Translations under genes and position numbers: made by a program
Source: Trissonchulus latispiculum
Taxonomy: Eukaryota; Nematoda; Enoplea; Enoplida; Ironidae
Assembly (NCBI GenBank): GCA_030248195.1
Contig: JASAND010028470.1
Coordinates: 35,635-99,634 of the forward strand
Reading direction: 5' to 3'
DNA: 64,000 nucleotides
Part shown: positions 1-64,000 of the stretch, one piece after another
How positions within the stretch are numbered: the first letter of the stretch is position 1
How the letters are laid out: every line of letters begins with the position of its first letter
The notes under the pieces: generated by a model
What the model was told of the DNA's origin: nothing
Database searches by the model: none
Seen by the model: the letters and a program-made list of their open reading frames with translations, nothing else

Positions 1-119
1 TATAATTATCTCAAATATAAGCAGACTGAAACAGGGTCAAAATAAATTAAAATTGTGGTTTGGCAACAATTACAAAATTTAAAATTAAAACCAGATTGAA
101 AGATTACGGATAAATAGTA

Positions 120-310
120 AAACAAGTAATAAAAATGCTCCTCCGGAGCATGAAAAAGTAATATGGGTGGTGGTGAGGTTGTAAAATCAAGAGAGGACTA
201 GTCTTAAAAATGCTTAATATGGGGGTAGGTTCAAAAAAAGACGAGGACTAGGTTGTGGGCGAATTAATATGGGCACAGCTTCGCCGAGCAACCCATATTC
301 GCGGACTGAA
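120..310. repeat. 5' part of dispersed MITE family R1
   Basis: Begins with ACAAGTAATAAAAATGCTCC and continues with motifs (aatatgggtgg, gtgaggttg) that match the left part of the complete element at 1770-2375. Truncated or diverged copies also occur at 8755-8813 and 15846-15890. No right inverted end is visible nearby, so this is probably a partial or deleted copy. Confidence 0.55.
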
Positions 311-960
311 AAAGTTATATATATACATACGTATTACATATGCATATATACCAGTGTTCAGTTTCAGTTACGGTGAATAATATACAACTATGATAAACGA
401 GTTTTAGCGGAAGCAAACATTTCTTTAGATAAACTCTTAATATTTACTGTGCATCTTAACCATTGATAAGAAAACTCTGTATTTCAACAATAATTTGAGG
501 ACTCTCTCCTACGATCTTTTTTTCTATTGAACCGTTAGCGTTAGAATCATAGCCTTGGTTCTTTCTAGTTTCTTGCCGTAGTCCAGCACAACCAGATTAC
601 TATATAGTTTACGTATACGTATATAAGCAAGCAACTTGCAGCGATTGTTTAGTAAAAATAGAAAGAACAGAGCGATCATATTTAAGCACAACGCCAAGAC
701 AGCCCCCAGCAAAAGCTAGGTTTCCGGAAAATTCAAGCTTGACAATGTATTTTTTCGTGCGATTTTAGCCAAGACTTGGATTATTCTTGTGCATTTGACG
801 TCTAAACAGGATAGGTATATGTATACATATAAGTCAAACTCAAAGAATGCATACAACTTCACAGCACACTGGAATGCGTGTGGGTTGAGGGTTCAGTATG
901 TTTACGCATAGTTCTTCAGATATTTTAGGAAATTAGTTTAGGCCCAGGGATCTCAGCAGC
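311..960. other. no recognisable feature
   Basis: AT-rich sequence without a supportable gene. A 62-codon minus-strand open frame (524-712) encodes a hydrophobic stretch and a short tail but has no recognisable domain or convincing splice context. Confidence 0.5.
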
Positions 961-987
961 CTAATTTAAGTATATGATAGTGCATAC

Positions 988-1271
988 CCCAGCTCCACCA
1001 CCACTTCCAGTGGCGTTGGCATTAGACGGACCGGACGATCCACCACGACCCCCACGCTGATGCGGGCCTCCACGACTGCTTCCACGAGATGGGGATAGCA
1101 AGGGTCCGCGAGCACGGATAGACGTTCCGGCATGATTAGGGAATGCCCCGCTTTGACCACCACTACTGCTGGGATTGAAAGGGGCCTTTGCCGGAAACCC
1201 GTAATCAAAGGTGTCACCATAGGTCTTGGTTCCGGCATTACCACTGTCAAGCCAAGGTCTTTTTTGAATGT
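988..1271 (-). CDS. Gly/Arg-rich (RGG-type) internal exon, gene unknown
   Basis: On the minus strand the open frame is preceded by a good acceptor (pyrimidine-rich ttttcatttttag just above 1271) and ends at a GTATGC donor at 987-986. The exon is 284 nt, starts in phase 2 and ends in phase 0. The predicted peptide begins with charged and aromatic residues (QKRPWLDSGN), then becomes Ser/Pro-rich, then RGG-rich (SRGGPHQRGGRGG) and ends in a Gly run. Such low-complexity RGG tails are typical of RNA-binding proteins. A TDP-43-like first exon lies 16 kb upstream on the same strand, and TDP-43 proteins end in a Gly-rich tail, so the two could belong to one gene. They cannot join directly: phases allow it but the frame then hits a stop. 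No RRM exons were found between them. The exon is clearly more GC-rich than its surroundings. Confidence 0.5.
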
Positions 1272-1344
1272 CTAAAAATGAAAACACTGCCAGCGAGCAC
1301 GGTCAAACAGGAAACTCACTGTTGTTTGGACGAAAAGTCCGACG

Positions 1345-1710
1345 GTATTATGTATCTCTATCATTAACACAGGGTCGGATCCTGGGGTGACTTGTGTGCC
1401 GGTGCCCCAAGAAATTTTTTTCAAAGGGGGCTTGTACCATAAACATAAGTTAACGTTATGTGTAGTACCATAAATTCCCATTCTAAACAAATTTGCAGCA
1501 AAATTATCAGTTTTCAAAAACTTTCAAAATCTTGGTGGATTTTCTTGGAAAATCATGAAAATTTGGGAAAGCATTCCGGCTAATTTTTGGAATTATAGTT
1601 CGAAAATCTTTTCTCGGGTCATTTCTGCTTGCACCTTGCCCTTGGTGGCGGCATGGCTTGTACCTTGTACGGGCTGGGAGGAGGGAGGGTGGCTTGGATC
1701 CAATTTATGG
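1345..1710. mobile_element. degenerate G-tract element related to 28597-29013
   Basis: Shares an ordered series of motifs with the element at 28597-29013: attaacacagggtcgg, then gggggcttgtacc, then cttgtaccttg followed by a G-rich run and ggcttgga. The G runs are shorter here, suggesting an older copy. Ends and target duplication cannot be set. Confidence 0.5.
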
Positions 1711-1769
1711 GTTATCTCAGCCTTCCGGAAAAAGCAACTCTAGTCTCCAGTGCTGAAAGAGATACGCAT

Positions 1770-2375
1770 ACAAGAAATAAAAATGCTCCTAAAGAGCAAA
1801 GAAAGGAATATGAGTCAACATGAAACATGTAACATGCTAAATATTGTCGGTTGTAAATTAAGAATAAGACAAGCATGTAAAATGCTAATATGAGTCTGGT
1901 GAGGTTGGAAAGTGCAGAAGACAAGTTTGTACACGCACCAATATGAGTGCATGCCAAATAGACTCATATTGGCATTATTAGTATTCTGAAGGCAAGTGGT
2001 TGCGAATTTCGGTTATATATCACTCACGTAATGTCAGCACGACGAGACAGGGTAGTTTTAGGGTGGATGACAGGATGCTCCACAGGTTACGCACGTATAT
2101 ACGTGTATTGTCACGAAAGTTAACATCAGATTTAACTTTGAGTCTCTGAATACATGAGTTATACAAACGTTTATTAAAAAATGTTATATATATCCGTCCG
2201 TCGGCGCAAGTTGACTAACAGCGGTTTAACAGTTTCCTAAGGAGAAAAGTTGACAATGTTGACCATGGTTGGGATATCCATGCGACGTCAATAACGCTAC
2301 TTATTCGTCTTAACTCCTGGGTAGAAATATATCCGGTAGAAATCTAATCTCTTTAGGAGCATTTTTATTTCTTGT
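1770..2375. mobile_element. MITE R1 with perfect 27-bp terminal inverted repeats
   Basis: Positions 1770-1796 and 2349-2375 are exact reverse complements over 27 bp (outer end ACAAGAAATAAAAATGCTCC). The 552-bp interior has no open frame of note. Related 5' ends occur at 120, 8755 and 15846. I could not identify a clear target-site duplication, so the superfamily is open. Confidence 0.8.
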
Positions 2376-2459
2376 TTATCCACTTTTTACATGTCGTTGA
2401 CATAAAAGCTTTAAAGAATCATTAAGCATTATATGTGCATTAAATACTCTGACTCACGT

Positions 2460-3175
2460 GTGTGGTTCTATGGCAAATTGGCTCAGTTCCACCCTGACAC
2501 CCCTCACACCAGACCGCTCCACAGCAAGTTAGGGTAAGTGGTTCTATGATAGAAGAATTTAGTTTTAGTTTTCCTCCCACCCCTACCCCACCACAGCACT
2601 CTACAGCCACTGTGAGCATGCACTTTTATGAGAAAAGTTGCTCAGCTCACATGAGGCTTTCATTTGGTACCAAATTTGTGACCACTTTTGAAAATTTTCA
2701 TTTTCGACCCAAAATCGCCTTAAGACCCCACCTCTACCCCAGCACAGCATTCTATAGCCATTTGGAGCATGCACTTTTATGAGAAAAGTTGCTCAGCTCA
2801 CTTGGGGCTTTCATTAGGTATATACCAAATGTGACCACTTTTGATAATTTTCATTTTCGACCCAAAATCGCCTAAGACCCCCATCCATACCCCAGCACAG
2901 CACTCTATAGCCACTTTGAGCATGCACTTTTATGAGAAAAGGTGCTCAGCTCGCTTAGGGCTTTCATTTGATACCAAATTTGACCACTTTTGAAAAATTT
3001 TAGTTTTGACCCAAAATCGCCTAAGTCCCCACCCCACCCCACCACAGCACTCTACAGCCACTTTGAGCATGCAGTTCTATGACAGAAGTTGCTCAGCTCG
3101 CTTAGGGCTTTCATTTGATACCAAATTTGACCACTTTTGAAAATTTTCATTTTTTAACCACATGACCTCCCACCT
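2460..3175. repeat. ~150-bp tandem array (about 4.5 units)
   Basis: The landmark GCTCAGCTC recurs at 2640, 2791, 2944 and 3091 (spacings 151, 153, 147). Each unit carries gggctttcatttg, accaaatttgacc and cacagcactctacagcc. The 147-bp spacing recurs in the second composite copy (16062 and 16209). Confidence 0.85.
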
Positions 3176-3177
3176 AC

Positions 3178-3640
3178 CTGACGCTCCAGATGGCAACGTG
3201 GAACCAGCTCAGCAAGATGGGTGAGTCCGACGGCAAAAGAGATGCCAGGAATGAGCTGGGCGCACCAGAAAACCCCTATAGACAAAGTTTTGAGAGGCTA
3301 AGTACAGTCCTGTATGGTGTTCCCGGAAGTCGGTACTGACCGGACCCTCCAGACGGCAAATTGGAACCAGCCCAGCAAGATGAGTGAGTCGGACGGCAAA
3401 ATGGAGACCGGGAATAAGCTGGGCGCACCAGAAAACCCCTATAGACAAAGTTTTGAGAGGCCAAGTAAAGCCTACTATGGACCTCCCGGAAGCGGTTACC
3501 GACCTGACCCCTCAGACGGTCAACTGGAACCAGCCCAGCAAATTGGGTGAATCGGGCAGCAAAACAGATAGCGAGAATCGATTCACCGTCCAAAAAAACC
3601 TTTATATGCAAGATTTGAGAAGTCTATCTTGAAAAATAAG
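3178..3640. repeat. 163-bp tandem array, copy 1
   Basis: GCTGGGCGCACC recurs at 3255 and 3418, exactly 163 bp apart. Because 163 is not a multiple of three, similar open frames shift register between units and are not evidence of coding. Confidence 0.85.
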
Positions 3641-4125
3641 CGAAAAAACTAAGTTCAAAGTCGGACCCAACATTCACCAACTTTGGCGGGCCACTGTGGC
3701 GCTGTGGCGCAACATATCAATAATCCGACTTCAAACGTCATAATCCGGATATATGTCCGTATCAACCATATATAACTTGTCTGGTTTGTATTTGCACAAA
3801 GAGCTGGAAAGAAGCTAATCCCAGGCATACTTTTGGCCATTTCGACGTTCTGAGCCGACTTTGTGGCGCCACTGTGGCGCTGCGGCGCACTGTGGCGCGG
3901 CGGCGACCACATATATCGAAAGTCAGTAACCTATATATATTGATGATATACCGCAATAGGTGTCTGAACTTCGCTACATTCTGTGAAAGAGGCTACAAAA
4001 TGATGACATACGAGGGTAAAACGGAGACACCGGGGAAAAAAACATCGCCGGCATAACTACCGGCAGGTGCAACTTTTTAACGGTAAGTGTTAGGGGGATG
4101 AAATTTTCCAATTATACTAAACTCG

Positions 4126-4434
4126 GAAATGGGGCTACGAGTTGAACTAATCGCTCGATGTTGGAAAAGCAAAATATAGTATCCGCCATAATGTCCTAAA
4201 GTTTGAAAGTTTAAACAATTGCACGCAGTGCACCATCCTGCACAGGCTTCATACGCTGATTTTGTCGGGCCAAAACTCAATATAGCACGCATACAAACGT
4301 GTCCAATGTGCGGCACCCAAATTTTGCAGAGATACTTTGGAATACTGCGAAGATTTAGGCGAAGCTGGAAATATTCTTGAAAATTATCTTAAAACTGAAA
4401 AACATTCATTTCCCTGCAGTTTTTAAGTTTTGGA
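4126..4434. other. no recognisable feature
   Basis: AT-rich sequence between the composite repeat and the G-tract element. A minus-strand open frame at 4077-4316 shows no domain. Confidence 0.4.
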
Positions 4435-5830
4435 GGAAGTCCCGAATCTTGGAGGGAAAGGCCACCCTCTGGGGGTTTTTCTAGGCAAAAATAAGTTGGG
4501 GACGCCCCTGTGGGGGGAGGTCCAAAAGAGGGGGGAATAAAATCGGCGAAACATGTTAAAAATTAGTGATGTGCGCCGGAGCTCCGAGCTCCGGAGCGGA
4601 GCTCCGGAGCGGAGCTCCGATTTTCGGTGCTCCGGAGCGGGCTTCTGCTTCGGAGCTCCGAGTACCCGGAGTAGCTTTTCAAACTTTGAAGCTTGTCTGT
4701 TGTTCATTAAATGGGTAAAGAAGAAATATTCGAAGAGTAATTTATAATTTCTTGCTGTTTATAACTCCACAATTTCTCCGAACAGTACGTGAGTACTGTA
4801 ATGAATTATTGCTCTTACTACTTTTACTAATTTTTCTAATTTCTCTAGACTACTGAACGATTCGTTTACTGGAGACAATTTAAACCTGTCCGGTTGATAA
4901 CAGAAAAAATTTAAATAAAATTCTAAGCTTTGATCTTTAACAATTGTTTCCGTAAAACGTTTATAATCAATTCTTATTCATTAATTTATCCACTAATTAT
5001 ATATTCCCTTTTCCGTTAAAATCTTCTACGAAAACTTTCAATGTCTACAGCTGTTTTCTTTGCTTTCATCGGGCCCATCTTTTCTAATATCTTTCAGATA
5101 GAATTTATTTTGTGATCATATATACATCTTTATTAAAAGTGAAACATTAAAAGTAAACTTCAGTGTAAACTAAGGTTGATGTAAAGGCAGCAGGCTGCTT
5201 AATCAAATAGCCAAAATTTCTGTGAGGTGTTGTCAAAATTTTTACTCATTTCAGATCAAAAAGACAGCTAAGAACTGTGTATATATAAGCGAAGAAGTCC
5301 GAATGTAAACATAAAAATGTTAATCGATAAAAGTAAACAATGAGTGCTTTCTATTGTGTAAACAATTTGTTTACCCCAAATTAAATTTTTTTAAATTATT
5401 ACTTCTTCTAACAGTCGGAGCTCCGGAGCTCCGACAGCCCGCTCCGGCCGGAGCTCCGGAGCGGGCAAAATTTTTCAGCGCACACCACTACTAAAAATAC
5501 AGAATAAATAGCCTATTTTCCAAATATACTGCTATAACTAAGCTTAAAAGTGCTCAGAAATTAAGTTTCAGCACCAAAAAGAAGATTTTTGACAAAAAAA
5601 TTCAAATTTTTGAAAATTTTAACCATACATCCTAAAAATTAGCATTTTCTGGGCACCTTAGGGTGAGTGGGGGGAAGCCAAAAGTTGAACGAGTGGGGGA
5701 TGGGGAAGGGGTCGAGTGAGAGGGAGACCCAAAAAAATGAGGGGAGCGTACCCACCCACCCCCAGTAAAAAAACCCGGACCCTCCCGGCTTTTTCCTACA
5801 GGGTATGGGGGTGGGCCCCAAGAATCGCCT
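4435..5830 (-). mobile_element. family-A G-tract element, reverse copy, split by a hAT insertion
   Basis: The two outer parts (4435-4563 and 5491-5830) together match, in reverse, the element at 9560-10015: ctaggcaaaaataagt with G runs on one side, then the order aatacag, aagcttaa, gtgctc, gcattttct, ccttagggtgagtgg on the other. The middle 927 bp is foreign and is listed separately. Ends are not defined precisely. Confidence 0.7.
4564..5490. mobile_element. non-autonomous hAT-like element nested in a G-tract element
   Basis: The termini are TAGTGATGTGCGC on the left and the reverse complement of TAGTGGTGTGCGC on the right. The sequence just inside each end is built from self-complementary GGAGCTCC/CCGGAGC repeats (4577-4665 and 5415-5467). 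Flanking octamers TTAAAAAT (4556-4563) and CTAAAAAT (5491-5498) agree at 7 of 8, as expected for a hAT target duplication. The interior is AT-rich and non-coding. The related intact sequence near 9890-9910 also has a similar repeat there, so the duplication is not fully proven. Confidence 0.7.
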
Positions 5831-6165
5831 TCCTATAGAACTACGGTACGGACTTCAAGTCAACAGAAAATAGGGTTTTAGGGTAAATTTTGAACTTTTT
5901 CAGGCTTCACCGGAATTTTAGCTCTTTCTCAACATTATTAGCCATTTACAGCTTAAATTTACGTTAGAAATTGTTCAATGTTTAGCTCAGCAGCAAAAAA
6001 TTGCTGCTCTTTTTAAACCATTTTTTGAGAAAATTTGCGCGCCCCCCCCCAGAAATCGGTGCCCCCTCAGACCTGGGGGGAGCCCGCCCTCCCAGACTTC
6101 CTCCTCCAGAAATTTTGGCCTAAAAGGCAGACCTCGTACAAGAAAAACCCGAACAGTAAGCTGAC
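5831..6165. other. G/C-tract fragments, no gene
   Basis: AT-rich sequence ending in C runs (6040-6070) and GC-rich sequence to 6165. It resembles debris of G-tract elements. Confidence 0.35.
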
Positions 6166-6578
6166 GCAGGGGTGGACGCAGGGGGGCGGGCGGCTGCTCC
6201 CCCCCCGTCGCGATTCGAAGGTAGGAAAAATTAAGGAGAAAAATACGAAAAGGGCAAAAAGCAAAAAAATTTCGCGCCGTCGGCGCGAATTTCCTACTTC
6301 TTAGCTGAATATTCGTAGTGTATATATTTGAAGAAAAGCTTGAACTGCGTACGAATTTTCGTGAAAAATTCCATTTTTGCCGAAAAATGCGTACAATGTT
6401 TACAGTTTCTGCGGTTCTTGGAAAAGTAAGGAATTAGCGACTTGAACACCGATTTTATTGCAAAAACAAAAAATTTCTTCAACTTCTGTGGGGCTCCACC
6501 CCACCCCCAAGCCCCTCCCATATCAACTCTTTTTCAGTGGGGACCCGCACACCCGTCAAAAAATCCTGGATCCGCTGA
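6166..6578. mobile_element. probable hAT-like G-tract element
   Basis: The left end CAGGGGTGGACGCAGGGG and the reverse complement of the right end, CAGCGGATCCAGGATTTTTT, are both of the CAGGGGnGGAnCCAGG type seen in many animal hAT elements. The interior carries the hairpin CGCGCCGTCGGCGCG (6272-6286) and G/C runs. Flanking octamers AGCTGACG and CGCTGACG overlap the right end ambiguously. Confidence 0.45.
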
Positions 6579-6820
6579 CGGATAAAACACAGGAAAACCA
6601 ATTGCTGCTCACTTTGTGGCACACATGCAATATACATGACCTCTCCAAATCCACCAGGTGGAGGTGAAATAGCTTTAGATTCTCCAACCGAAGTCAAAAG
6701 TCGATAAAATCCACTATTTGGATTCCTTCAACAACAAGAATAACAACAATGAATAATATTCCTCAAATATCGTTATATATCATTATCAATAATTAGTAAT
6801 AAAGGGCACTTCATGCAATG

Positions 6821-8196
6821 TATATATAGTCAAGCGGGGGAAAACCCATTTTAATATATATGCGGGAAAAAGCCCAACTCCAGTGAGGGCTTACCGGTAT
6901 GAGCTATATAGGAGTTTAATAGCCTATCTTGAAGAGCATCCAAAATCACCCTAGAGGCTGCATTATTGTCGCTCCCGCTGCTTCCCTGCAAATTTTTGGG
7001 AACTTTGAAATTTTCGAAAATTTTGGTCAATCCCAGTGCCGAAATTTGACAAACTTTGTCTGGTCACCCTGAACTACTGGAAAGACCTAGACCAAAGTGG
7101 ATTGTTTGTCATAGGGCATCTGTCATTTCGTAGGGCATCTGTTGCGCTTCATGGTGATATATGCCACACTGCTCTAACCCCTCCGGTGCGACCTGGGGGT
7201 GACCTAGAGTTGGCGGGAAAAACCCATTTTTCAAAATTGAATATTTTTGTAACCATTAGCAGGAAACCTTAAATAAACACATACGTGTGCTTAATAGAGA
7301 CTATTAATTAAATTAGTATAGGTTTTACCTAGCTTCTTTCCATTATGTGTGGTCCAGGTGGCCAAAATCTGGAATGGTGCCACTTCAAGCCAAATTTTTC
7401 AATTTCGTAAAAAATAGCGAATTTTTCACTAAAATAGGTCGGGTTTGGCTTTAAATACAATAAAAGCACGTTTTTTATGTGACAGGATGCTGAAAATGCA
7501 AAAATTAAGCAAATTTCAAAAATTTCCAAAACTTGCCTATGTTTACGTGTTAAACATTACAAATTTTTCAAAATTCAATTTTTCTTGAAATTTTTCAAAA
7601 ATGTTGGTTTTTTCGATGTAGACCTACTAAAAACAACCCGCGCTTTCGAATGGCACCGTCAAAATTGTTTGGCACGCCTCCAGCAAAAAATCCGGGTGGG
7701 TTTTTCCCGCATTGGGTTTGTTGCCGACACGAAAATCTTTAATTTCTCCATAACGACAGGGCGGCCTAGAGAGACAAACTATACCTCATTCGAAAGCTTA
7801 GGGCAAACCCTAACTGCTTACTTTAAACGGCATCACTGTGTCCAGTGCTTCACCGGTACCGCTATCATCCATCAATCAGCCTGGCAACGGTTTCACGCCA
7901 TTGATTGGGCCTAGAGGGACAAACTATACCTCATTCGAAAGCTTAGGACAAACCCTAATTGCTTACTTTAAACGGCATCACTGTGTCCAGTGCTTCACCG
8001 GTACCACTATCATCCATCAATCAGCCTGGCAACGGTTTCACGCCATTGATTGGGCCTAGAGGGACAAACTATACTTCATTCGAAAGCTTAGGGCAAACCC
8101 TAATTGAATATAGTATCAAAGTCGTGCTAGCCCAAACCAGTCTAAAGTTCGGTTCCAAGAAATAAAAAGAGGGTTTTCCCGCTTGACTATATATAG
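6821..8196. mobile_element. TIR element, intact copy (host-type element H)
   Basis: The left end TATATATAGTCAAGCGGG (6821) and the right end (…CCCGCTTGACTATATATA, to 8195) are inverted repeats of about 25 bp with one indel. Flanking ATGCAATG/ATGCCATC agree at 6 of 8. The interior includes a 145-bp tandem duplication. A second, disrupted copy spans 17998 to about 22000. No transposase frame is visible. Confidence 0.75.
7763..8115. repeat. 145-bp tandem repeat inside element H
   Basis: GGCCTAGAG recurs at 7763, 7908 and 8053 (exactly 145 bp). Each unit carries caaactatacctcattcgaa and gtgcttcaccggtaccg. The open frames across it are repeat-derived. Confidence 0.85.
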
Positions 8197-8209
8197 ATGC
8201 CATCAAAAT

Positions 8210-8713
8210 GGGCCAGTATAAAAAGGGGACGCAGACCCGGAAACGTCTTAAGACGCGGGGTATAAAACGCGGACGCGGAAGCGGGGTATAATTTGCGGAC
8301 GGTTAACAAGGTCAACCTAACACTAAAAACTTCAGGGTAACCCCAGAGTATGTGAACCCTGAGTGAAAGTGAAAGTGAGAGTGAAATATTTTTCTTATAA
8401 TTGTAAACTATTGCAGCTATTTTATGACGTCGTCCAAACGTTTTAGGGCAAAAGTTCTATTAGAAGTGCTTCTTTGAGTAAAACTCATTTATGAAACCTG
8501 ATTACTTTATGCTGCTAGCAGATTCTATTAGCGTCCGTTTTGTGTCCGCGTTTTATACCTCGCGTCCGCGTCCTCGTTTTATACCTCGCGTCCGCGTACG
8601 CGGATTGTACCAAAAAGTGACGTCCACTTTTTATACCTTACGTACGCGTCCGCTTCCGCTTTTTATACCCCGAGTCCGCTTCCGCGTCTGCGTCCGCTTT
8701 TTATACTGGCCCC
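8210..8713. mobile_element. hAT-like MITE with TATAAAA-bearing inverted ends
   Basis: A perfect 8-bp target duplication ATCAAAAT flanks it (8202-8209 and 8714-8721). The termini GGGCCAGTATAAAAAG and CTTTTTATACTGGCCCC are inverted. Both ends carry degenerate ~28-bp subrepeats of the form (GC)GGGGTATAAAACGCGGACGCGGA, so each arm has several TATAAAA motifs next to GGACGCGG. It inserted 14 bp outside the end of element H. The interior (8300-8520) has no coding signal. Confidence 0.85.
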
Positions 8714-8754
8714 ATCAAAATTGGTATTTGGTAAAGCAAATATCAGACATAATG

Positions 8755-8813
8755 TAACAAAAATAAAAATGCTCCGATGGGCAATGAAAAATGCAGTATG
8801 GGCGACATCAGAT
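8755..8813. repeat. fragment of R1 MITE left end
   Basis: aacaaaaataaaaatgctcc followed by gcagtatgggcgac matches the R1 left end at 120 and 1770. It is interrupted at TTAA 8814 by the next element. Confidence 0.5.
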
Positions 8814-9055
8814 TTAAGGTGGTGATTCCTTTTGGGCATGTATTGTTGATTGACGGCCGAAATCAAGAAGAAATTTGATAAAATTTTTCAAAATAAGTTC
8901 TTTTAGCATTCTAACGTCCTCCGCGCAATCCCGCTTCAAAAATTGTAAGTCTCCCAGTTCAGGGCAGTTTTTGCCAATTTCTCACAGTTAGACAGTAGCT
9001 GCATAGCTGTGCTTAGATGCATTTGAAATATCTTGTTGTGCTCTTGCTTTTTTAA

Positions 9056-10713
9056 GGTGCTGGTATCGTTTACCGTATTTTGAAGGCTAACTTTACAGCA
9101 AATAATCCCAATGACCTAATCTTTCGCTTAACGACCTTACTGCTGTTCCCAATTATGCTGATAAAACTTTTAATCGTGTATGAAAAAAATTTTATTTTGA
9201 CCAAAATTCCATATTTGACGAAAAATGATTATGCTGAGTTTTTCAATTTTAAGTGGTTTTCTAAATTTTTTATCCATTATTAATATATATAAGTAGACGC
9301 AACCCAGACTAGAAACAGCAAAAAATAAAAAATTTTAAAGTTTTTGGTTTTTAAGCTAAAACCAGACTACTTTCGGTGAGCGGACAGCGTGCAAATATAT
9401 CTACTGCTGCGAAAAATTAAAAATAACAGAAATTGCCATTTGTTTCTTTTAATGTCACTTATTCATGCATATTTAATGACTGTGAATATCTTGCAGCTTA
9501 AAGTAACCCATAATAGCAATTTTCTGACGTATTCTTGGCGTGAACAGTGCCGGGGCAGTAAAATTACGAAAATGGGGGGCTGGGGTTTTTTTACTGGGGG
9601 GGGGGGGGGGTGGGGGGGGCGCCCCCCCCACTTTTTGGGTTCCCCCCACTCGACCTCTTCCCCCCCCCCACTCGTTCCCCTCCCCACTTTTTTGGGCTTC
9701 CCCCCCCACTCACCCTAAAGTGCCAAGAAAATGCCAAATTTTTAGGATTTTTGGTCAAAATTTTCAAAAATTTTCCGGCTTCGCCGGAATTTTTTCGTCA
9801 AAAATGGTCTATTTTGGTGCTAAAACTCAATTTTTGAGCACATTTAAGCTTAGTTATAGCAGTATATGTAGAAAACAGGCTTTTTATACTGTATTTTTGG
9901 CATTTTTAACCCAATTTATTGCCCCCCCCACTTTTGGACCTCCCCCCCACTCGGGGGGGGGGGGGCGTCCCCCCCCCCACTTATTTTTGCCTAGAAAAAC
10001 CCCAGGGGGGGTACAAATGAAATACCGTTATTCGTCCCAACCGCAATTTCCAAAGCGTCTGTAAACATATATGGAAACAAATATCTCCGCCCCATCCGTT
10101 TTCTTCCTCCCCAACCAGTTTATTTTACTATTTTACTATAACAAAATCATCAATTCTTTTTCGTCACTGCTGCGCCTTTGCAATGGCAAGCCAGCGCTAG
10201 GCTAAGTACCAATTACATTGATCGTTAAAGAATGAAGGAAATTTATGTTTTAAACAAGGATTTCTCATACTTCAAGTAATATTGTGTTTTCAAATTTAGC
10301 GTACGAATTGACCAAAACTTATTGCAGGGTCATTTTTCCTAGTTTTCTGTTGGAGTCTAGAACAGTTGAGATATCGCTTGTTGAATTTTGAAAAATGGCA
10401 TCAATATGCGTTTTTAGAAGTTTTCTTTCGACATGCTAAACAATAACTAAAATGCTGAAAAATGACCCTCGGCAAGATATTCCTGTCTTCGCTTGCGAAA
10501 TTTTAGCTCTCTAACGTAATTTAATCGAAAGTAATCCTTGTTCAAAATTTCATATTATTTTTTCCAATTTGTGAGTTACCACCTAACAATGAAAGCTACA
10601 TTTTTTGAGAATATGTAAGTTTTTAGTCATTTAATGCTTTAAATACGTCAAATGCATAGGTTGCCATTACAAATTTTTCAGTCTGCACCAGTGCGGTAAA
10701 CGATACCACCACC
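9056..10713. mobile_element. nested TTAA element with TIR GGTGSTGGTATCGTTTACCG
   Basis: Both 20-bp ends are inverted repeats (9056-9075 and 10694-10713, one mismatch), each bounded by TTAA (9052-9055 and 10714-10717). The uninterrupted copy of element T near 43376-43400 (ttgcttttggaagcaactttc) gives the empty site, so insertion with TTAA duplication is supported directly. The interior carries a G-tract family-A element. Confidence 0.85.
9560..10015 (+). mobile_element. family-A G-tract element
   Basis: Dominated by G and C homopolymers (for example 9596-9625, 9660-9670, 9951-9965) with a central hairpin CCGGCTTCGCCGG (9775-9787). The reverse match at 4435-5830 shows it is a dispersed element; a fragment also lies at 22003-22050. 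Open frames here are proline- or glycine-rich artefacts of the tracts. Confidence 0.65.
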
Positions 10714-11428
10714 TTAAGTAACTTTCTAGCCTTTCTCTACAGTAAGATATTACCAATTTTCTTATTTTAGCGTCCAAAACTTGTCATTTTCCAAAAATCA
10801 AATAATCAATCGATTCTTGAGCTACGTATGCAAAACGCATGATTAAACCAAGTCAATACGAAGGTCTCACAGATGCCAATTATCTAAGACGTGGTCATCC
10901 TCCAACTGCTATCAAATGGGCTGCTAGCATAAGAAATGTAGTTTTCGCCTAAACACGACCAAATTGTTCTAGCGATTGTGGAACATTTAGTATGCATTTT
11001 GCAAATTTGTTTTACACAAAAATACCCCAGGACCGTTTTTAGTTGCCCCGATTGCTGCTTTCTAGCTAAGGTAGTCGCTTGCCAAATTTGAGAAAAATAG
11101 GCAAAACCAAGTTGCGCATACATTTTAGCTAACTTCTCCATTACGAAGGGCGACTTCGTAACAACTAAAAAAGGGTCCTCAGGTATTTGATAGAGATATC
11201 GACTATCGAGTGATATAATGGTTTCTCTCGAAAAAATTTACTTCAGTCTGCAGAAAATATGAAATATTGCATTCTTCAAAAATCCGTTAAAAATTTTTCG
11301 AAGTGCAAAATTAGTTTTATTGGATTCATTTAGAAAGAAAAATGGTAAGCTCCATGTTGATTTAAAGATGGCTTCTTAGCTCCAAGTAATGAATGAGTAA
11401 TCATGGTTCAAGGTTGATGTCTCCCAAA

Positions 11429-11790
11429 GGGAGGGGGGCGCATTGGGGCAAAATCCACAGTCACGGATTTCGCTCATTTTCACACACAATATGGATACGT
11501 ATGTTCCAAAAAACAAGACAAAAGAAATGAAACGGTGACAAAGATTGGAAAACTTGAGAATTTCTGTGATTCGCCCTCCAACGTCATGTGAAGACAGAAC
11601 GGCAGCCAAATGGGGGTCGACTAATATGGCAATTTATATAATGTTGTTGGTTGGCTAATATTTCAGGGTTAAAACGACTCCGGCATAGCTACTTATATAG
11701 TCGTTCGCAATGCAATCATCAATTGTGAACTTAACCATTTTGAGCTAACTGTGCGGTCAAAATTTAACTTGCTCTAACTTGTAGATATAG
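11429..11790. other. repeat debris, no gene
   Basis: Contains a motif (cggatttcgctcattttcaca, cut to the family core gctcattttcaca) shared with the ends of elements at 22555, 34118 and 42700. Nothing else is recognised. Confidence 0.35.
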
Positions 11791-11797
11791 CCGGGGG

Positions 11798-12208
11798 CAG
11801 GCGCCTAGCCAGGGGGGGGGGGAAAGGGGCGAAATTCCCCCCCCGAAATTGTGTTGCCCCCCAGGAATTTTCTTCCTGCTACATGTAAAACGCCTATTTT
11901 TTTAAAAATTTTCGCGCCTTCGGCGCGAAATAAGTGTTTTATACCATTACAATACGTGTTTCGCACTACAAAAAGGATACCAATTATATACCCTATTTGG
12001 TCTACTTTGACCACCTTCTGCATCATTTGGGTGCATGGACAAGCACTGCGCCTTAAATATTATTGTAATTTCAACGAATGCTCGGTAAAAATTCCAAGAA
12101 GGTCACCAAATAGAAAATTTTCTCAGCTTCTGGGTGGCTCCGCCCCCCAGACCCCCGGAAAAAATTTTGCATTCCCCCCCCCGAAATTTTTTTCTGGCTA
12201 CGCTAGTG
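11798..12208. mobile_element. hAT-like G-tract MITE
   Basis: A perfect 8-bp target duplication GCCGGGGG (11790-11797 and 12209-12216) bounds the element. The left end is CAGGCGCCTAGCCAGGGG; the right end in reverse reads CACTAGCGTAGCCAGAAA. Both fit the CAnnnGCGTAGCCAG type known from animal hAT elements. A stem CGCGCCTTCGGCGCG lies near 11914. Confidence 0.85.
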
Positions 12209-12589
12209 GCCGGGGGGGGGGGGGGCATGAATAGAGAAACAAGTAGGGTTGGTTTTTTCCGGAAAAAAAGATTGCCGGAAAAAACCTTTTTTTCCGGTTT
12301 TTTCCATATTTTTTCTTTGTTTTCCGATGACCCAGAAATCTCCCAATGTGTTAAAAAGTTGTGCTATTTAATGTTTCAGCATGCATATAAGCAGTTTTCA
12401 CCGTATTTAATAGCCTCACCGGGCTACTGCAATTACACAAGCTGTTACAAAGGTTCCAGTGTTGAGTATATACAGGGAACCCCTTAAAATCATGCCGCGT
12501 ACAAAGAAAGAAACGTCCACATAACTGAAAGCCAACCTCCCCACCCCGCCCCAATATGCTACCCTCAATACATAAAAAGAATGGTTAAT

Positions 12590-12720
12590 TCGCGCCGAAG
12601 GCGCGAAAATTTTTGTTTTTTCTGCTTTTCCTCCTTTCTGTTTCTTAATTTTTCTGACCTTCGAAACCTGACAGGGGGGGCGGGCGCCCCCCCCGCCCCC
12701 CCCTTGGGTGCGCCCCTGTC
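12590..12720. mobile_element. G/C-tract element fragment
   Basis: Has the hairpin CGCGCCGAAGGCGCG (12590-12604) and GACAGGGG…CCCCTGTC with long G and C runs (12670-12720). The reverse right end CAGGGGCGCACCCAAGGGG is of the hAT-like type. No partner end is certain. Confidence 0.45.
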
Positions 12721-12846
12721 AGGGATCAAATATTATCATCAAACAATACTTTAAAGCAAACTACGTGTGAGTTCTGTGCAACTTGGCGGTTCTAATTAAC
12801 CTTGTCTGAGTTTCTTAGGTAACACAGTTCGAAAAGTAGACTATAG

Positions 12847-12873
12847 ATATATATATATATATATATATATATT
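12847..12873. repeat. (TA)n microsatellite
   Basis: Uninterrupted TA dinucleotides inside the hAT-like element. Confidence 0.9.
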
Positions 12874-13520
12874 CCAAACGTTTTAACAGTTTTGAGTTGA
12901 ACACTCCACTGTGAGGCATAGAATTATTATCTCTACCTTAGTTTCTCAATCGTATACACATTCAACATAAAAAAATATTAATTCCAGCCCATGTTAATGA
13001 ATATCCCCTTATTACCCCAGTAAACACTCATTTTGATAGTTTGGTAATGTTATGATTTCACAAATTAACTTTCAGAACATGTCCCGAATATTTTTCCATT
13101 TTTTTCGATGCCTCGAAAAAACCCTAATATTATTTTCGTAGGATTTAACGTACCCCACCTACTATGCCACTCGAAAAAGGTTGGAAATAGTGCAAAATCA
13201 TCGGAAATGTTCAGAAAACATTATATTTCCTTGTAGAAATCGTCGAAATAACCTTAGGAATATTTTTCCATTTTTTTCCATCCCATCGGAAAAAAATGGA
13301 AAAAACGGAAAAAACCTTTTTTCCAGCCCATTTTTTCCGCTCCCATCCCTAGAAGCAAGCCTCCAACTTTTTCTTCGCTTGGATTTGGATCGGTTTGAAC
13401 ATACCGTTATGTACCGTCGGCAGATACCTATCCAATCGTTATTCAAACTTCTCATATACATATACATGTCTCAGCTCTGACAGTATATAACAGGATTTGT
13501 CCATGTTTTTTATCCGCAAA

Positions 13521-14607
13521 TCGGGGAAAACATGATGCGGGGAAAACATGGCAGGGATTTCTACCAAACAACCGTTTACAGTGTAGAGTGCTCTAAAAGC
13601 ATTGTTTCAGCTGTTTTCAGCGTGCACTAACTCCTAGGCACCCTTCTAACCTCACAGCGGCCTGATATTTTGAACAAAATGCCTAACCCGCTGTACTTTA
13701 TAACTTGTTTGGGTATGAAACCTGCTGGGAACTGGCCATAATATGCAGAATATTGCTAGAAAAAAGTTAACTGTGTAAAAACAGGGTATTTTTAGGGATT
13801 TTTTCGGGGGGGGGGGAAGAAATTTTCGTGGGGAGAGTTTTTTGCAAAAATGAGCTGAAAATTGGTATTTTTGGCGTATTTTACACGTAAAAAGGCAAAA
13901 AGTTCTCAAAAATGCCAGGATTTAAGCTAAAAATAGACAATTTTACAAAAAAATCTGCGGCGAAGCCGGAAAATTTTTGAAAATTTGCCCATTTTTGGCA
14001 AAAAATTTGGGCCCTCAAAAAATCCGGAGGGGGGGAAGCAAAAATTCCGGGGGCGATTTTTAAGTTTTAAGTTTTTTGAAAATTTTCATCCGCACCATTG
14101 AAATTTACGAAACCTAGCGAAACCTATTGATGCTGCAAATCAAATCTTCCAGCTAGGTGCTTCAAAAAATGCTGAAATTAGGCATATATATTTTGAGGTT
14201 TTTAATGGTTTTAAAGCATTCTATTTCCTATAGAACCGTTAGTTACGCCTTTCTGAAGCATACAAAAAAATTTGGTCACCAGGTTTTCCCCGCTCTACTG
14301 GATCGAATGTGGGGGAAAACAAGGTCAACTTTTTATTGGGTGCATGTTGAGGAAAACTACTATATATTGTCAAGTGTTAGAGCAAGTCGAATTATATATG
14401 CCCGCATGGAAATTTATAGTAGCAAAGTTTGATAGTTGGTTAGATAATATACTTGCAAATTTTCGAAATTCCTTAGCATTTTAGCCAATTTTGGGAGGTC
14501 AACTTTGGTCAAGTACTGTAATGGGCTATACTAGACAGCTGCAGCTGTTATGGTTGGGGAGCAGGCGACCATGTCTTTCCCCTTCTTTTCCGTCATGTCT
14601 TCCCCCC
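13521..14607. mobile_element. degenerate TIR element with internal G-tract insertion
   Basis: Left ggggaaaacatg repeats with atgcgggg (13523-13555) are matched in reverse by ccatgtctttcccc and gtcatgtcttccccc (14569-14607). A G-rich insertion with gcgaagccgg occupies roughly 13806-14060. The boundaries are approximate. Confidence 0.4.
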
Positions 14608-14627
14608 TGACCATACTTGCTTACTAA

Positions 14628-14745
14628 CTAAGGCGCCTGGACGGGACCGCCTGCTTCTACCGACAGGATCCTCTGCATCAACGATTTCCACTGGTTTCGG
14701 TCGCTGGCGATATCTGACAGTATGATCTTCCAATGCGTCTCCATT
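14628..14745 (-). pseudogene. possible C-terminal LINE/RT fragment
   Basis: A short minus-strand frame includes the pattern HWKIILSDIASDRNQWKSL, resembling the W-x-A-x-DR-x-x-W motif near the C-terminus of several non-LTR retrotransposon proteins. It ends at a stop (14628-14630). No reverse transcriptase domain is present nearby, so this is a guess from a short motif. Confidence 0.3.
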
Positions 14746-14755
14746 TACATTTAGC

Positions 14756-15819
14756 CATTTACAGTAAGTCTACAGACAGCGTGCTATGGTTGCTGCATAA
14801 CAGTGCAGCACAGCGCTGCGACTATGCTCACCGTGTTCAGAGACCTCGATAACCCTTCCTTATGCCACATGCGTCTCACTATATGGCCCAAAACAGCGTA
14901 TTTAGGCCTATTTTTGGCTATTTTCTGTGGAGCTCAGACTTTTTCCGAAAACGGCCATTTCGAAATTTTTCTGAAAACGGCCATTTGGACCGACCAACTT
15001 CGGGCCGGCCGCCAGAACGTTCCAGGACCTAAATCAAAAATCGGCCAACGTTATGACACGCTACCCATCCCAAAGTTTCTTATGCAACAAGCCGCGTCTC
15101 TCTAGCTTGTTCCCTGAGCCCTGTAGCCGTGACACAAAATGGCCGTTTTTTGGCCAAAAACCCCGTCAGGCCGCATTTGGCCGACCGCGCAGGTGGCATG
15201 CCGGGCCGGGCAGCAAAAAATATAGCGCGGGGCACATGAGACCATAAAGGCATTCAGAAAATATAAACCTTTCCGGCTGAAAACGTCCACATCTTTCAAA
15301 CACCGCTGCACAAATTGCAACAGAAAAACAAACGGACCTAACTTGACAGAAAGCAAAAATTTTCAAAGTTAAAAATTTTGACCAAAACTTTTTTGCACTT
15401 GTTGTATATACTCGTCGTACTGATTCCAACGATACCAAACTTGCCGAGTTTCGTTCAGTATTGAGCTGTCACGGTACTCGGACGAGTCTCCAAGGGCCGC
15501 GCAGCGCCTTTTACCTTTAGCTCTCGCGCCCCCCTATTATATAATGCAAAACGCTCTTGCCTTGTTTTGGGGAACCATGGGGACATGTGAAAATGAGCAA
15601 AATCGGAGATGGTCGAAAAATCTGCCAAAAAGCTACTTTTCTAATTAAGCGAATCGGGGACTAGGTTAGGACTGTAACTTTTGCACAACAATTATATATA
15701 TGTGCACACTAACTGCAAGTTGACCAATAAATTTTCATAAGATGTCTTTGGTTCACGCGTTAGACTTGTTAGAACTGAAAGCGAAACGCTAACACAAGTA
15801 TCCAGAGCCTTTTCACTCG
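14756..15819. other. no gene recognised; small repeat fragments
   Basis: Includes a local repeat of acggccattt (14950-14990), a GC-richer stretch at 15000-15240, and near 15545-15640 a fragment (catggggacatgtgaaaatg, agatggtcgaaaaat) of the family at 42180-42800. Confidence 0.35.
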
Positions 15820-15890
15820 ATATATATATATATATATATATATACACAAGTAACAAAAATGCTCCGCACAAAAGAGGATAATATGTGTGT
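15820..15890. repeat. (TA)n microsatellite and R1 left-end fragment
   Basis: A TATA run (15820-15843) is followed by acaagtaacaaaaatgctcc, the R1 terminal motif. Confidence 0.6.
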
Positions 15891-16039
15891 GTGTTGGCTG
15901 TATCGTATATATATCCTTCAAATATCCTTTAAATATATAATAAATATAAATAGGTATATATATCCTTAAATTCCGATTGAAGAAGTAAAGACAAAAGTTT
16001 CATAGGCACGTGACGTTATTTGGCACAGCAAATATTGGT

Positions 16040-17390
16040 GGATGGTTCCATGTCAAAAGTTGCTCAGTTCACTTAGGGCTTTCATTTGATACCAAATTTG
16101 ACCACTTTTGAAAAATTTTATTTTTGACCCAAAATAGCCTAAGTCCCCACCCCACCCCACCACAGCACTCTACAGCCACTTTGGGTACGCAGTTCTATGA
16201 CAAAAGTTGCTCAGCTCATTTAGAGCTTTCGTTTGAAACCAAATTTGACCACTTTTGAAAAATTTTAATTTCGACCACTTGACCCCCTCCACCCGACTGA
16301 CCCTCCCGACGGCAAAGTGGAACTAGCACAGCAAAATAGGTACGTCGGACGGCAAAACGGATACCGGGAATGAGCTGGGCGCACCAGAAAACCCCTATAG
16401 ACAAAGTTTTCGGAGGCCAGGTAAAGCCTACTATGGACCTCCAGGAAGCGGTTTCCGACTTGACCCTCCCGACGGCAAAGTGGAACCAGCCCAGCAAAAT
16501 AGGTGCGTCGGACGGCAAAACGGATACCGGGAATGAGCTGGGCGCACCAGAAAACCCCTATGGACAAAGTTTTGAGACGCCAAGTAGAGCCTAGTATGGG
16601 CCTCCAGGAAGCGGTTGCCAACATGACCCTCCAGACGGCAAAGTGGAAGCAGCACAGCAAGATGGATGAGTCCTACGGCAAAAAGGACACCGCGAATGAG
16701 CTGGGCGCACCAGAAAACACCTATAGACAAAGTTTTGAGAGGCCAGGTAAAGCCTACTATTCACCTCCAGGAAGCGGTTTCCGACTTGACCCTCCTGACG
16801 GCAAAGTGGAACCAGTCCAGCAAGATGGGTGGGTCTGACGGTAAAACTGACTGTGGGAATCGATTCTCCGTGCCAGAAAACCATTGTATGGAAGATTTGA
16901 GCTTTCAAAGTTAAATAGATAGCGAGAAATTTCGATTTTTCATTTTTCGAATTTTCGCCATGTTTGACGGGCCACTGTGGTCGCTAGGGAAGTGATAGAG
17001 AAACGCAACCTGGACCGTTAGTTAGTTCAATATATGTAATTTCTGAATATAAAAAGAAATCAGCTCCAGCTCGTAATGCTCCACCTGAGCGACGACCACA
17101 AAAATGGTCACTTTTCGCTATGAGCCGACTTTGCGGCGCCACTGCGGCGCTGTGGCGCAGCTGCGGCGCAAAAAAAGTTGTGATTCTTAAATTCTTTAGA
17201 GGGTACTACTAGACCCCATAGCCCTTTAGGTTGGCCCACCGCTGCAGATCACGTGAAAGCGGCGAACATTATGTACAATACAACCATCAAATAGGAGAAA
17301 CCGGAAAAAAAACATCGCCGCCATAACCGGTCCGGGGCGCAACTTTTTAACGGTAAGTGATACGGGGCTGAAACTTCACAGACATACTAA
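16040..17390. repeat. composite dual-array repeat element, copy 2
   Basis: Same order as 2460-4125: a ~147-150-bp array (about two units to 16290), a 163-bp array (16296-16915), GGCGC-rich palindromic motifs (17130-17170) and the aacatcgccgccat / aactttttaacggtaagtg block (17309-17358). Copy 1 has more of the first array and fewer units of the second, so array size changes independently of the rest. Confidence 0.75.
16296..16915. repeat. 163-bp tandem array, copy 2 (about 4 units)
   Basis: GCTGGGCGCACC recurs at 16374, 16537 and 16700, exactly 163 bp apart, with a diverged last unit at about 16863. Overlapping frames on both strands are repeat artefacts. Confidence 0.9.
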
Positions 17391-17498
17391 ACTCGATGTG
17401 CTCTACAATTTGCGCATGAAATCTGCGCAGGATCTGCGCAGGATTTTGCGCAGCTTCTGCGCAGCTTATTTTACACTGTCTCCAGCCACTTTTCACAC

Positions 17499-17537
17499 AT
17501 ATTATAGGGGTCGCTGCCGCGACCCCTATGATATTAT
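17499..17537. other. perfect hairpin in presumed TARDBP-like intron
   Basis: ATATTATAGGGGTCGC and its inverted copy surround a 4-nt loop, with one bulge. It lies about 70 nt downstream of the exon donor on the minus strand. It could be structural RNA, or a transposon footprint. Confidence 0.5.
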
Positions 17538-17604
17538 AGGAGGAGAAAGCACCTTCGCGATCTCGATCTTTCATAAGACTACTACAATCACACAAACCAC
17601 TTAC

Positions 17605-17753
17605 TTATATTTAACGGCAAGAGCTCCAGGGTATGCGATTTGCAGTGTTTCCAACTCCAAGCGCCCTTCTTTATCCAGTGGCAGTTCAACCGGATTAATC
17701 GAGTCTTCAGATGGGCTAACAATGACAAACCCAGAACAATTAGAATTCTCCAT
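17605..17753 (-). CDS. TARDBP-like: TDP-43-like protein, first coding exon (N-terminal domain)
   Basis: Minus-strand exon starting at ATG 17753-17751 in a strong context (catcaccATGG) with an in-frame stop upstream, and ending at GTAAGT (17604-17599) in phase 2. The 49 codons end in a segment with the pattern PVELPLDKEGRLELETL followed by YPGALAVKY. This aligns with the conserved PIE-P--D-G-x-L-x-T-x-x-x-x-PGA-x-x-x-Y core of the TDP-43 N-terminal (DIX-like) domain, which mediates homo-oligomerisation. TDP-43 binds UG-rich RNA in the nucleus and controls splicing and mRNA stability. The RRM1, RRM2 and Gly-rich parts must lie at lower coordinates but were not found. A captured exon fragment is an alternative, though the intact start and donor argue against it. 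Confidence 0.7.
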
Positions 17754-18064
17754 GGTGATGCTGTCTGAAGCTGTTGCCTTGACTTCAGGTGAAGACGGCG
17801 TTCCTGCGTTCCCGTTCAGGTGAACTCAACAATAATATATTGCGTTGGGCATAAACCTTTCACGCAAGAACTGAAATATTGAAACCCAAAAGCTATACAA
17901 AGGTTTAAGCTAAACTTAAACTAGGCTAAGCTAAGCTTAGCTTTAAGCTTATATATTTCTTAAACTGCTAACAAACTTGCAACAGCAACTGAAAATATAT
18001 ATATAGCGCGGAGGGAAAACCCAGTCCGAGATGCGGGAAAATACCCAACGCCAGTGTGAGTCAG

Positions 18065-18490
18065 CATAGTTTCCTTGGGGGGGGGGGTATCCCGCCAAAA
18101 TTTTCGACCAACTAACTTTACCCTCCCCAGATTTTTTGACTTACCCTCCCTAGATTTTTTGACTTACCCTCCCCAAACTTTTGGCTACCCCCACCGAACC
18201 CCCCAAAGATTTTTGGACCCAAAAACTTAGCTAAATTTGGCCGAAAATGGTGTTTTTTTGAAAAATTTTTCTAAAATTTTGACCTAAAATCGCTTTAAAA
18301 CGGTGCAAAAACACCTAAAACGTTAAAAACAAGCCTTATTTTGATGAAAAAATGCTAGATTACAGAAAATTTTGAATTTGTTGCCATTTTTCGAAATTTC
18401 TGAGGTCCGAATTCTGGGGTGGGGGGTATCACATTTCGGAGGTCGACCAAGATTTACCCTCCCAGACCCAAAAGTTCCAGGGAAACTATG
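18065..18490. mobile_element. G-tract hAT-like MITE (family B), CATAGTTTCC ends
   Basis: The left end CATAGTTTCCTTGGGG and the right end GGAAACTATG are inverted. Flanks TGAGTCAG (18057-18064) and TGAGTCAC (18491-18498) agree at 7 of 8. The interior is made of C/G runs and A/T-rich spacers (ttttgaccaa, cgaaatttctgaggtccg), with no protein. Confidence 0.85.
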
Positions 18491-19010
18491 TGAGTCACCC
18501 ACATAGTTTCCTTTGGGGGGGTATCCCCCCAAAATTTTTGACCAATTTAAGCCCCCAGAATTTTTGACATACATACCCTCCCCCCAACTTTCGGCTACCC
18601 TCATAGTTTCCCTGGAACTTTGGGTCTGGGGGGGGGTAAATCTTGGGTGGTTGGTGGTCGACCCAAGAAATGTGATGGGGGGTACCCCCCCGACCCCCCC
18701 CCCCCAGAATTCGGACCTCAGAAATTTCGAAAAATGGCCTAAAAACACAAAATTTTCTGTATTTCAACGCTTTTTTCGTCAAAACAAGGCTTGTTTTTAT
18801 CGTTTTTGGCGTTTTTGCACCGTTTTAAAGTGATTTTCAGTCAAAATTTTAGAAAAATTTTTCAAAAAATTACCATTTTTCAGCCAAATTTAGCTAACTT
18901 TTTGGGCCCGAAAAAATCGCTGGGGGGTTCGGGGGGGGGGGGTAGCCGAAAGTTGGAAGGGAGGGCAAGTCAAAAATTCTGGGGGGGGGGGGTAAAATTG
19001 GTCAAAAATT

Positions 19011-19647
19011 GGCACTTATTTAGATGGGGGGGCGATTTTTTCGCCTTGGTCCCCCCTTATGGTTCGAAAAAATTTTTTGTCTCCGATTTGGCTGAGAAGT
19101 TGCCCTTAGGGTAAATCGAGGTCGCTGATTTCAAAAATCGAATCGAGAGATCGATCCGATCGATCGATCGATCAGTAGAATCGATCGATCAAAATCGATC
19201 AAAAAAATTTTTGTCTCCGATTTTCGCGAAAAGTCGCCCCTAGGTTAACTCGGGGACGCTGATTCCGAATCTGCACTCGAAATTTCATAAAAATCAATCG
19301 TTCGCCCGCAAAAATCGATTTTCATCGATTTTTCAAAAATTCGACAATAACTCGATTTTGGCAGCTCGGATCGAAATTTCGACTGCAGATTCGGAATCAG
19401 CGGCCGCGAATTACCCTAGGGGCGACTTTTCGCGAAAATCGGAGACAAAAAATTTTTTGATCGATTTTGATCGATTGTTTCTACTGATCGAGCGATCGAT
19501 CGGATCGATCTCTCGATTCGATTTTTGAAATCAGCGACCTCGATTTACCCTAAGGGCAACTTCTCAGCCAAATCGGAGACAAAAAATTTTTTCGAACCAT
19601 AAGGGGGGGACCCGAAAAAAATCGCCCCCCCCATCTAAATAAGTGCC
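19011..19647. mobile_element. long-arm foldback element with 8-bp target duplication
   Basis: Almost the entire 637 bp is one imperfect palindrome centred near 19329: for example gattccgaatctgca (19261) pairs with 19384-19398, and gtctccgatttggctgag (19079) pairs with 19563-19580. Arms are about 280 bp with a roughly 80-bp diverged centre. The perfect octamer CAAAAATT flanks both ends (19003-19010 and 19648-19655). Arms contain runs of GATC/CGAT (19140-19190). Confidence 0.9.
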
Positions 19648-19678
19648 CAAAAATTTTGGGGGGGGATACCCCCCCAAC

Positions 19679-20263
19679 CATAGGTGTAAGGTGGGGGGGG
19701 GGGGGGCGGGGGGGGGGGGGTAGCCCCCCCCAAGCCTTTGTTCAACCCTCCCCCAAAACTTTTTTGGGGGGGGAGGGGACGTCCCCCCCCCCAACTGGGG
19801 GGGGGGGGGGGGGGGGTAGTCGCGCCGAAGGCGCGAGAAATGGCCAAAAATTGGGTATTTTTTGGGTAAATTTTGTAAAAATTTTCAAAAATGTCCAAAT
19901 TTTTGGCTTAAATTGTTTATTGTTATGAGAAATACACGTTTTTAACTGTATTATGGATCTTATGACTCAATATTGTCTTTATTTTGGACTTGGAAACATG
20001 TTGGCAATCAAGTTTTTGAGTTTAAATGTCTAATGTTTCTAATTGTCTAATGTCCACTGTCTAATGTTAAAATTACTTTATGGTTAGATGTTTTTTATCA
20101 TTAGCAACGGCTGAAAATGCGATTTTTGGCATAAAAAATGAAAAATTTTTTTGAGGGAGGGTTGGGGGGTCCTGGGGAGGGGTTGGGGGGGTAGCCAGAG
20201 GGGGCCCCCCCAGAAAATGTTGGGGGGGAGCCTCCCCCACCCCAAATCTCCGTTACACCTATG
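19679..20263. mobile_element. third-level G-tract element, CATAGGTGTA ends
   Basis: CATAGGTGTAAGG at the left and TTACACCTATG at the right are inverted and bounded by the perfect octamer CCCCCAAC (19671-19678 and 20264-20271). The interior holds some of the longest G runs in the window (19694-19720, 19795-19816) and the stem CGCGCCGAAGGCGCG. Confidence 0.85.
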
Positions 20264-20607
20264 CCCCCAACCCCCCCCCCAAAGGAAACTATGGCTACGC
20301 CCCCGGAACCCCCCCCCAGCGATTTTTGGACACAAAAAGATTCATTCTTTTGAAGAAAAAAGGGCTAAATTACAGAAAATTGTGCATTTTGTGGTCATTT
20401 TTCGAAATTTCTGAGGTCCGAATTCTGGGGGGGGGGTTGGGGGGGAGGGTACCCCCATCACATTTCTTGGGTCGACCGCCAACCTTCCAAAATTTATATA
20501 CCCCCCCAGACCCAAATTTCCAGGGAAACCATGGTCACCCATATGAGCTAGATCGGATTTTAATAGCCTATCTCAAAGAGCGTCCAAAACAACCATAGAG
20601 GGTGTAC

Positions 20608-21163
20608 CATAGGTGTACCACCTGTTTGGGTTGGGGGGGGGGAGTAGAAGGTCCAAATTCGGCTCGGGGGACCCCACCCAAATCCGAAATTTGGGGGGGG
20701 GGGACCCCCCCTAAACTGTACCCAAGTTTTTTTGGCTAAAAATGCTCCTTTTTCGATGTACGGTACATAAAACATACTCAAAAGCTTCTGTCGATAGTTT
20801 TCGTATGCGAAAATAGGGCTTGAAAATTGACAAATTTGTGCTAGAATATGCCTAAATTAGCTCAGATTGTGGTTTATAATTGCGTATATTACCTTTTAAT
20901 TGCTATAAATAACCATCTTTAGCTCTTTGTATGTGATTTATAGCCATTTTTTCGAATTTTTTGCAAAAATTTTCAGAAATTGCAAAAAAGTTTTTCAAAA
21001 ATTTAGCATTTTTTACCTGGTTTGGACCCAATTTTAGGGGGGGAGGGGGGTTTGAGCTCGGCTTGGGGGGGGGAGTAGTTGAGGTCGGGTAGGGGGGGAG
21101 GGGGGTCTGGCCTCTCCGTGGGGGGGTCTCACAGGGGGCAAACTGTAGCCTGGTTCACCTATG
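20608..21163. mobile_element. G-tract element, CATAGGTG ends
   Basis: CATAGGTGTACCACC and GGTTCACCTATG ends are bounded by the perfect octamer GGGTGTAC (20600-20607 and 21164-21171). It sits inside element H copy 2 after accatagag. Confidence 0.88.
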
Positions 21164-21522
21164 GGGTGTACGTATTACTGTAGCTCCAGTCCAGCCGACT
21201 TTTAGCAATTTTTTGGGATTGAAAATGTTGGTCGCAACATGGCGATCAGACAAGGTCAACTTTTTGGGGGTCACCCTGAACTACTGGAAAGACAAAGACC
21301 TGGTCCAAAAACTATTACAGTTTCACAAAGGATATGCCTCGAACTTCATGATGGTGTATGCAATTTGGCTCTAGTGCCTGTGGTGCGACCTGGGACGACC
21401 TGGACTAGGCGGAAAAAACCCATGTGCGAGAAAAAACCCAAATTTCAAAATGAAATTCTTTTCTAACCATTAGCAGCAAAGGAAAAACTCTTGCATTCCT
21501 TAGCTCAATAGAGCCTTCTGAT

Positions 21523-21963
21523 CATAGGTGTACCTGGAGGGGGAGGGGGGGGGGAACCCCTCCCCCCAAATGGAAAAGTGCCGACCCCACCCTCGAAATT
21601 TTGGAGGCAGACCCCACCCCCAAATGGCCAAATCCCAGACCCCACCCACCCAAATTTGCCAGACCCCACCCTCAAAATTTTGGAAATTTTACTTCAAAAT
21701 TAGTAAAAATTCGAAATTTTTGCAAAACATCCAAGCTTTTTCAAACAAATGAGCAAAATGAGGAATATTGTTGATTTTTTTAGTTGCAAATAACGCTTTT
21801 TTAGCAAATTCGCAAATTTTGTCTAAATTTTTGACTAAAAAATTTTTTACCCCCCCCCCCAAATTCGATATTTCCGGACCCCACCCCACCTCAAAACGGC
21901 TGACCACACCCACCCTAATTTCGGCTACCCCCTCCCCCAACGTTTTCTCAAGGTACACCTATG
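21523..21963. mobile_element. G-tract element, CATAGGTGTACC ends
   Basis: CATAGGTGTACCT and AGGTACACCTATG are perfect 13-bp inverted ends. Flanking octamers CTTCTGAT (21515-21522) and GTTCTGAT (21964-21971) agree at 7 of 8. The interior reads C-rich on the left and right with an AT-rich centre. Confidence 0.88.
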
Positions 21964-22002
21964 GTTCTGATCATTTTGGTACTTGTTTACGTGTTAAATA
22001 CT

Positions 22003-22260
22003 GGGGTTTTTACTGGGGGGGGGGTTTGGGGGCGGCCCCCACTTCTTGGGTTCCCACACATAGGTGTGGCTGGGCGAAAAATCTGGGGGGGGGTTCCGAC
22101 GGAGGGTGGGGGGACCCCCCCTAAATTTTCGATTTTATGCCATTATTGGCCACTTCTTGCCCAACACTCTGGGGGGGGGGTACCAAAAATCTGAAAATCT
22201 GGGGGGGGGGGTGCCAAAATTTGTCAGTTTGGTGGGGGGGTACCCCCCCCCGAACCCAAC
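22003..22260. mobile_element. overlapping G-tract element fragments
   Basis: tttttactggggggg with acttcttgggttccc (22010-22055) matches the start of the family-A element at 9590-9650. At 22059 a CATAGGTGTGG end starts another element that has no visible partner end. Confidence 0.5.
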
Positions 22261-22554
22261 CAGCACTTTTTCGGATCAAAAAGTTAGCTAAAGTTTGCAA
22301 AAAATGGTCATTTTTTGAAAAATTTCCTCAAATAGAACTTATACTCATACTTTTATGGGCTCATACTTTTCCTAACGTTTTTACAAGCAATCCAATTCTG
22401 AGGTGAGGAATTCTGTACAATACCGTGCATACTTTCAATTTTCTTCCCAAATTCATATTTCCAGGGCTCAAACAGTTCCTTCTTTTTCTGGTTTACTTGG
22501 TCTGATTTTTTAAACTCGCTAACTAATCTTGAATCAACATTAAAATCAACTTGA

Positions 22555-23060
22555 AATCAATTTTCGACCATCTGCGATTTTGCTCATTTTCACATATTTT
22601 GTAGTCCCAATGGGTCCTCGAAACAGACCAGAGCGTTTTGAGTAATATTGCTTCTATCGTGCTGTAGAGCTCGTCAAAGGTGACCTCGACATGTGTTAAA
22701 CATAGAAAAACGAAAAGTTAGGTTAAAAAGTTTGTGCCAGAGAAAATTTTCGCTGTATGCAAGATACAGCGCTACAACCTTGCTGTACATGTTCAGGACA
22801 TATCAGAGAGTGCAAATAACCATTCTGGTACAATTCTGTTAAGTGTTTTTGGCTATTTTTCAAAGTCAAAATTTTGTAAAATTGATGCTTTCTGTACCAC
22901 GAAACAGGACCAGCGAAGCACTGTGCGCATACACAGAATTCTTATGACAGTAGCTTAAAATTTCTATCATTTGTAGTGCTCTCAAAACACTTGCCACAAA
23001 ATGCACTAATTTTGCCAAAATCATCATTTTTCACAATTTTCACGTTCTCTTAATAAATTC
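22555..23060 (-). repeat. dispersed element S, reverse copy
   Basis: Matches 42180-42800 in reverse order and orientation: gcgattttgctcattttcaca, gacatgtgttaaacatag, gctgtatgcaagatacagc, and gtggcaagtgttttgag (each within 20 bp). The family shares its terminal motif with the long-TIR element at 34118-36182. Confidence 0.6.
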
Positions 23061-23079
23061 TCAGTCGTTACCACAGGTG

Positions 23080-23460
23080 GACAAGGGGGGGGGGGGGAAA
23101 GGGGGGAGTTCCCCCCCCCCTCGGCGAAGTCGCCCACAAGGGGTCGCGAAATTGCTCCTACAAGGGGTAAATTGGCCACAAGGGGTCAGAAAATTGCCCA
23201 AAAATTAGGTTTTACGACTAAAATTTCCGAAAATTTTCCGGCTTCGCCGGAATTTTTCACTTAAAATTACTATTTCTAGCTAAAAAACGTCCAAAGAACG
23301 CGTTTTGGCTAAAAAATGGCTGTTTTTTGTTAAAAAATGGCAAAAATCGCTTAAAAATCGCTTTAAAAAGTACCCCTAAGAAAAATCGCTCTCACAAGGG
23401 GTACCCAAATTTGCTTCCACAAGGGTCAGTGAAATTTGACCTCCCGTTCAGGTATGGTCG
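23080..23460. mobile_element. G-tract element with acaaggggt subrepeats
   Basis: G and C runs (23086-23120) are followed by repeated cacaaggggt units (for example 23134, 23152, 23170, 23392) and the hairpin CCGGCTTCGCCGG (23238-23250). The ends are not resolved. Confidence 0.45.
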
Positions 23461-23514
23461 TTACCCATTCGAAAGTTACCAAACTTGGCACATAAAACTG
23501 TCAATGCCTGAAAT

Positions 23515-23855
23515 CAAGAGTACATATTAAGAGTATGCCACTAGGCAAGCTCTATGTTATCAGAACAAAAACTATGCTCTACACGCTAACGGACCACCCT
23601 CCCCCCGCAAATCAGACCCTAGTGACCCCCCCCCCCGCAAATCAGTACCTAGTCGAAACGGGGGTACGCTCACTCGCTCTATGTTTATGTGCCTGCTTTG
23701 AGCTTTAGAACACAAACATTGCGCACAAAATTCTTTGAAGTGAAGGGTCTGATTTGCGGGGGGGGGGGGGTGGGCCGTTAGCGAGCAGAGCATAGTTTTT
23801 GGTCTGATAACATAGAGCTTGCCTAGTGGCATACTCTTATTATTATGTACTCTTG
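23515..23855. mobile_element. foldback element, ~100-bp arms
   Basis: The left arm caagagtacata…gagtatgccactaggcaag is mirrored on the right (ctagtggcatactc…tatgtactcttg), and the mirror continues through gcatagtttttg into G/C tracts. Flanks CTGAAAT and CTGAAAC suggest a roughly 7-bp target duplication. Confidence 0.75.
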
Positions 23856-23861
23856 CTGAAA

Positions 23862-24140
23862 CCTATCTCAGCCCTAGCGAGAGCTGAAACCAGTTTCAGC
23901 TTTAGCAAGAGCTGAAACCAGTTTCAGTCTTAGTGTAGAGCTGAAACTGTTTCAGTTTCAGTTTCAGCTCCAAAATTGTTTGAGTTTCAGTTACAGTTTC
24001 GGCTCAAAATTTATTTTAGTTTCAGTTTCAGTTTCAGCTCCAAATCTGTAACAGTCTCAGTTTCAGTTTCAGTTTCGGAAACTGAAACGTCATGTACAAG
24101 CTGAAACTAGGTTTCAGTTACAGCTTCAGCTGCTGAAACA
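23862..24140. repeat. (GTTTCA)n-type minisatellite
   Basis: Dense gtttca/tgaaac hexamers, often as cagtttcagtttcag, with both orientations present so that the stretch can fold on itself. Its boundaries are fuzzy. Confidence 0.8.
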
Positions 24141-24779
24141 ATACTACGAGAAGGAGGAGTCACTTCGTCACGAGACAAACCGTCCGGCTGTTTATAAAAG
24201 TACTCATAATGTCAATGATGGACGTTGGACTGGGCAGGCGTTGTCAAGGCCGAAGATACCGGAAGAGAGGACACCTCCGGCACCTTGTTTATTTCGAAGT
24301 CGAGAAGATCTCCTAAGCAGGTTAGCAACTCTTGACTGGGGCTTGGGCCCATGTGTCTGCCAGTCATCGCAGTGGGAGCAACGAGATCCCTCTTGCGCCG
24401 AAGTTGCTTCCATGTACATCGACAATGCAAGTTTTCTTATAAAATGTGCAATTAGGCTGTATATCGATTGGGTGTAATTGCATCAACATTATCCGTACGA
24501 TTTGTCAGTAATTTTAAAAACACTGATTTCCTCAAAACTGGCCATTTTTTTTTGAAACAAAAAATCGTTTTTTGGTTATACTGACTTAACCACTAGAGAT
24601 AGCTCAAAGGTTGTAAAAGCAGAAATGTTCTTTTCGGTGTCGCCTTTCTAGCCATAACAACCAATCCGGTGTATCGAGTACGTACTGAACTAATAGTGGC
24701 TAATCTTTTCACCTAAAAATGCGGGACTGGTCCCAGAATGTTAAGGACCACGAAAATGGGTTATTTAGGAAGTATCAGC
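24141..24779. other. unassigned; possible extension of Polinton-like remnant
   Basis: The minus-strand frames at 24204-24430 are open but match nothing I recognise. The rest is unremarkable AT-rich sequence. Confidence 0.3.
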
Positions 24780-24911
24780 TAGTTATATAAAGGATTAAAG
24801 CCGTATGAGTCAAAAATACCCGAAAGGAAACCACTAAAATTAAGTGAATCATGCTTGAAGGAATTACGACAACAGCAGCAACCTTTCTAGTATCTGGCAA
24901 CGAAGTACCGC
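24780..24911 (-). pseudogene. continuation of F54H12.2-type capsid-associated gene
   Basis: Read on the minus strand, the frame on this side of the 24912-26192 insertion resembles the next part of the same protein family whose N-terminus lies at 26227-26415. Removal of the insertion plus one CCGC copy makes the two sides contiguous. This is inference from motif order and not a full alignment. Confidence 0.4.
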
Positions 24912-26192
24912 TGTCACAGGGAAAATTTTCCCCCGTGATATCTTTCCCCCCGGAAAAATTTCCCTAGGGAAATCTTTCCCTCCGGAAAAATTTCACTAGA
25001 GATTTCTTTCCCCCCGGAAAAATTTCCCTGATGCAGTAATTTTTGTATATACTGGATTAATTATAGTAGGATTACTCAACTTTATACATTTTCATGTTAT
25101 GCATCCAATAAATTTAATATTTTATCAGTCGCTGTTATTTTAATTTTCCCAACCTGCAACAATACATAACATTGAAATTAATCCGTATAGCAGAAACAGA
25201 AGATCGGATTAAACGGCTTAATGCTAAATGACGTGGATTAAAGTTGTACTTGTATATACTCGTAAATTTAAATTTTAAATTTATTATTTAATGCACTTTT
25301 AATTTAGAACTAAAATTTTAATTAAATCATGTACACTTCGGATTAAAAAGTCATCAAAATCCACCGTTGTTAAATTAAATTTTTTAGTCCCCATGCTAAG
25401 TTATCAATTAATATGTATAATTTCCAATCTTAGTTCCTTATTCAAAAGTCAGTTCGGATCATATCATCCGATAATATACTTCACCGGTAGTTACTGTTAG
25501 TCTTCATAGTCATATTCAATTAGGCAACATATTTCATTCAAATTAACAAACCATTAGCATTTTGAAATAAATACTAAACCATAAATTAATAAATTATAAA
25601 ATTTAATCAAGTTAATTTTTAGTTTGTTACTCCGATCCTTCTAACCATTGTCGAAACAGTGTCTAAAGTATAAAAATTGAAATAGGATTATAAAATATAG
25701 AAATTAGGACTAGAATAGAATTTAAATAGAATTAATAGAAAATAGAAATTAAATATAAATTTAATCTGTTTAATTTTTTTAATTGATTAAAGATTAGGCC
25801 GTTTAATTCTAGAATCAATTTCGTTTGTGCAGATTAATTTTGAACGTATTCTTGATTTAGGTGCATTCAATTTAAAAGTGTCACAGGGTTGATAGGTAGA
25901 ACGACTAATTAAATACTAAAATAATTGGATACGTAAGATTAAAATAAGGAGCGAAGTTGTGAAGTTTAGTTAAAAATTCCTGCATTTCATGCATCCATGA
26001 ACATAATTACTGCGTTTTAGGGAAATTTTTCCGGGGGGAAAGAATTCCCTGGGGAGAATTTTCCGGGGGGGAAAGAATTCCCTAGGGAAAATTTTCCGGG
26101 GGGAAAGATTTCCCTAGTGAAATTTTTCCGGGGGGAAAGATTTCACGGGGGAGAATTTTCCCTGTGACACCTGTCAAATTTTCCCTGTGACA
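24912..26192. mobile_element. TIR element with segmented long inverted ends
   Basis: The left end TGTCACAGGGAAAATTTTCC and the right end CCCTGTGACA are flanked by CCGC (24908-24911 and 26193-26196). Each end is a ~120-150-bp array of about 35-bp subunits (ctttccccccggaaaaatttcc type) that mirror each other (24912-25032 and 26017-26172). The outermost right motif is duplicated once more at 26176-26192. The roughly 1-kb interior is very AT-rich and has no open frame. Superfamily unknown; a 4-bp duplication is suggestive only. Confidence 0.8.
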
Positions 26193-26226
26193 CCGCCACC
26201 CTTCACAATTTTCATGGGTACACTCA

Positions 26227-26415
26227 TCATGATTTGAGGATGCGTTTAGAGACCTTCTGATTCATTAATATGAAATATTTTATCTGAAGAAGAGGTATCA
26301 GATAGGCCGGTCTAATTTCCACATCAAGTTTATCCACTATGCTTAGGTCTGCAGGTCGTTTAGTGAACAGATCCAGCTGTGGAGTGACAACAAGTGGCAC
26401 TTTGGCTGCCATCAA
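26227..26415 (-). pseudogene. Polinton minor-capsid (F54H12.2-type) N-terminal remnant
   Basis: The minus-strand frame contains TPQLDLFTKRPADLSI, which fits the conserved LDLF-x-x-P-x-x-x-S-I/V opening of F54H12.2-type proteins encoded by Polintons. The frame breaks before the 26192 insertion boundary. The assigned role (minor capsid or penton-like component) comes from family knowledge. Confidence 0.5.
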
Positions 26416-26557
26416 AGGAGTGAACCTTGAAAAATTTATTTTTTTCTTTTTAATTTCACCAATTGTCCTTTTGTCTGTTGTTTTCGGCTTGCTTCTTTTC
26501 CCCCTTTCTTCTCACTTTGCGATAACTTTGCATTTACCTGAACTGAATTTTTCTCAC

Positions 26558-26835
26558 TACGCGACCCGTTTTCTTGCTTTTCTTTTACAGTCTGATTTGT
26601 TTGAGTTTTTCTTACGGTTAGCACGTTTACAACTGCTCTGCTTCTGTCCCCTTTGAGTAATTTTACGCCTACGTTTACTCCCACGTCCTCATTGCTACTT
26701 AATGAAATCTGATGCTACATTAGCCACTGTGTTCAGGGCAACGTTCTTTTCCGCTATTGATATACTCGCACCCCGGGCTACCTCGGACGCAAAATCTCTG
26801 ATGCCTGATATAGCTAAGGCACTAGGTACCTCACA
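26558..26835 (-). pseudogene. Polinton-like small basic protein, broken
   Basis: Two adjacent minus-strand frames separated by a stop encode an Ala/Ser-rich helix-like part (motif NTVANVASDFIK) followed by a very basic part (GRGSKRRRK…). Polintons commonly place a basic, NLS-bearing core-like protein directly before the F54H12.2-type gene. The order here agrees. The interruption near 26700 makes it a pseudogene. Confidence 0.5.
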
Positions 26836-27106
26836 AAATGAGCGACCCATCGCAACGCTTATCCTAGTAATCCTAACCCACTGCCTTTTTGATAGTGAGC
26901 ACCACTAAATCTTGGAAGTATAGCACAATTTTTGCTTTGTAGTAATTTATAGTAATCATTCAAAAGACTATGACCTTCATAGATTTCTGTGTTCACAGAA
27001 CAAATTCACTGCGTAAAATGCAGACTAGCATGAGCTGTAGTCGTGTTATCAGCAAAAGGTGAAAGCGATCTCTCGTAAGCACTTAGTGTAAATTGAATTG
27101 ATTGAA

Positions 27107-27540
27107 TTAACCCAGATTAGATAGAGTGGGTTTGTGAAAACTTCCTGATTTGCTAAGGTCATCAGCTTTTTTTGGCAGTATCCTGATCAATTTAGCTACT
27201 GGGTCAGACACTGTTGAATGCTCTACTATTGGGCAATTGCAATCTGCAAACAAGTGGAAGCCGCTCAATAAATCCGAGGGTCTTTCAGCCGCAAAGCTGC
27301 CCAAATACACCTTTAAGGGATCAGTGCCCATCCGCATAGACAATCCTGCACCTATCTGAATATCGCACAGAACATCTGTGTCCATGACACACGTTACTTT
27401 CTTTCCCAGTCTGCCGGTCAAACTTTAGGCTACCCACATAACCGTCCAACTTACCATTAATTGCTTGGATTATTTCAGCTATGGAATTGTAACTTCCTGC
27501 AGGGCCACAAAAATTTGGACCCGGGTACCCGGTACTACCC
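27107..27540 (-). pseudogene. Polinton capsid-associated protein, frameshifted
   Basis: Two overlapping minus-strand frames meet near 27400. The upstream one has SYNSIAEIIQAINGKL, the downstream one MRMGTDPLKVY and later FADCNCPIVEHSTVSDP. These fit, in order, the GxYxSIxxLLxxIN, LSxxLAxMLGF and YVYCDIVExxxVGD motifs of a protein found next to the basic protein in many Polintons. The exact virion role of that protein is uncertain to me. Frames were not joined. Confidence 0.5.
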
Positions 27541-27802
27541 GACGTCCTATGTCGGGTAATTGTGACACTACCCGGGTACCCGAGCACTTTCGGGTACCCG
27601 AAAAATTTTAAACTCAATTTTCGAGGATGGCCTTTCTAAAATTTTACTGATTTCAGGGTTCGTTATTCAAATTGAGCTTAAATTGAATAGATTTTCAGCT
27701 AATCTTAAGCTAATTAAAAGCATTTTAACACTTAAAAGTGAAACTTAACTTAAAAACTCTGTACTTCACTTCACGAATTCCGACAAAGCTTGATGAGACT
27801 GT

Positions 27803-27860
27803 GTCTCCGTAGCTCTTGCCTAGTGCGCAAAATGTCGTGGGTTCGAGTCCCACCGGGGGT
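27803..27860 (+). repeat. tRNA-derived SINE head / tRNA-like pseudogene
   Basis: A perfect B box GGTTCGAGTCC (27840-27850), a 5-bp T-stem (gtggg/cccac), an A-box-like TAGCTCttGcctAG, and an acceptor stem gtctccg/cgggggt with wobble pairs. The interval is only about 58 nt, too short for a full anticodon arm, and it lies between Polinton remnants. The reverse strand yields the well-known spurious peptide pattern PGGTRTHDIL that marks such tRNA-like repeats. A hairpin (ggtccgaatgtttcggacc) follows. Confidence 0.65.
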
Positions 27861-27974
27861 CCGAATGTTTCGGACCTTCGGTGGTACATAACTTTCTTCT
27901 TCTTTCTCATTTATATTTGTAGAACAAGTGCGATGGCCCTTGAGCTGCTGTTCCTCCACTGTGTTTCTACTTTG

Positions 27975-28590
27975 CGTGTGTTCACGTATAGCAGAGGCAG
28001 ATCTTTGGAATAGTTCTTCACTTTCGAAACACTAAGAAACTTGTTCAGTTTTAGGCGAAACATTTGAGTAAATCTTTGAACGACAACAGCATTTTCGTCA
28101 CCCTGAGCTATCCTATGCTTTATTTGTAAATCAGACAACATTTTCTGAAATAGTTTTGACATAAAATTGCGTCTTTGATCGGTTCTCTGGACATGAGGCC
28201 TTCCCTTGAGTTGGCTCATGACCTTACCAAAAGCAGTCTTTGTTGATTCAACGGATTCCCTTCCTAGTGGTGATACAGCTGCTTAGCGAAATCACAGCAA
28301 GCAGCTTTTTTGGTTTGCTTGCAGTTACAAGAATGACATCGGCCTCCCATTGCAGGTTACTGTCCGAAAGAATAATTCTAGGTCTTGTAAGCCTCTTGGA
28401 CGTCTGGCGGTTCAAATTAAAAACATATTGCTGTTCAAGCCATCCTGTTACCTCCGCTAGAGTTACATCTGTGAAACCTTTAGACTGTACTGCCTTAAAA
28501 ATAGTGGTGATGAATAAGCACCAGGTTGTCCGGGTGTGTAAAATAACGTCTGCAGTTGCTTCTCTGCAAAAGACGACAACATTAGTCTCT
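27975..28590 (-). pseudogene. Polinton (retroviral-type DDE) integrase remnant
   Basis: Minus-strand frames carry, in order, a Thr/Leu-rich segment with EVTGWLEQQYVFNL, then RPRIILSDSNLQWEADVILV, then after a stop at 28248 a second frame with FGKVMSQLKGRP and ENAVVVQRFTQMFRLKLNKF. These fit the K-x-W-L-x-x-Q-x-x-Y-x-L-H, QWQADLVDM and VVERFNRTLKxRMxRYF landmarks of Polinton integrases. At least two frameshifts or stops separate the parts, so it is inactive. A SINE sits just downstream. Confidence 0.65.
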
Positions 28591-28596
28591 TATCGG

Positions 28597-29013
28597 CATA
28601 CATTAACATAGGGTCGGGTCTTGGGGGGGGGCTTGTCCCCAAAAAATTTTCAGGGGGCTTGTACCTTGAACAAAAATTTTCAGGGGGGCTTGTACCTCAA
28701 GTAAAAATTCGCAAAATTTTTCGAAAAATTAACGCTAATTTTGTTAAAATTTGCAAAAAATCTTCAATTTTTGGAAAAAATTTCAAAATTTTGCCCGATT
28801 TTCCCGAAAACTTAAACATTTTAGCTAAAAAATTCCGGCGCAGCCGGAAATTTTTTGAAATTTTACTGTAAAAACTAATTTTTTCCGGCTGTTTTCGGTT
28901 GACCCTTGGCCATTTTTTCGTTACCCCTTGTCCCCGACGGCGATAGGGCTTGTACCTTGTCCGGGTTGGGGGGGGGCTTGGACCCCCCCAGACCCCCCCC
29001 GCGTTAACCTATG
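28597..29013. mobile_element. G-tract hAT-like element inserted in the Polinton remnant
   Basis: The ends CATACATTAACATAGGG and GTTAACCTATG are roughly inverted and are flanked by the perfect octamer CTTATCGG (28589-28596 and 29014-29021). The interior carries G/C tracts, gggggcttgtacc repeats and CCGGCGCAGCCGG (28833-28845). It is related to 1345-1710. Confidence 0.88.
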
Positions 29014-29021
29014 CTTATCGG

Positions 29022-29300
29022 CTTTAATAGTTTAATCCAAAGAGGAGCAGTAGAAGCTGGTACCTCTACTAAGCTGAAAAACGTGTCTTCACTGCAAATG
29101 CGGATATCAATATTGTAAACATATATCCAACCTATGGTGTCTGCGTTTCTTAAAGCCACCGATAGGCACTTATTCATATCGTGGAAAACGCAACACGATG
29201 TTAAAGGCTTAAGGACAGTGCAGCCCCTATTCTGCTTTGCTATAATTTCCCAAGTTAAGAAGACAATTTTACTATTAAACAAAACAAGTACACGTAACAA
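29022..29300 (-). pseudogene. possible second F54H12.2-type fragment
   Basis: The minus-strand frame has NIDIRICSEDTFFSL followed by TAPLWIKLL, resembling the C-terminal half of F54H12.2-type proteins (VDIRI-x-x-x-R-S-x-D-x-F). It lies upstream of the integrase while the N-terminal piece lies downstream, which implies rearrangement or two overlapping Polinton copies. Confidence 0.35.
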
Positions 29301-29377
29301 CTGTTACATTAAATTACAATTTACAGTATGCACGAAAGGTCTCTACAAGAAGATATACATATATGCAAGTCACAGCC

Positions 29378-29565
29378 CTCTGGGCGAGTAATCATATCTG
29401 GGCTGCTTCTCCGGCGGCGGTCCCAGAGAGAGGTTTGAAAGTCCAGGTGTCGGTGGTGGTGGGTGACACCCTGTGGCAGTTACAACAGTGGCAATGAACC
29501 TGGGCCACCTGCTGCCGTGGAGGACTGCGTTGTCGGTCCTGACGACGCACGGGACTATGCCGCTG
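29378..29565 (-). CDS. candidate terminal exon, Pro-rich, unknown
   Basis: The minus-strand frame follows a possible acceptor (tttgcatttgaacag) and runs through NSGIVPCVVRTDN, a Pro-rich stretch (GCHPPPPTPGLSNL) and a tail ending DYSPRGL before a stop. It is noticeably GC-richer than the surrounding DNA and codon-like, but no domain, polyA signal or partner exon was found. Confidence 0.3.
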
Positions 29566-30314
29566 TTCTGTTCAAATGCAAATGACACCAAGCATCTGAT
29601 CCAATATGATTATATGCAAATAATAAGTATGAGTTAAGTACTGATTCAATACATGCTTCCTTTTCTGCTATTCTAACTTTATACAATTACTTGTGATAGC
29701 TACTGCTGGTGCAACACCTAGCGAATTTTTACAACCACGACACCTCAGTCGGCACTCCGGCTAGGAGTAGTCCCAACTTAGAACGTATGCATTGTTGAAG
29801 GAAGGGGGTGCTAACACTGAATAATTGCCATAGCAATTACCCGAGGTGTTCTACAAGGCTATGAAGACTCTATTACGTCCACGTAATCGAGGTTCTGTGG
29901 TAGCCCGCCTGACGGGTGGACACGGGGCACTCCTTGACAATCTCGATAAATTGCCCACGAGTGATTTGAAATAGGATGCTAGAGCTAGTTTTGCAAGTTC
30001 TAAATGTGACATGATCCTCCACTTATAACACCGTAAAAATCCACTGTGCTAGTTAGAGGTTCCCAAGCAAATTCTTAAGCCAGTGTTCGATTTTGCACCT
30101 CTGTTAGCTTGTTCTTGCTCAAAAATTTTCAAACACGTGTTTATAATCATATGTCAATGCGGAGGCCGCAGATGTACAGTGTTTTAGCATGCCAGAGATC
30201 GAAATCTAGCTATTTTCCAAAAGTTTGGACAGCTAATCGATTAGATTGTTGTTATGGTTGTATGCACACCTGGCAATGGGGGGGGGGGGCGGGGGGGGGG
30301 CCACCCCAGGTCTC
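29566..30314. other. no recognised gene; one G-tract
   Basis: Moderately GC-rich unique sequence with several short inverted repeats, and a G run at 30280-30300 next to ccacccc. Confidence 0.35.
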
Positions 30315-30945
30315 ACATACGCACCGAAATGATACCTATATGATTTATTGGAAGAATTAGCGCACCAACATAACCTATATGATTTTTTGAAGATTTGTAC
30401 TCTGAGCCAAATTTCACTTACTTACGCATCTGTTTCCACAAATTATATTTGTTTGACAGCTTTGACACAGTTTTGACTTGTCTACACACCAAATTTGTTA
30501 GCATGCAAGTACGCACGTGATTTGACCTATCTACGCACTGGATGGGGTCACAGACGCACCGAATTAGACTTACCGACGCACCGGATTCGTCCTCTAAAGC
30601 ACCAAATTTGGCTTATCGACGCACCGAATTTGTCCTCTGACGCACCGAATTTGGCTTACCGACGCACCGGATTCGTCCTCTGACGCACCGAATTTGGCTT
30701 ACCGAGCACCGGATTCGTCCTCTGACGCCCCGAATTTGGCTTACCGACGCACCGGATTCGTCCTCTGACGCACCAAATTTGGCTTACCGACGCACGGGAT
30801 TCGTCCTCTGACGCACCGAATTTGGCTTACCGATGCACCGGATTCGGCCTCTGACGCACCGAATTTGGCTTACCGGCGCACCAGATTCGGCCTCTGACGC
30901 ACCGAAATTGTCATTCAGACGCACCGGATTTGATCTAACTGCGCC
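30315..30945. repeat. 43-bp minisatellite made of two ~21-bp half units
   Basis: TTCGTCCTCT (or a variant) recurs at 30586, 30629, 30672, 30714, 30757, 30800, 30843 and 30886, a spacing of 42-43 bp. Each unit holds two related halves, gacgcaccggattcgtcctc and gacgcaccgaatttggctta. More diverged units extend left to about 30315. Confidence 0.9.
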
Positions 30946-32083
30946 CGTATTTGAACTTTAGGGCTTTTGTGGCAAACAACAAAAAATCTTTGTTAAAGTG
31001 CTCTGAAAAAATAGGTTTCATGCCTTTCATATTTCAAAAGGCTATTTCTTCTTTTTCTTTTCTTCTGCCGCCCCCAGACCCTCGCTTTGTTCCCATGGTT
31101 TTCAATCATGTTTTTACGTGAGGTGGTTGGTAACGTAGCAATTGTTTTTAGTGTGACGCAAGTGAAAGTTGCCCTGGCGCAAGCCTGACACAGTTAGATT
31201 TAAGCTTCAACGAGAAGAAACATTTTGCAAAAGTCACTGGAAAATTTGTTTCAAACGTAATTTTTTTTAAAATTTTCTACCGGAGGCTACGCCTCCAGAC
31301 CCCGACTGTCTGTATTCTTACTCATTACTGATTGATACGATGGCAGACCAGCTAATATTTTATAAGAGTACAGGCAGACGTAGCAGAAGCCTGCTAATCT
31401 TGCAAATTTAGCCATTGAAAAAATTGAAAATATATACCATATTCGCTATAAGCGAATATAATGAGCGAATAGGCGCATATACACTGTTACAAAAACTGGC
31501 CATACTTTACCTCATTAATTGATCGCGGAAATGCTCTAAATTAATTTCTGGGAGGAGTCTCAACTGCAAAAACTCTTCATCTTCTGGGGGGCACGCCCCC
31601 CCCCAGATCCGCCCGTAGTAAACTCTCGTGAGTTTAAAGTTAAGTGTCCATAGCTTTAGATTAAATAATAATGACCACAGCGTACTGTAAGTAGACAATC
31701 GACTGTCCACAGTGTTATTTTTCGTTTCGAATAAAAGCTTGTGGTCTGTAATTACGCACCAAAACATACAGTACCAATTTCGAGGAGAACGCACCGGATT
31801 ACCACCCCCCGTCCGAGAAAAAGTCTGCCCAGGTATGGTTGTATTGTATTATTTTGCAGCAAACATTGGAACATGTGATAACCATAAATTGAAGTTTAGT
31901 CCAATAATGGATGCAGTTCTTTCGCAAATTCGTTGCTGAGGCTTTGTGCGAATGTGGAAATCCCACCCACCATCGCCCGACTTTACTTGGACCTACAAGA
32001 AAGCTTCTCATAATTAATCAGAAGCTCATGCAAAATTGCTGTGAAAACAGCCAGATGGCTCAAGCTAAGTGTTTCTTTAGAAA
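30946..32083. other. no recognised gene; G/C-tract debris
   Basis: Contains ggaggctacgcctcc (31284-31298) and ggggggcacgcccccccccag (31587-31607, within the length limit of one motif) with a tail like hAT right ends. The rest is AT-rich. It probably represents sequence upstream of the receptor exon. Confidence 0.35.
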
Positions 32084-32120
32084 ATAGTTCTGTTATCTGG
32101 TATCAGGTCGAGTCCTCGCC

Positions 32121-32348
32121 ATGAACTGCTCGCTATGGTTAAGGCTGAGCAAGTACAATCTATCAAACACTGCTATTATGACAAGAAAGGAAATATGTGA
32201 CGTTGAAAATGCTCAGGATGCTGTGTTCTTGGACTCTGGTTACAAGCAAATGCTTGTCAACGGCTTGATTGACTGCAGTTTTGCCGTTTTTGGCATAGTG
32301 GGCTATGTTTGCCTGTTTGCAACTTTCAGCCGAAGCGACGTAAACCAG
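32121..32348 (+). CDS. GPCR-like receptor, exon with N-terminus and TM1
   Basis: Starts at ATG 32121 (cgccATGA) and ends at a consensus donor AACCAG|GTAATG, in phase 0. A possible acceptor (gtttctttag) lies just upstream, near 32075-32085, so a 5' non-coding exon is possible. The N-terminus contains an N-glycosylation-type motif (NLSNTA) and acidic residues, followed by one hydrophobic segment (CSFAVFGIVGYVCLFATF) and a short polar loop (SRSDVNQ). This is the layout of an extracellular tail, TM1 and the first intracellular loop. The next exon in phase 0 starts with QPSLLYHKALGF at 47373, which suits entry into TM2. The 15-kb intron holds the hairpin, foldback, hAT and TTAA elements described here. 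Confidence 0.6.
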
Positions 32349-32403
32349 GTAATGGTCTTTTCTGGTTTCATGCACGAGCATAAACTTTTTTGCTGTTTTT
32401 TTA

Positions 32404-32530
32404 GTGAACCAGCGACTGAAGGTCCCTGGAAAACCGGACTTTCCGGGTTTTTTGCCTAAAAAACGGAAAATCTGGATTCTGAGGGTGGGCATGAGGGACC
32501 CATCGAGGGGGGGGGTGAGGTCCTCCATGT
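32404..32530. mobile_element. G-tract element fragment just after the TM1 donor
   Basis: ggaaaaccggactttccgg and gaggggggggtgagg match, in reverse, parts of the element at 39643-39830 (ccggaaaaatccggttttt, ccctcacccccccag). Confidence 0.45.
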
Positions 32531-32589
32531 CGTATTCGTGTACCTTGTCAGGTACACAATATCATGTGAATACTAGCTGGCTAAGCCAG

Positions 32590-33880
32590 TCCGTGAACAG
32601 CGGAGGGGACTTAGCAGCAGGAGTTCAGATCGGCAGCAGCAATCGGGCAGCAGATCCAGACAGGCAACTGAAGGACTGATTCAGGCAAACGTGGCAAGGT
32701 TTGGACGCAACCTGAATCAAGCGGGTTAAAACCGTTAGGATCTTTCAGAGAAAGATCCTAACACGATATTTCCTGGGTCCAGGAAATTATCCCTAAGACA
32801 CTGAACTGCGAGATTGAGAAGAGTATAAAATTTTGTGATAGTTTGAGAGTGCGTTCTGTGGTTTGAATTCCGAGAATTTTATTTAAAAAATGAACTTGAG
32901 AACTTTTGGGAAAGTTCCCAAAAGTCCGGAGCTTCTTAGTGGATTTCCTTTCGGAAATCCACGCGACCCAGGTAATATCTACAAAGATATTACAGTGCAT
33001 CAGAATCACTTAAGACAGTAAATAAAGTAAATTTAACGGGCAATTCTTAAGGGGAATATTTTAACAGAGGATCGTCCCTTAATAAATCTCATAAGCGATT
33101 CCCAAAGAAAGAGGGAAATCGCTCTTGAAAAACTAGTGAGCTGAAAGAAAGAGAAGGGGGGAAAGCCTAAGGTGGGACATAAGCCTAAACCCCCTAACGT
33201 AGAAACCCCAAAAATTCACAAAGGGCATTCACAGTTTCAACACTAGCCCTCTGTGAATTTTTGGGATTTCTACGTTAGGGGGTTTAGGCTTATGTCCCTT
33301 CTCTTTCTTTCAGCTCACTAGTTTTTCAAGAGCGATTTCCCCCTTTCTTTGGGAATCGCTTATGAGATTTATTAAAGGACCCAGAGGTCATCTGCTAAAA
33401 TATTCCCCTTAAGAATTGCCCGTTAAATTTACTTTATGGGTCTGTCACGATAAATTCCACCGCGAGTGCAGAAGGTTTCCGGAAAGTTGGGGGAAAAGAC
33501 TTGAAAGTTTGGGATTTGTCTCGAAATATGTCTCGAAAGTTGGCACATTTGCCAGAAATTTGTCTCGAAATATTTTCAAACTTTCTAGAGAGTTATGTAA
33601 TATTTCGAGACAAAAATTCAACTTTCTAGAAACATTGAAATATGTCTCGAAACATTTTCAACTTTCCGGAAAGTTTGTAAAAAGTCTAGAAATATTTCGA
33701 GACATTTTGCACTTTCGAGACACGAGTGCAAGCTTTTGAGACATCGGTAACAACTTTCGAGACAAATGTTGAAAGTTTTGAGAGTTCGTTGAAGTTTCAA
33801 GCCATGTGCTTTCGAGGCATTCAGTACCTTTCGAGACAACTGGTAACTTTCAAAACGTTTGTTACTTTCGAGTTTTTTGC
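32590..33880 (+). repeat. composite hairpin-train element, copy 1
   Basis: Order: a cagcagca-rich leader (32610-32680), a train of five near-perfect hairpins (32734-32762, 32768-32788, 32901-32926, 32939-32962, 32974-32991), a conserved block (gtgcatcagaatca; ccaccgcgagtgcagaagg), then 33490-33880 of degenerate tgtctcgaaa/ttctagaaa units. The same order occurs inverted at 45310-44220. A palindromic element (33022-33437) interrupts the conserved block. No coding capacity. Confidence 0.7.
33021..33437. mobile_element. palindromic insertion inside the hairpin-train element
   Basis: Arms of about 195 bp pair around 33229 (ataaagtaaatttaacggg at 33022 with cccgttaaatttactttat ending 33437). The inverted copy at 44765-44790 reads …gacagtaaataatgggtccgtc (reverse strand), which supplies the unoccupied site. 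The junction leaves little or no target duplication. Confidence 0.8.
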
Positions 33881-34117
33881 TAGTTTAAATGCCTGATGCT
33901 TTATGCTTACTGTCTACGAAGTATATTTTGTATTTTGTTTTGTAAATCGTATTTTGTTGCAAGTAACTCCAAACGATCCCTCGAAAGACAGATATCCGAC
34001 ACAGAAGCTAATCCAGTACAAGGATGAGAACGATTGTGCTTGAGATATGGCAACTTTCTTATTAAACTAAATGAACTCCGCAGGAAAACGGTCTATACTT
34101 AGAAACAACAGATCAGC

Positions 34118-36182
34118 TTTAACGGGGGGGGGTCCATCTTTTGGTCATTTTTTCGACTTTTTCTGGGTCGCTCATTTTTACAAATTTCATAGTCCAAACT
34201 GTATATTTTAACGAGTTTTTGACATTGAAGTCGTAAGTCTTACGGTTGTTGAATAATTTCACATCAAAGCTGAGATTTTATGTGTTAAACATAGGAAATG
34301 TGAAAAGTTGTCACTTTTTCACGTGCGCTAGAAAAATCTCGCGAATGGCAAAAAGGATCCGCCCAAACTTTTTATCATATGGGTCTTATCTTGATTACCC
34401 CCCCCCCCCCAGTACTCAAAATCCTTAAAACTTGACCAAATGAGCTAAAATTTGGTGTGGGTATGTTTTCGACCACGCTGAGTTCAAATATCGCAAAATT
34501 TTTCGATTTCGCGGAATTCGAAATTTTTCGATTTGTAAGGGGGGACCAAGGGAAACCGAAAAATTTTTGTCTTCGATTTTGCTGAAAAAATGTATATAGG
34601 GGTTTTCGGGATCGTAGAACACGAATCTGAAGTCGGTGTTTCGATTCAGCTTTCCGTTAGCTCAGTATAAGCTAAAGATTTAAGCTTAAGATGTAAGCTT
34701 GTACTGAGCGAACGAAAAGCTGAGTCGAAAAACGGACTTCAGATTCGTGTTCTACGACCCGGAAAACCCCTATATACATCTTTTCAGCAAAATGTAAGAC
34801 AAAAAATTTTTCGGTTTCCCTTGGTCCCCCCTTACAAATCGAAAAATTTCGAATTTCGCGAAATCGAAAAATTTTGCGATATTTGAACTCAGCGTGGGCG
34901 AAAACATACCCACACCAAATTTTAGCTCATTTGGTCAAGTTTTAAGGATTTTTAGTACTGGGGGGGGGGGGGTAAACGAGATAAGACCCTATCATATTTT
35001 TGCCATGTTTCCGAACTGTGATTTGTAGGAATCAGAATTTTGATTTAGGTCTTTAAAAAATTTTAATGAATTTTTGAAATATTAAAATTTGGCACCAAAT
35101 TTAAGAGACATCTAATTTCAATACTTCAAAAATTCATTAAAAATTTTAAAGACCTAAATCAAAGTTCTGATTCCTACAAATCACAGTTCGGAAACATGGC
35201 AAAACAAGTAGGCCCCAAAATGGGGCATTATTCCTCCGTAGACCTGCAAAAATTCAGTTGTAGCCTATTGCACCTCTTTCTCACTCATAAAATGCAATCT
35301 TTCTCGAAACGTTGTTAATATATTCTTTCCTCCAGTTGTATTCAAGATTCGACTAGTTGATGTTAATTGACCAACCATTCAGGAGTGCATTTTGGTTGCT
35401 ACCAATTTGATGAAGACCAGGTAATCATAATAAAAATACCAGTACAGCAATGTAACTGGAATGCTCAAATTTATGATTTGTCATTAGCCAACTTCGAATA
35501 AGCTGTTTCTGTACGCTGGAATACCGTTAATGGCAGCAACAAATTTCCAGTTGTTTTTACGTCTCCCACTTGTCGTCACCTAGCATTCACCGAATGCTAA
35601 GCTGCACCAATCGATGAGCAGTTCAGCTCAAAGCCATTCGGTCCTCATCATCTAATTGCACCATTTGTACTACTCCTAAGCAGTATTGTTGCTAACAATA
35701 TGCCGTCCTTTGACTGCTGACAGTCTAAGACTGCGCTAAAACAGTCGTTGCCACAACTTAAATAGTAGGCTTAAACCTAATTTGCATATTGCAATGAAAG
35801 CAAAAAAGTCTCCCTAAGCTAGCCCTGTGCTGAAGATAGGGCTTCTAAATGGAGAACTGACTCAACACACACTAAACATACCAATTCCCGATTTATACAT
35901 TCCGGCTCCAGCCGGAATAAATATGACATAAAGTTTGGGCGGGTCCTATTTGCCATTCGCGAGATTTCTCTGGCGCACGTGAAAAAGTGACAACTTTTCA
36001 CATTTCCTTATGTTTAACACATACAATCTCAACTTTGATGTCAAATTACTCAGCAGCCGTAAGACTTACGACTTTAATTTCAAAAACTTGTTAAAATATA
36101 CAGTTTGGATTATGAAATATATAAAAATGAGCGACATCGGAGAAAGTCGAAAAAATGACCAAAAAATGGACCCCCCTTTAAA
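34118..36182. mobile_element. TIR element with ~280-bp inverted repeats
   Basis: The left end TTTAACGGGGGGGGTCCATC and the right end GATGG-type mirror (…atggaccccccTTTAAA) are inverted. Similarity continues for about 280 bp (for example gtaagtcttacggttgtt against cagccgtaagacttac; gtgcgctagaaaaatctcgcg against cgcgagatttctctggcg). CAGC, or CAGCTTT, flanks both ends (34114 and 36183). The interior is non-coding and carries the foldback element 34381-34989. Termini are related to the 42180-42800 family. Confidence 0.8.
34381..34989. mobile_element. long-arm foldback element with 8-bp target duplication
   Basis: The sequence is an almost complete palindrome centred near 34684: gggtcttatc (34381) pairs with gataagaccc (34980-34989), and acgaatctga (34621) pairs with tcagattcgt (34739). 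The perfect octamer TATCATAT flanks it (34373-34380 and 34990-34997). Arms share ccttggtccccccttac and a gtcttcgattttgctga-type motif with the foldback at 19011-19647. Confidence 0.9.
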
Positions 36183-36285
36183 CAGCTTTCTCACTAGTGA
36201 ACCTGGCATCCTCTCACTGTACCTAGGTATGAACAATCTCCACAGCTCATCTGTCTCTTCCTTAAATACTACCCAAACTGCACAT

Positions 36286-38518
36286 CAGAGATGAAACCGG
36301 GTCACTATTTGCTGACCCGGTGACCCGGTGACCCGGTATTTCTGAAAATTCAGGTTTAAGCTTGGACAAATTAAAAATACATATATTGGGGTGCGGCGAG
36401 TGGTACTTAACCTTTTTATACATTTTTGGCGTCTAAACTAAGAAGTTGGGCAAAATTTTTGCTTTCTTTAAAGTACGTTGGAAAGTGTGAAAATATTGTA
36501 AGTAAGCCGGAAAAAAATCAAAACTGCTTTCCACGATTTCGGATTCAATATAATGTGAAGTAAACTACATAGATTTTTGAATCAAACAAATTGGAACAGA
36601 ATATTTTGCCAAAGCCATCACATCACATCATCTAATTCCAATTATAGAGCTTTACATTAGCACTTTTGTGTTTTATCATTATATATTTTAGTAATATATT
36701 TTATTTAGTTGTATGGTTGAGGTTTCACTCAGCGGAGATGAAATATTCTTGCTTATGGCTAGGATTCAGACAATATATTCTATGAATAAAATCAATTACA
36801 AGTCCATTAATTCCTAAAGATAGTTAGCCATAACAATTGCAAAAAATGCAGAGCAAAGCTCACAATCTGTAAACCGTGTTTTGCTGACTCTTTTCTTCTT
36901 ACCGAGATTTGAAACACACAGGGCCGTATTCACCAAGCTCTGGTAAGCTACCAGTGGTAGCTTTTAAAGGTTACCAGTGGTTAAACCAATTGGTTACTTA
37001 CAGAGACTCATTTCACCAAACTTTTCTAACGAGTGGTAGCATACCACTGGTAGCTTACAGAGAGTTATTTTGCTAACCAGCCTTGGGCGTGGTTTACAGT
37101 GTATATTCTGGGTGTAAATAACAGTTTTCTTGTTAATTTTTCGATAGAAAGGACCAAAAATGCTTTCGCTGCAGTAGCACTTCTGTTTTATTTATAAGTT
37201 TTATGTTTTATATTTCTTACGTTCCACGCGAAAATTATAATATCATACAAACTTTCTTTTCGAAGTAAGATCCTTAATTTGTCAAATGATATTTGAAGTA
37301 GAGTTGGGACCGGTTCCAATTTTCAAAACCGGTTCCGGTTCCGGTTCTAGAGTACGGTTCTAGTAATTTTTTGTCCTCGAAATAAATTTTCACTGTGTTC
37401 TCTTAAACTGTAAGGAACTGAAGAATACCATCAAGAGAAAGTTGTGGGTCTTGATGAGAAAATTCGAATGACTTAAGTCTGTCCGTGGAGAGTGGCCACA
37501 ATGCAAGTTGTAGTGGACTAAAGCTAATTTTTCCAAAACTCACATTTTCACGCGGCGACTTTTCTAAAATGTTTTCTAGGCTAAATGATACCTACAACTG
37601 TAACTGTAACTGTCCTTGTATGAGTGTGTCTATGTACCAAAAATAGGGGCAGTCTACCCCAATGGGAGTCAATCTTAAGAACCCAACTGACAGAATAATT
37701 GAAAGTAATACAAACAAATAGTAAAACGACCAACAAAAAATTTTAAAATTTGCAGGAAATAATCTAATCAAACTTAATTAATCGTCAATAATTAAATAAA
37801 TGATACAATTAATAAAAGATGTGATTTCGTTAAATTATAATAAATATTAAAATACAATTTCAAAAACAGTGTTAGTTCTAAGGAAAACATTGTTCAGCCT
37901 TTAGCCTCTGTAAGTAACCACTGGTTAACCACCGGTAACTTAACCAATTGGTTGTGAATACGCTCGGCTAACCAATTGGTTTTCTTACCGTCTGTAACCC
38001 TACCACTGGTAAGGCTACCACTGGTAGGGCTACCATGACTTGGTGAATACGGCCCACAGCCGTCTCCAAAAATGATTAGCATCAGCGAAGAATCACTTAC
38101 AGTAGATGGAGCATGGAGAATTTTAGATTTTAAACTGAAAATTTCAGACTCTCAGGGCCCATGTAATAATATTCATTTTCTAGTTAAGATTAAACGCAAT
38201 CATTTTAGTTTCAAACCTATCTAAGCTTGACATGGCATTACAATTATTATGAGGACACTACTACAGCGACAAGCATTTAAAAAGTACACGATTAAGCTAA
38301 GAATATTTCAGTTGCTAGTTTTTTGAGAATTATTGTAGTTTTCAATTGGCAAAAACTGGTAAAAACTCTTTAAGATATGACATAACAGCAAAAAAATTCC
38401 CCCAATCAGAAATACCGGGTCAAGACCGGGTCAGAGCTCCTGACCCGGTGACCCGGTGACCCGGTCCATATAGTGACCCGAACTGGCCCGGTGACCCGGT
38501 GACCCGGTTTCATCTCTG
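36286..38518. mobile_element. hAT-like element with GACCCGGT subrepeats
   Basis: The ends CAGAGATGAAACCGGGTCA and TGACCCGGTTTCATCTCTG-type are inverted, and a perfect octamer CTGCACAT flanks them (36278-36285 and 38519-38526). Both ends carry tandem gacccggt (36318-36340 and 38417-38510). The CAGAG start and 8-bp duplication fit hAT. It is interrupted by a Harbinger-like element and contains no transposase. Confidence 0.9.
36921..38055. mobile_element. PIF/Harbinger-like non-autonomous element, nested in hAT
   Basis: The ends GGGCCGTATTCACCAAG and CTTGGTGAATACGGCCC are perfect inverted repeats over 17 bp. A 3-bp duplication ACA flanks the element (36918-36920 and 38056-38058). Subterminal ctaccagtggtag-type palindromes occur at both ends. 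The GGGCCGTATTCAC end and 3-bp duplication suit the PIF/Harbinger group. No transposase. Confidence 0.85.
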
Positions 38519-38689
38519 CTGCACATTAATAATCTTTATACGTGTATACGTGAGAACTATTGCGGGAAGTAATGTATACATGTCTTCTTTGCATAGGTGT
38601 GTGGGGAACCACCCATCTCCCCACTAGAACAATAAATTTTGGCGACCTTATCTCCAGATTTTCAGATTTAGATCTCAGATTCAGATGAA

Positions 38690-38830
38690 CACATGTTTCG
38701 AGACACTGAAGAAATATTTCGAGACAAATATTAATATTTCGTGACTTATTTTCAGCTTTGGAGTCATGACAGTTACAAAGTCTCAACATCTTAAAGTTGT
38801 CTCGAAATATCAAAAGTCTAGAAAGATATT
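38690..38830. repeat. fragment of tgtctcgaaa-type degenerate repeat
   Basis: Several ttcgagacaa and gtctcgaaatat units match those of the composite hairpin-train elements. Confidence 0.55.
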
Positions 38831-39642
38831 AGTCAATGCTGAAGTTTAAAGTCAGTTTAAATACTTGAATTAAAAGCAGCCAGTTGTTATTGTTCTCTAA
38901 ATTATGTGAAACTTATTGCTCTAACTTACTTTTAACTTAACTTTTTAACCATTTGGTGAATTCCCTGTACGATTATTAAATTTCGCAAATTTGATTGCAA
39001 GACTTCCAAGACTTATCCGATTGAGCGTAGTTATTGTCTTATTCTGTGTAGATAGATTTTAGCACTGATTCGATTAATCCCGCCAGACATTTTTTCTGTT
39101 TCCCGTTGATTTTGTGGAAAACTGCTTAAAGGGTTATCAGAAACGTCGATTACAAAACTTCAATCAAACCATATCAGATCGTTTGGATCAGAAGAATTAT
39201 TCTTTGGATAAAACTTAAACATTAAGAGGGGGCTGCGAACGGATTGGCACGACGTCGTCGGAGACTGCTACATTTTTGCCCAGTTAGCCATCAAGTAAAA
39301 AAGTTTAGGGTGGTCAACAATATATCTCACATACAGGGCTTTTAGCAGGACACTAAAGTGCAAATTTTGGAGCGAAAAATGGAATTTTTCAAAAGGGTTT
39401 ATTCAGCTCTGGTGGATTAGCAGCTTCACCGATTTTGAAATTTTCTGCCAGGAATGTTTACTGTTAATAATATTACATAATAAAATTATTCCGGCTTTCG
39501 AGCGTTGCTTCCTTCTTTAACAGTAACAAGTCATTTATTATTTGGCAAAAAGTTGGGGGTGACCTTGCGCCGTTTTCGATTTAATAAAATTCGAGTCCCT
39601 AGACTATCCCAGCTTTTTACCAGTTATTGGGCTAGGGCCCAA
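38831..39642. other. no recognisable feature
   Basis: AT-rich unique sequence in the receptor intron. Confidence 0.4.
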
Positions 39643-39830
39643 CCATACGTGTGCTTGGGGGGGGGGTTTGGGGGTTTTCACCCCCCCCAGACCTGAGCTC
39701 ACCCCCCAGAGGGGTCCCTCACCCCCCCAGAATCCGGATTTTTCCGGTAAAAAACCGGAAAAATCCGGTTTTTCGGCGGCCTTCGGCCGCCCTTCACCCC
39801 CCCAGAACTTCCCCTCCTGCACATGTCTGG
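39643..39830. mobile_element. short G-tract element
   Basis: CCATACGTGTGCTTGGGG and the mirrored CCAGACATGTGCAGGAGG ends are flanked by GGGCCCAA at the left (39635-39642) and GCCCAA at the right (39831-39836; 8 bp if the terminal GG is counted). The interior has C/G runs, ccggaaaaatccgg and CGGCGGCCTTCGGCCGCC. Confidence 0.7.
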
Positions 39831-40929
39831 GCCCAACTGTGTCAAAGTGTCGAGGGTTTTGGTTTTCCGGTTAGCTCACGTTTACTTAAGAAATAACCTA
39901 TATTTTAGGCATGAAAAGCTAGCTAAGATCAGTAAAATTTGGGTCAAACTTTTTTGTTTCCGATTTGCCGAAAGGGTGCTTACAGGAGTTCTTTGACCTG
40001 CTGAATCCGAATATGAAATTCGTTTTTCAGTATGACGCTTTTTCCTTCAGTATGCGCTTACAACTGGGAGCGATCGTCCCCCATAGTTCGAGAAAGCAAT
40101 CTAGCATTTCTAAGCTTTGGAGCTGGGCTTAGTGACCTAACTTCCTGCACATCTTGGTACAGTCACTGGCTTGTAACGTGCAAAGCTTTAGACGATACTG
40201 CCAAGGTGTTTAGGAGTGATTGACTCACATCATCGAAATACCACCAAATAACAGCGACAATATCCATAACGTAATCTGACACTGCGAACGCAGGAGTTAA
40301 CGAAATCGAGATATTTTCACACAGGTTGACACAAATACGTGGAGTATTAATTGGAGAAAATTCAGACTCATTTGATTAACCCAGTTCATAAGGTATTAGT
40401 TAACCTACACCCGTATGGACCTACCACGCCTAATTTGTAGAGCTTTGATCGTAGAGCACAGAAAGGTTTACATTGGTCTGAGCTCATTTTACATTATTTC
40501 AAAGCCCTATATTTCAGTACTAATCTCTAAAAATTTGGGCACTGTACCTTCCTGTAGCAGTCAGGGCGCAGCGAAGTTTGTATGCATGCCATTGCGAGTT
40601 TTGGACAGACAACACCAACTTAACTTAACTTGCTACAGCTCTACAGGACGACGCTGTGTGGAATATTTTGAAACTTTAAACTATTTTGCATAAAGCCGAA
40701 TGCTGTTATGTGGCAAAAGACTAGTTAGCTTTCTGACATCGAACTATTAGCATTTCGTAGACCCTCCCTCCTTAAACTAAAGTTGTAAGCTAATACCAAG
40801 AGAGCTAAATTCCAGATCAAAGTACGGGTTTCAGATTCGTATTAATAAGCGCGCATGAGTAAACAAGCAATCAGGTTTTTGCAAAATTAAGGACAACATC
40901 TTTTGGATCTCCATGGTGTCTCCTGAGAA
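39831..40929. other. no gene recognised; single foldback-arm fragment
   Basis: 39935-40025 has gtttccgatttgccgaaag followed by gctgaatccgaatatgaaat, resembling one arm of the foldback at 19011-19647. The rest is unassigned. Confidence 0.4.
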
Positions 40930-42179
40930 AGAGTTGAATACTTAATCCATTTTTGGCCGATATTTTGGCCATCTCAAAGCTCATTTTCACACACATTGTT
41001 GTTTGAGTGAAATACTTAATAAATTTTTGAAATTAAAATAGCAAGTCTTACGGTTGTTAAGTACTATTTCATTTTTTATTAAGAATAGGTCAGAATCACC
41101 AAAATGCTTCTCTCAACTTTATTTCAACCTCTAAATACATCAAACACATATGGCCCCAATTTAACTATTCCCCCCAACGAGTTGGGGGGATATTTATAGA
41201 TCCAACAAAAAATTCTGGACCCATTATTTCTAATATTCCATTTTAAGATACTATATCATACAACTTTTGTCAGTCACACACTCGATATGACTAATTCACC
41301 GCTTGCTTGTATATTGGACATAGCATGTAAAACTTCATTCATTAGAAACTTTGTTAAACACACATATTATATGTATGTATTAAATGTATCTCACACTTAT
41401 GTCTCATATGCTGGGCTTTGGTCCTTCTCTTCGTTTGTGTCAGCAGGGACAAAACGTCCTGCTGATTGTGTAAATAAACACACAGACCACAATTGTTCCT
41501 TTCACAAGTCGGAGAGAGAGAGATAGTTAAAGTTAAAGTTAAAGCAAAGGTGGCCGTTAATCAGCTGGACTATAAACGAGGAAGAAAAGAATATACCTGC
41601 TAGCTACAACGTGAAACCAAAGCGGAGGGGTATCTGAGAGTTTTTCTTTGAAAGCTTTGGAGTGTTGCCCACAATTTGCACAAATACAGCGATAAATAGC
41701 TTTAACCGAGCAAATATAGCACACACATAATTTTTGAAAATCTTCCAAGGTTTTCTGAAGTTTTAAAACATTTTCCATTTATTTATAATGATTGATTATT
41801 TTATAGGTGTTGAATCCGAACCATTTGCGATACGACTCGTTTAGTTCAGAATGCGTTTACAACGGTATTACAGTAATTTCAAACAACCGTCTCCCAGACT
41901 TGGGGAAATCAATCTAGCACTTCTAAAACTGGAGTGAGAGTTAGCAACCTAATTTACAGTGCACTTGGCACACTCTCTTGTTTGTGATTTGCGATGTTTC
42001 GAAATAAACGTCCTCTGAACTTTAGAATATCTAACACACACCTTCAGAAATGCCAAAAAATAAAGTTACTAACATGAGCACTACAAAATCTAAAATTTCA
42101 TGCGAATGGTCGAATATTGACGCATTTGTTTTGGCCACATTATGTGTCAGACATGGATATATTAATCTGCCAAGTTTGG
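40930..42179. other. no gene recognised; element-S-like end fragment
   Basis: 40960-41070 has agctcattttcacacac and gcaagtcttacggttgtt, motifs from the ends of the 34118-36182 family. The remaining ~1.1 kb is AT-rich and unassigned. Confidence 0.4.
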
Positions 42180-42805
42180 TGATTTTATACCACATAATGA
42201 GCTAGAAATTATCAAAAGAATGTGAAAATTATGAAAAATGGCCATTTTCTCCAAAATTTGCTGTTCTTGTGGCAAGTTTTTTGAGCTGACTATAGTTGGC
42301 AGAAACTTGCGACTGTTTTCATAAGACGTGTTTTTATGTGTAGAGTCAGAGTGCAGCTATCTATTGGTCATTTCTGTAACTTTTGCCAATCGTTCAGGAT
42401 AAGCAAAAGAGTACTGTAGGTCCTGTTTTTCATGGTTCAAAAACGCCCGATTGTCCAAAATTCTGACTTTAAAATTTCACCAAAAATCAGTCACTCAACA
42501 GAATTGCACCAAACTAGATAGCTGCACTCTACAATATGTCCTTAACATGTGTGCAAAGTTGTAGCGCTGTATCCTTCATACAGCGAAAAAATTTTCTGCC
42601 ACAAATTTTTTACCTAACTTTGATTTTCCTAAGTTTAACACATGTCAAGGTCACTTTTGAATGGCTCTACAGAACGCTAGATACAATATTACGCAAAACG
42701 CACTTGTCTTGTTTTGAGGACCCATGGGGACTATGAAATATGTGAAAATGAGCAAAATCGGAGATGGTCGAAAAATTGGCAAAAAGTGACCCCCTTTAAG
42801 TTTTT
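42180..42805 (+). repeat. dispersed element S, forward copy
   Basis: Matches 22555-23060 in reverse (gtggcaagttttttgag; gctgtatccttcatacagc; gtttaacacatgtcaagg; gaaaatgagcaaaatcggag). It ends at gtgaccccctttaag, resembling the terminal motif of 34118-36182. Confidence 0.6.
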
Positions 42806-42989
42806 CAGCTTTTCAGTTCTTTGGGTTTATGGTACATTTCTCAGCTCAGATATAACACGAAATAAGCTACGAATTTGGAAGAAAGAATACTTTCCAAACA
42901 TTTAAAATAAACAAGTAATTAATTGCATTTCGGATACTGATGTACAGCTTAGATATACAAAATAGAAGTAAGCGAGATAAATAATAATT

Positions 42990-43141
42990 CTAAATAATAT
43001 TTCCAGAAATATTGCGTAAGTTTCGAGAAATTTTTAAAATATTTCAAGACATAATTGTAGACAAATTAAAACTTTTGAGTCTTTTTCTCCAACCTTCTAG
43101 GAACCTTCGCACTCGCTGTCGAGTTTATCGTAACATACCCA
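42990..43141. repeat. fragment of composite hairpin-train element
   Basis: tttcgagaaa-type units are followed by ccttcgcactcgctgtcgag and gtaacataccca, parallel to ccttctgcactcgcggtgg and gtgacggaccca at 44735-44775. Element T copy 2 is inserted immediately after. Confidence 0.55.
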
Positions 43142-43145
43142 TTAA

Positions 43146-44129
43146 GGTGGTGATTCCTTTTGGGCACATATTGTGGGTTGACGGCTCATACCAAAATGAA
43201 ATTTGATGAAACTTTCCAAAATAAGTTCATTTGGTGTTCTAACACCCTCCGCGCAATCCCGCTTCAAAATTTCGAGATTTCCGTTCAGGGACGGTTTTCG
43301 CCAATTTCTGACAGTTGAGCAGCAACTGCATAGTTGTGACTATATTCATTTGAAAGATCTCGTTGAGCTCTACATTTTTGCTTTTGGAAGCAACTTTCTA
43401 GCTCTTCTTTACAGTGAGATATAGCCGATTTTCTTATTTTAAAGTGGAAAACTTGTCATTTTTGCATAAATCAAATAATCCACAATTTCTTGAGCTATGC
43501 AAACCGTAAAATTAAACTAAGGGTGTCGATTTGAAGGTCTCGTCGAGGCCGATTATCCGAGGTATGATAATCTTCCAACTGCTATCCCGTGAGTTGCTAT
43601 CATAAGAAATGTAGTTTTTTGTATAAACATTACCAAATTTTTTCCAGCGATTGTGGAGCATTTACTACGCAAGCTAGAGGGTTGCCGCTTACTGGACGTG
43701 TTTTACACGAAAATACCCAGGGACCCTTTTTAGTTGCTCCGATTGCTGATTTGTAGCTAAAGTGGCCGCTTGCTTAAGTTGGGAAAAGTAGGCAAAATCC
43801 AGGTTGCGCAAACATTTTAGTTAATTTCTTCATAACGAAGAGTGATTTCATGATAATTAAAAAAGGGTCACCAGCTACTTGATAGTGGAATCGAATGATG
43901 TAGCCGATGCCTCACGAAAAAATTTACTTTAGTACTCTAAAAACTCTGGAAAATTAAAGTACATCAAAAATCTAGTAAAATAGTTTCCGAAGACTGAAGT
44001 TAGTTTCATTGCATTCATTAGAAAGAGAAAATGTTAAGCTCCATTTTGATCTAAAGATAGTTTCTTAACTCCAAGTAATGAATGAGTAATAAGGGTTTAA
44101 AGTTGATGTCTCCAAAAGAAATCATCACC
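43146..44129 (+). mobile_element. TTAA-flanked element T, copy 2 (intact)
   Basis: GGTGGTGATTCCTTTTGG at the left and CCAAAAGAAATCATCACC at the right are bounded by TTAA (43142-43145 and 44130-44133). The 984-bp interior matches 8818-11428 (minus its insertion) and, reversed, 56529-57509. It is non-coding. TTAA duplication is typical of piggyBac, but the end sequence is not a canonical piggyBac CCYT end. Confidence 0.88.
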
Positions 44130-44219
44130 TTAAATAGCACATTTTTTGACAGAAAGTTTTATTTTTGGTGGCTCAATCCCTCCCCCAAACCTAGCTCTTT
44201 GTCGAGAAAGTTTACGGAT

Positions 44220-45310
44220 TATTTATAGAAGACAAATTTAGGAACAATCCTATTTCCCGACATTGTCATATTTTGACTGCTTCTCGACACTTTTTGCATT
44301 TTGAGTCATTTTCATATTTCCAGACAATGTTTCTAGACATTTTTGACATTTCGAGACAGTTTCATATCTCTAGACAATCTTTCTAGACATTTTATGTATT
44401 TCGAGACAGTTTCATAGTTCTAGACAATTTTTCTAGACATTTTAATTTTTCGAGACTTATTTCTTGCCATTTACTATTTTCAAAAGTCTCGAAATATTTT
44501 CAAAAGTCTCAAAATATTCACAAAAGTCTCGAAATATTTTCAAAAGTCTCGAAATATTTTCCAAAGTCTCGAAATATTTACAAAAGTCTCGAAATATGTC
44601 TGAAACTTTCTAGACAGTTACATAATGTTTCTAGAAATATTTTGTAAATGTCTCGAAAGTTAAAAGTTTTCACGACAAAATGTCTCGAAAGTTGTCAACT
44701 TGTCTCGAAATATTTCTAGACAAATCGTCAACTTTCCGGAAACCTTCTGCACTCGCGGTGGAGTTTAACGTGACGGACCCATTATTTACTGTCTTAAATG
44801 ATTCTGATGCACTGTATATCTTTGTAGATATTGACGGAGAGGGGGAAAATCGGACATAGTAACGCCCTACAGTAATAGAAAACTGGGGGAGTGAAGGGAG
44901 AGGCCAAAACGCGGCCGTACAAGTCGAGACAAGGTAAGACTGAAGTGAAAAGTGAGTCTACCTGTCAGTCATTGCAATTTCAGCAATCATCAGTCTGATT
45001 GGCCGAAATTGTCCTCCGCGCAAAAAAGGCGTGCACTAAATGATTCTGATTGAGTCAAACTTAGTGCAATCACAAAATAACTTTCGGCGGACTCTCAAGT
45101 GTTTACATTAGAGGGGAAAGGGCAATTAAACTAATCCCTTTCCCCTATTGTTAATATTAAGGGAGGAAGTAGATTAACACAAACGCACTCATGCGAGAAA
45201 TTGAGAAAAATTGAGAAATTGCGTCAATTTCTCGCAAAAGAGAAAAATAAACACATTTACACCAAACCTGGACCAGAGGGTCCCCTTAGTGAAGACTTAA
45301 GACTGCTGAT
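44220..45310 (-). repeat. composite hairpin-train element, inverted copy 2
   Basis: 44250-44730 is made of tctcgaaatatt/tttctagaca units. It is followed by the conserved block (44735-44830) and a hairpin-rich stretch including GGGGAAAGGG…CCCTTTCCCC (45113-45146) and GCGAGAAATTG…CAATTTCTCGC (45193-45235). In reverse this repeats the order seen at 32590-33880, without the palindromic insertion. Confidence 0.7.
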
Positions 45311-47372
45311 TAGGTAGGTATTAATAATTAATTAATTTAGTAGGTACGAGCCTTTTACATACTACAAAATACACAATACAAACAATTAGGTAGCCAAGAC
45401 ATGAATTAAACATAAAAAAACTTTCTTTAAAATTCTATCAGTTCCTTTCTTTTCTATTGCCTATGAGTCTCAGCCCAGCTGGACTCAAAGAGCGGAAAGT
45501 TTGTACCGTTACAGAAGAAACCACATCTGTTACATGAAATTGGCTATAAGGATGAACTCTAATTAAGCTTGAAATGAAGTTCAAACCATTAAAGATTACA
45601 ATAGTTGAGGGACGAGCCGAGCTCTCCCAATTAGGTTTAGAAAATCAAGTGTACACAAAATCGAACCACAGAAGTACCAACTATTTTTAACTTAACTTGA
45701 AGAGGAAGACCTGCTTTATTTATCTATAAAAGTTTTAACTCAATTGCTGTGTTAATTAACGTGAAACTTTAATTGAAAACACTATGACCTACCAAATCTA
45801 GAGGCCAACTTAAACTCCATTATGAGGCTTGAAATTCAGCTTGTAGAAAGAAATGGCAAATATTTTTGGATATTCTGAAAGAGCAAAGCTTGCTGGTTTT
45901 AATGATTTAAAAATTATATTAATTAGTAATGTTAATTAACGAGTAATTAAGCAAAACCATTAATGTGGACAAAACTTGAAAGTCACTTTGGATTATCCAT
46001 ACGAAGTTTGAAAATGACTTGTAAAATTAAAACGAACTGCAGAATAGGTTATTATTCTTTCGTAAATCACAGAGCAGGTCTTAATCTATTCAGATATCAT
46101 AAACTTTGATTGCATTTCGGCGTACAGTGAACGAACACTAGCTTTTTTCCTGACAATGTTGGGTTGTTTCGGCCATAGTAGCAGAATCCCTTTAATTAAC
46201 TTAAATTAATGAGTGGACCGTGCTAGTCGTTGACAGTCATTCTCCACCCAACGGGCCTCTACCTAGCTGTCCCGCAATAGCATAATTAGTAAAAGTTAAC
46301 TGCAAGCTCGAAACAACCCAACATGAACTTGAAACTTCATTCCAGTTAATTTTCCGAATTAATTCATCTCTTAACTATGGCGATAATCAAAGATAAGTAC
46401 AGTGGCAATCACACACATTCATTCCATAGATTTCATTCCGTTTTCCAGCAGAACCCAAGATAGAAACTCCATAAGAAACCAAAACTGTTCATCATATATT
46501 CACCCTTTTCAGTTTATTTTGAAGCCGCTTATTACCCGGATAGATTGTTCAAAGACGTCGTTGTTTGGTCATGTCGTGTCCTAAACTGCGTTCACTGGTT
46601 GACACGCCGGCCGATTTGGATTGAAATACAAATTTGATGTTTTATTGAACAAATCCACATGACAAAATATTCATTTTTATTACAAATTATTCCAAACTGT
46701 TTTGGCGGAATCGTCCGAATCTCTGTGCATTACAGTATAAGCCAGTGAGTATTTCAGTAATGTTAGATTGCTTTCTCGAACTATGTGTAATGAAGTTCCT
46801 AAAATCTGAATTTTAAATTGGACTAACATAAACTTTCGATTATACTAACTTTGACTTTAAATCACTTGGATTACACGGAAGGTCAGCGCGTCCGCAGACT
46901 TAAGGGGGTTACTAAAATCGACTTGTCCCGATTTTGTCCGATTGGTCTACTTTTGGCAAATATATAGATCATGGGTGTGCTCAAAAAGTATCGGGTACTG
47001 AGATCTTAGCTGCCTTCCAGCCATGTGCAGCCGTCGCATTTAAGCGCATTTAAGATGTAAAATTGAATACTAAATCATCCACAATAGTTCACACAATAAT
47101 ATCCAAATATCCGCAATCCATAATGTCCACAATATTCATAATAATCAACAATAATTGAATAATCCACACAAGAACTAAATGATAATTTCGAATAATCATA
47201 CCACCGCAAAACTCTTCCTTAACATAACTCCACAACCGGTGGTCATTCATGCTTTTCTCATAGAATATGCATCAATTGTTTACACAGAACTCAACGAAAT
47301 GAACCAGTAGCGTCGTTCGGATAGCAATCGCTCTCAAATATGGCTTTTATGGTCATGTTGTTTTATGTTTAG
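45311..47372. other. no recognisable feature
   Basis: About 2 kb of AT-rich intronic sequence with ttaattaa-like runs and no supportable gene. The last ~15 bases before 47373 form the acceptor of the receptor exon. Confidence 0.45.
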
Positions 47373-48270
<898 letters not shown>

Positions 48271-48439
48271 AAATAGAAGTCAGTAGAAGCATTTTGGTGC
48301 ATTCGCGGTCTCAATCCAACCAATATTGAATGAGTTACGGCCCTCCAAAGTTCGCAGAATACGGCTGTCCGGAGTCATCCTCGAAATCTTTACGTGTCTT
48401 TGCTACTCCTCATGACTCCGCAAGGCAAGAACGCTAGTT

Positions 48440-49081
48440 TTTGACACACATCCTCACATTAACTACCTACATGCAGAATATCACGGCATTTCGAAGTCTT
48501 AATCGCTCTTTAGCTACGTCTTTATACCGATCTGACCACATGTTGCCATCATTGGAAATCTCAGCTTTTCAGTTAAACTGATTTATAGGTAAACGTAAGT
48601 GCGGTAAAAATGTTCTGATCTTTGGCACACGTACATTAACTGACACTACTTACATGCAAAATATCACGGCATTAGGTAGTCTTAATCGCTCTTTAGCTAC
48701 GTCTTTATACCGATCTGAAAACATGTTGCCATCATTGGAAATCTCACCTTTTCAGTTATACTGGTTCATAGGTAAACGTGGGTAGGGTAAAAGTGGGGTT
48801 AAAAATTGCGAAAAATTAGTGTTCTTTTCGAACATAAAACTTTCAAGTATATACCCGCTGAGGGTGGGATGTTGTTAAATTTTGGAACGAACAATAGTCG
48901 CTACCTCACATTAGCGTACAGTCATGCTGTTTTCTTATACTACTTCCATTTAAAATTAAATGCAGCAATACACGTTTGCATGTGTACGGATACCCAGTAG
49001 CACAATCTACATGCAAAATATCATTACCTTCGGTAGTCTTCATCGCTCACTAGCTACTTCTTTATACCGACCTGATCTGAC
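48440..49081. repeat. three-copy tandem repeat (~182-bp unit)
   Basis: catgcagaatatcacggcat (48470), catgcaaaatatcacggcat (48652) and catgcaaaatatcattacc (49008) mark three copies with shared gctctttagctacgtcttta downstream. The third copy is interrupted at 49082 by a hAT-like element and resumes at 49841 (catctgttgccacc). Confidence 0.8.
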
Positions 49082-49832
49082 CAGAGCTGGAAGTGGGTCA
49101 AACTTTTTGACCCGCACCCGACCCGTGACCCACAGACCCTTGACCCTACCCACTTGACCCACACCCGTGACCCGCGGCCAATTATTTGACCCACATGACC
49201 CACTTTTGATTGAAGATGCTCTAAGGCTAAATCTTTGTCAATAATAAAATAATGGTGATTTTTAGGCGTTTAAAACAGTTGAGCGTGACTGCAGCTTGAT
49301 AAAAAGCAACTGAATTGAATAGAATCTTTTATAATTTTCGTAATTAAAATCAAAGGTAGAAAAATAGAAAATTAGCAAATACAAAATTTGATCCAGTAGG
49401 AGAATCCTTAAGGAGTCGACGGTGGTAATTGTTTGTTACATATAAAACGTCAGAGCATGTTACGGGAAATCTTGCAATCTGTTTTAACATTGTATACATA
49501 CTATTCTAACTTGCATATATTTTTGCATGTGCCATATGCTTACAGAAATCGAGAAATCACACCAGTGCTAGATGGCAAATACTGTCGTTTCTCAAAATAT
49601 TGACACCCCTTTGTGGATGCTGGGATAATTGTGGCCAAATTTTATGTAAAATACAAAAATAGTCAGTGTTAGAATTCGGCGAAGCCGAAAATTTTTTTGA
49701 GATTTTAATGCTAAAATCTAATTTTTTGAGCCTCGGCTGACCCACTTTTGACCCACCACTGACCCGCGGGTCACACGTGTTGACCCACACCCGACCCGAC
49801 CCGCGGGTACCCGTGACCCACTTCCAGCTCTG
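49082..49832. mobile_element. hAT-like element with TGACCC subrepeats
   Basis: The ends CAGAGCTGGAAGTGGGTCA and TGACCCACTTCCAGCTCTG are perfect 19-bp inverted repeats, flanked by the perfect octamer GATCTGAC (49074-49081 and 49833-49840). Subterminal gacccg/gacccac units occur at both ends. The AT-rich interior is non-coding. The same terminal type appears at 62160-63382. Confidence 0.95.
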
Positions 49833-50068
49833 GATCTGACCATCTGTTGCCACCGCTAGATTCAATACCTAAGATCAGAACTACTGGGATCAAAGAGATA
49901 CTTGAAAACCAACTATAAATTGCATGCGAAAGGAAACTCTTTAATTCCTGACCATTGCCTTAAATATAGCTTCAGTGATCCTAACAATGATCGTCATCAT
50001 GTATTCTGCCTGCAATCATAATCACAACAAAGCTTGTAAGCGGTGTGAACAACTTCGTGAAACTTTAA

Positions 50069-50168
50069 GCCCTTTTCATACTTGTCTCTATGTCTCTGTC
50101 TCTGAGTCTCTTTCTTTATGTCTTTTTGTCTTTACGTTGGCAGAGACAAGACGTTCATACTTAAAAGG
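50069..50168. repeat. short foldback around a gtctct-rich core
   Basis: gcccttttcatacttgtctc is roughly mirrored by gagacaagacgttcatactt and aaaagggc. The centre is tctctgtctctgagtctct. Confidence 0.4.
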
Positions 50169-50339
50169 GCAAAAGGACAGAGACTTGGTCATGTGACAAC
50201 AAATTAAAATTTCATTGCTCACTTCGTGTAACTAAAGTCTGACCAAAAAATTAGGGAGTGAAATTGTTTTGTTTATACTGAATTACCGGTACATTTTTGC
50301 CGCAGCAATGTATATATGTAATAGACTCTGTCAGATCTG

Positions 50340-53300
50340 CACTGGATTTCCTGGATTTGATGTGGGTCGTGATCTCCAATAAATCTTTGTTCTGGTTCGG
50401 GGTCGTATGTAGTTGGTTAGGGCTAGAATAGACTGGGCTAGACTAGATCTGATCAGGGTCCAAGACACGAGTCAAGGTCGGCACGCAAAGATGGATCTTC
50501 GCTTAGATTGAAGTACTGGCTGTAGTGGTGTTCTGACAACCAGGGCTCAATAGCTGACCTAAAATGGGGTCGAATGGGGTGAGTTCGTTTTAGGAAGGGG
50601 AACTGGGATTTATAGTCTCAATGGGCGACTGTAGTTTCAACTCTAACCTCAATACGGATAGAGTTGGGGATCTCTGAAACGTACGCGAAAGCCGAAGCAG
50701 CTAAAAGGATAATGATTTATTGTTACAAAATACACACACAGATTTATCAGATTCCAGCAGACAATTGATCACTGCAGTTATAGGTTTTACAATCAACAGC
50801 AATGCAAGATACTGTCTGCCAGAATTGCCTTTTTGGTTAGATTGACTGGCACTTTCGCGATTAGGGCTGGTTATCCGGTTTCGGGGTCGTTACAGTACAA
50901 TTTTCAGGTTTATACCCACTCTAGCGCTGATATGGGCTGACTACTAACCGGTATCCTATATGCTTTGACTGAACTCAACTCTTAGGCTCTGTGCTAGCCT
51001 ATACTGTGACTCTGTCCCTTACAATAACTCTTGGGACCACACACACAAGGTACACTAATTAACACCTTTTATAATCCGAATCGAGTGGGAGCGAGGTTGG
51101 CTTTGCTCTGGCGTCTCCGTATAATTGACTGCCCAGAATAACTGAATTTCGAGAAGTGTTCCGTCTCTAGAAGGGATAAAGACAATTACAGGCAGGGAGA
51201 GTGTCGGTTAATGTCGGAAAGGTCGGATGGGCTTCCTCAGATAGTTATCTCAAGATTAATATACGATCAACTGAACAGATTGTCAATAGCTTTATAGGGT
51301 GGCTTCGGCCACTAAGATCAGAATATAGGCGGTGCTGCTTTCACTGAACATGATTTTTAGATTGCTTTTCAAAGAGAGTTCCTGGTGATGACAGTAGGTT
51401 TTCCCAACGATTACTTCCGGTAGCTCTCTCCGCGTCTGCTCAACAACGACCTGGTTCTGCACCAAAATTAGGCCCAATATGTACCTAATTAGTGACTCCA
51501 CGAGACAGATCAGACAGGACTGGATTAACACTGGCACTGGGATCTCTTTCCGGATCCAAACAATACTGAACAAGACACAAGACTGGACAAGTACTAGCAA
51601 ATCGTCACACAGTTATCTCCAACAGGGCAATGATCAGACTTGATTCCAGCAGCAGATACCGTACGCTCGGAGCAGATCGGGTGGCTACCTGAATCAAATG
51701 GGTTAAAACCCATTAGAAACAGAGGTGGTGGGATTAAAACCCCAGCAACTATTGTCCGGACCGATTAGCTTTCACGTGCGGGTCTGAGACCCGAATTGTG
51801 TATTGCGTAACGTATAATGTGTTATTTTGTATTTTTAGGTTGAAAACAGGCGAAAATTGACGTTTTTGAAGATCACACGAATGGAGAGGGCCAAGCTTGG
51901 GCCGTTCCGGCCTACTTGGCTAAATATGCAAATGAGGCTCTGGCCGAGCCTCTCATGGGGGATAGAGTCACGTGTGCACTACTCAGTATTTACTACAGAC
52001 CTAGAACTACAGCGAACTGACCTACTCTAAATACTACGTATTACCCAGTATATGAAGTGTAACCTATTCGCTATGATTGACGGATAACACTTAATTAGGG
52101 CCCAAACCTGGCCACTGAACAGGATAACGTTGATTACTACAGATTATTACTTAATACTGCTTATTACAGGCTACCTGGTACTAACTGAGGCCTATTTCAC
52201 ACACTACAGGCCTAACCAGACTTAATAGCGATAACTATGACCCTAACCTGGGTTGGAAACCTACTATTTGGTTCCTAAACCATATTACCGCAATTACGCA
52301 ATTGAGGTTACCACCGCTCTTAACCTGGGCCTAGAAATCTAACTGGATAATGGTACATTGCCCCTTTCTTTTAGAGGGCCCGCACCTTGAATCAGGTGAC
52401 TTACGCGGGCCTCTGGGGGTCATCTATAACCGGACGGCACATACTAACAACAACTAACAGTTACTAACAATCCTAACGAATAGTCTGATACTAACCGCAA
52501 TTACCGGTACTGACTACAATTACTAGTGCTAACTATAACTACTAAACTGACTGATATGGGACTAAACTGTTGGTTCAAACCTAACCTAACTGCTTATGAT
52601 GTATGTTCTAATTAGTATACTTAACTACTGCCTAGCATTATAGCCTAACTAGCTGTTTCCCTACGGACTACACTCAAGACCTCCGCGAGGGGTTTACATG
52701 AGCAGTCCCATTCATACGATTATAGTTACACAACGCACGTAATCTCATTCATACAGATTCACACATGCCACTTTCACACGCTCATCTAGACGGCAAACAC
52801 ACGCATACAATAGTACCTACCTTATCTCATGCATACTATTTCAGTCATTCATTCACAGTTATTCACACAATTATTCAGACACAATTACGCAACATTCACA
52901 CCTCACGCATACTTGACTTCACTCACAACCTCAACTGGAGGAGTTTACGTGAGGAGCCGCATTTATACAACACAATACAAGTTATGATCCTAACAGTGCT
53001 ATACTGGGGGCTAACTCCCAAGACACTAACCTAACTAATTCGTATAACTAGCTACGATTGCGTGAGAGTGCGTTGTATTTCGGGAATAGCCCAGAAATGG
53101 CCATTCCCACGTGATCACCCGTCTGTGTTTTTGTTTTGTTTTGAGAGTAAAAGCCAATGGGGACAATAATTGCTGTTATAGCAATTATTACAAAGAATAT
53201 GCTAAGGACAGCTTTAATTAAGGGGAGCCGGTATTCCCCTGTTAACATCTTGATAATTAATAGGTTAAACGACATTTAAAATTAGGTTTCTGCGTTTAGA

Positions 53301-55640
53301 GTGTTTTAAGAAGCCTCATATTTTACCCGGCGACGATTAAAACAAAACAAGGTTACGACAGTGGCTTTTTTGGAATGCAGTGAAAATATGGCCGGCAACT
53401 CTGGTTGCCGGCTGTGGGGATAAAGGGGGGTTCCTAACCTGAAAAACCTACTCCCGGGGAGTGGTCTAACTCCCCTTCCTCAAGGTGGGTAGGTGAGGGT
53501 CCTCCCTTAAAACTAACTACCCAAGTTTATGTTGATTTTAGGGTGTGAAATCGGGTTAGGGTGAAACTGAGAAGGTTAAGAAGGAGGTAAAAGTGACAGT
53601 TTTAGAGTGCGTTTGTGAGTAGAAATAAACCCATGATAATTTATTTGTAGACAAGGTCAAAAAGGGCCGTTTTAGAAAAATACAGAAACGGGAAGGTGAC
53701 TAGAAAACCCCTTTTTAACAAGGGTGGTTTGCGAGGTTCGACTGCTCGCAAACCATTAAAGGGAAAGTATAAAAACCCATCAAAAATACCCCAGAGGACG
53801 GGGCGAAAGGCCCACACCCTCGCGAAAACAAATACATAAAGACAATTAAGGGCACACCGCCGAAATGGTAGAAAAAATGGTCTTCCGGGGTCCGAAGACC
53901 CCGGGTAATAGTGAGAATGGAGGGACCCGGGGACCGCCTTTCAGGCATGAGGGTCCCCGGGTCAGAAGCAGTGCACCCTGTGAGCCGTCTGCAGACATAT
54001 GGGCTCACGGGGGCGGCCAGATCGTGAGTGCCTGGCTGGCAGGATCTAAAATAGAAAACCCTATGGGGAAAAGGGGCAAGGGGAGAGGTGCTATAGTCCA
54101 GGCCTCCATATAATTGGCGCAAGACACACCTCTCCCAGAGACATACGGACAAAAAATGGGGGCTAAAGTATAAGCTAAGTTTCTAAGGGGAGAGAGAACA
54201 TCCTCTCTCCCCGACTGCCAGCCAAGCACTGACTGAAAACTGCTAATTGCAGTCGAGACCCCATCAGGGGGCTGGCCTTTCAGCTTCTAACAGCTGATTG
54301 GCTGTTTTGGATGATCACGCTTCTTCTATTGGGCTACCGAGTCGTGACCTACGGTAGCCCACAGGCGCGTCTGGCGGCTGGAGGACCCCCAAATTGATGA
54401 GAGCAGGTGACCCCTAACTCAGAAAAGTAGACGGCCAGAGGCCGGATTTTTAGTATCAAGTTTTAGGGGTCACTGCTGGGGCTCATAAATCTGCAATAAA
54501 CAGAAGCCCCAATAATTTCAAGACTTGGTCCTCCAGCGGCCGACACAAAAGGTCTCCCTTGCTTATTAGAAAGCAAGGGAGCCACACCTGTTTGGTCCAT
54601 CAAGGACCCAAAAGAAATAGAAAGACGAAAACAACTTACGTAAGAAAAGATGAGTACATAAGTTAAAACTAATACTTTTTAGCTTACCTAGAAATACTAA
54701 CAATTACCTATACAATTACTAACAACTTAGGTACCTATTATTGTTATATTTGTATGTATATGTATATGTTTATATTTGTCTACCTATATTTGTGTACTGA
54801 GTAGTGCAGAGGCTGTATTCAGCCTTATAAGGGTGGGAGGTCAGTGGTGACCCTTGTGAGGTCACTATTATGGGACTTACGTGAATGAATGCTTGAATGG
54901 CATTCGTTCACGTAAGGTCTGGGAGCTTTCCACGCTCTCCAGACAAACAGACGGGCGGCCTAAGATGAAAGGCCGACCCGTAGAAGGAGAAGAGAAATAG
55001 GGAGGAGTTGGAAACTCTTTAAAGAGTGGAAGTAAAAACACTACTTACGATTTAAAAGTAGTATAATTAATTTGTACCTTTTTTGTTATTTCAGGAATTA
55101 AAGAAGAGAAGCTGTGATATTGTGTACATGTTTGTAATTGGTATGTAAATGTAGTAATAAAGTGGATAATAATGTGTTTTCTTGCTATTTAAGGGAGATT
55201 TATGCCGAAATTGGCCGTTATACAACGCTGACGTAAAAGGGACAAAAGCGGGGAGGTTAAGGGGGTCTCAAATACGACTGCCCTTGCACAAGGCTGATGT
55301 AATGAGGGTTTGCGCAATCGTGGGAGGCCTCAATACGGCCATCCCACACACATACCGTTGGGGCAAAAGGTCAAAGGTTCGAAACGTTGCACTAAGAGTT
55401 GAGATAACCTAGTTAATTACACACAATTTGAGTAACTTCAACACCTATTAAGCTCACTAATTAGCGTAGTTCAAGGGCCTCAATACGGCCGCAGGAACAC
55501 GGTTAAGCCACACTAGTTAAGCCCTATTAATTAGTTGAATTGTTGAGATTATAAGGCAATTCTGGCAGTTTTGACAGGCATATAATACAAGCATAGATTA
55601 CAGTTGACAGCAACAGATACCAATCCTCTGCACATATAAT
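50340..55640. repeat. large non-coding hairpin-rich block, possible mobile element
   Basis: About 5 kb at higher GC than its surroundings, with no long open frame and many separate near-perfect hairpins, e.g. 51698-51714, 53164-53189, 53391-53411, 53725-53754, 53885-53904, 54331-54360 (9-bp stem GGGCTACCG), 54554-54581 and 54876-54916 (17-bp stem). The motif cctgaatcaaatgggttaaa (51688) corresponds to cctgaatcaagcgggttaaa (32711) in the hairpin-train element. Near the two edges, aaggcaattctggcag (55561) and ctgccagaattgcctt (50817) are inverted, hinting at terminal inverted repeats. A polyA-like aataaa occurs at 54494. It may be a large member of the same family, or an LTR-type element without its genes. 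Confidence 0.45.
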
Positions 55641-56524
55641 TACCTGGCATGGATTACGAGACTGGCCATGAGATCTTCAATTAAAACCAATTAACAACTC
55701 GCTGGGTTCCCTCTTTTAGTTAATTTCCTAGTAGGGCCTAGATTCACCTTTACTTAGGCTATTTTGTACTGATTTGCTAACCTATTCCTGGTTGCTAGGT
55801 GAGGCTGTAAGGACACAAAACACCTTTTTACTGAATAAAACAACAATTACAGTGACAGAAATGGTAATTTCATTACATATATTTTCTGAATCGTCATGGC
55901 ATGAACTTTCTTTTGGTTGAAAAAATCTAAAAAATTTAAAATTCATCAAAAGAAGCCGATTTTTTAAGTTTTGAAAGATCGGTAGACGCCAGGAACTAGC
56001 CGTTCGGTAATAAATTAGCCCATGTCCCTAACAAATTGAATCCCGAATATAAGCTTATTTCACCAAGAATAGCGATAGTTATTAAATTTTTCGATTTTAA
56101 AAATCCTTTGATCTTTGCCGCTTTTGCTTTTTCAACTTTGACTAGATATTACTCGCGACTCACTCAATAAAAAAACTTTTCAATTGGATTTAAAGGACGG
56201 CTTACGTATCAGCTTTCATGTGATGTATGTGGTTTTTAAAATTTGAAAATCTAATTTCTCCTGGATTGTGCTTGTGTTGTGTGCGTTCATTTGGTATTAA
56301 AAGATAGAGCACGGCCCTATTCCTATTTTATAAACCGGTTCTGTTACACTGGCGATATAGTTTCGCTTCTGGTTACCTGTCCCAATTTTACTGCCGTCTT
56401 TAAGCCTAATCAAGGAGGGATAGCTTTTAGGTCGATTTTTCCACCATATCCGACCTATAATATCTCAAGTTACTGCAAAATATTAAATTGCGTCAATGTG
56501 GAATTAGAATTTTAAGTTAGGCTC
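55641..56524. other. no recognisable feature
   Basis: AT-rich sequence between the hairpin-rich block and element T copy 3. Confidence 0.4.
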
Positions 56525-56528
56525 TTAA

Positions 56529-57509
56529 GGTGGTGATTCCTTTTGGAGACATCAACTTTGAACCCTTATTACTCATTCATTACCTGGAGTTAAGAAGCCA
56601 TTTTTATATCAAAATGGAGCTTAACATTTTTTGTTTCTAATAAATGCAAGAAAACTAGCTTCAGTTTTCGGAAACTATTTTACTGCATGTTCGAAGTACT
56701 TTAATTTTCCAGATTTTTTGCAGACTGAAGTAAATTTTTTGTGAGCCATCGATTATACCATTCGATACCTCTATCAAATACCTGGGGACCCTTTTTTAGT
56801 TATTATGAAACCGCTCTTCGTAATGGAGATATTAGCTAAAATGTATGCGCAACCTGGATTTTGCCTACTTTTCCCAACTTTAGCAAGCGACCACTTTAGC
56901 TAGAAAGCAGCAATCGGGGCAACTAAAAAAGGGTCCCTGGGTATTTTTGTGTAAAACATGTCTAGTAAGTGGCAACTCTCTATCATGCATAGTAAATGCT
57001 CCACAATCGCTGGAAAAAATTTGGTCATGTTTTTGCAAAAACTACATTTTTTATGATAGCAGCATACAAGATAGCATTTAGAAGATTATAACGACACGCA
57101 TAATCGGCCTCGACGGGACCTTCAAATTGACGCCATTCATTTGATTTTACGGCTTGCGTAGCTCAAGAAACGGCGGATTATTTGATTTCTGCAAAAATGA
57201 CAAGTTTTCAACGCCAATATAAGAAAATCAGTTATATCTCACTATAGAGAAACGCTAGAAAGGTGCTTCAAAAAGCAAAAATGTAGAGCTCAACAAGATC
57301 TTTCGAATGAATATAATCATAGCTATGCAACTACTGCCTAATTGTCAAAAAGCTGCAAAAACCGCCCTGAACGGAAACGTTGAGGTTTTGAAGCGGGATT
57401 GCGCGGAGGGTGTTAGAATGCTAAAAGAACTTATTTTGGAAAGTTTCATGAAATTTCATCCTGATTTGGACCGTCAACCAATAATATGTGCCCAAAAGGA
57501 ATCACCACC
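56529..57509 (-). mobile_element. TTAA-flanked element T, copy 3 (inverted)
   Basis: GGTGGTGATTCCTTTTGG and CCAAAAGGAATCACCACC ends are perfect 18-bp inverted repeats between TTAA (56525-56528 and 57510-57513). The interior matches copies 1 and 2 in reverse orientation (e.g. gcgggattgcgcgg at 57393 against ccgcgcaatcccgc at 43250). Confidence 0.9.
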
Positions 57510-57587
57510 TTAAACTTTTTAAATTAATTTTTGAAAATTTTAAATTTGAATCCGTATCAAGACTGCTGACTGCTGACTGCAAGATCC

Positions 57588-58146
57588 TCATACTTGGTTT
57601 GAACTGGATCCTTCCAGTGACTGCTGGAATTGAGAAAAGCTACTGCTCAACAACAATCTAGTTTCATTGGAATCAATCTTCCTTCCATTCGTGGCTGTAA
57701 ATCGTCCTCCTACGTTTCCCGTGGCAAGGTATACACATGCGACGAGCCGCCTCAAACTTGCAATCTTTGGGTTAGTGTTGTTCACCAGACCTGACCAGAC
57801 CAGCTGGCCCACATTTCACACTCCATGGTGGGCGCCGGCTAATGCGGTCAGATGGTGACAGTTTTCTGGCCTGTCGCCTTATACTGGTAACCATCTGTCT
57901 TGAAAACTATCAAATATTTCATATTATTTTATGTTTTTGGTTGTATTTTAAATATATTCAGTGCAAATTGGGGCCGGCTAATCGTTGGGCTGTTCCCGTG
58001 ATCAGCACGGCAGCATATTCTACAGACTCTGGATAGTGGACCTGAGCCGGTCCGCCAGTCCTCACAGGGCCGGTTATTAACACTAATCCAGTGATGCTGA
58101 CACCACCACCAAGGCTCACGCAAGAAGTTGGACCGGTCAATAACAA
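57588..58146 (-). CDS. candidate exons of unknown gene
   Basis: Two minus-strand open stretches look codon-like. The one at 57958-58146 is rich in Gly, Thr and Val (ITGLVLITGPVRTGGPAQV) and ends at a stop. The one at 57588-57812 has LRRLVACVYLATGNVGGRFT and a Ser-rich end before a stop. Neither has a recognised domain, and splice sites are uncertain. They lie just downstream of the ZP gene's polyA signal, so they are not part of that transcript. Confidence 0.25.
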
Positions 58147-58640
58147 TAATCTGGGTTAATTTCCCTTGCGTTAACTAACTACTTGCGCTGTGTTATTGTA
58201 TTGCCCTACTTCGTGTCTGCTAGGTTGTTTTAACGTTTGCTGTAATCAGTGTAATATGAGTAAATGTGCTGCACTTTGAAACAGTTATAATAGGGTAAGT
58301 ACAATTATTTTTAGTTTGCGTTGACGTAGTTTACACTTTTTATTCGCCCAGAGGCGTAATTATTGCTTCGGAAAATGGAGGTATACACTATTGCTCAATT
58401 CTTTAATCGGCACGTTTCAGCATGTTTACCACCGTTTTCAGCTTCAGCTTCTTTTTTTAGCCGTGGCCTGCATTCTTGATATCAAAGCAATCGTGGAATT
58501 TAAAATTCTGGGGTTGTTGTTGTTGGGAAAAAGATCTCAGAAGCCAGCTCCTGTCTAGATGAAAGACACCTTTACTTTTTGAGCTTGGTTTGCCTCACTA
58601 ATAATTAGCTTCGCATCGTTACTTGCTTTATGTCGGAAAC

Positions 58641-58646
58641 TTTATT
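58641..58646 (-). terminator. polyA signal AATAAA of ZP-domain gene
   Basis: AATAAA on the minus strand, 82 bp after the stop codon at 58730-58728. Confidence 0.6.
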
Positions 58647-58727
58647 TAGTGCAATGGGAATGTAAAAATTGACTGTCAGTGTACAGAAGAACGTATATAC
58701 ATTAGTAATCAACCGTTCGTTGGATTT

Positions 58728-58917
58728 TCATGTGAAAAGCTGATGCTGTGGCTGCAGTTGTTTTGTGTCGTTTTTGAATGAAGGCAGATACGTGAGCACT
58801 TCGTTGTCCAAAATCACTGTTTTACTTTGCTTGTCATATTTTCTAGTCCATCTAACTTCGTGGTAATCTTTGTTGTAGTTATCTTTCGCTGGATTTTTCT
58901 TGTAGTCATGTTCTTGT
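58728..58917 (-). CDS. ZP-domain protein, terminal exon
   Basis: The acceptor is aattgtttcag; the exon begins with one base that completes the split codon of the upstream exon (phase 2), and runs to TGA 58730-58728. It encodes a polar, Lys/Asp/Asn-rich tail (e.g. HDYKKNPAKDNYNKDYHEVR) ending LQPQHQLFT. There is no obvious transmembrane segment and no ZP-C cysteine pattern. The protein seems to end soon after a ZP-N-like module, unless an additional exon in the 58918-59256 interval was missed. Confidence 0.6.
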
Positions 58918-59256
58918 CTGAAACAATTATATATAACCAACAGTACTACCACATTCAACCGCTACTCGCATATAATAACAGGGAGTCCGATTCTGGAGGG
59001 TCTACCTCAAAATTCGGAAAAAATGTAAATTGATATATTTTTGGTCAAAAATTAGTAAAGAATGAAAATTTTTGGCGATTTTAAGAAATCTTTTAAAAAA
59101 ACTCCGCCTCCTGTCGTCCAAGAATAGAGCTGAATTTAGAAACCCAACCGAACCACATTACATCAAGTAACCGAAGGAATGAAATATATGTAATGGATTG
59201 AAAATTTGATGAAGTAATTAGTAAAATAGCATCAACTAAGAAAAGTAAGTATATAC

Positions 59257-59417
59257 TTGTCAGTTGTTGGAATCATTTCCACCATTTCATTGACAGTAAT
59301 TTCTCCACCGACCGTCGGAGATCTCATGTCACACGTCATAGTGAACGCAGCGTCATCCAGTGTTAGCAACTGAGCGTGATGCTGCACTATGACCGTGCTG
59401 GTAAAAACATTAGTTTC
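59257..59417 (-). CDS. ZP-domain protein, middle exon
   Basis: Acceptor ttattcaatag, donor AA|GTATAT. The exon starts in phase 0, matching the end of the upstream exon, and ends in phase 2, matching the start of the terminal exon. The peptide has STVIVQHHAQLLTLDDAAF then FTMTCDM, the β-strand and cysteine pattern typical of the end of the ZP-N subdomain (V-V-Q-x-H-x-x-x-x-T-x-x-D-x-x-x-x-x-x-C). Confidence 0.65.
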
Positions 59418-59882
59418 CTATTGAATAAATGAAATTTAATTACAATTAGAACAAACAAAGAACAACAATTAATAAGTTAAGCACAAGCCAAATCTTAACA
59501 GTCTCTTCACGAAGCGATCTGGGTGCTTATGCCATAACTTCTGCTGGGTGATTACAGATTTGAATACTGTCAACACTATATACTCAACTCAACAGACGCT
59601 GCCAAGACATCGCAAATCCCAGACGAATTCCTATCAGCCGAGATATGCCGTCGTCTGTGCTTAAAACATGCGCCTATTTTTAACAAATACAATATATTAT
59701 ATTTTAACCTGCAGAGATATATCGTTGTACAATAAAAAGTACAACTCAAAACTCATTTAGCGCGTTTGGCTAAGACTGTAGAAGCCCTAGGCTTGCAGCA
59801 TACAATACAGAAGTATGCTATAATGAATCTGATTTTGCTTCGTAAAAATTGACTTAAAGCTTAACGTCACCACATTATATAC

Positions 59883-60073
59883 CTTTTCAACAGTATTGCA
59901 TCCATGGTAAGGCACTTGTATTGAAAATTTTTGACTAAAATTAACTTCCTTATAACAACCGTCCTTTTTGTAACTGCCCTCGGGATAAATAACGCCAGAA
60001 AAATCTTCATCGATGCTGGTAAAATGAATCACCATATAGTCCTTGAGACATACTAGCTGGGCACGAATTTCTC
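59883..60073 (-). CDS. ZP-domain protein, upstream exon (start of ZP-N)
   Basis: Acceptor ttttatatttgcag at 60074 and donor AAG|GTATAT at 59882. It carries VCLKDYMVIHFTSIDEDFSG followed by VIYPEGSYKKDGC and FSIQVPYHGCNT. This fits ZP-N: Cys-x-x-x-x-M-x-V-x-F, a G-x-I-Y strand, Cys, then P-x-x-x-C-x-T. ZP proteins polymerise in extracellular coats, cuticles or apical matrices. The signal peptide and any further N-terminal domains must lie above 60074 but were not identified. Confidence 0.7.
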
Positions 60074-60616
60074 CTGCAAATATAAAAGAACATATGACAC
60101 TAACATTTTAATGACCGAAAAACTTGGAATCACCAATTGAGGCTGTTTTACAACGAGCTTCAAGAGCGCTCACAGTTTAGGTTAGTTAATCAGCTCAGGG
60201 ACTCAGGTTAGTTCAGGACTGCTGCCCGTACGCTCTCTCCTGGTTCGGAATGGGCCTTTGACCTAGAAATGCATGATTTGCATTATTTCATTATAAATTC
60301 ACGGACTGTTTCTTTCACGGATCTGTTTACCAGTTTAGTCAATTTCCTTGCTGTTGTTTTAATTATCATAAGCAAGAGTTTACAATAGGAATTAGGAAGA
60401 GTAAACCATGAGCTCTTATTAATGTAGTAAGCTTGCAATATGCTCGAAAGTAGAAACATTAAGGACGCAATCTGGCTTCTGACTGTGCAAACCGTGCTAC
60501 GTTAACATTTTTCATCAAAGGGTGTTTTCGACAAATTAAATACTGTAGTTCCTTGAGCCAGGAAAGGCGTACAGCAGTAATTTTTTATATCACTATTTTG
60601 CGGAGCAGGTTCCCTA
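60074..60616. other. no further exon recognised upstream of ZP gene
   Basis: Unique sequence without a clear start codon exon or signal-peptide frame. A local cagg(tt)agtt duplication occurs at 60178-60215. Confidence 0.35.
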
Positions 60617-60712
60617 TCAAAACGTCTAAAGTCAAAACGTCTAAAGTTTATAACGTCTACCGACGAAACGTCTAACAACAAAACGTCTACTGATAAAACG
60701 TTTAAATTTTTC
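60617..60712. repeat. aaaacgtctaaag minisatellite
   Basis: About seven degenerate units of 13-16 bp (aaaacgtctaaagtc, gaaacgtctaacaac and so on). Confidence 0.85.
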
Positions 60713-61255
60713 AAAATTGCGTGACCCGTTCAAAATGTCAAATATCGTCTTCTAAAGAACGCAAACCAGATTTACTGACATTTTAAAGTAAACCTATTAA
60801 ATTAAATTCTACGTCTAGTTTATTGTTTTATACTAAAATTAAAATTTACAATAAGTTGAATTCTAAAAGTGCTTCTCAAAATTTTAGAACTTCGGTTAAG
60901 ATTTAAAATTAAATTAAAATTTAGATGAAAACTGTGAAGTTTTAGTCCAGGTTGAGTTTGCCAGATTATGAATTTCATACTGATTTCTGGGAAACTGGGC
61001 CATATATTGGGCCAAAAGTGATCCTTAGGAAACTTGACTTTGATGTACACTGACCCAGAGGGTACACAACATTTGTGACCCAAGACCCAGTGAGTGACCC
61101 AAGTAAAAATTTTACCATGACCAAATTTTGACTTTAGACTTAAACGGACACCTGCGTAGTATACCTTTTTAACGATATAAATCAGATTTATAATTTAGAC
61201 AAATTTAATAATTTAATAAATAAATTTAAATTTAAATAATTTAATAAATAATTTA
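60713..61255. other. no recognisable feature
   Basis: AT-rich sequence without a supportable gene. Confidence 0.35.
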
Positions 61256-61303
61256 GACAATCTAGACAATTTAGACAATTTAGACAATTTAGACAAATTC
61301 GGC
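61256..61303. repeat. gacaattta microsatellite
   Basis: About five units of agacaattt in a row. Confidence 0.8.
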
Positions 61304-61589
61304 AACAACGTAAGGAATTGTATTTTGAATAAATGATGAAGTTCCTTGAATGTTCGTGGAAAGGATGTTTTTGTTTTATTGCCAGATTTGTAAGAAATTG
61401 ACTGAACCCGAACTACATATTCTTATATCGTTAAAAACATCTAGTAACTAGACTACATTCAAAAGCTAGAAAAATTTTCAGAATTTCCCGACTGAAAGTG
61501 TTATTTAAAAGCTAGAGAAATTTTGAAAATTTGCAGGCGAAAACTTAATTTTTGGATACATTTTTCAAAACATCTGAAACAAATTACAC

Positions 61590-61735
61590 TGGAACCGGTC
61601 CGGTTCCAAATGCTACCGGTTCCGGTTCCGGTTCCGGTTCCGGTTCCGGTTCTAAAAATCCTTCCGGTTCCGGTTCTAAAAATCCTTCCGGTTCCGGTTC
61701 CGGTTCCGGTTCTACCGGTTCCAGTGGAACCGTTC
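61590..61735. repeat. (GGTTCC)n minisatellite with inverted edges
   Basis: Runs of ccggttccggttccggtt broken by taaaaatcctt. The edges actggaaccggt and accggttccagt are inverted, so it may be a tiny hAT-type remnant. A related stretch lies at 37309-37370. Confidence 0.75.
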
Positions 61736-62159
61736 CGAGCACTAATCTAGTTATCCTCTCCGCAACATATTAGTGTTATATGAGTTTACCTGAACGTACA
61801 GTATATATTTGGTTTGTTGAATGCCAGATTTTGAAAAATGTGAGCTTAACAAGTTTACACGCTGTGAAGTCCCCCTCCACCTGAGACTTCGGTCTTATAT
61901 AATGTTTCGAGCATATTGCAAACCTAATATATTATAACAAGAGCCCATAATATAGATGCATAAGAGTGTGACAGCTAGCAGGCTTCCCGTTATCAGCTGC
62001 AGGTGCATGCTCTGTGCGCTAACAGCTGATTCTCCTCCCCCCCCCCCACTAAAGTGTAGCCAGTACACGTTTTTGTGTGCTTAGAGGCTTCGAACGCAAA
62101 CATAGCGTTCGAATGTCTCTAAAGTGAGCTTACATTTTAGTCAGTCAGCCGTTAGCGCA

Positions 62160-64000
62160 GAGTTGTAAGTGAGTCGCGGGTACCCGCGGGTCAAAGCGGG
62201 TCAATACTCAATGGTCACTTTTGATCATGCACCAATATTACGGCAACTTTTGGGCTAATTTTTACTAGAAAATTTTCAATTTGGATTAGATTTTTAGTTT
62301 TACTCTAGCTTTGATTATGTTTTGTATTTATTATACATTATAGCTCTTATAATGAAACTATTTTGATTCTGGCTTGATACAGAGTTGGAAGTGGTACCCG
62401 CGGGTCGACTTTCAGGTCAGAGTGTAGCCGCGGGTCAGAGCGGGTTAAGAGTTATTTTTGTTCACACCATCTTTACGCAATATTTTAGGCTAATTTCACC
62501 AGAAAATTTACAATTTATGTTGAAATTTCGTTTTTTCGCTAACTTTTGGCCCTTTTTTATATCTTTATACATTATAATATTGCTTTTATGATAAAATTAT
62601 TTATTTCTATTCTATCTTGAATCTTCAGTGAAAAATATTTCAGTAATATTTCCCGAACATAGTCATTGTCAATATTATTATCACGCAAAGCCTTTAATGC
62701 GTCTGCATTTACTGACATACCGTTTGTGAGAAAACAATGTTGACAGCTCGCTACAACAGCCTGCAAATCTACCTTTCCGTAAAGAGAGTGAGCTGCTTCC
62801 AATAAACAATTAATGTCAAGCTTGAAATTTCGACATGGTTCAAAGAGTGATGACCATTCCTAATTTTATTGGTAGGTGCTAATAAAGTGTATAATATAAA
62901 TAAACTGCTAAAATGGTAGTTTGCTATCATATGCGGGTTAAGAGTGGACAGTGTTATATAAACGCTCCTGCGGTAGTTGCTGCTTAGCTGTAAAAATAGA
63001 TAAGAATGAACTGAACTTTAACGAAATTACTACAAGAAAATAGACTTTCTTCACAACTTTGCCTAAATACTGATTCTACTGACCGATCGAGGTCCCAACA
63101 CTTTTGAGATAGCATAGCATCCTCAGAACTAACGAAAATGTAGATGAAATCTGACGGAGTTAGCTGTGAACGCCATAGTTTTGTTTGAAAGTTTTAATAC
63201 TTCACAATGTCCATTTTTAAACCATTAATTTTGCTCGATGCATGCAATAGAGAGTACTTAAATAAGCAAAAATGTCCAAATTTAAGAAGTGGGTCCAGTG
63301 GGTCGACGAAATCTCAGTGGGCCACGGGTCCGCGGATCGTGGGTACCAGCGGGTCACAAAATTGCGACCCACTTCCAACTCTGGAATCTTCAGTCAAACA
63401 TAATCTAGTAATAGTTTTCTGACACAAGCAGTGACTTTACCTATGTATTTTATGACGCCAAAGTTATGATGTTCTGCATTGATTGCCAAACCGTTGTGCG
63501 AAAATAATTTTGACAGCTTATCCTGCAAATCTAATCTTTCCGAAAAGAATATGATGAGCTGTTTCTGGTAAAGATTTTATAATTTCAAGCTTGGAATTTC
63601 GACATAGTTCGACGAGTTATGATAATTACAAATTTGACTTGTAGGAATGAAGCGATTTTATGTCAACGGCTAAAATGGTAGTTAGCTATTTTATTCAGGT
63701 TTGGAGATGACATTTTATATAAAAACTCATGCGGGAAACGCCACCCAGATGTAAGAAATAAACCACAAGGGACTGAACTTTTATGAAATTTGCACAAGAA
63801 AAAATATATATCATTATACTTTAACAAAAAATATATACTTTATCTTCAAAACTTTGCCTGAATACTGGATCCTACTGGTTGATTGAGATTCCAGCACATC
63901 TAACACGTTTGCAAGCATGGCATAGCATGTGTAATGGAAAAGGCAAAATAAAACCTAAAATGGGCAAGGAAAAGCTCAATTTGTAGTAAATCATGACTCG
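62160..64000. mobile_element. hAT-like element inserted into a relative, with shared exon-like segment
   Basis: CAGAGTTG ends occur at 62160 (cagagttgtaagtgagtcg) and 62381 (cagagttggaagtgg), and the mirrored right end (cgacccacttccaactctg) at 63364-63382. The ~220 bp after each left end are similar to one another. The segment from gaatcttcag at 62613 reappears from 63384 to the window edge. The simplest reading is that one full element (62381-63382) sits inside another (62160-62380 plus 63383 onward). The expected octamer duplication is not clear. Confidence 0.65.
62575..62859 (-). pseudogene. exon-like segment carried by a hAT-like element
   Basis: On the minus strand a possible acceptor (aataaaattag) opens a frame of about 95 codons with ordinary protein composition: FEPCRNFKLDINCLLEAAH, LQAVVASCQHCFLTNGMSV and DALKALRDNNIDNDYVREIL (adjacent, not continuous here). 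I do not recognise the family. The related segment at 63384-63650 has in-frame stops and frameshifts at the matching places, so at least that copy is dead. Capture of a host exon by the transposon is one explanation; a degraded element-encoded protein is another. Confidence 0.35.

What the first reader, a model, noticed from the sequence alone, without database searches (positions are those of the whole stretch)
18065..21963. Four-level nesting of G-tract hAT-like elements, with readable target duplications
Direct reading shows element H copy 2 hit by 18065-18490 (TGAGTCA, 7/8), 18502-20533 (GTCACCCA), 20608-21163 (GGGTGTAC) and 21523-21963 (TTCTGAT, 7/8). Within 18502-20533 sits 18602-20293, and within that sit 19011-19647 (CAAAAATT) and 19679-20263 (CCCCCAAC). 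Most duplications are perfect octamers, so the ends are certain and the order of events can be reconstructed. The elements share CATA(G) termini and long G runs rather than a protein. The 8-bp duplication suggests hAT transposase; the family itself is not one I recognise.
Basis: partly seen in the sequence, partly recalled or inferred. Interest (0 to 1): 0.8.

Follow-up and report, generated by a model that had tools for sequence, protein, structure and literature searches.

The report
Nested miniature DNA transposons, self-targeting
Seven small protein-less jumping genes have landed on and inside one another in a large eukaryotic genome, each leaving an eight-base footprint; this is real and readable but of a familiar kind, and the enzyme that moves them was not found.

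Summary
The host repeat has uninterrupted copies elsewhere. Copies of four families in the same 734-Mb genome carry 8-bp duplications: perfect in 19 of 33 (E), 23 of 30 (G), 14 of 19 (Hh) and 8 of 10 (family of A). So these are real nested insertions of short non-autonomous DNA transposons (MITEs), not an assembly accident.

The hAT reading is only partly supported. E lacks CATAG ends: it is a 637-bp near-palindrome ending GGCACTTATT, closer to the Merlin description. hAT domains exist in the genome (113 matches), but none of 40 sampled 3' tails carries these termini. One P-element model found nothing, without a working control. Merlin and MULE searches did not complete. The partner transposase is unidentified.

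Sites are enriched for G/C runs (which the CATAG elements carry) and, for E, for A/T stretches near RAAWWTTY: a plausible reason for the pile-up. New families of a known kind.

The parts
18065..18490 (+). Element A, 426 bp, family 1 (CATAGTTTCC...GGAAACTATG), inserted in the host repeat
   Evidence: Octamers TGAGTCAG/TGAGTCAC 7/8; of 12 other family stretches fetched 10 have both ends: 8 perfect 8-bp duplications, 9 at 7/8 or better
18502..20533 (+). Element B, family 1; own sequence 18502-18601 plus 20294-20533, interrupted by D
   Evidence: Octamer GTCACCCA 8/8; aligned to A
18602..20293 (-). Element D, family 1, inverted relative to A and B, inserted in B; itself holds E and F (about 454 bp without them)
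   Evidence: Octamers GCTACCCT/GCTACGCC 6/8; 86% identical to A on the opposite strand over 295 columns
19011..19647 (.). Element E, 637 bp, near-palindromic, ends GGCACTTATTTA, inserted in D
   Evidence: Octamer CAAAAATT 8/8; full length against its own reverse complement at 89%; of 40 loci 33 full copies, 19 perfect 8-bp duplications
19679..20263 (+). Element F, 585 bp, CATAGGTGTAAGG...ACACCTATG, inserted in D
   Evidence: Octamer CCCCCAAC 8/8; relatives with perfect 8-bp duplications in L002 and L005; no survey of its own
20608..21163 (+). Element G, 556 bp, CATAGGTGTACC...GGTTCACCTATG, inserted in the host
   Evidence: Octamer GGGTGTAC 8/8; 30 copies (this one included), 23 perfect 8-bp duplications
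21523..21963 (+). Element Hh, 441 bp, CATAGGTGTACC...GGTACACCTATG, inserted in the host
   Evidence: Octamers CTTCTGAT/GTTCTGAT 7/8; of 20 other copies fetched 19 counted, 14 perfect 8-bp duplications
17980..18064 (+). Host repeat left of A; continues at 18499-18501, 20542-20607, 21172-21522 and from 21971
   Evidence: Joined host aligns across the joins to window 6700-7330 and to L060
6860..7305 (+). Uninterrupted second copy of the host repeat (empty sites for A/B, G and Hh); limits approximate
   Evidence: Alignment of joined host, small gaps next to the G and Hh joins

Best explanation
18065-21963 is an island of nested MITEs: short DNA transposons without genes, cut and pasted in trans by transposases that cut target DNA with an 8-base stagger. 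At least two kinds are present: CATAG-ended families with G/C-run interiors (A/B/D; F; G; Hh) and a foldback element E with GG ends. Shown: ends, duplications, empty sites, recurrence across the genome. Inferred: piling up follows from target choice. E lands often in A/T stretches near RAAWWTTY, and such a stretch lies beside the C run near the family-1 end. The CATAG families land often beside G/C runs, which they themselves carry. So each insertion adds new targets. Also inferred: the CATAG families are driven most likely by a hAT transposase (about 0.45) and E more likely by a Merlin-type one (about 0.4); neither enzyme has been tied to these ends.
For: Octamers in the window. Perfect 8-bp duplications: E 19 of 33, G 23 of 30, Hh 14 of 19, family 1 8 of 10; at each other length from 4 bp up at most one perfect match per family, and at 3 bp 3 of 30 for G and 1 of 19 for Hh. 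Empty host site. Removing the insert restores a stretch that matches a known element across the join at 9 of 30 G and 10 of 33 E sites. Eleven of 106 TSD-selected complete elements contain another one. Within the TSD plus 6 bp on each side, runs of 5 or more G or C: G 11 of 23, Hh 4 of 14, E 6 of 19, family 1 2 of 8, against 3.5% of window 20-mers; A/T motif at E sites 12 of 19 against 13.7%. hAT domains present.
Against: No transposase with these ends was found: 0 of 40 hAT tails. CATAG is not a usual hAT start (recalled). The target background is this window alone, and copies were the best-scoring ones, so availability and preference are not separated. Of full-length copies, 14 of 33 E, 7 of 30 G, 5 of 19 Hh and 2 of 10 family 1 lack a perfect octamer. 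Of these, 4 E, 3 G, 4 Hh and 1 family-1 copy match at 7/8; 10 E, 4 G, 1 Hh and 1 family-1 copy match at 6/8 or less. Seven further E loci, one Hh and two family-1 loci were not counted because both ends were not recognised.
Confidence: 0.85

Rival explanations
1. The CATAG families belong to the P superfamily, which also makes 8-bp duplications, has CA...TG ends and forms MITEs.
For: Anopheles P elements and P-MITEs are flanked by perfect 8-bp duplications (PMC1562414, passages). CA...TG ends of P and its GC-rich target are recalled. G targets here are GC-rich (median 57.5% in 40 bp, against 39.7% in the window outside the nest).
Against: P transposase model PF21787: 0 matches, 9 of 9 candidates scored; but nothing rang in the controls either, so absence is not shown.
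Confidence: 0.15
2. The whole nest B-D-E-F is an old composite that amplified as a unit, so the nesting happened once.
For: Other contigs show E with F-type or family-1 sequence next to it.
Against: The duplications and positions differ. E sits in family 1 in L010 with AAAAATTC and in L047 with AAATTTTC, against CAAAAATT here; in L003 and L005 E lies beside G sequence; E sites are spanned by family 1 in 4 and by F in 6 of 33.
Confidence: 0.04
3. All seven, E included, are moved by one transposase of an undescribed superfamily with an 8-bp stagger.
For: Shared duplication length, shared islands and no partner found.
Against: E and the CATAG families share no termini and have different target sequence; shared stagger alone is weak.
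Confidence: 0.06
4. Assembly artefact: collapsed or chimeric G-run region.
For: Long G runs are hard to sequence; run lengths may be wrong (general knowledge).
Against: Exact octamers at exact ends, empty host copies, and the same families with their own octamers on tens of other contigs.
Confidence: 0.02

Closest known systems
hAT MITEs (e.g. MITE-like BuT2 copies in Drosophila willistoni; PMC3942097, passages)
   Same: Short, gene-less, short TIRs, 8-bp duplications
   Different: There only 24 copies, and their ends match a full-length hAT element; here first-look candidates run to thousands and no hAT gene with CATAG ends was found in 40 of 113 tails. CATAG plus G runs is not a hAT signature that I know (recalled)
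P-MITEs of Anopheles gambiae (PMC1562414, passages)
   Same: 8-bp duplications, unrelated interiors between shared ends, several families
   Different: There the ends derive from known P elements; here the P transposase model found nothing, without a working control
Merlin (PMC8101967, passages)
   Same: Element E: conserved 5'-GG-3' ends, 8-bp duplication, long inverted repeats
   Different: Transposase not seen; the Merlin model search did not complete. E's arms run almost the full length
Nested MITE multimers of grasses (recalled; one search gave a listing only, no paper opened)
   Same: MITEs inserted in MITEs through shared target preference
   Different: Those are mostly TA/TAA-targeting Stowaway/Tourist types (recalled); here 8-bp duplications and G/C-run or A/T-stretch targets

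Membership tests
MITE (non-autonomous TIR DNA transposon) | Short, TIRs, no coding capacity, constant duplication length, many copies | tested here: met
   426-637 bp (B and D without their inserts 340 and about 454), TIRs; first-look candidates 2390 to 3777 for Hh, family 1 and G, of which only 40 each were scored; 8-bp duplications. No Pfam search was run on the elements' own reading frames; gene-lessness rests on length
hAT superfamily (CATAG families) | 8-bp target duplication | tested here: met
hAT superfamily (CATAG families) | hAT transposase in a full-length relative with the same ends | tested here: inconclusive
   113 hAT domain matches; 40 tails read 0.8-0.9 kb downstream (two shorter, 0.45 and 0.57 kb), none with these ends, best 9 of 12 or 9 of 10 bases; some of the 40 are near-copies of each other; 73 matches not read
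P superfamily (CATAG families) | P transposase in the genome | tested here: inconclusive
   PF21787: 0 matches, no control rang
Merlin (element E) | GG termini and 8- or 9-bp duplication | tested here: met
   GGCACTTATT ends, 19 of 33 perfect 8-bp; definition from PMC8101967
Merlin (element E) | IS1595-type DDE transposase with these ends | not tested
   PF12762 search did not complete
MULE | MULE transposase; usually 8-11-bp duplication (recalled) | not tested
   PF10551 search did not complete (asked once)

The most novel reading that the evidence does not exclude
The CATAG G-tract families belong to no described superfamily: an 8-bp-stagger transposase that prefers G/C runs and recognises CATAG ends. 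Together with the foldback element E it would form a self-feeding nest, in which every insertion creates new preferred targets, so that the elements pile up on themselves and spare the rest of the genome.
Probability: 0.12. Interest if true: 0.55.

Novelty: new member of a known kind. Interest (0 to 1): 0.3.

Why it matters
The nest gives an unusually legible record of successive transposition events. Families with thousands of first-look candidates, and G copies only about 1% from their majority, make target choice testable in one genome. If self-targeting stands after proper controls, it is a simple way for transposons to multiply while sparing genes.

Tried and rejected
Composite amplified as a unit: rejected because E has different octamers and positions in other copies. 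Assembly artefact: rejected by empty sites and recurrence. A tie to hAT through the ends of hAT genes: 40 of 113 tails read, none fits. G/C runs of 8 or more do occur in 5 of the 40 tails (L133, L138, L139, L141, L144), which speaks mildly for nearness of such elements to hAT genes. In L144 (C16516) an F-type end begins about 0.6 kb past a hAT domain, but its interior points away from the gene, so I read it as a neighbour and not as the end of that gene's element. Window reading frames for transposases: 33 frames scanned of the 160 of 75 aa or more listed, only weak hits, none hAT. A homologue search with the longest window frame (212 aa of it) found nothing at E 0.01 or better. Paper searches for the end motif and for nested MITEs: 28 papers hold the motif, 10 listed, none about transposons by title; 9 listed; none; 10 of 18 listed; 4 listed; I saw listings only and no description of these families. 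Other paper searches. Dating the order of A against B by overlapping octamers fails: both orders give the same sequence. The F and A survey found one full-length copy each and two of 12, because alignments break in G runs; A was redone by end pairs, F was not. The notes' RAAAWTTY is mended here to RAAWWTTY after the column counts. The output was cut and that does not list all matches.

Full report
What is there. The window is part of an unnamed assembly of 733,804,655 bases in 21,732 contigs, by size a eukaryote. Between 18065 and 21963 seven elements sit in or on one another: A, B, D, E, F, G and Hh. Flanking octamers match 8/8 for B, E, F and G, 7/8 for A and Hh, and 6/8 for D. A, B and D are one family (CATAGTTTCC ends; D inverted; 86% identity A to D). 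F, G and Hh start CATAGGTGTA with different interiors. E is different: 637 bp, an almost full-length palindrome (89% against its own reverse complement), ends GGCACTTATTTA.

Empty sites. With A, B, G and Hh taken out, the host sequence aligns across the joins to a second copy at window 6700-7330 and to L060, with small gaps beside the G and Hh joins. With D taken out, B reads on as A does at the same place. Copies elsewhere tell the same: after removal of the insert, 9 of 30 G sites and 10 of 33 E sites are spanned by a match to one of the seven elements.

Genome-wide duplications. E: 40 loci fetched, 33 full length, 19 perfect 8-bp, 4 more at 7/8, 10 at 5/8 or less; in two of those ten, L018 and L040, a perfect octamer lies at a further E-type end 35-44 bp on. 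G: 30 loci, 30 full (the window copy included), 23 perfect, 26 at 7/8 or better. Hh: 20 loci, 19 counted, 14 perfect, 18 at 7/8 or better. Family 1: 12 loci, 10 with both ends, 8 perfect, 9 at 7/8 or better; the tenth has a perfect 7-bp repeat. At each other length from 4 to 12 (4 to 10 for family 1) there is at most one perfect case per family; at 3 bp G has 3 of 30 and Hh 1 of 19. Copies were the best-scoring ones, not a random sample. F was not surveyed on its own; F-type elements with perfect octamers occur in L002 and L005. Among 73 CATAG-type end pairs in the 48 loci then held, 14 match at 7 or more of 8, against 4 at length 6, 4 at length 7 and 1 at length 9 by the same one-mismatch rule.

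Age. Median divergence from the family majority is 0.9% for G (29 copies) and 3.0% for E (33); the window copies are 1.8% and 2.4%. Among the 40 best-scored places each, Hh copies are 91-94% and family-1 copies 81-90% identical to the window copy. This agrees with a young E inside an older D. The forced order is: host, then A, B, G and Hh in unknown order; B, then D, then E and F in unknown order.

Why they nest. E duplications read about RAAWWTTY by column majority. Such a stretch beside a C run lies at family-1 ends, e.g. CCCCCCAAAATTTTTGACC in B. E has hit nearly the same spot of family 1 in L047 with an octamer shifted by one base (my reading). Within the TSD and 6 bp on each side, runs of 5 or more G or C occur in 11 of 23 G, 4 of 14 Hh, 6 of 19 E and 2 of 8 family-1 sites, against 2066 of 59680 window 20-mers; only sites with perfect octamers were used. 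Three of 64 sites contain the CATAGG end of another element (one-sided binomial P 0.003). The background is one window, so mere abundance of such targets in islands is not excluded.

Who moves them. hAT dimerisation domains: 113 matches, several in long open frames. I read the 3' tails of 40 of them, 0.8-0.9 kb each with two shorter; none has these ends, best partial matches 9 of 12 or 9 of 10 bases; 5 of 40 hold a G/C run of 8 or more. P (PF21787): 0 matches, no control rang. Merlin and MULE: not answered. The Merlin description (GG ends, 8- or 9-bp duplication, TIRs of 24-462 bp; PMC8101967, passages) fits E. By the Repbase rule for non-autonomous elements (same duplication length, positions 1-11 aligned with at most one mismatch; PMC4455052, passages) Hh, G and F go together; family 1 and E do not join them (my count on the ends).

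Verdict. A well-read, real nest of MITE families that I could not match to a described one; ordinary in kind, with an open question about the transposase.

Noticed in passing
window 36286-38518: Candidate element of 2,233 bp with ends CAGAGATGAAAC (12/12) and octamer CTGCACAT: hAT-like by recalled ends.
   Followed up: no
window 49082-49832: Candidate element of 751 bp with ends CAGAGCTGGAAG (12/12) and octamer GATCTGAC.
   Followed up: no
window 34381-34989: Palindromic element with GGGTCTTATCT ends and octamer TATCATAT; like E in build.
   Followed up: no
window 22059: CATAGGTGTGGCTG start of a further CATAG family, complete copies of which occur in L012, L052 and L076; its other end was not recognised in the window.
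   Followed up: no
L071, L095, L096: Elements inserted exactly in the CATAGG end of another element, so the octamer contains it.
   Followed up: partly
window 43142-44133 and 56525-57513: 1-kb dispersed repeat at 86%, with a third relative at 10716-11430.
   Followed up: no
window 59790-60107 (-): Weak cuticlin N-terminal hit, E 3e-4, below the Pfam cut-off; perhaps a nematode or other animal genome.
   Followed up: no
window 27914-28282 (-): Weak integrase core hit, E 9e-5, below cut-off; likely a retroelement scrap.
   Followed up: no
window 27803-27861 (+): tRNA match at 29.4 bits, just over the Rfam gathering score of 29; possibly a SINE or pseudogene.
   Followed up: no
L103, L104, L105, L111, L116: 3' tails of hAT genes in this genome hold degenerate short repeats (GGGTCA, GGGTACCC, CGGCTCC, CCGGAA types) rather than G runs.
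   Followed up: no
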